From Obelidium mucronatum (Eukaryota > Chytridiomycota > Chytridiomycetes > Chytridiales > Chytriomycetaceae): a DNA stretch of 64,000 bases. Of the stretch, positions 1-64,000 are shown piece after piece (position 1 is the first letter of the stretch; every line of letters begins with the position of its first letter). The DNA lies in assembly GCA_025765595.1 (NCBI GenBank), contig JAIVFH010000031.1, forward strand, positions 271,383-335,382, written 5' to 3'. The notes under the pieces are model-generated. The model saw only the letters and a program-made list of their open reading frames with translations. It was not told the origin of the DNA and did not search any database. The position numbers and the translations under genes were made by a program.

Positions 1-483
1 GATCTGTCGTTATTTTTCAGTTGAGTTTTGAAATGAGCGATAGCGCAAAGGAATATCGCAATTCTTAACCTTGTTGGATATTAATATTGGCAGGAAACGC
101 GTCGGATTGTTGGGCCTGTCAAATAATCAGTTTTCGAATGGGTAGGACATCTGAATTGAATCAGCAAACCAAAGTCCAATTGATTGCGACCGCACCACTA
201 GGCAGCGGTGATGTAACTGTAAGCGTGGCTGTAAGGTTTGCGGTAGTTGTTGCAGCTGTGAAATCCCATCCCCATAAACATCGCGATGGTTAGTTCAGGC
301 TATGACGCGGTATTCCTCGGACTCACCGCGTGCAGCTGGCGGCAGTCCGCATGCGACGGCAAGGGCAAGGGCTTGCAGAGAGCGCAACACGTGGCGCCGA
401 TGGCGGGTTTCCATTCGCGAAGTTGTTTTTGAACACGTTTATTATTTTAGTTCTATTTTCTATTTTAATAAATATTTTCCTCG
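1..483. other. 5' flank of the RNF10-like gene, no gene seen
   Basis: I see no convincing coding exon, RNA gene or repeat here. Short reading frames exist but show no family motif and overlap each other on both strands. The stretch just before 484 is AT-rich and leads directly into the GC-rich first exon of the RING-finger gene, so it probably holds that gene's promoter and 5' UTR. Confidence 0.4.
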
Positions 484-3400
484 ATGGCTCCCCCACTGGT
501 TTCTGTGGGCGCAGCCGGTGGCGCGTCTGTGGCTAGCGCGGCAGCGGCTGGCGCGGGCGCGTCCGGGTTCGGGTTCGGGGCGGGTGCGAGTTCGGGGTCT
601 AGTTCGGGGTCTGGTTCGGGGTCGGTGTCGCTGGCGGCGTCGGCGGCGGCGGCGTCGCGGTTTGGCGGCGGCGCGAGCAGCAGCAGCAACAACAACAACA
701 GCGCCGCCAGCTACGCCAACGCCAACACCAACAACTCCGGCGGCAGCGGCAGAGCCACCGCACACAAGCGCCCGTCGCAGCGCGAAAAGAAGGCGGCCGC
801 GCGACGCGCGAGCTCGAACGCCTTGAGGGGAAGCGGCGGCGGCGGCGGCGGCGGCGGCGAAGACATGGACCTGATGATCCAGGTTTGAACAACAGTGACT
901 TGTCCACCAACAAAGACGTTAGAACACAACACAACAAACCCACAATCAAAGATTGAAAACAGTCTGCTCGACTCGAATCATGCATCGCCTGGATCAGGCC
1001 ATGCTGCTACCGCCTCAAATAAGCGCGGCGAAATCTCATTGACCCATCTGATGAATTTCACCTTCCCGCCCCGGGAGGCGCCAGTGCCATCAACACCCAT
1101 TCGTAAAAAGAAGAGCTCGGTTCATATCCCTTTCAATAAGGAAAAGTTTATTAACGCAAAGTAAGTTTATCCTTTCTTGGTGTCTTGTTTTTTTTTCCTT
1201 TGCCCGTGCCACCCATTACTTACCGAACTTGACCTGAAAACAGCTATCGATTCATTCTCAAACCAGCCGCGTATAAAATGCATCTTCAAAACCCTGATAT
1301 TCCGCTTCCTTGGTCAAATATTTTCCAAGTTATTATTCCGTATCCTGTACACAAGCATCCCACTTGTCCAATTTGCTTGACACCTCCTACTGCGCCACGT
1401 GTCACTAGATGTGGTCATGTTTTTTGTTATCCATGCATTCTTCGATATCTTGATGCCGGTGGTGGACCAACCATAAATGAGTACGGAACTTGTCCTGTCT
1501 GTTTGGAATATGTTTACAGCAAAGATGTTTGTGCAGTCTCTTTTCTTGGTGTCGAAGAATGGTGTAAAAGTTTCGAAGCTCTCTTGGTTTTGATGAAGCG
1601 TGGACTGGTGATTGTCTTTTTACAATGTCTACCGCCCAAGGCGGACAGTCTCCCGCCGAAGGCGGGCTCCCGCCGAAGGCAGGTTCCTACCGTCGAAGGG
1701 GGATGTCTACCGTCGAAGGGGGATGTTTTCCGCCGAAGGCGGATTATTCTTTTTTTTTTTGACCTGTCGAAATGCCTGCTGCCGAATGCCTACCGCTGAA
1801 AGCGGTGTATTCCTTTTTTCATGTGGCCTGAGGCCGAAGGCCGTGTATTCTTTATCTCCGATCACTTAGTTTAAATTCAACCAACTTTTGCCTTTTTGTC
1901 AGCATTCAACAATCGCTCTTCCAAACACGTCTTGGACTCCGCAACATGATTCACCACCCCCGCACACTTCATTCTATCAGCCATATTCTCGACTCTTGCT
2001 TGCTTCCTTGGAGACATACACTCATCACCTGAGTCAAGACATAATCTCCCTTCAGAAAGCTATATCGGACCTTCAATCTGAAGAACGGGCCTACCGGGTA
2101 TCAGGCACAAAACTTTATATGGAACTTGCTGCCCAATCGGCTGCCGAAAAGCGTTTCGTGGAGGTGGCATTGGGGCATGTTCAAAAGGCATTCGAGGCTG
2201 CAAAGACAACTCAAAATTGGGAAATTGCCCCTGATGAGGAGTTGAACTTGGTTCCTGGCTATGTGCCTTCTGCCAACCGACACAAGAAGGGGGGGTAGCA
2301 GGAATCGTGGGGCTGGAAATCGGAGCGGTACTGGGAGGAGAGAGTCTGTCGATGGTGGAGGCCTGACGGCCGATGAAGACGAGTCTGGAAAACGAAAGAG
2401 TGGCGATGCAACAACTCCGCCAGCCAGCCGTGGCAGAGCAGGCAACGAAAGTCCTGAGCGAACGCCGCGTGCATCTCGCTCGTTGAAACATCAGCAGAAC
2501 CAACAACAGCAACACCAAGATAAAGTTAATGCCAGAACTGGTCAACCTTCAGCCGAACATTTTTACTTTTACCAGGCTCAAGATGGGCAACATATGTACT
2601 TGCACCCGCTTGATGTTAAAGTATTGAAGCATGAGTTTGGGGAGTACGATCGCTTTCCAGATTTTATTGCTGGAAAAGTGCTGCATGTCCAGGAGTCCAC
2701 CATGACTGAAGTTTGTACTAATCAAAACTCTTTTGATGGAGTATTAACCATGTTTTCGGCGTATTTTTAGGACCTTCGAAAGAAATGTAGATATTTGAGT
2801 CATTTACCCCTTTCATGTGACGTCAATTTTTGCGAATTGGACTTAAGCAGTGTTGTTTCTCCTCAAACACTTGAGTATTTTGACAGTAAGTTGGACCTAT
2901 TAAAATGCGGGGCGGATTGAAATTCTGTCCCATGTTTTAGAGGAACTGAAGCATCGATCTCAAGAACACCTTCGGAGGGAAAATGCAGAAGCAAAAGCAA
3001 ACTCTAAAGGAAAAGCGGCGGTTGTTCCAGGAAGTGCTCTTAATTCGTCCCCATCTTCGTCATTATCAGCATCCCCGATTCCAGATTGGGCAAATGCCGG
3101 AGTACCGCGCAGGGACGATGATGTATCTAGTTCTTGGGAAGATCCGTCGCTGTTTGATGCTCTGTTTCCAGCGGCAGTTCCAACGGTGTCTCATACGACA
3201 AGTGGCGCTGTCACAACCCCCACGTCAACATGGGGAGCCGGCTCTAAACAGCGACCGTCGAGTGTAGTTAGTTTTGCGAGTGTTGCAGTGAAGGGGGGTG
3301 CCGGCGGTGGGGCGGTGGGTAATTTCCGGCGCGGAAGTGGAAGTCGATTTTCAACACTGAAGCAGGACAATAGTAGCGATGATGAAGAAACTCGGGAATA

Positions 3401-3572
3401 TCGGTATGTGGAAGAAGCCTGGGCGATTGAGCTTGAGGAGACACTGATGCGTGAATCTGAAGAGACTTTTGGAGGTGACGCTTTGAACACTAGTAGCAAC
3501 TTGAGCGGCAAGGGTGGCAAGAAGAAGAAGAAGGTGCTGCTTGTTAGTAACAATGGCCGCCGAGGTTTCTAA
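484..3572 (+). CDS. RNF10/MAG2-type RING-finger E3 ubiquitin ligase (multi-exon, apparent 1-nt frameshift)
   Basis: Exons as read: 484-882, 952-1160, 1244-1607, 1903-2710, 2771-2885, 2941-3572, about 841 aa. The RING is complete: CPICLTPP, then TRCGHVFCYPCILRYL, then CPVCLEYV. It is preceded by the RNF10-type LNHLLNFTF-like segment (LTHLMNFTFPPR) and by LQNPDIPLPW. A second family block reads FYFYQAQDGQHMYLHP, followed across an intron by YLSHLPL. This layout is that of animal RNF10 and yeast Mag2, ubiquitin ligases linked to 40S ribosome and alkylation-damage responses. The first exon is Gly/Ala/Ser-rich low complexity and very GC-rich. The frame breaks once, at a run of seven G (2291-2297); six G would restore HKKGGSRNRG. 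This is probably a homopolymer error. The intron at 1608-1902 holds GC hairpins. The boundary of intron 1 (GTTTGA donor) is less certain. Confidence 0.85.
1615..1850. repeat. Cluster of GC-rich hairpin repeats inside an intron
   Basis: Within the intron 1608-1902 a short motif recurs six to eight times. Examples are CCGCCGAAGGCGG, CCCGCCGAAGGCGGG, GGCCGAAGGCC and variants with GTCGAAGGG or GCTGAAAGC. Each is an inverted repeat closing on a GAA triloop (C-GAA-G), separated by short AT or T-rich spacers. Similar GC clusters are typical of fungal mitochondrial genomes; here they sit in a nuclear protein-coding intron. Confidence 0.75.
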
Positions 3573-3617
3573 ACTTTTTGTGGTATTGGTTGAATAAACA
3601 AAAAGGTGTTGCCAAAA

Positions 3618-6600
3618 ATGGGAAATCGTGACAGGAACAAGGGCAACAGCCATCAAGGATCAACACCGCACACTCCCGAAACAACACCACAACCACAACC
3701 TCCGCCGCCTGATTTTGACGAAGTATATGGAATACAAGCGATTGCAGGCCACACGAATGCGAGCGACCCACACATGGTGGCATCTCATGGTGGGTCCTTG
3801 GACCTGGAGGCTTCTGTTCTGTCCAGCGGACCCTTCACGGCCAGTGGAACTCCACGAGGCGGTTTCTTTGGCGCGTCTGAAGCGGGCCCCGATGCAGACG
3901 AGGCTGTGGAATCAGACCACGATGAAGGGGATGTTGACCTTGGTGAACTGCCCGAGGTGGTTGTAACAGCGGACGACGAGGAAGAAATCAGAGTCGAAGA
4001 AGCGGATCTTTTATTGTCGGGAGAAGGAGCCGAGAACGCGACTGTGAAGGAGTTGCAAGATGTTTGTATTGCGTGCCCACACACTGTTGTCCCCCCCTTC
4101 ACTAAAAAAAAATTATAAAACCCTTTTACACGTGCAAACAACAGGCTATTAATGTCTCCAGACCGTTTGGACTCAAATTATGGAAGCCGGCACTCTACAA
4201 GAAGGAACGTTCCATCAACGCCCTCACCGAGTCTGCAATCCACGAAGACCCCGATGACCCTTCCCAGAAGCCAATATCGCGTTTCTTCCACCCAGGAAAT
4301 CTCATATGGCTGATTTTTTTTGGCTGGTGGGTCTCGATTGTGTATCTGGGTGTTGCCATGATTCTTTTCCCTTTTGGAGCGCTTGGGTTTTTGGGGTTAC
4401 ACTCCTTGTCGTTGGCGACTGGGTTTTTTGGATACCGACGTATTTCTACGGGTCATATTCGGCGGCAGGTGGAAGTGATGGTCTTTTCGAGGGATGAGAA
4501 TGCTGTGTTTCGGTTGCTTGCTGTTGTCTTTTTCGAGATGGAGCGTTGTTTGGAGTATCTGTTGGTAAGACCCGTCATCTTCTCTTTCATTGTTTTGCTG
4601 CTTCCTAAACGGTTTCATTTGGCGTTAGTTGATGGTCAACTTTAGTTGGTACATGTTTTGGCCGTTTGGAAAGTTCATCATCAAGAAACGTCGCCCAACT
4701 CGGCACTTTATTGCAGTACCCATCGCTTCTCCTGTACAAATTGTTGGAGATGGGTCATTGGAGTCCACTGGCCTGCTGTCACACTTTGCTACAGGTGGAA
4801 CTTCATCTACAGCCATGAATGTACAAATCCACTCAGACGTGGAATCGGAATTTGATGCAGCCTCCATCATTTGGAATGAAGAAGATACGGATTCTGAAGA
4901 CAGCGACGCGGATTCAGTTCATACTTCAGCTTCAGCTGCAGAGGGGCATTCTTCAGATGGAACAGAGGTTCCCCAATGCCGAGTGAGTAGCAGATCAAGA
5001 GGAACGCGACCATCAGCACCAGTAACTCCTCCTACTCCTTTTACGTTAAAATCGGTTCTCGAAATCGCTAAGGATGTTTGGGGAAAGATTCGGGAGTCTG
5101 GGCCTGCCGGTTTCTTTTTCAGATTGTTGGCGTTTCTTGTTTTAGGACCTGTTCACTTGGTTGTCTGTGTTATTTGTTACTTGGGTGTGTTTAGTTTGCC
5201 CATGGCGAGGTTGAGTTATGCAGTGTTCAGTCGTCTGACGAAACGGAGACCGTTGGCTGTGCGTGCGTGTTGGGGGGAGAGTCGGAAGGCGTTTGGACTC
5301 ACTGGACGTGGGGAGAACGCGACTGTTTCTACGAATAAGGAGTTTAAGATTATTCTGTGTACGAATCATGCTTTTGGATCAAGATATTACAAGGTAAAAT
5401 TCGATATTTGCTGTTTCGGGTTTTAATACTCATCACAAAAAATGCAAGTTTACCATTGATGGTATCAACATAATTATCCTGAATTTGAACGCGGTTGTTG
5501 TGTTTACGCTGGTTAATTTCTACTTTATTGGACCCATGACGGATCATTCTGGCATTGGTTCATACGGTGTAACTTTCTTGAGTGCATTGCTTTCAGTGAT
5601 TCCTTTGGCGTATATGATTGGAATGGCGGTTTCTTCCATTACTGCACAGACGGGGTCTCTTGCCCTTGGAGCTGTTGTAAATGCCACATTTGGTTCCATT
5701 GTTGAAATTCTTCTCTACTGCCTTGCGTTGATGCAAGGAAAAACAAAGATGGTGGAAGGTTCAATTATTGGAAGTTTTATGGCGGGTTTATTGGCCCTTC
5801 CTGGTGTGAGTATGTTTTTTGGTGGGCTGATGCGAAAGGAGCAGAAGTTTAATGCAAAAGCGGCTGGGGTTACGAGTACTTTGCTGATTATGGCGATTCT
5901 GGGAGCTTTTGGGCCAACGTTTTTTCAAGGAGTGTATGGTACTTTTGAGTTGCAGTGTGTGGATTGTCCGACTGGTTCTGGTGGAGGTGGGTTTTTTTGT
6001 TTTGTTTTTTTTAAATGATGTTGACATTCTTGGTTCAGATTTCCCAAGAAATCCATTGAACTGTCGGCAATGTAGAAACCATCAACCACATCCTACAGAG
6101 GATCCAATATACATCGGACACACTCGGCCTTTAATGTATATCTGCGCCACTGTCTTGATTTTGATGTATGCGATCGGGTTATTGTTTACACTTCGAACCC
6201 ATTCCAAGAATATTTATCCCACGGAGCCCAAAAAGAAACGAGTAAGTTGATTGAGCTGGGGGATGTGTCCGATTATACTGATCTTTCTGTATTTTAGCAA
6301 TTCCGATTTAGTAGTGTTTATGGTCTACGCAGTGAGCGGCTGGGTCCCAGCGCTGTTCCTATCACACCACTTGGTGCATCAGTCATGTCTTTGACCCTTC
6401 CTTCCCCTGCCTTACATCCACATCCTGGACTTGGAACACTTCCAACCAACCAAACGAACCGACCCCGAATGCCATCCGCCCCAAAATCTCCCCGCGAATC
6501 TTCACGCCATAATTACACGCGACCCGCTAATTCTGGACTGGGGCTTTCGCATATCTCGCCCCTCATCCAGCCGGCCCCAAGCAGCCCTGCGTCTTATGGA

Positions 6601-7927
6601 AGCAATCAACAAGTCATCACCACCAAAATAAATTCCAAGAAATCGAATCGAGGATCAAGGAATATGGCGGCTCAATTCAGCAGCAACAACAACAACAACA
6701 GCAGCAGCGTTGTTATTGATTCATGGGGGCAACAAGCCAATGTTTCAACAGGCGTAGGACCGGTTGGTGCGGTAAGCGCGCGGGCACAGAATCGCTATAG
6801 TAGTACGAGTAATGACTTTGCATCAACCGATGACGACGCAACATCTGACAGTGATGATGAGAGTGTTGGAAATATGATGGAAAGTATGATGAGCACGACT
6901 TCGAAAGCATCAGCGGGTGGTGGAGGAGCCGGTTTAAGAGATCGAAAAGGAAAAGGAAAGGTGGTTGGCATTCTTAGCAACTCTGGGGGTGGTGGCGGTG
7001 GTTCTGGAGCTGTAAGGCATGTCTCAGGGATCTCAACGGGTGAAGGATCTGTTCACGATGGAGCACAGGCAGTAGGTAGAAATTCCAGTGAAAACAAGAA
7101 GGGCGGGCATCACGGAAGTGGTGATGCCGGAGGTCACGGTGGGCACGATCATCCTAATTGGTCTGCCAAGAAAAGTACAGCGGTGTTGCTATTGGCAACT
7201 TTGTTTTTCAGCTTAATTGCGGAAGTGTTGATCGATTGTGTGGATAATGTTATTGATACTGAGGGAGGTGGGCACGATGGAAAGTGGGTTGTTGATGAGA
7301 AAATCTTAGGATTAACATTGTTTGCTCTTGTTCCAACTGTGACGGAATTTTGTAAGTATTTTGAAATCTGGGAAACTAAAACAATTAATGCTGAATCTTT
7401 TCAGATAACGCAATCGCATTTGCTCGTCAAGGGAACATTGCATTGTCCCTTGAAATTGGGTCGGCATATACTATTCAGGTGGCTCTCCTTCAAATTCCGA
7501 CTTTGGTCGCGTTTTCAACTTTTTGGCGTAAATATGGAAGCCCGATGCCTTCGCCTCACGACGCTAATGCTTCGAGTTTCGGCTTTGACGCCAAAGTACC
7601 TTTTCGATATTTTTGGCGTGTGTATGAAGCTTATGCAACTGGACCGAATCAATACGTTCTTTTAGACTTGCCAAAAAATAAGGTTTGTGTTGAGGAAAGC
7701 AACTTAACCTGATTTTTTTGGTTAACAATTTGTTTCTTAAGGATACCTTTACACTTGTGTTCCCTCGATGGGATGTTATCTCTGTCCTGTTTGGTGTGTT
7801 CACGGTCACATATCTCTACATTGAAGGCAAGAGTAACTACTTCAAGGGAGCAATGCTGTTGTTAGCCTATGGAGTTCTCATGACGGCATTTGGGTATGCG
7901 CCGCCCGAATTGAGTATGGATTCTTGA
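3618..7927 (+). CDS. VNX1/CAX-family vacuolar cation/H+ exchanger
   Basis: Eight exons: 3618-4061, 4145-4564, 4629-5393, 5449-5986, 6039-6241, 6298-7351, 7405-7682, 7742-7927, giving 1,295 aa with no frame error. After an acidic, low-complexity N-terminus comes the VNX1 signature INVSRPFGLKLWKPALYKK, then a membrane region. The exchanger core follows: YYKFTIDGINIIILNLN, then the first alpha repeat LGAVVNATFGSIVEILLY, and EQKFNAKAAGVTSTLLIM. A long disordered loop (about 6385-7140, Ser/Gly/Asn-rich with a His/Gly stretch) precedes the second repeat, TEFYNAIAFARQGNIALSLE then IGSAYTIQVALLQIP. It ends with TFTLVFPRWDVISVLFGVF. Yeast Vnx1 exchanges K+, Na+ or Ca2+ for protons at the vacuole. The start ATG is the first in frame after the RNF10-like gene, 46 bp away. 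Confidence 0.88.
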
Positions 7928-8061
7928 CGTGCTTTTTGCTTTCGATACTTGTTGCTTCATGCTTTTTTGCTTCGTTTATCTTTCGATGCATATTCAAATT
8001 TCATAGCATTTCATTGCACATCATTTCTGATCAGTTTTGAAAACTATTGTGATTCTTCAAC

Positions 8062-8901
8062 ATGAATCCTGACATACAAGGATGGCCGGAAAGCTATTTG
8101 GAAGATATGAATCTTCATGTCCGCCACGCTTCCGAGAAAAGCGAGGTCTTTCCAAGCGACTTCTCTAACTCTTCCGCAATGGACAATGAGTTGATGAAGG
8201 GATACCAGGCTGCAGTGAGAGCGGTTGTGTCGGGCAGAATCTCCCCAGAAACAGAAAATCCCTCCAATCCAGTACCCTTAAACCGATCTAGGTTTGTGGG
8301 GGCACTTGCGCGATTATGTCGGCATTGGCGACGTGGTCCGTTGACGAAGATAATGTACAAGTCTGTGGTCGAAATGATTTGGGACTTCTTCAAGACCACT
8401 CACCCAAAGTCGGCTATGCTAACTGGCGGCCTACTGGCGCTGAACTATAAAGAAGACTGGAAAAGTGGTTCTACATTCAAGGTGGACTATGCGATTGTGG
8501 ATAAGGACAGCGGCAAGATGTGTATGGTGTTTATGTGCCTCGAAGCAACAGAAGGAGGTGAAAGACAGGTGGAGGATATGAAGCGCAAGATGGTGCTTGC
8601 CTTGTTGGCTGCTTCTCGCTATAATAGTCGAAAGGAGGTTTCCGAAACTGTATATGGAGTGCTTTTGTTGGGGCCGGAATACATTGTCTACGAATGCAAA
8701 CTCAATGAAGTAGTTGTGAGGAGTATTTTGGAGAATGCAGAAACGCCAGACGGAACACCAGCAGTGATCACTGCTGTTGACTCAATACCAGAAGAAAAGA
8801 GAACAAATTTTGAGATACGCTCATCGTTGTTTATCATTTGGGAGGAACCATGGTTGGACTTGATTTCTATGGCTGTCGTGATGGCAGGAAGATGTGATTG
8901 A
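8062..8901 (+). CDS. Orphan intronless gene, 279 aa, function unknown
   Basis: A single uninterrupted frame starts with ATG after AT-rich DNA and stops at TGA. I do not recognise the family. Residues 130-230 alternate hydrophobic strands with charged turns: FKVDYAIVDKDSGKMCMVFM, CLEATEGG, then VYGVLLLGPEYIVYEC. A D-(x)n-E pattern across two strands is loosely reminiscent of PD-(D/E)XK or Crinkler-type nuclease folds. I cannot assign a catalytic set, so this is only a hint. There is no signal peptide or membrane segment. Codon usage and lack of introns differ from neighbouring multi-exon genes, which could mean lineage-specific expansion or transfer. Length and a clean frame argue that it is real. 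Confidence 0.6.
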   Translation: MNPDIQGWPESYLEDMNLHVRHASEKSEVFPSDFSNSSAMDNELMKGYQAAVRAVVSGRISPETENPSNPVPLNRSRFVGALARLCRHWRRGPLTKIMYKSVVEMIWDFFKTTHPKSAMLTGGLLALNYKEDWKSGSTFKVDYAIVDKDSGKMCMVFMCLEATEGGERQVEDMKRKMVLALLAASRYNSRKEVSETVYGVLLLGPEYIVYECKLNEVVVRSILENAETPDGTPAVITAVDSIPEEKRTNFEIRSSLFIIWEEPWLDLISMAVVMAGRCD

Positions 8902-9031
8902 TACAATGAAACTGTGATACACTGCTCCTTTTCAATTCAATTGGATACTTGACACATGTTTTGAGGCATCACTGAGTTTTTTATTTTCAATGCATCTTCA
9001 ATACCATTGCACTTCGATTTAATTGGGGTTG

Positions 9032-11109
9032 TTAAGTAGTTGACTTTCTGATGCTTTGTGTTGCATTTTGATTTTGCTGATAGATTCTAAGAGCGTTCTT
9101 TCGCTCCATGGCAAGTAGCCGTTTGGCAATCTGTATCCAAGTATCACTTTGTGATCTAGGAAACAGTGCATTCTTTTTAGCATCCCACACATATCTGTGC
9201 AATTAGAATAATCAAACACTCAACTGAATTTCCGACCGCAAATCTTTTTCATCATCGGATATCATTTCGATATCAGAAGAATCTCGAAGAAGGTTCATGT
9301 TGAATGACATAATCTCTTGTGTGAGTTGAAGAAACTCATGGTCCCAAGCTTCTGTCGGTTTTTCTTTTCCACTCTTTACCAAGAGATGCACCATCCAGCT
9401 AATCATGGCTGTATGCAGTTTATGGTTTTCCTCATTTCTTACATCTGTGTCTGTGTTCATTTGATCCAGGATACGAGAGACCCAATTCTCTACATGAAGT
9501 GGCACTTTCTGCTGTTCCTTTTCGCAAGTGTTTGTAAGGGTTTCGGTTAAAGTAACAATTTGCTCAGTCCAATGCACTAAAGCTTCTTTGAGTTGAGTTC
9601 TTTCGGTGACTGGGAGGGGTTTGTCAAAGTCTCTAGCACTGTAAGCAGTGTATCTGGGAATAATTCGATACTGTTAAATACTATCAAGTGGCTTTGATCA
9701 GACGTTATTATTAATTTTTTTTATACCTGTCCTCCAATTGGTTTTGGAGGCCTATGACGAGACTCGCAATACCTTCCTCTCCGGAAATTCGGAGCTCCAG
9801 CTTTGTAAGCCACTCTTCAATTTCCAGGCCAATTTTGGCAAGAACATCTGTTAGAGGAACGTAGTCTTTGCTGTTTGTATTCTTTTCGTTGCGATGAAGG
9901 AGCTTTCCTCCTCCTTCCAACCATTGTTCCGCAATTTTACGAATGACTGTAATTTCTTCATGAACAACCAAGTCGCTGTCACTCGTGAATCGAACTGCCA
10001 CAGATGTGATGTGTTCAACCCATTTCATCAGGTGCTCACTTAAAGTTTTGACATCAAATAGGTGAAATTGCTTCAACATTGGATGTTCAGCCTCAATTAC
10101 ATCTTTGGGTTCATTGACTGTGAGATTTTTGAGGACCAGTTTCATACTTCTTTGTATTTTGGTGAGAGTGTCGATATTTTGGTGATCGGCATCAATGACA
10201 GTTTGCGACAGCGTGAGGACTTTATAACGCCATTCATCGATTTTCTGTTCAATAGCTGTCATTTCCGTGTCGTTTGTGTTGCTGATGATGACAATCATAT
10301 GATTAGAAGAACGGAGACGACTGTTTTCAGTTTTCTGAAGTTGCGCCAGATCCACCATTCCATGCTCGTGGCCGATTCGAAGGGCAAGGTTTTGAGCCGC
10401 TTCAATCCACATTTTCTTTTCCTGCTCTGAAGCCCGAACTCCCTCTTCCAACCGTTCGCGTTGCATTTTATATAGTTTATGATACTCTTCCAAAATTTCG
10501 TCCGTGTTATCGCTTTGCGTGAGTACGGATATCAGCTTCTCCTGCGCTTCTTGCGCTTGCTTTGTTACTTCAATGTCATGTTTTCGTACAATGTCAAGTT
10601 CAGACCAAAGGTCTCCTACAGTTTCTTTGCTTCGCATAAGCTCTTCGCTCAATCGCCGGTTCAGCTTTCGTTGAGCGACTAGTTCCGTGTGTAGGTGCTT
10701 GACGTGTTTGGGAATTTTCGTGAACATGTGGCCATAGCGGCGACGGATTTCGGCAAGGACTTCTCCTCGCTCGAGCATATTGATTGTTACTTGGCGGATT
10801 AGCTCTTGAAAGACGGTGTCGTAGATTTTCTGTTCTTCTTGAATCATTGCCAGGAACGCGTGCATATCTTCAGAAATGGGAAAGTTTGTATAAGAAGGAA
10901 TGAAGGAAGAGCAAAAAAAAATTGGGGAGATATTTCTAGTTTATCTTTTACCGGTTGGATAATCCTTGTCTGTACTGCAACCAATATCGTTCAACAGTGC
11001 AATCATTGTGTGCTTCAACAAGGCGACTTCTTTACGTGTCGTTGGTTTGAGGGAGAGGTGTAGTTGGGATTTTATTTCGTCATCGTCAAGCGGGTGGTGT
11101 GGAGCTTCC

Positions 11110-11147
<38 letters not shown>

Positions 11148-11758
11148 CGTTAGATGTTGAAAATCATGGTGTGGTTATGTTTTATTTCCCTCACCTCCTT
11201 TTTCGGCATCACCATACTCAATTCTTCGGGTTGAATATTATTTTGATGTCCTGGATTTGGGCTTGACTGCCGCTGGCCATCATTTCCTGGGGTTTCATAC
11301 AAGAACATAAGGTCATGTGGCTTGGTTGGTACAGGTTCTTTCGGTGCAGCGAGATGCGCTACGCGTTTTGCAGTTTCAGCGTGAACAAAAGCTGGTGCTG
11401 GGGCAGTTTGGGTAGGCAGAATCGTTGTTTTCGTGCGTTGTTGTTGCGGTGGTGCTGGTTGCGGTTGATGTGGGGGCGTTCGAAGTGGAGGCTGTTGTTG
11501 AGACTGTTCAAGTTGAAATACATCTGAAGAGCTTTGGAATGAAGGGAGTGGATCGAGTTGTTTTTGGTTGTTGAACCCTTTTGTACGTGTGGATAGCTTT
11601 TGTGGGGGCAGTTGCGATCGAGGGATGTTCTGCTGTTGCTGAGGAGGCGGCGCCGGCGGCGCAGATGGATTTAGATTAGATTGTGAGGATGTAGCGGCGG
11701 GACCGCGTTCTTTTTCAGCGAGTTTCTTTACTTGCCCGAGAAGTTGTGTTGGAATCAT
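9032..11758 (-). CDS. AXDND1-like axonemal dynein light-chain domain coiled-coil protein
   Basis: Exons on the minus strand: 11758-11195, 11108-10952, 10867-9727, 9653-9237, 9194-9032, about 813 aa in frame. The diagnostic block is EEQKIYDTVFQELIRQVTIN followed by ERGEVLAEIRRRYGHMF and FTKIPKHVKHLHTELV. This matches the axonemal dynein light chain domain found in AXDND1 and the p28-type inner-arm dynein light chain. Long heptad-rich helices follow. The N-terminus is a Pro/Gln-rich low-complexity region followed by LMFLYETPG. Such proteins occur only in organisms with motile cilia, so the gene supports a zoosporic fungus. The last intron (9195-9236, donor GTCGGA) is inferred from frame and is the weakest part; other ends in another frame are possible. 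The intron at 11109-11194 contains a poly-T tract. Confidence 0.8.
11116..11148. repeat. Poly(T) tract of about 30 nt in an AXDND1-like intron
   Basis: A nearly pure T run on the plus strand (poly-A on the coding strand) lies between exons 1 and 2 of the minus-strand gene. A second, shorter T run is at 11761-11789, just upstream of its start codon. Confidence 0.85.
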
Positions 11759-12102
11759 TCCTTTTTTTTTTCTTTTTTTTTTTTTTTTTCGGGATTGTCA
11801 AAAACAAACGTCTCAAAACGTTTTCTTTAATTTTAATAATAATATAATCGACGCAAAATCGAGCAATACTATTCCTTGATCTGTTGTGATTTGAATCAAA
11901 AAAAGAAATTGTTGCATCAGATTCATACTATGGGTATCGATTCCGATCAAGCAGACGCGGGTTTGACTGTGTTGAACCACACAACGGCAAGGGATGAGCA
12001 TTGAAAGTTACAACTTGCAGAGCAATAAGCGACGATATTTCGGCAATCTTTTGTCATCCATCATCCTTCATCATCCAGCAAGAAAGGAAAGAAAAAAAAA
12101 GA
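11759..12102. other. Divergent intergenic region, likely shared promoter
   Basis: These 344 bp separate the starts of the AXDND1-like gene (-) and the amino-acid transporter (+). The sequence is AT-rich with a T-run next to the minus-strand start and an A-rich stretch next to the plus-strand start. No gene or repeat unit is visible. Confidence 0.5.
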
Positions 12103-12425
12103 ATGGAGGGGTGGACAGCGGCGTTTCCGCCGGCAGCGTCGCCGCGCAGCTCGCGCGACAGCTTCGCCAGCTTCGCCAGCTACGTGCACGCGGCGGACGG
12201 CGGCGACGAAGCGGCGGGGCTCGTGGGCGGCTCGCGGCGCGGCTCGCAGCCGCCGGACTCGCACGCGCCGCCGCACCACCACTGGGGCTTCGACGAGTAC
12301 GCGCGCGACGACCCCGTGTTTCTGATTCCGCTGTCGGCGACGCTGCTGCGCGACCCGAAGCTGGACATCCGTCTGGGCACGCCGGCGGTGCGTTGCGTGT
12401 GTTGGGGGTTCGTTGGCGTGTCCTA

Positions 12426-12468
<43 letters not shown>

Positions 12469-14171
12469 CTCTCTCACTCACAGAAGCGCAGCATTTCGCT
12501 GTTTACCGGCGTCGGCCTGATCCTGGGGCTGGCCATTGGCTCAGGCATCTTTGCATCGCCCGGCCCGGTCCTCGTGCGTGTCGGCTCCGGCATTGCCGCG
12601 CTGGCCGTCTGGCTGCTGTCGGGCCTGCTGGTGCTGCTGGGCTGCGGCTGCTATGCCGAGCTGGGATCGGCGTTTCCCGGAAACGGCGGCGAGGGTCTCT
12701 ACCTGCTGCACTCGTTCAAGTTGGACCAAACCAGCGATTCCACGGACGAAGCGAATACCGCGGGCTCTTTGCTATCGTTTCTGTTTGTGTGGTCAAATAT
12801 CCTGGTTGCAAAGCCGTGTTCTGTGGCAGTTGTTGCGTCCGTGTTTGGTGAATACTTGTCGCGTCTGGTGCCTGGCGCGAGTGCTATTCCAATCTTTCCG
12901 AGAGTTCTTGGAGGTTAGGAAGAACGAAGAAAGAAATGGGTGAGGAGGAGTGACACTTTTGTTACTCATTTCTTTTTTCTTTTTGACAGCAACATTGATA
13001 TGGGTTCTCACGGCATTGAATATTTCTTCCAGTCGGATGGGAACTCTTGTTCAAGATTTATTTACGATTTTAAAGCTGATTTCGCTTGTGCTCATTAGTG
13101 TATGGGGCTTTGTATATCTATTCGATCATCCAGAGTATCATGAAGCCCACAATTTTTCTCAAGCTGCGTGGAAACGAACGAGTACCAACTTGGGAGATTA
13201 CGCGATTGCTTTTTATTCCGCTTTATGGGCATATGATGGCTGGTGGGTGAAGAATCATTTTTTTTTTTTGTTTCCTTTGCCAGCAATGATGTATGTACAT
13301 TGCTTAAAAATATTACAATCGAATTAGGTCAAATCTGAATTTGGTGACTGGAGAACTCAAAGACCCCGCCAAAAATCTTCCATTAGCCGTATTTATTGGA
13401 CCTTCCATTGTCATTGTAGCCTACCTCCTCGTCAACCTATCATACTACCTGATTCTCTCTTCCGAAATCGTTGCCGTAACAAAATCCGTTGCCCTCGATT
13501 TCGGAAACCACGTGCTAGGTCCAACCGCAAGCGCGATCCTCATCCCATTAATCGTCCTCGGCTCCACCTTTGGAGCCTGTAATGCCTCAATTTTCACAGG
13601 ATCTCGCATAACATCCTCAGCCGCAACGCGACAACAGATCCCCGCGATTTTTTCCGACCTGCATCCCGACCACCAGACGCCAGCAAACGCACTTGTTCTG
13701 CAAGCAACGTTGGCAAGTTTCTTTTGCATTGCGGCAACGTTTGAGCCGCTTGTTACTTTTTATAGTAATATCACATGGTGTTTTTATTTTTTGGCAGTGT
13801 TTGGTGGTGTGATTTTGTTGAGGTGGACGCATCCACATATCGAGCGGCCGTTCAAGGTACCGATATGGGTGGCGGTTTCGTTCTGTACTGCGGCGTTGCT
13901 TTTGGTTGGATTCAGCATCTATGAGAGGCCCGTGGAGGGTGGGTTTGGGGTTATCTTTTTGGCTGTGGGTGTTGCAGTGTGGGTTGTTAAAGAGTATTAT
14001 TGGGATGAGTTTGTGCAATTGTTTATACGTGTGGCTGGGTATTGTGGGTGGGAGATTAATTATGCGGGTGGCGCGTGGAATCGGTTACGTGGGGGTGAGA
14101 ATGGGTCTTCACCGGAAACTGGGTTGCGGCGGTTGGATCTGGATGAAGATTCGATTGATCAAGATTTATAA
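12103..14171 (+). CDS. APC-superfamily (LAT-type) amino-acid permease
   Basis: Exons 12103-12387, 12484-12913, 12990-13242, 13328-14171 give 603 aa. After a hydrophilic, GC-rich N-terminus, the first helix carries GLILGLAIGSGIFASPGPVL, the G-S-G-I-F motif of APC transporters that lines the substrate site. Later landmarks are CGCYAELGSAFPGNGGEGLY, FYSALWAYDGW joined to NLVTGELKDPAKNLP, and GSTFGACNASIFTGSR. These match the L-type (LAT) subfamily, which moves neutral amino acids across the plasma or vacuolar membrane; fungal members work without the heavy chain used in animals. About 12 membrane helices can be counted. Intron 1 carries a (CA)n tract. The start was chosen as the ATG following the A-rich leader, in frame with the downstream exons. 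Confidence 0.88.
12427..12467. repeat. (CA)n microsatellite in intron 1 of the amino-acid permease
   Basis: About 19 CA dinucleotides are followed by a CT-rich stretch that merges into the pyrimidine tract before the 3' splice site at 12483. It is read as spurious Val/Cys-rich frames on the other strand. Confidence 0.9.
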
Positions 14172-14262
14172 ATAATATCAAAAAAAAAAAAAAAAAAATG
14201 ACAGTATTGTAGTATTCTCTCACTTTGTGTTACTACAAAAAAAAAAAAAGGAATTGTCAAGA

Positions 14263-14571
14263 ATGGTGTTCATCTTTCGATCAGCGTTCACCTTTGCGGT
14301 GGTGGCAGTCGCTGCTTATGGTGCACGATGCGTCATCACGGAGAATGGGGTTAATGTCGGGTTTGGAAACTGTCCACCCAATCCGCCTCCAGGAGTGCTT
14401 CCTCCGCCCCAGCCATCAACAGAATCAACAACAACAACAACAACAACAGTGGTCGCGGGACTTGAAAATCATGCAAATGCTATAACAGAAACTCTGACCT
14501 CTTCAGCTCCTCATTTGACGTTACCAGTCACTGTTGTCCTTCCTCTGATTGTTTTTCTTTGGATGATTTGA
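14263..14571 (+). CDS. Small secreted GPI-type protein, Thr-rich, 102 aa
   Basis: The N-terminus FRSAFTFAVVAVAAYGARC is a plausible signal peptide. A short mature part with two cysteines and many prolines leads to a run of threonines (from ACA repeats at 14425-14446), then a C-terminal hydrophobic stretch TLPVTVVLPLIVFLWMI ending at the stop. That is the pattern of a GPI-anchored cell-surface protein. I do not recognise the family. It lies 91 bp after the amino-acid permease in the same direction, and its 5' region is A-rich. The start ATG at 14263 was preferred because it begins the signal peptide. Confidence 0.6.
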   Translation: MVFIFRSAFTFAVVAVAAYGARCVITENGVNVGFGNCPPNPPPGVLPPPQPSTESTTTTTTTVVAGLENHANAITETLTSSAPHLTLPVTVVLPLIVFLWMI

Positions 14572-14782
14572 GACAGACATTTACTTAAACCAATTAAAAG
14601 TCTCTTTGTGATTTAAAATCAGCAGTATATTGATTCTTTTCTCCCTGTCAAGATGGACTTGTCCGGTTTTGTTTGACATGCACAAAAAAGGGACGCAATG
14701 TGTGTCGTCGGAGTTTGAAATTTGGGTATAAATTTAACGGCAAAAAACAACAAAACCCGCCCAAAAAAAAAAACCACCAAAA

Positions 14783-15432
14783 ATGCAATTCTCACGCTTC
14801 TTCATCTTTGCTTGCATTGCAGTTTCGTCTGTCTTTGGTCAAACTTCTTCAACTGTTGCTACTGCTTCGGCTGCGGCAAATGCTTCCTCGCCAGTTGAGC
14901 AGGCAAACAAGTTTATTACTGGAATGCTTTCGACGGTTCCACTCTGTTTGATTACTTGTCTCACGAATGCAACTTCCATCACACCTGCTCTTGTGACTTC
15001 TCTTTGTGGATTGGCGGTAAATTTTTGTTTAAGTTGTTTGTTTGTTGTGTCTGTGTTTTAAAAAAACGCGTCCTTCTTTTTTTCCCGCCATGCCTTTTTT
15101 TCTCTTTTTTTTTGCAGGCTGATCCTAGCAAAGGTCTTGCTCTTCTTTCCAGTGCCCCTGCGTGTATTACATCGACTTGTGGAACTTCCGCCGAAGCTGC
15201 TACAGGCGCGCTGACAAACATTACTACCGCATTGCCACAACTTGCGCAAGCGTGTTCCACATTGGCCGCAGCCTCTGCAGCACCTTCATCGTCTGTTGTG
15301 AAAAGCAGCACTACTGCGGCGGCGGCGTCGTCGACTTTGAGCGCGACAACCAAAACAGGGGCGGCGGGTGCTTTGGAGGCTGTCGCGTCGCTGGGTTTTG
15401 CGTCCATGTTGATGGTGGCGTTTTTGCTGTGA
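14783..15432 (+). CDS. Six-cysteine GPI-anchored surface protein (family member 1)
   Basis: Exons 14783-15016 and 15118-15432 give 182 aa. The parts in order are a signal peptide (FFIFACIAVSSVFG), a six-cysteine domain, a Ser/Ala/Thr-rich stalk, and a hydrophobic C-terminus (VASLGFASMLMVAFLL) fitting a GPI signal. The cysteine spacing is C-x3-C-x13-C-x18-C-x4-C-x24-C, starting at VPLCLITCL and including SLCGLA. Similar spacing recurs in genes at 44421-45042, 49092-49760 and 49829-50374. It resembles the fungal CFEM domain but has six rather than eight cysteines, so I keep it as a separate family. The role is probably cell-wall or surface; the substrate is unknown. Confidence 0.75.
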
Positions 15433-15507
15433 TTAGTGTAGTGTAGTGTTGACTGGATGGACTGTTGACAATAAATCGATTTTGTAATTGATTAAAAAAG
15501 ATTAAAA

Positions 15508-17037
15508 ATGCAGATTGTTGTTTCTGTGGACTCCGACTGCGCCGACAGCGACGCAGCGCGCCTCGTGACGCCGCAGCTCGTCCGGCAGAGCGCGGGCGAA
15601 GTGCTCGCGGCGCTGTACGACTCGGCGCGCGAGCACCCGCCGGTGGCGCACATTTGCGTGCGCATCGCGGCGTTCGACGGCGTCGCCGACACTTGCGGGC
15701 CGCCGGCGCGCAAGACGCTGCGGCTCGCGGCGCCGTACTTCACGCGCGCGCGCCACGCGGCGGCCGGCGCGCTGGAGCTCGAGCTGCGCGGCGTCGTGCT
15801 GCACGAACTGGTGCACGCGCTGCAGTACGACGGGTCGGCGACCGCAAACCCGGGCTTCGTCGAGGGCCTCGCGGACTACGTGCGCATCCTGTGCCGCGCC
15901 GCCCCGCCGCACTGGCGCCGCGAGGACGACCCGCCGCCGTCCGGCTCGCGGTGGGACAGCGGCTACGAACACACGGCCTTTTTCCTGCGCTGGATCGAGC
16001 GCGCGAATCCGCATGTGGCTAAAAGCATCAATCTGCTGCTGCGCGATGTCGAGTGGGACGACGCTTTGTTTGCCGCATTGACGGGAAAACCAGTGGACCA
16101 ACTGTGGGCAGAGTATCTCGCGTCTTTTGGTATTGCAGCGTCAACAGCAACGAGTACAACAAATTCCACAACTTCTGCCGACGGTTGGCCTTGTCCTCTC
16201 ATTGAATTTGAATCTCGCGTCTCAAAGGATGCAAAAAACCCCTTCCTGCAACTTTATCCTTCCATTGCAGAAACCATATTTGCCTTTTCAAAGCTGTCTG
16301 ACATGTGTCTTCGCATTCTATACTCTTACAACCCACGCCATTCTCCTACGCATGTTGAATCCATTCGCTTGATTGTCAGAGAGATGGATGGCGTTGCCCA
16401 TTGTACTGGCCCTGCAAACAAAAAAGAAATCCACCTGTCTATTGAATATCTGTCCAAATTCCTTGCAGACCACAAAAACGACTTGCAAGTCCTACGAACA
16501 GAAGTGGAGGGTGTCTTGATCCACGAATTGACTCACGTGTGGCAACGAACTTGTCTCCGCTATCCTGGAGGTTTGGTGGAGGGTGTTGCTGATTGGGTTC
16601 GTTTAGTAGCTGGATACGTTCCGGCTCATTGGAAGCAGAAAAGGGAGGGCAAATGGGATGCTGGATATTGTCCAACTGCCTTCTTTCTTGCTTGGATAAA
16701 TGACCAGCTGCAGGTGACTGCAACAAATAGTACTACTACCACCCCGTCCTTTGTTCAGGCTCTGAATCATTACGTGGGGTCTCTTGACTCGTGGAACGCA
16801 GAAACTGTCTTTATGAAATTGGCGGATGGGAAAACTGTTGACCAACTGTGGACAACATATTGTTTGGAGGAAGAAGAAATCACGGACGCTGTGGCGGACC
16901 GCATCCGGGCGGAAAATGTGTCGCTGATCTCAAACTTGAAGACTCTGGTACAAATTGCTGAAACCGAAACAGATCCTGCAGTTTTACGGAGACTGAATGC
17001 TATGGTGGGAAAAGCCGTCAACCAGTTTCTGAAATGA
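15508..17037 (+). CDS. Two-domain basic secretory protein (BSP) family metallopeptidase
   Basis: One intronless frame of 509 aa holds two copies of a BSP-type domain. Domain 1 (about residues 1-195) has the zinc motif VVLHELVHALQYDG followed by PGFVEGLADYVR. Domain 2 (about 235-440) has VLIHELTHVWQ followed by PGGLVEGVADWVR. HExxH plus the downstream G-x-A-D-x-V-R is the signature of this zinc-peptidase-like family (PF04450), known from plants and bacteria, usually as single secreted domains. No signal peptide is visible, so this protein may be cytosolic. Both active sites look intact. The first half is extremely GC-rich with G/C third positions, while the second half has ordinary composition. 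Thus the two tandem halves differ sharply in codon use within one gene. Confidence 0.82.
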   Translation: MQIVVSVDSDCADSDAARLVTPQLVRQSAGEVLAALYDSAREHPPVAHICVRIAAFDGVADTCGPPARKTLRLAAPYFTRARHAAAGALELELRGVVLHELVHALQYDGSATANPGFVEGLADYVRILCRAAPPHWRREDDPPPSGSRWDSGYEHTAFFLRWIERANPHVAKSINLLLRDVEWDDALFAALTGKPVDQLWAEYLASFGIAASTATSTTNSTTSADGWPCPLIEFESRVSKDAKNPFLQLYPSIAETIFAFSKLSDMCLRILYSYNPRHSPTHVESIRLIVREMDGVAHCTGPANKKEIHLSIEYLSKFLADHKNDLQVLRTEVEGVLIHELTHVWQRTCLRYPGGLVEGVADWVRLVAGYVPAHWKQKREGKWDAGYCPTAFFLAWINDQLQVTATNSTTTTPSFVQALNHYVGSLDSWNAETVFMKLADGKTVDQLWTTYCLEEEEITDAVADRIRAENVSLISNLKTLVQIAETETDPAVLRRLNAMVGKAVNQFLK

Positions 17038-17182
17038 TTAGATTAGATACGATTGAGCTAATATTCATTTGGGGGACAGTAATAAATTCGAAGAATACTT
17101 GCTATAGTGTTCATCAGGATTGTTCATTGTTGTCATTGTTTTTTTTGTTTCTTCAAACCACAAACCGCTCTCTCACAAACGG

Positions 17183-20084
17183 ATGGGTGCCTTCACCTTT
17201 GGACACCAAGAAGTAATACTACTACTACTAATGATAAATGCACCGCTCGTGACCTTGGCAAGTGCCATTTTAGGATTCTATCCTGGAGTGTCGGATCTGT
17301 CTTCAAAATATGACAGCAACCTCACTATCGCGTTTATACTTCCTTACAATCACTTCTGGAACATGACAACGCACGAAGAATACGAAGATTGTGGAGATGA
17401 CTGTGTCTTCTTTCGCGAAATGGACAGCGCCGCAGAATGGATGGTGAATATTATAAACAACAGTTCAGAGATCCTACCAAACACAATGGTCAATATCCTT
17501 CGCGTTCATGAATGGGACATTGGGGATGCATCGTTCGGAGACGTTGCACCAGCGACACTCAGTCTGATTGAAGACGCGTCGAACCCAGTTGTTGTCTACG
17601 GAACCTCATCAAGCACAAGAGGCGCCCTTGCCGCGGGAATACTATCTCAATTCAAAATCCCTCTCTGTGCAGGCTCTCTGAACAGTCCGAAACTATCAAA
17701 CAAGGCAAACTATCCCTATTTTTTCAGACCCACGTTTGGAAACACGTGGGGGAAATCAATTGCGACGCTGTATTCGCGATGGGGTGTGAAACAAGTGTCG
17801 ATGGTGTTTGATTCGTATGATGAGGAAAGCCGGTTAGCGTGTCTGGATATCAAGGCTGCCCTTTTTGCAGCTGGGGTCAGGTTTCTGGCTGTGCTTTCGT
17901 ATAAGGGGAACCGCAAGGGAATTGACTTTTCGGGTATTACACAGGAATTGAGGAAAGTGGATGCTCGGTATATTGTGCTTTGTGCGCAGGGTTGGTCGGA
18001 GTCGTTTTCTTTGATATTAGCTGCAAAGTGAGACTGCGTTTTTCTTGATTGTTTTAAAATATTACTAATGATTTTATTTTTTATTTACTTATGTTTCATT
18101 ATGCAGTCGGACAGGTCTGATTTCAAAGGACCATGTGTGGACAGTCACGAATGTTCCCTATCCCCCATATGAAGCGGATTCATCGGAACTGACGCTATTG
18201 GATGGATTGGTGGAGCCTTCTCTTACTTGGCAGCCGGATACGGCACCATTCTATCTCTCTTTACAGCAGCAATGGAGTGATTTGTTTGATGTGGATCCGG
18301 TCAAATACCAAAACCCTGAATTTAATTGGTTCGTTCCCCATTTCTTTTCAAAACAATTTAATAGTATCAAACTCTGCTTAACTTTTTATGTATGCAGGGC
18401 TAGCGCTGGTGCGTACGACTGTGTGGGGGTGCTTCTCACTGGGCTCGACAAGGTTATGAAAGAAGAAGGAACCACAATCTTGAGCCCCCGAATAAGGTCA
18501 AAACTTGGCTACAATGCTTTCAGCAACACAGGTTTCAAAGGCCTCAACACTAACCCGATTCTCCTGAATGACAATGGAGACATTTCAGCCGAAACAACAT
18601 TCACCACACCATCCCACGACAATTATTCACCATTTGCCATCATTGACATGTTTGGGAAATATGTTCCTCTAAAGGACCCAGTTTTTGTCGGGGGTGCCAC
18701 GGTTCCTCCTTGGGATGGGTCCAAACCGCCGTTGCCGGTTCTACTGGCCACGCTTTCAGACCCACGTGGTAAAGCAATCGCAATCTTGGTTGCAATCAGC
18801 AATAGCATCGCGATTTCCGCAATGTGTTTTGTAGCGGTTTACAAGACCCATCCATCGGTGCGAACAATCAATCCATCACACGCGTGTCTCTCTATGGTGG
18901 GAAGCATCGCGCTGATGGGATCCATGGCTTGTTATTTGAATGAACCTAGACAGTGGAAATGCTATACGCGTGTTTGGTTGATGTATTTGGGGATTGTTTT
19001 GTTGACGGTGCCGTTGGTTATGAAGAATTGGTATATTCTGCAAATCTTTTCGTTGGCGAGTTCTACGACAGTGAAGCATTTGAGTCGGATCTTCAATATT
19101 TCTCATGTAGTGACGGGAGTGGTTGTCGCTGTGCAGATTTGTTTGTTGGTTGCGTATACACTCACGTCAAATCTTTATCCAACCACGATTACGATTGAGG
19201 AAGTGTTTATCGTCCATGAATGCGTGGATCATAATCACTATTCTTCTATTTCATCTTCTCAAAGCCACCAGAAATCCAACAATATCGCAGAAGTGGGGCT
19301 TGCTGTGGTCTCGGTTTTGTTTGTTATCGCGTTGGGCGCGTGTGCGATTGCAGTTCGGAATATTAACCACAAGTACAACGATTCGAGTCTTTTGTTGATT
19401 TGTTTCTTGACGTTGGCGATTTTGGTTGTTCTGGATTCCCAGTTGGGAGTTGATGAATACGTTCTTGTCAAGAGGGTTGTGTTTTTCTTCCTGGCGGCGA
19501 CGCATGTGCCTGTTATTTTGGTGGCGCCCAAGATTTTGCAAGTGTTTTATAAACTCAATTTGGATGATTTGGGGGTGGCGAATGGGGTTTCTTCGTCGGG
19601 TTGTGGTGCTGGTGCTGGTGTTGGTGGAAAGAAAGTATTGCGAGCGTCCAACTCTGATGTGTCTGAAATCAAGACCCCAAAGAAATACTTTAAATCACTT
19701 CCGGCGGAAATCTTGGTACGTTTTAAAAAGAAAAAAAAATAATCAAAAAGCTGTTTGTTTTTTTAGATTTTCCAACTCCAATATTTTTAGAAAATCCCTT
19801 GTGCTTACAAAATGAAAAGCAATTGGTTCTTGAGAAGTGGTTGTTGGCAGCAGTCAAAAGGGGTTTTGGTGATTTCAACAAAGAATAGGAAATGGGCAGA
19901 ATTTCACTCAGTGGAGGGAAATGCAACAAAGTGTATCATATTGGAAAAATGCCAGCTTCTTCAACGTGGAGACACTGTGCTATCACTCGTGCAGAATCAA
20001 GTCGCGGTGCTCCAGCTGGAATTCAATGACAGTCAAGCAACAAGCAAGTTTATGCGGGAATTTTCTCGGGCAGGAGAACTATGA
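17183..20084 (+). CDS. Class C GPCR (GABA-B/mGluR-like) with cytoplasmic PH-like tail, copy 1
   Basis: Exons 17183-18027, 18107-18328, 18398-19715, 19791-20084; 892 aa. A signal peptide precedes a periplasmic-binding-type (Venus flytrap) ectodomain with FILPYNHFW, MDSAAEWMVNIINN and NTMVNILRVHEW. About seven membrane helices occupy residues 480-770. Class C landmarks are VMKNWYILQIF after helix 3, RNINHKYNDSSLLL, and AATHVPVILVAPKIL at the end of helix 7. The fourth exon adds a tail of about 98 aa with alternating strands and a final amphipathic helix (residues 795-892), which I read as PH-like. The three tandem copies share intron positions and phases (2,2,0). Intron 2 is 69 nt, stop-free and in frame, so it could be retained. 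Likely role: plasma-membrane chemosensing, perhaps of amino acids. Confidence 0.85.
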
Positions 20085-20233
20085 TAAATATCTATAGAAT
20101 ATATATAGTTTTGATTTGTTGTTGAGGGGGGAAACCCGATTGATCTGATTCTGGGGTATTGTTCACGCCCTTCTGATTGTGAAAGAGAAAAACAAACAAT
20201 ACCTCAAACCTTTAGACACAAGGCTTATTGTCG

Positions 20234-23041
20234 ATGGCAGCGTTCAAATTGTTGCTACTGAGTAGTATTTGGACTGCGTCTTTTGCAAACTCCATTCTGG
20301 GTTTCTTTCCAGGATCCTCTTCAATATCTGCCAAGCAAGACAGAAACCTCACAATCGCGTTTATTTTACCGTACAATTACTTTTGGGCTGTCGATACCAG
20401 CGAGGAATATGAAATCTGTGGCGGCGACTGCAGCTTCTTCCGTCAAATGGACAGCGCAGCCGAGCTGGTGGTACAGATGGTCAACAACAACACCAATGTT
20501 CTGCCGAATACAATGGTCAACATTTTACGCGTCCACGAATGGGACACAAACGGCTGGGGTCTCGTTGGCGACATTGCACCCGCAACTCTCAGTTTGGTGG
20601 ACCATGAATCCAAGCCGGTTGCAGCCTACGGAACGACATCGAGTGTGCGGGGATCAATTGCTGCAGGAGTTTTGTCGCAATTCCGAATGCCCTTTTGCGC
20701 TGGTTCCTTGAATAGTCCGTCTTTATCAAATAAGCAGAATTACCCCTACTTTTTTCGCCCAACGTATGGGAATACTTGGGGAAAAGATATGTCGAATTTA
20801 TTCTCTAGGTGGAATGTTAAGCGGATTGGAATGGTTTTTGATTCATCGGATGAAGAAAGTAGACTGGCTTGCGTGGATATCAAGGCTGCACTATTTTCAC
20901 GGGGAATGACACTCTTGACATCACTTCCGTACAAAGGAAATGTTGTCGAATTCGATTTCAATAATATCATGAGGGAGTTGAGTAACGTGGATGCTCGCTA
21001 TATTGTTGTCTGTGCACAGGGGTGGTCGCAAGCGTTTGATCTTGTTGTTGCTGCAAAGTAAGGAAATTATTTTCAGGAAGTTTTCATTCCTTCTTTTTTC
21101 TTTTCATCAAGTTGTTCTGATGTCGACCTTGTTTTTTTTTTTTAGCCATACCGGGTTGATTTCAAAAGATCATGTGTGGACATTTACAAATGTCCCGTAC
21201 CCAGCAGACCTCGAAGACAATTTCGATCCGCGACTAGAGTTGCTGAATGGAATAGTAGTTCCTGGAGTTCGTGGCCAGAATCATTCTTCGCCCAACTTTC
21301 TTGCAATTGACAGTGCCTGGAATGAACTGTACAACGAGAACGCACTGAAATATCAGAATCCATCCATAAATTGGTAAACATACCGAATACCTCATGTTTT
21401 ATCCTTCTCATAAATATTACTCTTTAGGGCAAGCGGAGGTCCCTATGATTGTGTGGGGACCATACTTTATGGGCTCGACAAGGCTATGAAGTCAAATCCG
21501 GATCAAAGTATCTCTAATTTGAAATTTAATTCATTCACGGACTCTGGATTTAAGGGGGCGAATTTGAATCCTCTCAGGCTTGACAGTTCAGGCGACCTTG
21601 CGGCTGATACAACATTTGCAACTTTTTCTCATAACCAGCCAACCGTGCCACCATTTGTAATAATAGGAAAAGACGGAGAAGTTGAGAGGTTGAAAGATCC
21701 TGTCTTTACTGGATCTTCCTCGATCCCTCCATGGGATGGATCAGTCGATCCCCTCCCAATAATCCTGTCAACTTCAAACGATACAAATGGCAGAATAATT
21801 ATCTCGTTGATTGCCATAAGTTATGTCATTTCTGTCTGTCTTGGAGCTTTTGTGATTTGGCATCGGAATCATGCGTGTATCAAAACAATCAATCCCTCAC
21901 AATCGGTAGTTTCGATGATGGGGAGCTTTATCATGATGTCATCTACAGTATTTTTTCTTGAGGCTCCTACTCCGAAAAAGTGCTACGCGCAGCTGTGGCT
22001 TTTTTACTTGGGTATCACTATTCTGGTTGTTCCATTGCTCATGAAAAATTGGTACATTCTACGCATTTTCTCTGCGCAAAGCTCCATGAAACTGAAAGAT
22101 TTAAGCCGAATCTTTAAATTGTCACATATCGCTACGGCTGTCGCAACGTCTATATCGCTGGCACTTCTTGTATCCTTCACAGAAACATCAAATGTGCAAC
22201 CTAAAGCAGTTTCTTTGACCAAATCAATCGTATATGAATGCATTGATCACAATCATTATAAATCCATGAACCCTCTTCTAAGATATCTCACGGCCTATTG
22301 CATTTTGCTAATCGTTGCGCTGGTCCCTGCTGCGCTTGCAGTTCGAAATGTCAACTACAAGTACAATGATTCAAGCTTTCTGATTTTTGTATTCATGACA
22401 CTGTCTCTATTGAGTATTTTGAAGTTGCAATTGGGAGTTGATGAGAATGTCCTCCTCAAGAAAACTGTCTACATTTTCATTGCAGCAACACATGTACCGA
22501 CTCTATTAATAGGTCCAAAAGTAATGCAAGTGTTCAAGAAAACTAGTAGCGGGAATTTTGCGACATCTATCAAGAACGTTTCTTCATCTGGACAAATAAT
22601 ATCAGCTAATTCCCATACTGAGATCTCGACAACTCTGAAAAGACAAGTGCGGGTAAATTCAGCTGAGTTTTTGGTATGTTTTATTCTTCCTTTTGTGGCT
22701 GGATTTTCTTAAAATCTTCACTCTTCCATGTCATCAAGAAACTCACATTTACTTACCGAATTAAAAATGCTTGGTTTGAAAGTTGGCATTTGTCAAAAGG
22801 TATATTATTTGTATCCATCATGAAGAGGCAATGGATCGCAGTCCATTCAAGAGACGGAAGAGCAGTGTGTTTTCCTTGGAAAAGGGATGAATTCCAAATA
22901 TTTCACACGGCAGAAAGGAATCTTGAAGTGGCTGTGGATAGAATACGGATTCAGTTGGAGTTTGACAGCAATGATGATGCCAAAGATTTCTTATCTGAAG
23001 CCTCGGCTCTTTTTTCAAAATTCTCTCAGCCATCGAAATGA
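20234..23041 (+). CDS. Class C GPCR with PH-like tail, copy 2
   Basis: Exons 20234-21057, 21146-21373, 21428-22673, 22739-23041; 866 aa, frame intact. Signal peptide MAAFKLLLLSSIWTASFA. The ectodomain contains FILPYNYFW, CGGDCSFFRQMDSAAELVVQ and AAYGTTSSVRGSIAAG. The membrane domain contains VPLLMKNWYILRIF, NVNYKYNDSSFLIFVF and IAATHVPTLLIGPKVMQVF. The tail exon encodes NAWFESWHLSKGILFVSIMK and a terminal amphipathic helix, parallel to copies 1 and 3. The cysteines in YEICGGDC are shared by copies 2 and 3 and partly by copy 1. It starts 149 bp after copy 1. The ATG at 20234 was chosen as the first true ATG that yields a signal peptide; an upstream TTG in frame is not a plausible eukaryotic start. 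Confidence 0.85.
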
Positions 23042-23173
23042 TAATGACCTGATCAACTGATAATGTTTTTCTCTTCCCTGAGCAGCCACAGTCATTGTAA
23101 GAAACAAAAAGTGTTTTGAAGGCCACGCGCCCGCAACAGAGTGAAAATCTCAGAAAATATCTTTCCCTTTTAA

Positions 23174-25961
23174 ATGCTGGCAATGTATCTTTTTCTCTTG
23201 GTTTTATTGACTTATGGATCCATCATGCCCGTGGCAAGTCCTATCGTTGGGCTTTTTCCAGGAACATCCTCGATACGGTCAAAGCACGAGAGTAATCTCA
23301 CTATCGCGTTTATACTTCCCTATGTACATTTTTGGGAAATGAAAACAGCAGAAGAATACGCTACATGCGGCGGAGACTGTGGGTTCTTCCGCCAGATGGA
23401 CAGCGCTGCAGAGTGGGTGGTGAATATGATCAACAACCGGACTGACATCCTCCCAAACACAATGGTTAACATCCTACGCGTTCATGAATGGGGTGAAAAC
23501 GGATGGACTGTCGGGGACATTGCACCAGCATCTATGGCACTGGCAGAGCATCCGTCAAAACCCATTGCCGCTTTTGGAACAACTTCGAGTACCAGAGGCT
23601 CTCTCGCTACGGGAATCCTATCCCAGTATAAAATACCGCACTGTGCTGGGTCGCTAAACAGCCCAGTACTCTCGAACAAACACAATTATCCATACTTCTT
23701 TCGCCCAACCTATGCAAACAAATGGGGGAACGATATGGCGAATTTATTTTCGGGATGGAAAGTGAAGCGTATCGGAATGGTCTTTGACTCTTATGATGAC
23801 GAAAGTAGGCTTGCCTGTCTGGACATTAAGGCGGGTTTGTTTGCACAAGGAATCGCAATAGTGTCATACCTCCACTATCATGGGCACGTCCAAAATATCA
23901 ACTTCACAACCATCGCTCAGGAACTAGCTCATGCGGATGTACGCTATATTATTGTTTGTGCGCAGGGCTGGTCACAGTCATTCAATCTGATTCTTGCCGC
24001 AAAGTGAGCTGCTCACTCTTTCACGCCAACTAGTTTCTAAAATTCTAACATTTCATTAATATTAGTGAGACGGGTCTGATTTCAAAGAATCACGTCTGGA
24101 CATTCACAAATGTGCCCTACCCCCCTGACGTAGAAGGAGATTCGGATAGCAGATTGAAGCTTCTGAATGGAATCGTGTTTCCTTTCGTCGACTTTCAAGA
24201 TCACAAATCGTCAAACTATATCTCTATTGATGGCTCCTGGAATGACTTGTATAAACGCGACCCGTTAAAGTATCAGGATCAATGGATGAACTGGCATGAA
24301 TTATTAACTTTGGATGCAACAGGCTATTAATTTTATTTCTGATACAGGGCTACTGTGGGAGCATACGATTGTCTTGGGACATTGCTGTACGGCTTACATA
24401 AAGCTATGAAAAACACCAAGGATGAAAACCAAATCAAGTCCCGCTTAAATTTCACTGCATTTATGGATTCAGGATTTAATGGAGCGAATCTCAATCCGAT
24501 GCAATTAAACGAATTTGGAGATCCATCAGCCGCCACAACTTTCAGCACGTTCAATAACGAGAATCCTGCATTGCCACCCTTTGTAATGTGTGGGAAAAAT
24601 AATGAGCTTCAAAAGCTGATGGACCCAGTTTTCTTTGGTGGCTCCTCCGTCCCTCCTTGGGACGGGTCGGAGGATGTCCTTCCTGTAGTATTGGCCACGC
24701 TGGCAGATACGCGTGGAAAAATTATATTGTCCTTGATTGTCATCTGCTACGTAATTGTACTCAGTTTGGCTGTGTTTGTGATTTTGTACCGGAATCATCC
24801 TTGCGTCAAAACAATCAATCCTATCCATTCGATTGTGTCAATAACGGGAAACGTCGTGCTAATGACATGTTCCATTCTTTTACTTGAGCTTCCTTCGTCG
24901 CAAAAATGCTATACTCGTATTTGGCTGTATTTTGGAGGAGTTGATCTTCTCATTGCTCCACTGATCATGAAAAATTGGTATCTCCTGCGTATTTTTTGCT
25001 CGACTACTTCCATCAGGACCCAAGACTTGAGCAAAATGTTCTATATATCTCAGCTTGCGACTATCTCCACACTGATAATTCAAATTTCGCTTTTAGTCGC
25101 ATATACCTCCCAGTCGAATATACAAGTGACCACAATTGCTCTAAACAAAGCAATCGTATACAGATGTATCGACCGCAGTTTGCACTTTCCCAAGTTATTC
25201 AACTCGGCGCAAATGTTGGTAACTGTGTGGCAGGGACTACTTCTCATCTCGCTTTTGGGGATGGCGATTGCCGTGCGGAACCTCAATAACAAGTATAATG
25301 ATTCAAGCTTCCTTCTTTTTGTCTTTGTTACTCTTTCACTTTTGAGCATCTTGGAAGCACAAGTGGGAGTGGACCAAGATTCTCCTGTCAAGGAAACCAT
25401 TTACCTTTTTATTGCGGCTACCCATGTTCCCGTTCTTTTAGTGGGGCCGAAGATCGTGGAAGTTTATTCGACGCTGGACTATAATAGTTTCAGTTTTCCG
25501 AGAGGCAGTTCCTCGAAAAAGACCACCGGCAGATACTCTTCCAGTTTGCATCAACAGCATTCGACGACATTGGAGCATACGAAAATTTCTCATGCAGAGT
25601 TTTTGGTATGATGCTATTTTATGATATGAAGTGTTCTAATGTCTTTTTTTGCTGTCGCTACAAGAAATTGGCATTTGTGTTTAAAATGGCCAAAAGCACT
25701 TTTGGTATCTGGCGGCAATCAAGCGGCATTCTGGTTTCTTGCATAAAACAGCGACAGTGGCTCACGATACATTCTTCGGATGGAGTTTTCTTGGTATGCT
25801 TGCCTCTTGACAAGGATACGATGGGAATTTTAGAGACGGGCACTGGGAATATGGTGATTGTGCCCAATCCGAACCAGCTTCATTGGGTGGAGCTAGAATT
25901 CGAGAATAAGGAGAAGGCGCTGGATTTCAAAGAGAAACTGCGTGTGCTTTGTATTCAGTAA
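23174..25961 (+). CDS. Class C GPCR with PH-like tail, copy 3 (GC-AG intron)
   Basis: Exons 23174-24003, 24066-24293, 24348-25605, 25665-25961; 870 aa. Signal peptide MLAMYLFLLVLLTYGSI. Ectodomain landmarks are FILPYVHFWEMKTAEEYATC, CGGDCGFFRQMDSAAEWVVN and AAFGTTSSTRGSLATG. The membrane domain includes APLIMKNWYLLRIF, NLNNKYNDSSFLLFVF and IAATHVPVLLVGPKIVEVY. The PH-like tail is encoded by exon 4 (FGIWRQSSGILVSCIKQRQW through a final helix). Intron 2 (24294-24347) begins with GC, not GT, where copies 1 and 2 have GT at the same phase. The reading is forced by conservation of the Trp codon split over this intron. The stop codon is only 6 bp before the start of the HEN1-like gene. Confidence 0.84.
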
Positions 25962-25962
25962 A

Positions 25963-25970
25963 AATAAATG
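25963..25970 (+). promoter_or_regulatory. AATAAA overlapping the HEN1-like start codon
   Basis: Between the GPCR stop (25959-25961) and the next ATG (25968) the sequence contains AATAAA at 25963-25968, whose last A is the first base of the downstream ATG. If it acts as the poly(A) signal for the receptor gene, the receptor's 3' end must lie inside the HEN1-like coding exon. The HEN1 promoter and leader must in turn lie inside the receptor gene. Confidence 0.4.
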
Positions 25971-27210
25971 GATAAAGGCACCACCACAGCTGGATTCTCG
26001 CCGCCTCTTTGGCAACAGCGACGATCGCTTCTCGCAAAGCACCTGTCCCAGTACAGTGGCAAAATGTCTTCGATTGCTGACTTGGGCTGTGGGCGTGGCG
26101 CCATCCTTACTTCTCTCATTGCTTCGTCCCAGTGGACCAGAATAATCGGCGTTGATTTATGCCGCTCCAGCCTCGACAGCGCATCGGAGCTTTGCCAGCC
26201 AACGGATGCCGAGAAGCAAAGCTTGAAAGAGCACGAGATTGTTGTTGAGCTGTTTGAAGGTGATGATTCCATTTGTAGAGGCAGGGAAACAATGGGAGAC
26301 TTTGGAGTTCTGACGCGTCTTTGATCCAGGCTCTCTCAAGGAAGCCGACAATAGATTAAAAAATATCGATGCAATGATTTGCTCCGAGGTTGTTGAGCAT
26401 TTGGATGGCGATACTTTGAATTGCTTTCCTCACGTTGTACTGGGAACTTTCCATCCAAAGATTCTGATTGTGACGACTCCAAACGCAGAATTCAATATTA
26501 ACTTTCCCGAGCTCAACTATGGAACTCCATTGGCAACTCTACGGAATGACGATCACAAGTTTGAATGGACCAGACAAGAGTTTGAGCAATGGGCCCAATG
26601 TTACGCACGCCAATATGGCTATGATGTTTCGTTCACGGGTGTTGGATTGATTCAAGGGAGCATTCATAATGTTGGTTTTTGCACGCAAGCTGCCATTTTT
26701 GTCAGCAATGGCGGGAGTGTCGCAACTGTCTCCACTTCTCCTGCACCTTACAAACATCACTCAACCATCACTTTTCCATTCTTTAATGAGACGCAATACT
26801 CTATGCATCTTGTCTTGCCCGAGATTTTGAAGGAGGTTCAAAGTTTCGTCTACAACCAATTGTGTTGTGAGTGTATTCCGCTGGTTACTCCAAAAATGAC
26901 GGATGATGAGTTCGACTTATTATTGATCTCCAAATGGCCAATAGCTCCCATATCAATTTTGGAGATTCCAGTCGATTCCCTGTGGTCCGTGTTGAGAATC
27001 CGACAAATTTGTAAAACTCGAGATTACCTGTTTGAAGTGGTGCATGCTTTCCCGAGCATTTTTATGGTACATCAAGAAAAAAAAGACATCATTCAAATCC
27101 GTCAGCAAATTCCTCTCGTTGAGAGATTGGAGCGTGCTCTAGAGGGGGGGAGAGAAGACGAGTGCTGCACTCCTTCCTTCAGCGACACCTCTGAAATTGA
27201 TGATGAATAG
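25968..27210 (+). CDS. HEN1: HEN1-like small-RNA 3'-terminal 2'-O-methyltransferase
   Basis: Exons 25968-26259 and 26330-27210; 390 aa. The SAM-binding motif I is IADLGCGRGAILTSL and motif II IIGVDLCRSSLDSA. After the splice the family core follows: FEGSLKEADNRLKNIDAM, CSEVVEHLDGDTL with the metal-binding E-x-x-E-H, then TTPNAEFN, and DDHKFEWTRQEFEQWA supplying the second metal-ligand His. GVGLIQGSIHNVGFCTQAAIF closes the domain. HEN1/HENMT1 methylates the 3' end of siRNAs or piRNAs and protects them. The length matches stand-alone fungal and animal enzymes, without the plant dsRNA-binding extension. The C-terminal 150 residues are unassigned. It ends 60 bp from the convergent bHLH gene. Confidence 0.87.
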
Positions 27211-27270
27211 ATCTATTAAAATCCCCATTTATTGTAGCCATAAGTAACAAATATTATCGAATTCCAAACT

Positions 27271-28524
27271 CTATTGCAGCCTTCCTCCACTCTCACCACC
27301 ACCACCAGACTCTTTCAAACCTTCCTGGTGGGCAATCAAAACTTTCCTCAATGCATCTTTAAGTTTTCGATTCTCCTTTTCCCGAACCTTGATCTCTTCT
27401 TGCAACTGCTCAATATATTCCAACCCACTCTCCAACAACCGCGTATGACTCCAGCTTTTATAGTTCCCAATCGTAGAGGCAGGCAACAATTCTTTCAATT
27501 GCTCAAACCCGGTTCTTAGAGAGATTCTCCGTTGCCGTTCGGCCTCCCGATGAACACGCCGTCCACGCTCTTGACGCTCATTGTCTTCTGGATCGCCACC
27601 AACTATTGAATTAATACTTCTCCTTCGATCAGCCTGATCTTGACTAATTTGTCCATTGTAAGAGGATGATGATGAAGCGTTGTTGCTGCCAGTCAATGAA
27701 GCTTGTCCGGTCGACGTAAGATCGTGGTTGGCTACAAGGTCTCGGAGAAACGAAAAAGTAGAATCCGACATTGTTCTTGATTCAGTAGGCATAATAGATG
27801 CATTTGCATGGGATGATGATGTTGATGTGGAAGTGGTACCGGTTGTGTTTGACGGCATTGTAAACAGGTCATCTTGTAGAAGTAAAGACTGTAAGAACTT
27901 ATCACTGTATCCCGCTAGAACAGAGTTTGCGGTAGATGCATTCGTGGTAGTAAACGACGCCTGGTTGTCGCTTCCATAATTTTGGAATTGGAAATAGTCA
28001 GGTGTAGAAGGTTTTGGAAGTGTTGGTGTTGAAACTCTAGGGAGAGAAGGCGGTGTATCCGACATGTTTGGAATCGCTGGTGGTGGCGTGTTGGCCGTGG
28101 GGTACTGCGGTAGAATAGGTGTTGCAATAGTTGTAAGTAAAGGTGAATGCATTATATCGTGCTGTTGCTGTTGCGGCTGCGGCTGGGAGTGCAATTGCTG
28201 TTGTGGCTGTAATTGGTACTGGTTGTTGAGGAATGGTGACATTGATCGATAGGCGGCTGTGATAGGATTTGAGATAGACCGACGATGCTGCTGTTCCAAT
28301 TGTCGCGTGTATGGCGTACTTCGGGACAGCGACGTAATATCTCCCCGTGCTTTGGTAGTTACTTGTTGCCGGACATCAAATGTGCTGAAAGGAAGCAGTG
28401 CTTGGTCGCCATCGAGTGTGGCGTGGCCAGCTGTGTGGGAATGTGAACCGTTGGTCTCATTACCAACAAGCAGCTGCGGCCGCTGCGAAGAATCATTTGC
28501 AGATTGGAACCTGTCATCATTCAT
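27271..28524 (-). CDS. bHLH transcription factor, 417 aa
   Basis: An intronless frame with a C-terminal basic helix-loop-helix: RRVHREAERQRRISLRTGFE then QLKELLPASTIGNYKSWSHT and RLLESGLEYIEQLQEEIKVR, followed by a leucine-rich coiled coil (about residues 310-405). The basic region has the H-E-R residues (His, Glu, Arg at the 5-9-13 positions) that bind CANNTG E-boxes. The rest is Gln/Ser/Thr/Pro-rich disordered sequence, including CAG/CAA runs, typical of activation domains. The neighbour at 28656-29501 is a paralogue in the same orientation, 131 bp upstream. The two may form heterodimers; this is inference from shared dimerisation regions. Confidence 0.85.
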   Translation of the reverse strand: MNDDRFQSANDSSQRPQLLVGNETNGSHSHTAGHATLDGDQALLPFSTFDVRQQVTTKARGDITSLSRSTPYTRQLEQQHRRSISNPITAAYRSMSPFLNNQYQLQPQQQLHSQPQPQQQQHDIMHSPLLTTIATPILPQYPTANTPPPAIPNMSDTPPSLPRVSTPTLPKPSTPDYFQFQNYGSDNQASFTTTNASTANSVLAGYSDKFLQSLLLQDDLFTMPSNTTGTTSTSTSSSHANASIMPTESRTMSDSTFSFLRDLVANHDLTSTGQASLTGSNNASSSSSYNGQISQDQADRRRSINSIVGGDPEDNERQERGRRVHREAERQRRISLRTGFEQLKELLPASTIGNYKSWSHTRLLESGLEYIEQLQEEIKVREKENRKLKDALRKVLIAHQEGLKESGGGGESGGRLQ

Positions 28525-28655
28525 TTGGCAAGAGGACTATGTTAAACTGGAAAGTTCAAAAATTTCTGGTGAGAATTGCACCATCCCACGCGTGCGATTC
28601 TGGACCCAAAAGGCGCAATTTGGCACAAATATTAATAACAGCTTATCACTACTGT

Positions 28656-29501
28656 TTATTTATCAGTATTCTGATGTGCCTCCACAATTTTTTTAACGGC
28701 CTCCTTTAGCTTCCGATTGTCTCGATCTTTTTCCCGAATTTCCTCCAGCAACCGTTCGATGTATTCCACACCACTCTCCAAAAGCTTTGTTTGGCTCCAT
28801 GTTTTATTGGCACTGATTGTTGCAGGAGGCAGTAGTTCCTTCAACCGTTCAAATCCTGTTCGCAAACTGTCCCTTCGCTGTTTTTCAGCGTCTCGGTGAA
28901 TTCGACGACCTTTGACAACAGAACCGGAGACCAATTCATCGATGTAATCTTCTTCCAAGCTTGGAGGAGTTTTGATCGAAGGCGGTGTGACAGCGTTAGT
29001 GATAGGAGTCAACGAACTTGGGATGGGGGAAAACTGTGCACCCAATTGTGGAGTACGAACACTGGCATAGTCAGGGAATTGAAAGTCCGAGATAGTTGTG
29101 GCAGAAAATATGCTCTCGCCAGATAGTGGAGAACGGAGCTGTGACTGTAGGTAGCTGCCATTGGCTGGCACTGCTGGAATCGCAGGGGACTGTAGACCAC
29201 TACTATTGGTGAGGTCACTGTTTGTTCTGAGCGACGACGCTGTCAAGAGTGGGTTGCTGATTGTCCGACACTTGAAAGGAGCAGAGTATGGAGTTCCCCG
29301 AGAATCCTTTTTCTTTGATGATAGGTTGTGGCGAAAAGAAGGGCCGTCTGCTGCGCTATGTGGTACCAGTGTATTGGCCAAGTTTGACGTCAAGTAAGCA
29401 TTGCCCTGCTTCTCAAAGAAATCGAACATGCTATTGACGTCGAAAGCATCCTGTGGCCACTGTTGATTTGTTTGCACGAAGTCATCTGTGAATCCCATCA
29501 T
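28656..29501 (-). CDS. bHLH transcription factor, 281 aa (paralogue of the neighbour)
   Basis: Intronless. The bHLH at about residues 195-280 reads RRIHRDAEKQRRDSLRTGFE, RLKELLPPATISANKTWSQT, KLLESGVEYIERLLEEIREK. It is highly similar to the adjacent factor, including the unusual W-S-x-T-x-LLESG-x-EYIE helix 2. The basic region keeps His and Arg; Glu of the H-E-R triad is present as E in DAEKQRR. The protein ends shortly after the coiled coil. The N-terminal 190 residues are Ser/Pro/Asn-rich. Tandem duplication with divergence of the N-terminus is the simplest explanation. Confidence 0.83.
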   Translation of the reverse strand: MMGFTDDFVQTNQQWPQDAFDVNSMFDFFEKQGNAYLTSNLANTLVPHSAADGPSFRHNLSSKKKDSRGTPYSAPFKCRTISNPLLTASSLRTNSDLTNSSGLQSPAIPAVPANGSYLQSQLRSPLSGESIFSATTISDFQFPDYASVRTPQLGAQFSPIPSSLTPITNAVTPPSIKTPPSLEEDYIDELVSGSVVKGRRIHRDAEKQRRDSLRTGFERLKELLPPATISANKTWSQTKLLESGVEYIERLLEEIREKDRDNRKLKEAVKKIVEAHQNTDK

Positions 29502-29951
29502 GCTGGGTAAGTTTATCCAGGTTTGGTGGAGGAAAGCTGGAGCTTGGGCTTAAAAAATTGCACCACTTTTACTGATTGCATCATAAGGAAGGAAGATGAC
29601 GAATTTTGCACGTGCGGTTTTCGCGTCGGACAATTTCCAGAAAAAATCTTGACGAAAAATTGATTTCGCCGTTCTTGGTGAGCATACTGAAAAAGGAAAT
29701 CTGTCCAAAAACCAACAGCGCGTATGAGTTTTTTAACAAATATAATTATTTAGATTATCAAGTCTTTCTTCACCCAAAGACAGAATCCAAAACTGTTATT
29801 TTTTTTTAGGGGAAGGAACCAATAAATCAAGTTGACACAATTGTGCACCGTTTATTTGACAACAGCCGAGCAAGGCATTCTGGGTTGGCCCTGAAAGCGC
29901 CTGGTATTGTTTTGGAGGCAAGCGTGACTCACGCTATAAAAAGAATTGAGA
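29502..29951. other. Divergent intergenic region between the bHLH pair and the ERV2-like gene
   Basis: About 450 bp, mostly AT-rich. A small open frame (29606-29809) has no recognisable motif or signal. Likely holds promoters for both flanking genes; no repeat or RNA gene seen. Confidence 0.4.
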
Positions 29952-30661
29952 ATGGTCACGAAGCGGACGTGCAAGCAGGCAGCGGCGCTCGCCGTCGGCC
30001 TCGTGCTCGTCGCAGTCGTGGTGCTGACGCTGCTCGTGGACGGCGCGCACCGCGACCTGGCGGATCTGTCGGCGGCAGCGGCGGGCGGCGGCGGCGCGTG
30101 GCTCGGCGGGGCGTTGTTCGGCGCGGCGGCGAAGCAGCGCACGGCGCCGGCCGAGCCGATGATGGCCGCAATGAAGAACGAAACGGCGAAGGCCGAGCTC
30201 GGCCGCGCCGCCTGGCGCCTGCTGCACACAATGGCCGGGAAGTTTCCGCACAAGCCGACGAAAGCCCAGGCCGCTGCCATGAACGACTACATCTACCTGT
30301 TTGCCGAGCTGTATCCATGCGGGGACTGGTTGGTTGCGACGGCTGGTTGGACAAGCGATCAACTCAATATATGATCAACACACACATACACTCAAAACAG
30401 TGCGAGGCATTTCAAGATAATTCTGGAAAACAATCCTCCGGACGTATCGAGCAAGGCAGCGGTTGCTGATTGGGCCTGTCGAGTCCATAACATCGTGAAC
30501 AAACGGAAGGAGAAGCCGCAATTTGACTGTTCAAAGATTCTGGAATTCTACGACTGTGGATGGTGAGTTTTCCTCACGTTTTCTTGAAACATTGAGTTAA
30601 ATGTGTCGTGAAATTGGTTATCAGTGGACCAGAGGAGGAAGCAGCAGCGGGGGCAAATTGA
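29952..30661 (+). CDS. ERV2-like FAD-linked sulfhydryl oxidase
   Basis: Exons 29952-30328, 30401-30562, 30625-30661; 191 aa. A membrane anchor near residues 10-30 (ALAVGLVLVAVVVLTLL) precedes the ERV/ALR fold: GRAAWRLLHTMAGKFP, then YPCGDCARHF, where the second Cys codon is split by intron 1, giving the redox C-x-x-C beside FAD. WACRVHNIVNKRK is the FAD-binding H-x-x-N helix. The C-terminus is DCGCGPEEEAAAGAN, whose C-G-C is the shuttle disulfide of yeast Erv2, with its second Cys again created by splicing. This implies oxidative folding in the ER rather than in mitochondria (Erv1). The first exon is very GC-rich, producing long spurious frames on both strands. Confidence 0.88.
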
Positions 30662-30784
30662 CTCAAATGATTATCAGCAGCAAACGGTAGAGAGACGGCA
30701 TAAGCTTCTAAAATAAACGGAATTCTTTGAAAATAAAAAAGGTTTTTATTGTTATAAATAATAAGTATTGAAGTTATTAAAAAA

Positions 30785-33700
30785 ATGGCGGATGTTGGTT
30801 CCGCCCGACCACCATCGCGTCGACACTCACGCGCTGCAACGCCAGTTAGATATCTCAACGCCGATACAGGCGCGACAGTGCGAGACTTCAGCAACAGCAC
30901 ACTTGAAGAGATTATTGCCTCTCAAACCATGTACATCCGGCCACGAACAGCAGATCACCAAAAAGGCCGCCTCAGGACACCCCGTCTATCCACTTCCTCT
31001 GCTCGAACAAGTATAGTGACGCGTAACCCTGGGGAATATTTGCCTGAAATCGATAGTCAGCTGGATGAAGACGAAAGTGAAGAGGAAGAACCTGTGACAT
31101 CGCGCTGGCAACTCTCCGAACAACGCTTTCTTGAACTCTTCTTTGGTCAAGACCTGGTTTTGAGATCACGTCAGCGCCACCAGCACGTTCTGCAGTCCAT
31201 GAAGCGATGGGCAAAGCGGCCACAGTCAGCATCAGGACTGAACGACGCCTCATCTTCAAACACCCATTTCGTCACTACGCGTCCCAAATCAGCGATTCTA
31301 CGCCAAGCAGGAGATACCCCCAATGTTGCAAAAAATGTTTCGTTTAACCTCACCAAGAACCTCCATTACGATTTTTCTCCCTTTCCCAACGACTCCTTAA
31401 CTCGCAAATCGCGTTCTGGCACTACTTTTTCAACAGATGAAGAAGACGATGATGAAGATGAGGATGAAGACGGGAGCACAGACTGCATCATTACTTCACG
31501 CAAGCTAAAATCCCTGGGGCTATTTGACTACAAACACATTAACGACTATCGGAAAACAAAGTCCGGGACTCCTAAAAATGATGGTGTTAGAATCCCCCGG
31601 CCACGAACGGCTGACTTGAGTCCCGATCTGAAAAAGCGATTGGAGTCCTTTCGAGAGCTGGATACACTTGTTTTTGTGAAACCTCCGGTTTCTCAGCAAC
31701 GAATATGTACTGGGCGTGAGCGAGTAGAACGCGATATTGAAGCAGTTTCTTCAGCAGCAAGTTTCGCAGCCTCTATTAACGGTAAGACAGTAGTTCACGC
31801 AACGCCTACGTCTTCTAATATGTCAACACAGTTGGTCAGGGTGCGCGAAAAATGTCGACGGCTGCTCGGCTTTTGTTGGCGAGAGCAGGTTCAGGAAGTA
31901 CGCTGAATTCTTCTGCAAAGTCTGTTCGCCAGATAAGGATCCCAACAACAAATCATCAACAAAATCAACAAAGAGTTACTGGATCTGCAACAAGCTCAAC
32001 CTCCTCTCGACTAACGACGAAAAGTGTTGATTCTGCCCACACATTTAACCCCCCAAGTAATCATCAAGTCATCTCCAAAAATTCATATGCTCTCCCAAAA
32101 CATAGACGCCCACTTTCTCGTGGGGTGCGGAAGTTTCTTGTGGATGCTGTGGTCGAAGACTCAGTGCATCCGAAACTTGGTGCCACAGCAGTTGTCTCAT
32201 TCGCGAATAAGACTGACAGCAATCAACCTCCTTTAACTGCTGCACTACAGCATCTTTCAAATGCCAACAGCAATAAGATCCACGTTGCCAAAAGCCTGCA
32301 TTATCATTTACATCCACCCGCATTACCACAGACTGGGCTTAGTTTAGATCCATATGACGAAATGAAGCCTCCTACAAACGTTTTTAAACTTGAGATTCCT
32401 AGAAAACTGAGACAATCTTTGGTATAGTGATTTTGATTTGTTTTGGGCATGAAAAATTTTCTTCTTTTTTTTTTCCCCCCCACAAATTTATTTAAATATC
32501 CAATTACAGGAAGATCCCCGCAATTTAGTTGGATTGGAGGGTGAAAAAGTTGGTGGACGAATTGTTATGCGTAAAATCAGCTGTCTGTATGAAGTCCCGA
32601 AATGTCCCCGAGTGAATGGGCGAATCACTCCCGTTCAATCTACTTCGAGTCTTGAAGCACCAGAACAAGTCCAAGGCCTCACAGAGAGAGTCCAAAATAT
32701 TTCAGAGCCTGATCTTTCTACCTCTCCTAGAGAAGAACAAAAGGAAAGCCAAGTGTTATCAGAGTCCCTTGATGAAATCATTCAAAACATGATTTTGACA
32801 AATGCAGAACAAGAAGAATTAGAGGCAGATCTTGCGACTCCTTCAACAAAGAATCGCGAGTATCATAGAAGGAGTAGGGCGGAGGTCTGTGGCTCGTTTG
32901 TTAAAATGGTGGGTTCAATGTTTCCCTTGGACTACTTCATGGACCATGAGGAAGTTCGAAACCTGGTCCAACGGGTTGAAGATTGGAAGCTTCAGCAACG
33001 GCAAGGGATCGCGCTTCCAGAAATTCGTTGTCAAGGACTGATACAGAGTAGTTCAAAAGCAACACGAGCAAAGAAACAAGAAGACGAAGTGTGGCATGGA
33101 GGCTACCTCACTGATTACAACGCCACAATTCATCAATTCTTAATTGAATGGGATGAACCTTATCCAAAGCGGCGACCCATCAATTACATACATGTTCCAG
33201 ATCCAACAAAATCTTCTCGTTGGCTTTCTCGTGCGGAAATCAAACTGGATCAAGACACTATTCAAGGTCATTTAAATAGAATATCGTCTGCGAATTATAT
33301 CCGTGCAGAATTTGAGTCGCGACTGACTCTGATTCAAATTTGTGGAATTGTCGCCCCAGTCCTAACACCAACATTACCTGAATTTAGAAAGGAAATTGTC
33401 GATTTGATGTATAAACAAGTGTCTGTTGTTCAAAATCAGTTTTTAAATTCAAAGCTGAGGAAGTCCTGTCGTGGTAGCGTTTATCGTATTATGTTTATAC
33501 GCACGGCTCATTCTGTTTTCGTTAGAATTGGGCCAAGAAGATGAATTTGATATTCACACTTTCCAAACTTCGTTTATAGCCCAGATTCTCAATGAACTTC
33601 GGGATATTTACTTTCATTCACAAGTTGAAGCTTGTATAAAACAAAACCCAAGACTGGAAGCGCTATATATCCCAAAAAAAGTGAAAACGATTTTGCAGAG

Positions 33701-36385
33701 CCCGCCGTCTGAAGCCAAAAAGCAATACAGCTTTGACAACACCCATCAAAGTGTGCCAATTCCAAGAAAGTCATACGTGATGAAAGAGGCATCAGCCGAT
33801 TCATTTTATCGCAAGCACCAATTACAAATTCAGTCTTCCCCGTTTATATTTTACAAGGTTATGGTTGAGCGGATTATCCATTTTTTGAAGGAGGATATGA
33901 TGCTGGATTGTAAAATCAGTCATCTACTCAATCAAGTGTGCCAGAAATCAATTACTGTTGAGTCACTTCAAACAAAAGACATAACCGCAATCATGAGGCA
34001 AGAACTGATTTACAAACAGCAGCAGCAACAAGCAGAGCAATCCAAGCATTTAAATTTGAAACATTCTCATCATCATCACCATCATCACCACCACCACCAT
34101 CATGGAGGAGGTGAAACTCATGGAGGAAAAGGAAATACTGTCAAGTTTGCAAAAGTTTCAAGGACATCACGAGTTTCAACCGTTGTGCCATCAAAACAAC
34201 TACCTCCAAAAGAAAAACAGTGCCTTACTCCGGATACACTTCACATGACTTCTATCGGACATGTGTGGAATGATATGTATATTTACCAGCGGGAAATATA
34301 TGATGTTATGAGCCCTGCGTTGGCAGGTAATGTGGGATTGGTTGTTTCCACTCCATCTGAAACAAACATAAAAATATAGACCATGGAAAACAAGTTGATG
34401 TAACTTCAATCATCCGACAAAATCTATCATCTCTAAGAGTGACGTCACTGCAAGACTTCCTATCACTGGTTGAGTTTTTATTTAGGAAATTCAAATCTGG
34501 TGTTGTGTCGACTTTACCAGCCCTTGTTGCTTCGGAATACGAGAGATCCGTGAAGACTCAGCAGGAATCTCGAAAGACTAGTAAATCAGTGAAGGCGGTT
34601 TCTAAAGAGGCTATTACCAATATTGTTCAGGCTCACATTTCGACAATTCTAAAATCTCGCTACCTGGATTTCCTCAAGTCTTTAAGAGACGAGGAGCTCA
34701 AAATTTCATCAGACGCTCGACTATTAATTACGCTTCGAACGGATGATGCGGAAACTAAAATGACTGCTGCGTTGTCTTCAAAAACGAAATCCGAGCCCCA
34801 TTTCATCCAGCGTTCGCTGACGCAAGAAACTTCAGAGTGCATTATCGAACCTCCTGTTATGAGACGGGCCTCTGTTGCCACAACTTCTTATAAACCAAGA
34901 TCAGAAACGGCAGATCCAAAATCTACAACCACGACACCCCCGGTTACCCCAACCAAAGCACATCAATTTCCTTCACCGCCTTTGTCCTCGCAGACTCAAA
35001 TAATTTCTTTTCCCAATCCTAAAAAAATTGGCCAATCTATTGAATCAATGTTTGCTTCTTGGCTGTATGAGCATCCACTCCAATTGTTTCCGATGGAAAG
35101 TCAAGGACCCAAAGAAAAACAAGGGAGCCGTCCAGAACCGGTGTTGGAAAGTACTTTGGCAGAATCAGAAACTGGCCTCCCTAAAGTATTTACCAGTACA
35201 CCAATTGATTATCGTGCACTTGAGAGTATCTCCAAGGAATTTATCACAGACACTGTAGAATCTGTTGATGCTCTTTTGATTGATAGGCAATCTTTGATTA
35301 CTCAATGGATCAATGAATTTGAGGCTTCAATTGAACATGGACTTTGGAAGCTTATGCAAGAGCCCGAAACATCTGCAACTCTTTCGACATTGACGAATAA
35401 AGCTGCCTTGCCAGATATGGTTCCACGACAAGTCAAGCTCGTCACTGTTATTCAACAGCTTCAAACTGGATTCGAAGCAGCATTTAAATTACTCTCTCTT
35501 ATTGATGAGCGGTCAGCTTACACATTTCATCCATCGCTCATCCCTGCACCTTCGCGTTTTGCAGGAGCCGGAAGCAGTGATAAGGCATCTTATTACAAAC
35601 AAATTGCAGCGACTTCGAACGGTATGTGTGAGTTTGAGCTTCGTGGTTTTATTGCTGTCCGATGCTCATTGTTGCACACTGGAATGGAAATGTGGATTGG
35701 AAGATGGCGTGAGTGGATTGAAAGCTGTGTGGGGATATTAATAACAAAATGCTGCGAGGAGATTACTTTAGGGTGTAAAGAGTTGGAGGAATGGATGCAG
35801 GCTGTCCACGGTGAAGCGATTCTAGAGGAAACTGGGTCAGACGGAGACCGTTCAGCTCTTTCATCTCGAGATTTAACACGGCAAGAGGTGCTAGGAAGCA
35901 AATCCGTGCTTGAAAATGGCAGTGCAGCCAATTCAGAGTCCGATTTGGTTCTCTCCTTACCATCGTTGAACCGAGATTTATCGAAGCCAGTCAATTCAGC
36001 TGATAGGAGGATGTCAGCTGGTCCTAGTCAGCTTGGAAATTCAACACCATCATCAAGGCCTAGATCAAGGCAAAGAAGTACGGACCAAAGTAACGATTCC
36101 GTCAAAGCAAGCTCCAAACCAAGCACCCCAAACAGGCCAACGCCACCACAATCGGCTTCTAAACTCGGTAGAACAAGAAGAAAGAGCTCGAAGCCGAAAA
36201 TGGTGATTGCAGTGAAACCAAAACGGTCTCAACTGCACACTGCGTTGGACAGTTTTGTCAAAGTGATGGATCTATTCGAATCGCAACTTTTAGAGACACA
36301 TCATATACGTATTCCAGACACGGACGCTATTCAGTTTGCTTGGATTTGTGGGAGAATCAAATTGAAACAACTTTTAGAAAGCTGA
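30785..36385 (+). CDS. Large unrecognised protein, 1,785 aa
   Basis: Exons 30785-31781, 31832-32421, 32510-33473, 33526-34326, 34380-36385 join in frame. I do not recognise a family. The N-terminal third is Ser/Thr/Arg-rich and disordered with an acidic block (31440-31480). The region from exon 3 onward looks folded and helical: YHRRSRAEVCGSFVKMVGSM, EDEFDIHTFQTSFIAQILNE, MEMWIGRWREWIESCVGIL. A tract of about 13 near-consecutive His codons lies at 34066-34103. The C-terminus, LHTALDSFVKVMDLFESQLL then IQFAWICGRIKLKQLLES, appears structured. No membrane segments. Size and helical content would suit a cytoskeletal or ciliary scaffold, but nothing specific supports that. Perfect frame across five exons shows it is a real gene. 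Confidence 0.8.
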
Positions 36386-36427
36386 CAATAGAATAGACAG
36401 TTTATTATATCAAAATTACGCTAATAT

Positions 36428-39045
36428 CTACCACCAACTCTTCTTATTATTTGGCGTATTTCCTCGCATTGAGCTTGTGACAGACCTTGAACTTTCAGAG
36501 GATCCTGGTCTTGAAACACCCAACATATTCAAAAAAGAGGGAGCCTTCTTAACGTCCTTCTCGTAGCGGATTGTACCATCTTTCATCAAGTCGCCAATAG
36601 CTCTGATGATTTCCTCGCGAAATAACACAACACCATATCCCCCGAGAACTCCATCTTCCAAGCGAAATTCTCCCACACTTTTCATATTTTCTGAGCGAAC
36701 CCAACCATTCTCATCGACGCCGCTAACAATTAACCCCATGGATATTCTATCCACCTCTACCCACAAACTGTCCTGATAGTTCAAACAACCTTGAATAACA
36801 GCATCTGCCGCATCATACGCACTAATATCGAACACGCATCTTTTTCCAGTGAAATTGCTAACGGGCTGTGGTGTGGTATTCCCTTTCGGCGAACGGTCAA
36901 ATTCCTTCATACCCTGTCCAAACTCTTTTGCAATCCAATCAATCATTTCATGCATTCCTACCATCCCTGTCGAGTTTCGCGAAGCCAGTTTATGTAGAGC
37001 TGGGTAAAAGGTCTTGCAAAAAGTCATGATACAAATTTCCAGTTTGGCAATAGTTTTGTGATACATTTCGAGCGAGACTTCTTGCTTTACAAATCGATGT
37101 CCGTAAGTCGAGTGAATCGAATCGGATTCATTTGCTGGAGTTGCCGTCACCGACGCAGCTGGGGCATTTAGATTAGCAAAGGAGGCAGACTTGTACAGCG
37201 ACGAGGCAATACTTGAAGCGTAGGAGCTCATTGTAGTTGGAGGCCGTTTCGGGGCAGTATTGCTGTTGTCGTTGTCATGGGCATCCGCCTCGGACTCAGA
37301 ATCCCTATTTAAATCAACCTCCTCCTCCAGATCATACCGCCCAATAATTTCCAACATTTTAGTGATGGCATCAAAGAAAGATTGTAGCAAGTCGGCCATA
37401 TGTACGCAATCCCAGAGTTCCTTTAGCACCGGCGGCAAGAACTTGATTCCGTGTACTATAAATCCTGTCAACTCATCACTTCCCAACCAATCAATGAATA
37501 GAAGTTTTTCTTTTTGACGAATCAGCAGACGAGAGTAACGAGTGTTCATGTTGGATTGTTCGTCATCACTATCTCGATAGGTGCTGTTGACAGTGATACC
37601 TGCATCACGAAGAGCAGAAAGTACTTTCTCTTCATCATCCGGAACGCTGGATATATCGCCACTCATTCCCCATAGACTTTGAATCACGCGTTCTATATCG
37701 GTGCGGTCTTGGACCGACAGTTTCGCCCTGAGCTCTCGGACTTCGGTCCTTGTCTTGGACATGGAACAAATCACCCCCGCCAAACTTTGAAGAAGCGAAT
37801 AAAGACCCCCTGGAGGCTTCCAAATAAAGATTCTTAAGAGTGTTTCCACAAAGGGAACACTGTTTTTTTTTTCGAACGAGTTAAGCTTAGAATAACAACA
37901 AAAACGAAACAATCTTACGGGTTAATCAGCCTCAAACTTGTGACTACAAGAGAAAGCGGCATTTTGGCCCAAACACGCTTTGCTTTCCCTCGCCATCCCT
38001 CATCGTCTAAAATATTCTCGAAGCCAACTGCAAGCGCTCTACACATTGCTTGCGTCCACTGCTGAAGGTCTTGAGGCAACTCTTCAATCGTAGCTGCCGT
38101 CTTGAAAATAGCAAACAATTTCGGACCGAACCCTTCTGGCTTTCCGTCTACGCCATCTCCCTCTTCCGGCTTCAGATTGACCAGCAAGTCCGCACCATGT
38201 CGTAAAAAGTCCCGAAAACTCGCACTTAGTTGACGATATCGCATTTCCTGAATGGGATTTCGCTCTCTTGGCGCATTAATGTAGTCTGCATTGTGAACAT
38301 CCGTGGTACTTGTAGGATATGTAGTAAACCGGCCAGAATGACAGTCTGTGGAAGCTAATTGACTAAGTACAGCATCCTTGAATTCTTGATAACTTTGAGG
38401 AGTCTGTCCATTCTCTGGTGGAGAACAAGTAGTGTGATCAACATTGTCAGCAGGATCGTTATATCCAAACAAGAACACTGCGTAATAGTGTTTTGCGAAT
38501 CCCTATTAAGCACATATAACGCAATCAGGACATCGAAAAAAGATAGGCGAAATAATTCTTACAAGTAGATCAAACTTGGTTGCTCGAAGCCAGGATATAA
38601 CGAAAGTCTTGAATGCAGCGTCTGTGAACCTGTCAAACACTTCTAGATATTCGACGCTGTGGCCTGCAATCCATGGAATACTCCTGATCCATCTCGAGTA
38701 TACATGCCGGGCGAGAGGTGGAAGCGTATGAGGGGCTCCCGAAACAGTTGATTGATGTGGCAACGGCGGTGTTTCAGCAACCTCCTGCAACTCCATGGGC
38801 AGCTTTTGAGTAGTCAATCGAAAGCCAGCGGTTTGCCCAAAGTACAAATTGAATTCGTTTGCGATCATTAGGGATCCCAGATGGTAGCGCAACGCTTTAC
38901 AGGAGTTTCAGTTATATTGGGTATCGTCCAATTTGAACATACCCAAGTGCCTCACAGGCTCCGAATACATTGCGTTCGCGGCAGATTCGCTGTCAGAAGA
39001 GCTGATGGCGTCTTCGTAGACTTCTGTTTCACTGCCTTCCTCCAT
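36428..39045 (-). CDS. Probable DUF3818/PXB-like cytoplasmic protein, 816 aa
   Basis: Exons on the minus strand: 39045-38943, 38894-38563, 38502-37919, 37859-36428. The frame is intact. The start is an acidic peptide (MEEGSETEVYEDAISSSDSE). Then come RYHLGSLMIANEFNLYFGQT and a helical region with FVISWLRATKFDLLGFAKHY. The junction PVPFVETLLRIFIWKPPGGL, YSLLQSLAGVICSMSK resembles the segment with 'FLARPFGxxSLLQR' seen in DUF3818 (PX-associated) fungal proteins such as yeast Ypr097w. I see no PX domain here, so this assignment is tentative. The C-terminal 400 residues are helical and end in a Ser-rich tail. Possible role in membrane trafficking, by analogy only. Confidence 0.72.
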
Positions 39046-39183
39046 CACAAAAAACCAAACAGTTTCCAAGACTTTTACTTTTTGTCAACTTTTGTTACTA
39101 AAACCTACACTTTGCATTTTGATGAACTTCTTTCACACTGTCCACCTCTTATTGAACCAAAACTCCCATCTCACCCAATCAAA

Positions 39184-39803
39184 TCAAAAAAATGCCATGA
39201 AAAGAACAACCAGCCCCATCAAACCACCCACAACATCCACAGCCGGACCAGAGCCTCCCTGCTTTGGCAATGCAGTCAAAGTGGCTGGAGGTCCCGTTGG
39301 AATTGCCAACACAGGTCCGCTTCCACCCGTAGGTACTGGAGCAGTAATTGGAGTAGCTGAAGATCCGTTATTTTGAGAATTTGATCCAAAGTTCGCATTT
39401 GGGTTGAAGTCGGGAACTTGGGAACAGTATTGTGCACGAAGTGAATTCACTTGGGCAGTAGTTGGATCCTGAGATAAAACACAGAGAAGGAAAAATTAGT
39501 GGGCAGATTATTAACCCTAGACTTAAATACCTGGGGACAGAAGCTATTGTAACAGTATGCTTGCTACAAATACAGATCATAGTTTGAATATGAAGACAAA
39601 CCCGCACCCAACGCGTCAACGGAAGTTCACCCCATATCCTCAAAGAAAAATCATACCTGGAAATATTGTTGACAAAGACAAGCGTTGTAAGCCTTGCCTA
39701 AACAAATATTTTTTTAGCGTCACAAAGTTCAAAGTAGTTGACGGCAAAAAGGTACCTCCACCACTGCTGTTGGCCTGGTTGGCACAAATTGAAACAGTAC
39801 CAC
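39184..39803 (-). CDS. Cys-rich GPI-type surface protein made of micro-exons (5' part unresolved)
   Basis: Readable exons on the minus strand: 39803-39756 (48 nt), 39697-39657 (41 nt), 39563-39531 (33 nt), 39468-39184. They join as GTVSICANQANSSGGGK, AYNACLCQQYFQ, QAYCYNSFCPQ, DPTTAQVNSLRAQYC, followed by a Pro/Gly/Thr-rich stalk and a hydrophobic C-terminus VGGLMGLVVLFMAFF (GPI signal). The C-x-C and C-x4-C pairs resemble CFEM-type surface proteins. The signal-peptide exon was not found. A Cys-bearing ATG frame at 40136 could be upstream sequence but I could not connect it. The order of tiny exons is supported by frame and by GT...AG ends at each junction. Confidence 0.6.
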
Positions 39804-40277
39804 CTAGAATTCGTTGGGGTTAGACAGAAAACATTCGAAACGTCAAAAGGCTGCCAAAGATAAAAAACACATCAATTCACAGGCTCCCAACAGCACCCCT
39901 GTCATCTCTCCCAGGTGATCCATTGATAAGTCAAGATGGTAAGTAGTAGATGCAAGGGTGCTGATAGTATCGGGATCGTACAGCGCAATGTGGAGTAGTG
40001 TGAGTCAGGAACCCGTTGCTCGATGCGCTTCATTCGCATGATATGATGGATTGAGCCGAATTGTACCTGATTGCCAGTTGCTGTAGCAAAGGTTGAAGGT
40101 GGACGGGTTGCTGCAGTCAATGTTGGGTTGAGCCATTCGATTTTCGAGAGAACTCTTTTTTTAGAACCAGGCCGTTTCCCCGCCTTTACTGCAGTTGCCT
40201 CTTTTATTGAGAAAAAATATACACACACACGCACAGACACACTCAAGTACACCATTGACAGAGTTAAAATTCGAAAT
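39804..40277. other. Unresolved stretch, probable 5' exons of the Cys-rich gene and 3' UTR of the TAPT1-like gene
   Basis: On the minus strand an ATG at 40136 opens a short Cys-containing peptide (ATG GCT CAA CCC AAC ATT) ending at a possible GT donor. An AATAAA on the minus strand near 40204 may terminate the TAPT1-like transcript. I could not build a consistent exon chain, and see no repeat or RNA gene. Confidence 0.35.
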
Positions 40278-43200
40278 TTAAACAATTCGACTCTTGACCA
40301 TCGCAAATCGGTCGACACGATCCAACTTATCATCCTTTGCCACAAAAACGCCTCCAACAGCCACCAAATTGCTGTCTCTCTCTGATACACTGCCAACTAC
40401 CCCCCCACCACTACCATGCCCACCAGCCAGTTGCAGAATATGAGATGGTACAGGAGCCCCATACATATCATTTCCAGTCAATGCTACCATTCCAACCCCA
40501 GTGCCTGTGTCTGAAATAACTGCATTCGCATTTGCCGCTGAATTATTACTCCCACCACGAGCCATATGCGAGGGCCTACGTTGCGGTTGAACACCCACCG
40601 ATGGTAAACTCCCACCGAGATTACTCGACACACTACTGTCTCGACCGTGCTGATTATTTTGCTGTAATTGCAGGCTTTGCCGTTCCAGTTCAACCAGACT
40701 AACTGCAGAGCCCTTTCGTAATCTGTTTGTAGGAGTTGAAGGGATGGTGCTGACTCCACTAGCAATGGCCGCGCCAGCGGTGGTGGCTGCAGCGGCGGTA
40801 GGTACAGCTACAGGTGTAACATTACTTTGGAGAGTTCCAGAAGAATCAACAGCAATTTCATAAATCTTCTTCTGAGCCATTCGAATCAGTTCATAACCAA
40901 CAACCAGTTTTAACATCAATAATCTACCCAAAAAAAAGGTCCATGTTAAGCTTCCCGCAAAAAAGAAAGACGAAACACTAAGTAAGAAGTACAACTCACA
41001 TGAAATACAAGATGGCAATCTTGACCGCAACCCCAGCAATCACTTCCATTCGAACAGTCAACCAAACAGAACCTACAACGCGTCCCCAAACTCCTTTCAA
41101 GCAATGCAAATCCCCCTGTCCAACTAAACAGGCCACAGTATCTCCAATCGCGCGTGACACAGAACCACGCGGAGGTCGCCAATCAAGAGTCCATGGTGCA
41201 ATCCCACATTCTCCGTTCGTACATAGCATGCGGAGAGTTTGCAACGTCACGCGAACAACGAGGCAAGCAAGAGGCACGCTAACAAACCCGATTCTTCGTG
41301 CGACATGTGGACTTTTATCAATGAAGCCCTATAAATAGATGGTAAGGAATCTTGAATGGATGCATAGACACACGCACCATTTCACCATCCATTCCAACAA
41401 CCAGATCGCGACACAGTGTCTCGCGGTACTTTTTATAAACCAGACCGACTTTCAATTGATTGAACTTTGTAATAAATGCATGTTTCAGCCAATCCACCAG
41501 CAACTCGGTCCCCAAAACAGCAAGCACTGGGAAGGCCAAGTATTGCACAATCGACATGACATGCGGAGGGAGCAATACTTGGTAAATGATTGAGTCGAAA
41601 AATGCTATTGCCGACGATCTCGCGACGGGGAGTGTGTCAAAGATTGTTTCTAGGTATTCGGGAACTAATTGGGTGACGACCCGATGAAGGAATTCAAAAG
41701 GTGTTTCTGTGCTGAGGATCAGAACTGCAGCGGAAATCAAGGAAGTGGTATAGCTGACAATCATGCGGAAGAAATCCGTAATTGCAGCAAGAGTAAAAGG
41801 ATTGTATGATGCCGCAGTTGTCACAGTTGCGCCAGTGAGTTCAACCAAGTTTCGAACCGAGATAATAAGGAGGAAAATCGAAAGCTGAAATCGTTCAACG
41901 ATATCTGTATTTTTTCTGTTAGGTTTTAGGACTGATGTACCTATTTTATCCATACCACTGCAGGACAATTGGAATAGGTTTTCACGCTCAAACTTTTTGA
42001 AGACGCTTCCCTTGATTTCAATAAACTGGTTGGATAAAAGTAGAGATAAAAGCGCATTGTTGTAACTGTTGATGGCAACATTGAGAGGCCATGACTTGGT
42101 AGAACAGAACCATGGAATGAACAAATACGTATAAAAGTGCAAGAGAAAAGTGCGTGACTCGATTAAGGCGGCGTAAAGAAAGGGCAGGAGTCGGGTTCGT
42201 GGTTGTTTTTGAAAAAAGGGAAGTCCAAAACATCATGGCCAAAAAGCGCTACAAAGCTTATCACAAATCTAAAATAAACCACAAACTATCAGGTATCGAT
42301 CGGCATAAAACCTGAAACAAATCTCAAGCAGGTTGAAAATAACATATAGCTTGATTGTTGACTGGCCTCGAACAGAATGGTATAAACGCGATCCATCAAC
42401 GTTTTCAAGCATATAGCAACAAATTCCAACAAGTAAACCTTTCATCAAGTCGCACTTTTGCGAGCTAGATAATCTCGTCGACCTGGCGACACAGTCTTAA
42501 ACAACGACGAACAGACAAACGTCACGGAAACACTCTGTACCTCCAGAATACGGATTCCACAATGGTCTTTAGAGCAATGCAAATGCGCGCAGGTAGTATT
42601 GTGAAGACATACAAGAAAGAATCCAGACAGATCATGTATCCTAACAACATCAGCTGCAATTCGGTTTTAACACCACAACCACAACCCAAGAGAAAATTCA
42701 GAAAAACCTTTTCGAATTCGTATGGAACGGACAAAAAATTCTCAATTCTTTCCTTCTTGACATTCATGTATTCAGGGTTATCATTTGAGTAATCCGACGA
42801 CAGGAGCTGTCCTTTGAGGTAGTCCCAGAATGAGTATTTACGAGGCGCATTGATGACATGTTGTTGTTGTTGCTGTTGGTGTTGTTGCTGTGGGTTTTGC
42901 TGCTGCTGTTGAAGGGCATTTGGTGGAGCAGCGAGCGAGACAGGCGTGACGATCTTGAGGGAGTTGTTGTTGAGACTCCTCGCGCGACTGGCGCTTCGCG
43001 ACTGTTGCTGTTGCTGTTGCTGTTGCTGCTGTTGGGTTCCGTAGACCGACTGCTTCCTGGCAGGCATGGACACTATGGACACGGGCGGCTGGTTAGCGGC
43101 CGCATACATCTGCAGCATGGAGTCTGACGGCGGCAGCAGCGAGGTTGTCGAGTCATCGAGCTGCTCTGGCTGGTTGTGTAGTTGGAGTAGTTGGTGCAGC

Positions 43201-43388
43201 TCCCCTTCGTCACCGCCCGCTTCATCCTCGTCCACGACAAGGTCCGATGTGCTCTGCGACCGCTTGTGTTTGTGCGTGTGCCGCCGGACCGGCAGCGCCA
43301 GCGCAGGCACAAACCCGTCGTCCGCTGCGCCGCCGCCGGGCGACATTTGGTCCGGACTTTGCGCGCGCGGCGTTGCATCCGCGTCCAT
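40278..43388 (-). CDS. TAPT1-family ER membrane protein, with two apparent 1-nt frameshifts
   Basis: Exons on the minus strand: 43388-42541, 42482-42312, 42268-41956, 41904-41378, 41328-41000, 40923-40278. TAPT1 hallmarks are KYSFWDYLKGQLLSSDY, ERIENFLSVPYEFEKVFLNF, LLGYMICLDSFLYVFTILPA, SQKCDLMKGLLVGICCYMLE, FVEIKGSVFKKFE-like FIEIKGSVFKKFERENLFQ, and DWLKHAFITKFNQLK. TAPT1 (yeast Emp65) is an ER/ciliary-base membrane protein linked to ER protein quality control and ciliogenesis. The exon sum exceeds a codon multiple by two. The family reading shifts once near 42205-42210 (after FGHDVLD) and again near 42085-42090 (before LNVAINSYNNALL). The N-terminus is Gln-rich and GC-rich; the C-terminus is a low-complexity tail. 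Sequencing error or recent decay are both possible. Confidence 0.82.
42850..43040. repeat. CAG/CAA (poly-Gln) triplet tracts in the TAPT1-like gene
   Basis: On the coding (minus) strand two tracts encode long Gln runs, one of 11 Gln around 43005-43035 and interrupted runs at 42855-42915. They are imperfect CAG/CAA mixtures, typical of slippage-prone coding repeats. Confidence 0.8.
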
Positions 43389-43440
43389 TTGCTTGTTTGG
43401 TCTTTCAATAAACTCGGAAATAAAAGTAAAAATCCACAAA

Positions 43441-44295
43441 ATGAACCCATCATCGTTGTTGACCCTTGTCGCTCTCGCCGCCTCTGCCAATGCCGCATTC
43501 AGTACGTGATGCACAAGTGCTGATCCCTCAACCGTTGTCTTTAAACCTGGCGGCATGAACACTACATGTCCCTTGATCAATCGGACACTATGGATCGTAA
43601 CTGTCATACTAAATCTAAAACACAGCTTCCTGCGCTACCTGGGGTGAAACTTGCACGAATTCTGTTAGACCCAACACTTGCATTGGTCTTGCTCCACTGT
43701 GCTACAGTCCGTCGGCTGGACTTGTCTGTGCCGGTACGGCGCTTTTTCTTTTGTTTTTTTGTAGTTGTTGCAACGTTGATTCGACATTGATTTCATTTTG
43801 GCTTTTAGCTTGCAAGTGTATCGACGGTCCCCTCAAGGGATCTCTTCAGGGAGGCTCTGTGGAAATGGGTATTGCCGATTCTGTCTGCCAACGTATGTGC
43901 CCTTGAAATCCCAACTCTGCCCATAACCTTGTTCCCGCCTTCTTCCTCTCTCGCATGCGGTTGCTGTTCTCTAGTCATCAAGTTTATGGTGACTTGCTTG
44001 AAATAACAAGGGTGCTGCTAATGAAGTCACCTTGTTTAAAAGCAACGCATGCCCCACCCCCCTCATTCCTTAACTCGAAGAATGCACTTTAAAACAAACA
44101 ATAACTCTTGATATAAATATAGAATTCTTCAGTACAAACTCCACTCAGGGGCTTAATGGAGTCACTGGTCCAGTTCTTGTCACAACAACCAAAGCTGCTG
44201 CGAATGCTACCCAAACCACCAGTGATGCATTCACTGCATCTAATGCCATTATTGGTCTTGGAGTCTTTGGAAGTGTTGTCGCCATGTTTCTTTAA
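43441..44295 (+). CDS. Small Cys-rich secreted GPI-type protein, 141 aa
   Basis: Exons 43441-43501, 43626-43733, 43809-43892, 44123-44295. The signal peptide is SSLLTLVALAASANA. The mature part is Cys-dense: SCATWGETCTNSV, NTCIGLAPLCYSP, LVCAACKCIDGPL, DSVCQQFF. A Thr/Ala-rich stalk and a hydrophobic end (IIGLGVFGSVVAMFL) follow. The cysteine spacing differs from the six-cysteine family, so this is another surface-protein type. Its ATG lies 52 bp from the start of the divergent TAPT1-like gene, so the two must share a very compact promoter. The last intron (43893-44122) acceptor was chosen because it alone keeps the GPI-type C-terminus in frame. Confidence 0.68.
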
Positions 44296-44420
44296 AAGTG
44301 GAATCTTTTCGTTTTCTGCATTCATTCTCTTTTTGCGTTATATTACCCTGGATCGAAAAAAAAGCCGTATAAATCTCTCTCCAATTCAATGCAAGTATTA
44401 TTAAAAGAGTTAATGAAAAC

Positions 44421-45042
44421 TTAAAACGAAATTATGAGGCATAAAACAAGTAATGCGAATTGGGAACCCCCTCCAAAAAGAGTGTTGCCCAACAAATCAC
44501 GATCAGATCTTGTCGTACGATATTGTCCATAAACTGCAGCTGATGTAGTTCCCGTCTCCGGTTTTGTCGCCAACGCTTTCTTCATGACTACTCCCATATT
44601 CGTACATGCTTTAGCCAGCACAGTTGACTGGTCCGTCAGAATAGTTCCAATCTGTATTGCCTGGCTCTTGTCGCAATTTGCCTGAACGCATTTCACAAAC
44701 TGTCAAACAAAATAAAAAATATATATAAATACTGGATGAATTTTTTTCATTAAAATCTTTTTTTACATGGATTCCAGAGACGCCCAAATTCGACGCGATC
44801 AGACAGATTGTCTCCATGGGGCTGTCTCCATCCAGAACAATGTTCACGCACTCGGAGAAGCAAGGAGGCGCGTTGTTTAGAACCAACATTGCATTTCTGA
44901 TATCAGTGTCGATACGCGAAACATATGAGCCATCCTCTTCAATAGGAGCTCCTGTGGTAGTAGCAGTGTCTTGTCCAGAAACAAAGTTTGCGACATTTGA
45001 CACCAGCGTGAAAGCCAGAAGCAAGAGCGAAATCAGTGCCAT
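44421..45042 (-). CDS. Six-cysteine GPI-anchored surface protein (family member 2)
   Basis: Exons on the minus strand 45042-44767 and 44699-44421; 184 aa. Signal peptide LISLLLLAFTLVSNVANFVSG. The domain reads APPCFSECVNIV, ETICLIASNLG, then after the intron FVKCVQANCDKSQ and AKACTNMG. Spacing is C-x3-C-x14-C-x15-C-x4-C-x22-C. The C-terminus FALLVLCLIISF fits a GPI signal. Convergent with the Cys-rich gene at 43441-44295. Same family as genes at 14783, 49092 and 49829, though introns fall at different places. Confidence 0.75.
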
Positions 45043-45188
45043 TGGTGGATTCAAGTTTTCAGAAGATTTTCAGACACTCCTGAATAAAATTGTTTTTTTC
45101 TGCTTTGTTAAATTTATTGGAAGTATTTATCAAAAGGGAAAAACTTATAGTAAGCTTGTAATAGAACTTATTCATTTGAAAAAACAAG

Positions 45189-47330
45189 TCAAATATCAAG
45201 AATTGGTCCTGCAACTTCGTCATTCACAAAGACTTTTCCCTCCCAAGAACCTTTCTCCAAATGAATCCTCACTCCAAATTTGAAACCTTCCGTTTCCCAT
45301 CCTTCAATCCATATCAGCAAAACTGCTGTTGTAGCTGAACTGATAACGCCTTTCAGCAGCCCCCCATCTCGCCGCTCAACCTCCAAATCGCCTGGAACGC
45401 CATGACCAACAAGCAAACCGCTCTTGACTACCAAACCATTTACTTTGTTCCCTCCACGACTTGATAGTTGTACCTTTACATTGCAGCCCGACTGGTAGAA
45501 TCGATGTTGTGGAATCGCAAGTGGAATGTACACACCCCTTTCTCTGTTAGTCGAAACCACTGCGGGTGAAGGAGATATAGCATCCATGCTCAAGTCATAA
45601 GTATTGGTTGTTGAATTCCACGATTCAGACGTGAAAGTGAGTGTTTGTGTCGATGGATTCAAGGATGGCATGTCTGGAACTTGCACAACAAAAGGAATAG
45701 GGCCTTCTTGCTCAAGAAATGTGGATACACTGGATATCGCAAGTGGCGTGTTGTTTTGAACCATTTTCACAATTGCTTTTAAATTTTCGGGTGAATCGGT
45801 AAAACACCTTTCAATAAAAAAAGGAGGGGATTTTGGACTCACATGATGGTATGGATCCTTTGGGGTCAGCTTGAACAAGATAAGACACCTCAACGCCATA
45901 CCTTGTTTCCTTCAACAACCATCCGGCGAAATCTAATTGCGCGCGAACGCGCCCTGATTCGCCATCAGCAGGAACAACTACTCCTGGAACATCGCCAGTA
46001 TCCGCCTTCACACTGGTAGTCACGTAAACAAGCTCACGACGAGTGGGTCTTCGAACAGTGAGTGCAACAACAAAATCTCGTTGAGATACTGGGAAGGAAC
46101 CCTTTTGGACTGTGTGTGAAAAAACGTCGTCCGAATTCAGGACGGCCAGTGGGGTTCCTGACTCATAACGCGCATCCCATTTTTTGCGACAAGTGCTGTT
46201 GCGGATGACAGAAAATATTTCTAAAATATTCGGCAAAAAGGGAAAACAGAGGGTGCGTCAGGGGTTGGTGTTCTCAAGAAAGATTTCAAACCATTGATTG
46301 AATATCCACGAATAACACCGTGACCTCGAACAATCGCTAATTGAGACCCACTAACAGGTAGCGTGTGCATAGTAATCCCATCTTTTTCCCACTCCAAATT
46401 CCACCGTTGCTGCTTGGGCGATGTCACAGATGGAGACATTTCGCTCAAAAACATAAAGTACTCTTTCTGCAAGACCGTCAAAACAGCTTGATTCAAAGCA
46501 GATGTAAACCGGTGTGATTTATGTGGTGATGCTAAATTGATGGATGATAAGAGAGTTTCTGGAGACAGTCCTGGCGATCCAAGCGGAGTTGCTCTGACTG
46601 AATCATGGAAACGATCCATGATACCTGGCGGCTGTGGGGGTTCAGAAAAGGCCAGCCCTACGGCCGGCAAAGACCCGCTGTGGTAGGCAGCGGCAGCAGA
46701 GACCGCGTCCAGCGTCAGACTCGAGCCGTCCGCGCTGGCCGTGTTCGCGTTCGCGTTGACGCCAAGACGCGTTGGCGGCTCGCGGGCGTCGATAAACACG
46801 TCGTCGCCGGCGTCCAAGTCGCCGTCCTCGGTGGACGCCGACAGCGGCGGGTCGCAGTCCTGGCGCGGCTTCTTTGGCGCGGCGCCGCTGCTGGCGAACA
46901 GCGGCGCCAGCGCGCCGGGCCGCTTCCGGGGCTTTGGCTTCGGCGCCACGGCTTGGCGCGCCGGGTTGGCGTTCGGGTTGGCGTTCGGGTTGGAGTCCGC
47001 CAGGCTGTTTGCGGCGGCGGACTGCATTGTTGTCGTCGATGTCGGCGTTGCCGTTGGCGTTGCCGTTGGCGTCGCGGCCGCAGACGCAGGCGCGGAAGAA
47101 GAAGCCGCACGCAGCTGCTTTCCGCCAATCAGAAGCGCGAGCCACAGCAGCTTGCGCCCCACAAACAACCGCACGCACTGCACATATCGCGTCGCCGCCA
47201 CGGCTAAAAGTCCTGCAACAAGCCCCATCGCCACAGGCCGCTCCTGGATTTCAACACGCACAATCATCTGGAACAACTCGATCCATTGGCGGAACGTCAG
47301 GTTTTCGAGGTAAATGTTCGCAAGATCCAT
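45189..47330 (-). CDS. START-domain (StAR-related lipid transfer) protein, 667 aa
   Basis: Exons on the minus strand: 47330-46292, 46220-45843, 45775-45189; in frame. The N-terminus has a hydrophobic segment (RPVAMGLVAGLLAVAATRYV, residues about 34-56, and LLWLALLIGG) that may anchor it in a membrane. A long Ala/Pro/Thr-rich, GC-rich linker follows. The START domain runs over the exon junctions: HGVIRGYSINEIFSVIRNST, CRKKWDARYESG, SFPVSQRDFVVALTVRR, VEVSYLVQADPKGSIPSS, IVKMVQNNTPLAISSVS. Such domains carry a lipid or sterol in a hydrophobic groove. A C-terminal beta-rich module (45189-45650) is unassigned. The first intron uses a GTTTGA donor, and alternative readings there break the START core. 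Confidence 0.83.
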
Positions 47331-47421
47331 CGCGTTTGAATGTCTCAAATTTTGGTTGTTATTGATGTTTTCTCATACAATGCAAAATCAAAAGAATGGA
47401 GAAGAAATACTACTCGAAAAT

Positions 47422-49035
47422 GTGGCTGAATCTTGTCACGCTGGTTATATCCTTCATTAATTAAGCGTTATTCAGCACAGAGTCTTTCTGTTCCTGTGGT
47501 GGGACTATTCTTGAAAGACTCACCAATTGCTACAAAGTACAAGCACTCTATCACAATTTCTGTTACCCTACAATCGATTCTGGAGCCTTAAATCTCTAGA
47601 AGACTATGGCCGGGACTGTGTCTGGATGCGAGAAATGGACAGTGCTGCCGAGCTTGTTGTCGATATCATCAACAGATTATTCAAGAACAGAACAGAAACA
47701 CTTCCAGAGACCATGATCAACATTTTACGAGTTCAAAGCTGGGAATACTCTGAATACTCTTACCGGTCTTTATAATGGAATTGGAGGTGCGGCTCCCGTG
47801 GAAATTCACATTTCCTTGAATTATCCTTATGTTGTTGATGTTTTTGGAGAAATCACGAGTATTACCACTCAAATCACAGCTGCTGTTTTGTCTCAGTATC
47901 AGGTAACCTTGCTGACCAAAATCATGTACATTGTCATTGCAAAAATCATGGCAACAGAAACAAGCAGAGATCTTTCAAAATTGAATCAAAGGTTCCATTA
48001 CATAACTGTCGGTGCAGTGTTGATTCAATGACTGAAATTAATGCTGTAGACACTGGCAACTGAGCAATAAATTGTCATCCTGGGGGATACAAGCTATGAA
48101 TGCAAGTCAAACATCAAAAACTCATAGGGATTTTAGTGACGTTGTACACTTTCAATGGCATGAGTTTCGTGCATTGATTGGCGTATCGATCTTATGTCGC
48201 AACATCAACGCAACGCAAAGCGCTTCTCATACTTGCACTTTCATTTGTAACTCTTGCCATAGTGATGTTCAATCCGGGTCTGGATTAATTTTACGCGGTT
48301 ACAGCAGTGTCTGTGTTTGTTTATTGGAGCCATACAAGTTCCATCATTGGTGGTGGGTCCCAAAGTTGTCGACTGTTTGAAGGAAATTGAATAAGTAGAA
48401 TGTTTTAATTTCAGCGACTGGCAAGAAAAATACTGAAAACCGTGGAAAATGGAAAACTGGGTCTGGTATTTTTAATTCCTAAGGATTCCGTGTCAGTGAT
48501 AATGGACACGAGAGGGAGAAGGATTCACAAAAACAACGAAAATAACCAACTACCCTAATTTGTTTTTCAATAGGTATATCAGCAACTTCGTCCTCAAATG
48601 CAAAGACCAGATTCGTTGGGGCCAAAAACACAGGAACAGGAACAGTATTCACAAATATTCAGCAACACGTTTCAACACTGAGAAGACCTGAATCAACCAC
48701 AACAATGAATTTCTTGAGAGCAGACACGATTTATCGTAGTGGTACTCGAAAGACGATGATTCTCGGTGGTTGGGCACAATGGCGCGAAGTTGAAGGAATA
48801 CTGTTGACGCGTATCAAAGATAAGGCCGCCTGGGTTTCCCTTCATTCCAGTGATAATGTATGTTTTCCGCATTCCGGCACAAGGAACAGTAAATGTTCAA
48901 ATCGTTGTAGCAGTGGTTGAATTTATTAGTGTTGGAAATTGTAATTATCTCGTTCAGTTCGAGTTCGAAGCAGAGGCAGCATATGCACAGTTCGCGAAAA
49001 ATTTCTCCTGTTTAACTTATTTAAAAGTTAAGATA
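47422..49035 (+). pseudogene. Decayed fourth class C GPCR (same family as the tandem array)
   Basis: Fragments of the receptor family appear in order but in shifting frames. A signal-like start (MWLNLVTLVISFIN, then stop) is followed by PVVGLFLKDSPIATKYKHS, a shift, LLPYNRFWSLKSLEDYGRDC, MREMDSAAELVVDIIN, ETMINILRV, then a stop. Later come ITAAVLSQYQ, remnants near 48200-48370 matching the last membrane helices (ALLILALSFVTLAIVMFNPG with a stop), and the PH-like tail (WAQWREVEGILLTRIKDKAA, VQFEFEAEAAYAQFAKNF). Most of the membrane domain is missing. This shows the PH-like tail was part of the ancestral gene. The copy lies about 22 kb from the intact array, next to secreted-protein genes. Confidence 0.8.
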
Positions 49036-49091
49036 AATATTTTTTTCAAGTTTTTTTATGCTGGTTTCAGTGTGGGAAATATTTGTCAAAC

Positions 49092-49760
49092 ATGAAACAA
49101 GTCATCAAACACCTGCTTCTCGCAAATATCATCTCCGCTGTATTTGCAGCAGTGCCAGATCCATATTCAGTTCTGATAGAATCTTTCCAAGCTGCACCAT
49201 CCTGTTTAGGAAAGGTGTGTGTACATCTACATGAATGAGAATCAAAAGCATTAAAATCAATTCGATCTTCTGCCTCCTGGCGCGTCTTTATTCGGAATTC
49301 GTCTTAATTATGTGCTTGTATCAAGTGCTTAACGGGTGCTACAAATTCAACCACACCAGAAAGTGTGGTTGCGTTTTGCGGGTTGGCGACAGGCACGAAC
49401 GCGACGCAACAAAACTTATTCACTGCATGCCTTGGTACCTCGTGTTCAAGTACTGAATTATCTGCTGTATCAGCTATTCAAAGGAACCAGACCGTACTGG
49501 GGGCAATTCCATTGGTATTTGTTAGGTAATGCAATAGCAATTCTCTAATGCGCGTTTGGATTTTTTCGAAGGGATGCAAAGCGGTTTTAAGCTCTGGCGG
49601 AAGCAGTAGCTCGACAAATAGCGGAGTTGCCTCAAGCACTGGAGGAGCTGGTTCCACATCTGCAACAACACTGCTAAAAACCACATCGAAAGGGTTCCAA
49701 ACTGCAACGAGTTGGACAGGAGCCTCAGTTTTAATGATAATCGTGTCTGTTGTGTTGTAG
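49092..49760 (+). CDS. Six-cysteine GPI-anchored surface protein (family member 3)
   Basis: Exons 49092-49214, 49326-49514, 49572-49760; 166 aa. Signal peptide VIKHLLLANIISAVFA. Six-cysteine domain: AAPSCLGKCLTGATNSTT, VVAFCGLATGTNATQQ, LFTACLGTSCSSTELSA, then IPLGCKAVLSSGG. Spacing C-x3-C-x16-C-x16-C-x4-C-x24-C, nearly that of the gene at 14783. A Ser/Gly/Thr stalk and hydrophobic end (GASVLMIIVSVVL) follow. Introns fall immediately before the second and sixth cysteines' segments, unlike its relatives. Confidence 0.73.
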
Positions 49761-49828
49761 TTTGAAGATGGTGGTTTTTCACTATTTTTCATTATTGTTG
49801 TGTGAACGAATCAAAAAGAAATCCTACC

Positions 49829-50374
49829 ATGTCGATTATCCCCTTAACCCTAACGCTCATCTTTTTCACTGCGGGCGTGGCACCTGAAACTGTTCCGAGC
49901 AACATAACTTTGCTCTCACAGCTGTCCAACTCTCCGCCATGCTTCGCGGCCTGTGCCCTATCATCGCCAACAGCAGCTATTCCAACGGAAACACTCATAG
50001 CCACGGTCGACGCAAAATTTCTTTATTCATTTTGTGCGATTTTGGTAGGAAAAGGCAACGAAGCTGCACTGGTGAATTGCGTTGCGTCCACTTGGTATTC
50101 TTATGGAAAAGTACCTGCTGTGCTCTAAAAACGTAATATAACCAATAGTGCGCTGTCTGATTCCCTAGCAGTCAGTGCAATTCTATCAAACGAGACATTG
50201 AACACTGTGGTGGATTCAGGTTGTGCAACTGTTCTGGACCAACAAAAAGGTTTATCTAGCGCAACAAACAAACTTGTATCATCAATGAAGCCACCAGTCA
50301 CGTCAGGATCGATCGCCAATGCACGTTATTTTAAGCCTTCTCTATATCTTGTTCTTCTTTTCCTCCTCTTTTAA
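49829..50374 (+). CDS. Six-cysteine GPI-anchored surface protein (family member 4)
   Basis: Exons 49829-50094 and 50149-50374; 163 aa. Signal peptide SIIPLTLTLIFFTAGVA. Six-cysteine domain: SPPCFAACALSS, LYSFCAILVGKGN, LVNCVASTCALSDSLA (the second Cys codon is split by the intron), VVDSGCATVL. Spacing C-x3-C-x25-C-x14-C-x4-C-x24-C. The C-terminus KPSLYLVLLFLLF fits a GPI signal. It follows family member 3 by 68 bp in the same direction, a tandem pair. Confidence 0.73.
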
Positions 50375-50442
50375 TAGTTTGAAATTTAAAAATTTTGTAT
50401 GTATTGAAAGATTCTATATCCCGGACTATATATAACCGTAAA

Positions 50443-52691
50443 TCACCATTGGGAAAAGTCGATGATGTTTGATTTGGCTACCAGCATGTCATACTTGTGT
50501 TGGTGGACTGTAAAGTTACCAAATACATCCAAGGAATCCAGAGATACGATCTGTGACACCATATTGAGTAGCAACAGCTCATCGTTTGCGTCTTCAATGC
50601 CGCAATGAGCAATAGAGATGTTTTTTAACCCATGACTTGAAGATCCGAGGAGCGCGAGGGCCCCTTGAAGTCCGAAACTGTTCTGCGAAACATCCAGAGT
50701 ACAGAGTTTGCTCGAAGGAGACAGAGAACCAACAATGGTTTCGATCGCTACCCCTGACAACGAACAACGTTTCATAACCAACTCTTGCAGGGATTTGTGA
50801 TTCTTAACACCGTCCACCAACTGCAAGACTACATTGTTCAGGGAAATGTCACTAAGCCGCAAGATCGACAAGTTCTTAACACCAATTTGAAGGCTATTAC
50901 GGAAAACATTCATGACGCGTTTGCTTTGCAATAGGTCGTTTTGTGAAAGGTCTAGCTCGCTCAACACCGAATTATCAGCCAAACTTGACAATCCAACCTG
51001 TGTCACGTTACAGCTTTCAACGCGGAGAATCTTCAAGCTGGTAACTTGAAGGTATTTGTCCCCATTTAAACAGTCGGTGTGTCCAACACGGAGATCTTCA
51101 AGAGGGGACTTTTGGATGGCATGGCAGTCAACCACAACACCAGCATTCCTCGAGATATCAAGAAATACCAACGAAGAGGAAAGAAGTCCTTCGGAGACAA
51201 CAGAACTACAAGTTTCCGTCAATGAGTTTTGACTCAAGTTCAGTTTCTTGATAGGAATGTCCTTTAGAGCCTTGAATAGAGAAAGCACACCACGCTTTCC
51301 AATCTGGTTCTTACTCAGATTCAAATCAACAAGACTCGAAACCAAGGGAAGCATGTGCGCAAGTGCTTTTGAGAGGTCCTCCACAGTCTGATCTGACAGA
51401 AAATTGGAAGAGAGATCCAAATGCAAGAGATGGGTATTGAGCCTCAACGAGCTGGCCAATAAACTGCTTATGGGTTTAAATTCAAATCCGTCGTGATTGT
51501 TTATCGAAACAGTGCGCCAATGAGAGTTGTACTCTAAGGACTTAAAAAGGCATGAAAACTCAATAGCGGAAAGGGATCGGCGAGAAGTGAAGTCAGGAGC
51601 TTCCCATAAAAACTCAGAGTTGCGAAAAACGAGCTCAAATTCCTCTCTCCGGCTGCGTCGTGACCTTTCAATGTCATTAAAGAGAGACAATTGAGACAGC
51701 GCACGCTCGACGACAATTTTAATAGGCATCTTCTCAATCAGCTGAAAACCTAGTAGAAAGATATAAGTTGGTGGCCAGGGATGGTCATTCACATACCCTG
51801 AAGTTGAAACAACGAAGTTAACAATTTTTTACATCGAGGCGATTGGCAAGAAGCGGCCGCCTTGAAAACTTCCCCAATAAAGACTAAATATATGTTACTA
51901 TACCGAAAAAAGTTTGCATCAGAATTACCTGGTAATACAATGCACTTCTTAAACTCCTGCCCAAACAAACAAATTTCCCACTGACGACGAAGGTATTCAT
52001 CTTCTTCTTTTTCTTCACAGATATTTCGAATTGCTTTTTCAGAGATGAGCAGAATCACCACCTTGCTCAATTTCAATTCGGCGCAACCAAAGTCCTAGCC
52101 GCAAATTAGCCACTGGACTTGGGGTAAAAAATCAAATATAATAACTATTACCTCACTATGAACTCTTGAAACAGTTCGAAAGGCTGGATCTCCAAGGAAT
52201 ATTTCCGCATCCTCAGCAGTTTGCCCCATCAAAGCAATCTTCAATCTGAAAAATAGTTCCGATGCCAGCTTGTGATCATTATCATAATCGGATAAATAAG
52301 ACAGGAAGAAGTCAAACTTATATTGCAGGATTGTGTTCGTCAAGACTGAAACTGTGGATTCTGAAGATGACAACGATAACGACGGCGGTAGCGGTGGTGA
52401 CGGGGGCGAAGATGAAAGGGGGTGAGTAGATGGCCAATTGCAAAGAGCTAAATTGGGCGGTGTTGGACTTAAATGCGGGTCTTGAAGAACCACTCCAGAA
52501 TCTTCACGCTTGCTTAATGAAGGCGTAGAATTAGTTACGAGTGAAAGACACTCTTTGGCTTCAGTGTCGGCTTCTGCCAACATGCGTTGAATCTTGGTGG
52601 CAAGCTCATGAATGTCTGTTGGAGATACCGCGGGCTCTGGCGCCTTTTCCGGCACGCTTAAAACATGGATGTCAAAATCTATGCCATCCAA
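50443..52691 (-). CDS. TIR-LRR protein A (divergent TIR domain; N-terminus uncertain)
   Basis: Exons on the minus strand: about 52691-52152, 52094-51929, 51868-51797, 51749-50443. After a Pro/Ser-rich leader the TIR domain (about 52325-51800) reads YKFDFFLSYLSDYDNDHKLA, SELFFRLKIAL, EIFLGDPAFRTV, LKLSKVVILLISEKAI, RRQWEICLFGQEFKK, CIVLP. The LRR region is ribonuclease-inhibitor-like: LLHLDLSSNFLSDQTVEDLS, SLVDLNLSKNQIGKRGVLSL, KKLNLSQNSLTETCSSVVSE, LCTLDVSQNSFGLQGALALL. No transmembrane segment or nucleotide-binding domain is visible. TIR domains signal in immunity and several are NAD+-cleaving enzymes. Here the BB-loop region is degenerate compared with protein B. The upstream exon holding the true ATG was not found; 52691 marks only the open frame. 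Confidence 0.75.
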
Positions 52692-53023
52692 TTGCCAGCA
52701 TCACCTGCTTCGAGAGAGCGGAAAGCAAATTGGGAACATGCTTGAGATCAAAATTTTGATCAAAAAACGTTCCACCACTACTCCACCCCTCATCGGTGTT
52801 TTTTGAAAAAATTCAGCCAACTATAAATGAGTAGTACTAGTTACGATAGAAGATAAAGAGTTTATAGAGACTTTTTTACACCGGTGATAGTGTTTTGTCG
52901 GCACCGTCCCACCAAAATTAAGAATATGGCTGCCACAAACACATGGTCCATGATTCGGCTATTCAAATGAATTCTTGTTTTGTCCATTTGTTGTTTTTCC
53001 CAAATCTGGTGCTTTGAAAATTA
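52692..53023. other. Divergent intergenic region upstream of TIR-LRR A
   Basis: About 330 bp, AT-rich; may contain the missing first exon of TIR-LRR protein A (an ATG on the minus strand near 52743 opens a short frame ending at a GT). Otherwise nothing recognisable. Confidence 0.35.
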
Positions 53024-54066
<1,043 letters not shown>

Positions 54067-54640
54067 ATAATGGGACAACACAATTCAGTAAAAAAGAAAA
54101 TAAATATCTGAATTTGCTCCCAAATCGTTCTCCCAAAAGGAATCACCCATTAGTGGGGGAAAATAACCTGAGATATTTATTGCAAACCCCTTTTTAATAC
54201 TTTGCTATAACACACTTCACTAACCTTTGAAGCCCATCCACATTGACGTACACTGACCCCCCACCATCGTCCAAGCAATTTGCAATTATAGAAAGTCTCC
54301 AACCCCAACCCTAAGCAATACTTTTCGGCAAACGGCGCGCGATTTTGGCAAGCAATTCCAGAGCCGAATCAAGATATCGTCATCAGTTGGCCATTGCCCA
54401 TAGGAATTATTATCCAATTCTGCCATGGGCACAGTCGTGACTTCCGGGTAGTGACAGATTTAAGGATGTGGGGCAAACAGGAAGCCGGAGCGCTCGTCGC
54501 AGATAGACCAGCTCAGCGGTCCGCTGACTCATTAGTGAACAGGTGCGCTCACGCGCCTTTTCTCGATGTGTTATTTAATCAACGTATTAATAATTTCTCT
54601 TCTAAGAGAAGATTTTCTTTCACTAAAAACACACGTCTCA
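54067..54640. other. Intergenic region before TIR-LRR B
   Basis: About 570 bp without a convincing exon. Short frames lack motifs. The final 100 bp are AT-rich and lead into the ATG at 54641, so this is taken as promoter and leader. Confidence 0.4.
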
Positions 54641-56853
54641 ATGGAGGAACTTGCAGGATCTCTCCGTAGTCTCAAAAACGATCTTGAAGTGTCTCTCACG
54701 AAGGTACAGGTGTCGTGGGGTACCAACTTGCCGTGTCTAATTGTTGTACTCAAACACAGATTCGTAAGGCCCGCGCAGCTGTATCGTCGACCCCCAAGAT
54801 GACTCCCGCTACAGTGAGTGATTTGGAGATGCAGGGGTGCGGGGCTGCTGGTTGACTACTTTCGCAGGTCGTTTCGTATGATGACGACCATGAGTCCGCC
54901 AAATTGGCTGCCCTTTCGGACTGGCCCCGGTTTGACAAGGCATACAAGTACCGATATTTCATTTCGTATCGAGTTAATTCCGACAAGGACTTTGCACTGG
55001 AACTGTATTTGCGATTGGAAGTGGAGCTTCGCAAACAAATTAGGTTCAAGGCAGATCCTTTTAAGGGCGTCTTTTTGGATCGCGAGTGTTTAGTTACTGG
55101 CGAGGTACAGCGAAAGAAATATTTCCGCTGGTACTTACAATTATTCTATCAAGGATTGGCGTAATGGGTTTGTCGAAGGTCTCAAGAATGCGCAAGTGGT
55201 ACTTCTTATTGTGTCCAAGGGCTCTTTAGAGAACATGATGTTATCTGATAGTTCCACGGATAATCTTTTGTTAGAATGGGAAACGGCACTAATTGCTCAA
55301 GAATACCATAAATGTCAGATCCTCCCCAGTTAGTGTTCCAACTCGTCACTTTCTTGTCTAACGCTGATTTTCGTTGTAGTTTTTGTGAACAATATCAGGT
55401 CACAAATAGTGCCAGGGGCCTTTCCTAATTCTCGGCCAGCCAAAGTGCCTGGTACAAACAGTTGTTCGTTAAGTGCCAGAACCATTCTTCAATTATTGTT
55501 GGCTTTTCCAGGTAAGCCATATGTTTAGATGGCAAGGTTTGACACATAAATGCTTCTTAGACTATGTGGTGTGGGATGGACAAAACATCGATGCCGTGTT
55601 AAATGCCTCCTTCGAAGCCGTTTCAGTTTTCGAGGCAAATACTTCTGTTTCAAAACGCAGAGAAGAATGCTGGAAGGTCGAATTCGAACCAGATTTTTGG
55701 AATTGCACGACCGTTGCTCTTCCAAATCCTTTGAACAACGAGGAGATCGAGCTTGTTTCTGAGTGTGCACCCTGGAATGTAAACTGGAAGGAACTGAAAT
55801 TGAGTTAGTCATAGCTGTTGCTTTCAGTGGTTTATATGAGTTAAACTTTGGAAAATAGACTTGAACCAAAGCAGAAACTCGAAACTTCTCAAATACTTTG
55901 GGAAAAACCTGGGTCTTTGCAACAATTTAACGGTCTTGGACTTGTCATGTCAAAGTTTGGGAGATGATGGATTGTCAAGCTTGGCAATTGGTTTTGGAAT
56001 GGTGCCCTCGGCTCCTCTCAAGTCCCTCAATCTCAGCAACAATTCAATATCTAACAAGTCAATTTCGACGTTGTTTGATATGCTGCAGGTTGTGGCTGTG
56101 AATACTCTTGACATCAGCCATAACTTGATTGATAACGAGAGTTCCAAGACCATTTCCACAAACCTGACCAATACGAGTCTCAAAGTTCTGAATATTTCAT
56201 TCAACAGCTTCGCTTTTTTACATGCTGATTGTATCATGGAATCAAAGCTGGAGCAACTCTTGGTTGGGTGGACTGACTGTTTGATGGGAAATGAGTATAT
56301 GAGGTGTACGTCAGCAGGAAAGCTACAAATCTTATCAGTGGAAGACTGCAATATCTCTGATGAGGGAATCAGTTACCTCAAAGGCGACTCGAATCTACAA
56401 GAGCTTGATTTGAGTGCGAATGCTCAGATTCAAAATTACAGCACTATGGCGTGTTTGAGTAACGCTTTGCATTTTGGTGCTACGTCATTACGCATTCTTC
56501 GACTTAACAACATTCCTATGAGTGAAAAGAACGCGTTTAAATTGCTTGTTAAAGGAGTGACGGGCGGGGGGCATATTCAAGAACTGCATGTCAAATCCTG
56601 TTCCCTAGTGGCTGACAATGTTATTGAGGATGCCCAACTTCTATTGTCACACATTGTAAGATTGGATATTTCCAATAATCCTCTTGAGTATCGTGGCTTG
56701 ATGCATCTACAAGCTCTGGCAGCTGATACCAAGAATCTTATAGAATTGTGTTTGTCCAATTGTGGAATGTCTGATGCTGAAGTGTACAAAAGTTTTGGGC
56801 ATTTGCCTTTTGTGAGCCTGTGGGGGATCTCTGTTGGTGGAATGTATTTGTGA
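54641..56853 (+). CDS. TIR-LRR protein B, 632 aa
   Basis: Exons 54641-54703, 54760-54813, 54868-55104, 55154-55328, 55380-55511, 55561-55803, 55859-56853; in frame. TIR domain (residues about 65-220): YKYRYFISYRVNSDKDFALE, VFLDRECLVTGEDWRNGF (canonical BB-loop type 'FLD...L..G..W'), LKNAQVVLLIVSKGSLENM, NLLLEWETALIAQEYHKC, QILPIFV. The Glu residues beside Trp in the alpha-C region are candidates for the NADase catalytic Glu. After a linker (to residue 301), about ten ribonuclease-inhibitor-type LRRs follow: LTVLDLSCQSLGDDGLSSL, LKSLNLSNNSISNKSISTL, IVRLDISNNPLEYRGLMHL. Protein A shares the exon plan from the TIR domain on. No signal peptide, membrane segment or NB-ARC domain, so a cytosolic sensor or effector is likely. 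Confidence 0.8.
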
Positions 56854-57169
56854 TTTTTCATTGAAAATCACCTTTGTCTATTATTATAAACAATGAATTT
56901 TTTTGTCAGGATTTGCCTGTGCTAATCCAATGTTGTGTTCTTAAATGAATTGTCCTCAATCCACTCGTTGCAAATGAGGAAAGTTTATTAGAAAGAACAA
57001 AGACCTTCAACCATGTAGCGGTAAGACACTGTGAACGAGGAAAAGGGGGACGGCAAAGAGACGTTCCACCTCTAAGTTCAATGGAATAATGCCCTACCTC
57101 CCTGATGTTGAGTGGTTTGAGGGGGGAGGATGAAGAAAATGGTAAGGGATGAAAGGGAAAACAGAATAA
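56854..57169. other. Spacer between TIR-LRR B and the macrosatellite
   Basis: Probably the 3' UTR of TIR-LRR B plus unique DNA. A purine-rich stretch (57115-57170) precedes the first repeat unit. No gene seen. Confidence 0.5.
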
Positions 57170-57243
57170 GATTAGGGTTCTTTACTCATGGGGGAGGTTG
57201 GGGAGAGTTAGGGTTTCTCCGGAAATTTTTATGATATAAAAGT

Positions 57244-57315
57244 TGCCTACCGGGGGACTTGAACCCCTGGCCTGCACACCCCATGGATGTACCTTACCAA
57301 CTGAGCTAAGGTGAT
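57244..57315 (-). other. tRNA-like element, macrosatellite copy 1
   Basis: On the minus strand an A-box-like TAGCTCAGTTGGTA and a B-box-like GGGGTTCAAGTCCCC (perfect T-arm of four G-C pairs with a seven-base loop) lie at tRNA spacing, with GGTAGGCA at the 3' end. The acceptor stem does not pair properly (about three of seven) and the anticodon stem is weak, so this looks like a tRNA-derived or SINE-like relic with possible Pol III promoter boxes, not a functional tRNA. Confidence 0.6.
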
Positions 57316-57618
57316 GTGTGTTTATGCTGGCAAATACAAGGTGTAAGTGGAGACAATAATTCAAACTTTGCTGAAATTTTTTGTACAAAAACACATAACT
57401 TCTATGAATTAGTCTTTTTAAACCTTACCTTGACCAAAAAAAAAATAATTCAGTTTTCTACTTTCAGTTTCAAAGTGAAAAACCTAAAAATCCAAGATGG
57501 AAGCGGGGATTGAACTGGCACCCCACTGGTTCAAAAGCTAGTGACACACCAGATGTGCCATAACTTCTATATTTTTTACAAGAAAAGCCAGTTTTATTAT
57601 ATACAAAACCACAAGCCA

Positions 57619-58120
57619 AATTGGGCTGCTTTGGAATTGGGCTGCTTTGGAATTAGGCAGCCTAATTGGGCTGCTTTGGGGAATTGGGCTGGTTCGAAAT
57701 ATTTGGCAGCCTAATTGGGCTGGTTCGGAATATTAGGCAGCCTAATTGGGCTGGTTCGGAATATTAGGCAGCCTAATTGGGCTGGTCGGGTGAATTGGGC
57801 TGGTTCAAAATATTAGGCAGCCTAATTGGGCTGGTTCGGAATATTAGGCTGCCTAATTGGGCTGGTTCGGAATATTAGGCAGCCTAATTGGGCTGGTCGG
57901 GTGAATTGGGCTGGTTCGAAATATTAGGCAGCCTAATTGGGCTGGTTCGGAATATTAGGCAGCCTAATTGGGCTGGTTCGGAATATTAGGCAGCCTAATT
58001 GGGCTGGTTCGGAATATTAGGCAGCCTAATTGGGCTGGTTCGGTGAATTGGGCTGGTTCGAAATATTAGGCAGCCTAATTGGGCTGGTTCGGAATATTAG
58101 GCAGCCTGATTGGGCTGGGC
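57619..58120. repeat. 31-bp minisatellite with an internal palindrome (copy 1 of the array)
   Basis: The basic unit is 31 bp: GGAATATTAGGCAGCCTAAT followed by TGGGCTGGTTC. It contains the inverted repeat ATTAGGC-A-GCCTAAT. Around a dozen units are interrupted by shorter variants such as GGTCGGGTGAATTGGGCT. The same array recurs at 59618-60119 and 61617-62098. Confidence 0.92.
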
Positions 58121-58399
58121 TATGCTGGAAGATGTTACACAAGGGACCAATTTGAAAGTCTTTCAATCAGATTTTTCAAAATTTTTGACTTATGGCCCAA
58201 TAAAGTTGCATGAGCCTAAATTTGTATACCTATTGATGTTAAAATTATTGCTCTAAAATTTTTGGTTCTGCTGCAAGCAGTTTGCCTTGGAACATCAGTC
58301 AGTTGCAAAATTTTTCTGGGAATTACGCTCGCCAAATTAGGTTACATGAGACACTCTATGATAGTTAAGTAGTTGGTATTAGAACTTTTGATTTCCTCA

Positions 58400-59095
58400 A
58401 AACGTTACACGAGCCTCCAAAACTTAAAAATTTCCAAGTTCTGCAAGTACTGCAAGCAAATTGCCTTGAAAAAACAATCAAGCCTATAAGTCTGCACAAT
58501 TTAACTGGGAATTCCACTTGCCCAATGACGTTACACGAGAGTCTCTATGACAGTAAGTGGTTGGTATTACAATATTTGATTTTGGCACTGCAACAAAAAC
58601 GTTACACGAGCCTCCAAAACATAAAAATTTCCAAGTTCTGCAAGTACTGCAAGCAAATTGCCTTGAAAAAACAATCAAGCCTATAAGTCTGCACAATTTA
58701 ACTGGGAATTCCACTTGCCCAATGACGTTACACGAGAGTCTCTATGACAGTAAGTGGTTGGTATTACAATGTTTGATTTTGGCAGTGCAACAAAAACGTT
58801 ACACGAGCCACCAAAACATAAAAATTTCCAAGTTCTGCAAGTACTGCAAGCAAATTGCCTTGAAAAAACAATCAAGCCTATAAGTCTGCACAATTTAACT
58901 GGGAATTCCACTTGCCCAATGACGTTACACGAGAGTCTCTATGACAGTAAGTGGTTGGTATTACAATGTTTGATTTTGGCAGTGCAACAAAAACGTTACA
59001 CGAGCCTCCAAAACATAAAAATTTCCAAGTTCTGCAAGTACTGCAAGCAAATTGCCTTGAAAAATAAATCAAGCCTATAAGTCTGCACAATTTAT
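58400..59095. repeat. 197-bp tandem subrepeats, about 3.5 copies
   Basis: Units recur at a 197-bp spacing, each with ACGTTACACGAG, CTGCAAGTACTGCAAGCAA and CCTATAAGTCTGCACAATTT. Older, diverged copies precede it (58130-58400). The block is repeated in the second macrosatellite unit at 60399-61094. Confidence 0.9.
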
Positions 59096-59242
59096 GAAAA
59101 AACTGCAGTAGCCCAATTATGTTACACAAGACTCACTATGTGTACAGAGTGGCTAAAGCTATGGTCAGGATTAGGGTTCTTTACTCATGGGGGAGGTTGG
59201 GGAGAGTTAGGGTTTCTCCGGAAATTTTTATGATATAAAAGT

Positions 59243-59314
59243 TGCCTACCGGGGGACTTGAACCCCTGGCCTGCACACCCCATGGATGTACCTTACCAAC
59301 TGAGCTAAGGTGAT
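59243..59314 (-). other. tRNA-like element, macrosatellite copy 2
   Basis: Identical in sequence to the element at 57244-57315, displaced by 1,999 bp. Confidence 0.6.
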
Positions 59315-59617
59315 GTGTGTTTATGCTGGCAAATACAAGGTGTAAGTGGAGACAATAATTCAAACTTTGCTGAAATTTTTTGTACAAAAACACATAACTT
59401 CTATGAATTAGTCTTTTTAAACCTTACCTTGACCAAAAAAAAAATAATTCAGTTTTCTACTTTCAGTTTCAAAGTGAAAAACCTAAAAATCCAAGATGGA
59501 AGCGGGGATTGAACTGGCACCCCACTGGTTCAAAAGCTAGTGACACACCAGATGTGCCATAACTTCTATATTTTTTACAAGAAAAGCCAGTTTTATTATA
59601 TACAAAACCACAAGCCA

Positions 59618-60119
59618 AATTGGGCTGCTTTGGAATTGGGCTGCTTTGGAATTAGGCAGCCTAATTGGGCTGCTTTGGGGAATTGGGCTGGTTCGAAATA
59701 TTTGGCAGCCTAATTGGGCTGGTTCGGAATATTAGGCAGCCTAATTGGGCTGGTTCGGAATATTAGGCAGCCTAATTGGGCTGGTCGGGTGAATTGGGCT
59801 GGTTCAAAATATTAGGCAGCCTAATTGGGCTGGTTCGGAATATTAGGCTGCCTAATTGGGCTGGTTCGGAATATTAGGCAGCCTAATTGGGCTGGTCGGG
59901 TGAATTGGGCTGGTTCGAAATATTAGGCAGCCTAATTGGGCTGGTTCGGAATATTAGGCAGCCTAATTGGGCTGGTTCGGAATATTAGGCAGCCTAATTG
60001 GGCTGGTTCGGAATATTAGGCAGCCTAATTGGGCTGGTTCGGTGAATTGGGCTGGTTCGAAATATTAGGCAGCCTAATTGGGCTGGTTCGGAATATTAGG
60101 CAGCCTGATTGGGCTGGGC
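59618..60119. repeat. 31-bp minisatellite (copy 2 of the array)
   Basis: Same order of units and variants as at 57619-58120, including the single ATTAGGCTGCC variant, as expected from duplication of the whole 1,999-bp unit. Confidence 0.92.
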
Positions 60120-60398
60120 TATGCTGGAAGATGTTACACAAGGGACCAATTTGAAAGTCTTTCAATCAGATTTTTCAAAATTTTTGACTTATGGCCCAAT
60201 AAAGTTGCATGAGCCTAAATTTGTATACCTATTGATGTTAAAATTATTGCTCTAAAATTTTTGGTTCTGCTGCAAGCAGTTTGCCTTGGAACATCAGTCA
60301 GTTGCAAAATTTTTCTGGGAATTACGCTCGCCAAATTAGGTTACATGAGACACTCTATGATAGTTAAGTAGTTGGTATTAGAACTTTTGATTTCCTCA

Positions 60399-61094
60399 AA
60401 ACGTTACACGAGCCTCCAAAACTTAAAAATTTCCAAGTTCTGCAAGTACTGCAAGCAAATTGCCTTGAAAAAACAATCAAGCCTATAAGTCTGCACAATT
60501 TAACTGGGAATTCCACTTGCCCAATGACGTTACACGAGAGTCTCTATGACAGTAAGTGGTTGGTATTACAATATTTGATTTTGGCACTGCAACAAAAACG
60601 TTACACGAGCCTCCAAAACATAAAAATTTCCAAGTTCTGCAAGTACTGCAAGCAAATTGCCTTGAAAAAACAATCAAGCCTATAAGTCTGCACAATTTAA
60701 CTGGGAATTCCACTTGCCCAATGACGTTACACGAGAGTCTCTATGACAGTAAGTGGTTGGTATTACAATGTTTGATTTTGGCAGTGCAACAAAAACGTTA
60801 CACGAGCCACCAAAACATAAAAATTTCCAAGTTCTGCAAGTACTGCAAGCAAATTGCCTTGAAAAAACAATCAAGCCTATAAGTCTGCACAATTTAACTG
60901 GGAATTCCACTTGCCCAATGACGTTACACGAGAGTCTCTATGACAGTAAGTGGTTGGTATTACAATGTTTGATTTTGGCAGTGCAACAAAAACGTTACAC
61001 GAGCCTCCAAAACATAAAAATTTCCAAGTTCTGCAAGTACTGCAAGCAAATTGCCTTGAAAAATAAATCAAGCCTATAAGTCTGCACAATTTAT
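60399..61094. repeat. 197-bp tandem subrepeats, second macrosatellite unit
   Basis: Same as 58400-59095 displaced by 1,999 bp. Confidence 0.9.
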
Positions 61095-61241
61095 GAAAAA
61101 ACTGCAGTAGCCCAATTATGTTACACAAGACTCACTATGTGTACAGAGTGGCTAAAGCTATGGTCAGGATTAGGGTTCTTTACTCATGGGGGAGGTTGGG
61201 GAGAGTTAGGGTTTCTCCGGAAATTTTTATGATATAAAAGT

Positions 61242-61313
61242 TGCCTACCGGGGGACTTGAACCCCTGGCCTGCACACCCCATGGATGTACCTTACCAACT
61301 GAGCTAAGGTGAT
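61242..61313 (-). other. tRNA-like element, macrosatellite copy 3
   Basis: Third copy of the element at 57244-57315, in the partial unit. Confidence 0.6.
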
Positions 61314-61616
61314 GTGTGTTTATGCTGGCAAATACAAGGTGTAAGTGGAGACAATAATTCAAACTTTGCTGAAATTTTTTGTACAAAAACACATAACTTC
61401 TATGAATTAGTCTTTTTAAACCTTACCTTGACCAAAAAAAAAATAATTCAGTTTTCTACTTTCAGTTTCAAAGTGAAAAACCTAAAAATCCAAGATGGAA
61501 GCGGGGATTGAACTGGCACCCCACTGGTTCAAAAGCTAGTGACACACCAGATGTGCCATAACTTCTATATTTTTTACAAGAAAAGCCAGTTTTATTATAT
61601 ACAAAACCACAAGCCA

Positions 61617-62098
61617 AATTGGGCTGCTTTGGAATTGGGCTGCTTTGGAATTAGGCAGCCTAATTGGGCTGCTTTGGGGAATTGGGCTGGTTCGAAATAT
61701 TTGGCAGCCTAATTGGGCTGGTTCGGAATATTAGGCAGCCTAATTGGGCTGGTTCGGAATATTAGGCAGCCTAATTGGGCTGGTTCGGAATATTAGGCAG
61801 CCTAATTGGGCTGGTCGGGTGAATTGGGCTGGTTCAAAATATTAGGCAGCCTAATTGGGCTGGTTCGGAATATTAGGCTGCCTAATTGGGCTGGTTCGGA
61901 ATATTAGGCAGCCTAATTGGGCTGGTCGGGTGAATTGGGCTGGTTCGAAATATTAGGCAGCCTAATTGGGCTGGTTCGGAATATTAGGCAGCCTAATTGG
62001 GCTGGTTCGGAATATTAGGCAGCCTAATTGGGCTGGTTCGGAATATTAGGCAGCCTAATTGGGCTGGTTCGGTGAATTGGGCTGGTTCGAAATATTAG
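61617..62098. repeat. 31-bp minisatellite (copy 3, truncated, one extra unit)
   Basis: Carries one more standard 31-bp unit in its first block than copies 1 and 2, and ends abruptly at 62098 where reverse-transcriptase sequence begins. Confidence 0.9.
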
Positions 62099-64000
62099 AG
62101 TGGGGGAGGTTGTGTCTTCGAGTAAAGGTAGCGATGGCGTTGGTGGTGAGATGGATATTCATAGAGCCGTAGAGGTTGACGACATCGAAAGAGAAGAGGA
62201 TTGCAGTAGGAGAGACTGGTGCGGTAAGATTGTTGAGGGCATTTATAATGTGCGTAGAGTTAGTGGGTCGTAGTGGGTCTGTTTCGAAGAAGGGTTTGAG
62301 AACTTCCGTGATATAAATGCTGGCGTTGGTGGTGATCCAATTTGTTGCTCCGACTATTGGTCTGACCGCGAGTAGAGGGTGGTGGCCCGTGGGGATAGTC
62401 TTATGGAGTTTGGGGATAGTTCTGAATTTAGGGAGAGTATGGTTAGAGTTTAGAGTGTGTCGGAGAAACTTAGAGTGTTGTTTAGGTAGATTGTGTTGGC
62501 TGTTGAGAATTGCGAGGTAGGAGCGGTAGATGTCTTGGATTGTTTCTTCAAAGTAGATGTCGAGTGTAATAGGAGTATAGGTTGTAGCGTCGTTGAGGTG
62601 TAGAATTGTCAGGTGATCGTAATGAGATGTGTCTAGGATTACTAAGCCAAGATTTTTGTCGGCTTGCACGAGAGAGATTTTTTCATTGTTTTTGAGGCTG
62701 ATCAGTGGTTTTAGGGCTGAATCGATAGGTTGTCGGTAGAAGGGCTTGGTGGTAATTTCGGCTTGTATTGAGGCTTGGAAGTAATCGAGGGCTTCTGAGA
62801 TGATTGGGTGTGGTTCTTCGGGTAGAAAATTAGTTGACTTGATATGGAGTTTTGGATTGAAGGGCGGTTGGTCCGGAGGGGGCATTAGATTGCGGAATTG
62901 ATATTGAATTAGAATTCGGCGGCGGAAGTCGTGAATTGAAATGTTGATTTCGTTAGAGGTTAGAGTTCGTGGATGGAAGGCGTGTTTAATTCCAAGTGTT
63001 AGGATGTTTTGGGCTTGGGGTGAGAGTTTGATGTTGCTGAAGTTGAAGACTAGTGGTTTTGTAGTTGTAGTCGGTATATTGGCTTGTATTTTGATTTTAA
63101 ACGGATGGAAGAATTGGCGAGTTTTGGAGATTTTTTTGATTTTTGAGCGCGATTTTCGTTGGCGAATGGAGGTCTTGGTTAGATTTGTCTCCCGCGCGGG
63201 TGAAAATTTGTTTTGGAGTTGGCGAAAGAGACCCGAGCGTTGAAGCGAGTGTTTCGTGAAGTTGGGCTTGATGAGCGGGAACGATTTCGGTTACCAGTAG
63301 TGGACTGTCGGCTGTTCTTGAGGGCTGACTTAAGAGGGCGGTTTGGAGAGCGGCTTGACGGGCGGCTTGACGGGCGGCTTATTGGGCGGCTTGAAGAGCG
63401 GTTTGAAGAGCGGCTTGGAGAACGGTAACGGTTGGGATGGTTTGGAAGTCGGCGTTTGGTGGGGCTTGAAGAGCGGCGGCGACGGTTAGGGTTAGGTGAA
63501 GTAGAGCGATTGCGGTTTTGGTTAGAGTTAGAACGCGATCGGTGTTGGTTTGAGGGTTTTGTGGTTAAGTCGTTGATGGCTTGTACCAATTGGTCAATTT
63601 TTTCATCTGGTGTGGATGGGTTGCGGTTCTTGAAGATTTTTGATTGCATAGCTGCTTTTTTTGAGGCAATGTTTGCAGTAATTCTTTCTTTTTCTTTGGC
63701 GGATTTTTCGTTGTGGCGTTCGGTAGTAGTGTTGAAGGTCGACAGGGTAGAGTTAAAGGTTTTGGCGAGTAGAATATAGCACGGGTTATTGGCAAAGAGG
63801 AGGTGTCGAATGGAGCTTGTAGAGATATTAAAGTTGGCGGTGAAAGAGTCGTTTAAAGGTTGGAGTTTTTTAAGGTCGTTTGAGAAGTTGGGTAAACAGT
63901 TGGCGAGTGATTCATTTGTAGATTTGAGAGCCACGAGCTTGGTGAGTAAGTATTGTTCAAAGAGTTTCGTTCGTGATTGAGAGAGAATAGTTTCGATGGC
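62099..64000 (-). mobile_element. Penelope-like retroelement, truncated reverse transcriptase, open at the window edge
   Basis: On the minus strand a frame open from the window end to 63179 encodes a protein ending in a long Arg/Ser-rich (nucleic-acid-binding-like) tail. Past a stop and a frame change the reading continues: LVFNFSNIKLSPQAQNILTL, GIKHAFHP, LVQADKNLGLVILDTSHYDH, LPKFRTIPKLHKTIPTGHHP, RPIVGATNW, and FSFDVVNLYGSMNI. This order (N-terminal 'NLS...L...GLxF', ADK, PKxHK, RPIV, then motif A 'S-x-D-V-x-x-LY') is that of Penelope-like element reverse transcriptases. The domain stops at 62099, right after motif A, where macrosatellite begins, so the catalytic YxDD region and any endonuclease are absent. 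The frame change near 63180 suggests either two ORFs or decay. Confidence 0.68.
63179..64000 (-). CDS. Arg/Ser-rich N-terminal protein of the retroelement (partial)
   Basis: Open from the window edge to a TAA at 63179-63181. The first part is helical and Asn/Thr/Leu-rich (ITANIASKKAAMQSKIF); from about 63560 to 63210 it becomes an Arg/Ser/Asn/Pro repeat region (RSPSRSSNRSSSRPISRPSS). Probably a nucleic-acid-binding or nuclear-targeting segment of the element. The 5' end lies beyond the window. Confidence 0.55.
   Translation of the reverse strand, partial: AIETILSQSRTKLFEQYLLTKLVALKSTNESLANCLPNFSNDLKKLQPLNDSFTANFNISTSSIRHLLFANNPCYILLAKTFNSTLSTFNTTTERHNEKSAKEKERITANIASKKAAMQSKIFKNRNPSTPDEKIDQLVQAINDLTTKPSNQHRSRSNSNQNRNRSTSPNPNRRRRSSSPTKRRLPNHPNRYRSPSRSSNRSSSRPISRPSSRPSSRSPNRPLKSALKNSRQSTTGNRNRSRSSSPTSRNTRFNARVSFANSKTNFHPRGRQI

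What the first reader, a model, noticed from the sequence alone, without database searches (positions are those of the whole stretch)
50443..56853. Divergent pair of TIR-LRR genes without a nucleotide-binding domain in a fungus
Two paralogues share the plan TIR, short linker, ribonuclease-inhibitor-type LRRs, and matching exon phases, and point away from each other around a METTL21-type methyltransferase. TIR plus LRR is the layout of animal TLRs and plant TNLs. Here there is no membrane segment and no NB-ARC/NACHT, and fungal NLR-like proteins normally use WD, ankyrin or TPR repeats instead. Protein B has a canonical BB loop (FLDRECLVTGEDW) and protein A does not, so they may act as an unequal pair. 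The locus abuts a recently amplified repeat and a retroelement. This is my best candidate for an undescribed immune-like system.
Basis: partly seen in the sequence, partly recalled or inferred. Interest (0 to 1): 0.78.

Follow-up and report, generated by a model that had tools for sequence, protein, structure and literature searches.

The report
Chytrid TIR-LRR protein pair
A chytrid fungus has two neighbouring genes that join a TIR domain (an immune and cell-death enzyme module) directly to leucine-rich repeats (a sensor module); it looks like a receptor plan that surveys had not found in fungi, but its function is untested.

Summary
The window is Obelidium mucronatum (Chytridiomycota). B (54641-56853, +) and A (52739-50443, -) re-splice exactly to public models BDR26DRAFT_861104 and BDR26DRAFT_1007402. 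B passes Pfam cut-offs for TIR_2 and LRR. A's TIR escapes Pfam but is real (47.4 bits to a profile built without it; best of 200 shuffles 3.5). In B the TIR runs into ribonuclease-inhibitor/NLRP3-type LRRs; no Walker A, NB-ARC, NACHT or evident membrane helix. The TIR profile's best solved relatives are SARM1 NADases; B keeps the aligned catalytic Glu (E159), A has Gln (Q218), which favours an unequal pair. It is not a one-off: TIR+LRR proteins pass both Pfam cut-offs in five genera of Chytriomycetaceae, in two classes sharing an intron position, and an A-methyltransferase-B neighbourhood recurs in Siphonaria, whose public models however lack most or all of the TIR. Fungal surveys that I read in part report no LRR-bearing NLRs and no fungal Toll-like receptors. 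Best reading: an LRR-gated, SARM1-like NADase (B) with a catalytically dead paralogue (A). Expression, NAD+ cleavage and any immune role are untested; LRRs of this type also occur in flagellar proteins. New variant of a known kind.

The parts
54641..56853 (+). gene B (TIR-LRR, 632 aa; BDR26DRAFT_861104); exons 54641-54703, 54760-54813, 54868-55104, 55154-55328, 55380-55511, 55561-55803, 55859-56853
   Evidence: (identical to P0001)
54868..55511 (+). exons 3-5 of B holding most of the TIR domain; E159-W160-E161 in LLLEWETAL, BB-loop region VFLDRECLVTGEDW
55859..56853 (+). last exon of B, most of the LRR part
50443..52739 (-). gene A (divergent TIR plus LRR, 699 aa; BDR26DRAFT_1007402); exons 52739-52705, 52656-52152, 52094-51929, 51883-51797, 51749-50443
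   Evidence: (identical to P0006)
51929..52094 (-). exon 3 of A; LRRQWEICL with Q218 at the catalytic position
53024..54066 (+).
   Evidence: not compared with a public model
52740..53023 (.). 284-bp interval between the start codons of A and of the methyltransferase gene, a possible two-way promoter
   Evidence: position only, from the models; not tested

Best explanation
A and B are two arms of a duplication in a chytrid family of soluble TIR-LRR proteins. Shown by sequence: domain order, no nucleotide-binding motif, homology of B's TIR to SARM1, loss of the catalytic Glu and of the BB-loop motif in A, relatives in other genera. Inferred: the ribonuclease-inhibitor/NLRP-type LRR binds a foreign or altered-self ligand and holds the TIR inactive; on binding, B molecules assemble through the N-terminal helix and TIR-TIR contacts, without an ATP-driven switch, and cleave NAD+, giving a signal or the death of the affected cell. 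A, whose TIR looks catalytically dead, most likely serves as sensor, scaffold or brake for B through the shared TIR fold. The methyltransferase is probably a mere neighbour.
Against: No expression, activity or phenotype data. The 16 of 16 is inflated, since the search words included the motif. The residue at the place of SARM1's Trp before the Glu is Asn here. A published survey says the Glu does not by itself predict activity (PMC7075850, passages). Siphonaria models lack most (B) or all (A) of the TIR. B against Siphonaria shows no TIR/LRR contrast: 57% over a 63-residue TIR remnant, 51% LRR. A was not found in other genera, but one search was lossy. LRRs of this type also fit flagellar proteins.
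Confidence: 0.42

Rival explanations
1. The TIRs are non-enzymatic: A and B are signalling scaffolds that recruit other TIR proteins, of which this genome has many.
For: 28 TIR_2 matches in the genome, 23 over the cut-off; the Glu alone does not prove NADase activity (PMC7075850, passages); A lacks the Glu.
Against: The closest solved relatives are NADases, and the Glu is kept in all 16 TIR-bearing relatives other than A.
Confidence: 0.22
2. A is a decaying or repurposed paralogue with no role next to B; only B works, alone.
For: Catalytic Glu and BB-loop motif are gone in A; its part around residues 170-183 is modelled below pLDDT 50; a gene lies between A and B; A was found only in Obelidium and Siphonaria (lossy).
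Against: A has open frames and GT-AG introns, its LRR keeps 57% identity over 430 residues with Siphonaria, and its TIR is still recognised, so it is probably constrained.
Confidence: 0.16
3. A and B are structural or regulatory proteins of the flagellum or cytoskeleton; chytrids have zoospores (recalled) and axonemes contain LRR proteins of this type.
Against: The same LRR type fits NLRP3 and ribonuclease inhibitor at least as well. TIR-LRR rows were found only in Chytriomycetaceae, not as expected for a core flagellar part; but these searches were lossy.
Confidence: 0.1
4. TIR and LRR are separate genes joined by gene prediction, as the methyltransferase seems to be in two relatives.
For: Public models of Siphonaria and Entophlyctis do join the methyltransferase to the LRR or TIR-LRR part.
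Against: The TIR-LRR join recurs in five genera over both Pfam cut-offs, A and B share three intron positions and phases, and the class II gene shares the first of them.
Confidence: 0.05

Closest known systems
SARM1 (animal NAD+ hydrolase)
   Same: best solved relative of the TIR profile, E 9e-10; catalytic Glu aligned in B; TIR joined to a repeat domain in a soluble protein
   Different: SARM1 has ARM repeats and SAM domains before the TIR (recalled); here the TIR comes first, LRRs follow, and no ARM or SAM match was listed
Plant TIR-NLR (TNL), e.g. executor/sensor TNL pairs (recalled)
   Same: N-terminal TIR, C-terminal LRR, adjacent paralogues of which one looks inactive
   Different: no NB-ARC, no Walker A; no NB-ARC match in the genome
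Toll-like receptor
   Same: TIR and LRR in one chain
   Different: order reversed, no evident membrane helix, LRR of ribonuclease-inhibitor type
Mammalian NLRP / ribonuclease inhibitor LRR
   Different: no NACHT, PYD or CARD; TIR instead
Fungal NLR and HET-domain proteins
   Same: presumed death-inducing N-terminal domain plus repeats; HET is described as a distant TIR relative (PMC4986451, PMC12881547, passages)
   Different: no NOD, no HET match, LRR instead of WD, ANK or TPR
Class II chytrid TIR-LRR, e.g. BDR26DRAFT_854346 (P0023)
   Same: TIR with DNVLLEWE, intron at the same codon, LRR
   Different: about 1350 aa with a long N-terminal part; on C11 in this genome with a near-identical copy on C437; named NLRC3- or NLRP14-like in two public records though no NACHT is matched

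Membership tests
TIR domain (PF13676) | score over Pfam's cut-off | tested here: met
   B 34.6 bits, cut-off 28
TIR domain (PF13676), protein A | score over Pfam's cut-off | tested here: not met
   no Pfam TIR up to E 1; related to the TIRs of B and others by profile, 47.4 bits
TIR fold | superposition on solved TIRs | tested here: inconclusive
   models show alternating strands and helices in the TIR part; LRR rows filled the fold lists
TIR NADase | catalytic Glu in the helix before strand D | tested here: met
   B E159 on SARM1's Glu by profile alignment; not met in A, Q218
TIR NADase | NAD+ cleavage | not testable with these tools
   needs enzyme assay
SARM1 | ARM repeats and SAM domains | tested here: not met
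   A and B: only LRR and TIR families over the cut-off, no ARM or SAM listed up to E 1
Plant TNL / NLR | NB-ARC or NACHT between effector and repeats | tested here: not met
   no such match in A or B; no Walker A; LRR follows the TIR
Toll-like receptor | ectodomain LRR, one membrane helix, C-terminal TIR | tested here: not met
   TIR is N-terminal; hydropathy at most 1.18 (B) and 1.48 (A)
Fungal HET-domain protein | match to HET (PF06985) | tested here: not met
   not among matches up to E 1
Ribonuclease-inhibitor/NLRP-type LRR | same repeat fold | tested here: met
Known anti-phage TIR systems (PADLOC) | match to a PADLOC model | tested here: not met
   none for P0001, P0006, P0003 up to E 0.1; weak PDC-S66 for P0017 and P0023

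The most novel reading that the evidence does not exclude
Chytrids possess a third TIR receptor plan, distinct from Toll-like receptors and from TIR-NLRs: a soluble LRR fused directly to a SARM1-like NADase, switched on without nucleotide exchange and run as a pair with a catalytically dead TIR-LRR partner. It would be LRR-based intracellular immunity in fungi, a kingdom in which surveys found none.
Probability: 0.25. Interest if true: 0.82.

Novelty: new variant of a known kind. Interest (0 to 1): 0.6.

Why it matters
[quoted passage not shown] A TIR-LRR family in early-diverging fungi would put the pairing of TIR and LRR into a third kingdom, in a form that lacks the NLR motor, and it would make the question whether fungi have innate immune receptors testable in cultured chytrids through a defined enzyme activity.

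Tried and rejected
Rejected or set aside: (1) Chance TIR motif in A: excluded by profile against 200 shuffles. (2) Hidden P-loop domain: no Walker A in 13 of 14 TIR-LRR rows; one ALRERGKS in P0023 at 821, behind the TIR, taken as chance. (3) Real methyltransferase-TIR-LRR fusion: P0002 and P0003 are such models, but P0001 and P0017 start on their own with a similar N-terminus and P0002 skips part of both genes; I treat the fusions as joined gene models; not proven. (4) Whole-protein searches of solved structures hit LRR proteins or unrelated chains; only the TIR-only profile reached SARM1. (5) The printed Foldseek and VIA rows are LRR matches; the absence of TIR chains there means nothing. (6) PADLOC gave nothing useful. 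(7) A tRNA-like stretch seen by eye in the repeat was not called by ARAGORN, run with the bacterial code. (8) Other TIR loci of this genome: open frames were listed with a crude LRR regex, and the printout was cut in the middle, so part of the loci were not seen; in it the C11 and C437 loci wrongly showed no TIR hit because they were not in the hit list used. (9) The A-B BLAST and MAFFT used a mis-spliced B and are not used. (10) Hydropathy over 1.6 in five relatives (P0002, P0003, P0017, P0019, P0021), all but possibly P0019 inside LRR stretches by eye; not taken as membrane helices.

Limits found on checking: (query A) did not list P0001, P0002, P0003 and P0017, which score E 2e-32 or better against A, and (query B) did not list P0006, P0007, P0017, P0018 and P0023, which score E 4e-22 or better. 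So these searches lose true relatives; distribution counts are lower bounds and the absence of A from other genera is not evidence. Candidates scored: 7992, 7984, 489. Protein searches 3 of 3, structure jobs 2 of 2 and paper searches 10 of 10 were used, so neither TIR was folded alone. Statements that something is not in print rest, an open-licence part of PMC only.

Full report
Identity and gene models. The protein search returned a full-length 100% match of B to BDR26DRAFT_861104 of Obelidium mucronatum (Chytridiomycota, Chytridiales, Chytriomycetaceae) and a 99% match of A to BDR26DRAFT_1007402. The window is C31:271383-335382 of an assembly of 48.3 Mb in 694 contigs and ends where the contig ends (335382 bases). 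Re-spliced models equal both public proteins. A and B share three introns of phases 0, 1 and 1; the first sits between E and DW in B and between E and DF in A. The class II gene on C11 is cut at the same place, between Q and DW, with an AAG acceptor as in B.

Catalytic residue. The TIR-only profile (12 rows, A included) has SARM1 chains as its best solved relatives (E 9e-10), then C. elegans tir-1 (E 4e-5), then plant and bacterial TIRs at E 0.008 and above. The printed alignment is ungapped through DNVLLEWETAL over DWVHKEIVTAL, so the Glu before Trp (E159 in B) falls on SARM1's Glu, whose catalytic role is recalled. All 16 TIR-bearing rows other than A have it; A has Q218. The count is inflated because the search words included this motif. 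SARM1's Trp four residues before the Glu is Asn here. A survey of TIR domains says that the Glu is frequent in groups with NADase activity but does not always go with it (PMC7075850, passages).

Family and distribution. Of 16 TIR relatives, 15 are named, all Chytridiomycota (for the genera; the second Phlyctochytrium species was not looked up on its own), one is unnamed. Together with P0002, P0006 and P0007, 14 rows form class I (P0001, P0002, P0003, P0006, P0007, P0017) and class II (P0018-P0025); they come from seven genera, all Chytriomycetaceae. 5 of the 14 pass the curated Pfam cut-offs for both TIR and LRR: Obelidium P0001, Chytriomyces P0017, Siphonaria P0021, Podochytrium P0022, Entophlyctis P0025. 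The other nine miss one or both: P0002 and P0007 have no TIR, A's TIR is divergent, P0023 misses TIR_2 by 0.1 bit, P0020 misses LRR_6 by 1.1 bits, P0003 is below the LRR cut-off though its LRR part aligns with B's at E 5e-43, P0018 and P0019 lack an LRR over the cut-off and P0024 lacks both. P0026-P0029 from Polychytrium, Dinochytrium and Phlyctochytrium have related TIRs without an LRR match. On a tree of 13 of the 14 rows (P0024 left out) the classes separate at 100/100, A of Obelidium and of Siphonaria group at 100/100, B of the two at 100/100, and the four B-like rows at only 81/85. If the root lies between the classes, the A/B duplication is older than the split of these genera. The protein searches lose true relatives, so these are lower bounds.

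Neighbourhood. So the linkage of the methyltransferase with a TIR-LRR gene is shared by three genera and that with A by two. The Siphonaria models lack most (B) or all (A) of the TIR; whether the TIRs are intact there is open.

Evolutionary pattern. B against Chytriomyces: TIR 52%, LRR 37%. B against Entophlyctis: TIR 50%, LRR 28%, with the methyltransferase at 52%. Class II Obelidium against Siphonaria: TIR 81% (to P0018) and LRR 42% (to P0021, a different paralogue). B against Siphonaria gives no contrast: 57% over a 63-residue TIR remnant, 51% LRR, methyltransferase 67% (all). A stable output domain with a faster sensor domain fits receptors, but LRRs tolerate change in general.

Genome context. 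The genome has 28 TIR_2 matches, 23 over the cut-off, none at A or B, whose TIRs are cut by introns. It has 10 NACHT matches, of which those on C70, C74 (two), C84 (two) and C319 lie on the same strand within about 3 kb of TIR matches, and no NB-ARC match. So TIR-NACHT candidates probably coexist with the TIR-LRR type; their gene models were not worked out.

Literature. PMC4986451 (passages): no LRR motifs found in fungal NLRs. [quoted passage not shown] LRR receptors nearly absent from fungi. PMC12881547 (passages): no LRRs identified in fungal NLRs. PMC9815663 (passages): TIR was reported in NLRs from Chytridiomycota. PMC4102429 (passages) lists TIR_2 in a domain table. In the listings of my ten paper searches I saw no report of soluble TIR-LRR proteins in fungi; papers under other licences were not searched.

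Mechanism. Shown: architecture, homology, residue states, partial conservation. Inferred: LRR sensing, autoinhibition, assembly through the N-terminal helix (modelled with modest confidence; no coiled-coil program was run), NAD+ cleavage by B, modulation by A. I give 0.42 to the LRR-gated NADase with an inactive partner.

Noticed in passing
window 53497-53615: An uninterrupted (GT)59.5 dinucleotide array inside what I model as a GC-AG intron of the methyltransferase gene, followed by a 12-base exon 53654-53665.
   Followed up: partly
window 57.2-62.0 kb: Array with period 1999, identical over at least 2.4 kb; a 261-base piece has 13 further matches on six other contigs at 74-100% identity. It holds a tRNA-like stretch by eye (about 57250-57310) that ARAGORN did not call.
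   Followed up: partly
window 62.2-63.3 kb: Multi-copy sequence near the contig end: two near-identical copies (C180 99%, C29 98%) and others at 71-73%; two open frames there gave no Pfam match.
   Followed up: partly
G000 C36:112-127 kb (L038, L039): Cluster of four TIR matches on one strand, interleaved with frames that look by eye like Sel1-type repeats and a P-loop (GSAGSGKST).
   Followed up: no
G000 C70, C74, C84, C319: TIR and NACHT matches on the same strand within about 3 kb: candidate TIR-NACHT genes in the same genome.
   Followed up: no
G000 C11:45.8-50.7 kb and C437:7.2-12.2 kb: Two copies of the class II TIR-LRR gene at mostly 96-99% identity, perhaps two haplotypes or a recent duplication.
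   Followed up: no
P0021 and P0022: Public names 'NACHT, LRR and PYD domains-containing protein 14' and 'NLR, CARD domain-containing protein 3' are given to chytrid TIR-LRR proteins with no NACHT, PYD or CARD match.
   Followed up: yes
P0026-P0029: Chytrid proteins of 1003-1086 aa with an N-terminal TIR of the DNVLLEWE type and no LRR match; a Cys/His-rich middle part with a weak CHORD match in one.
   Followed up: no
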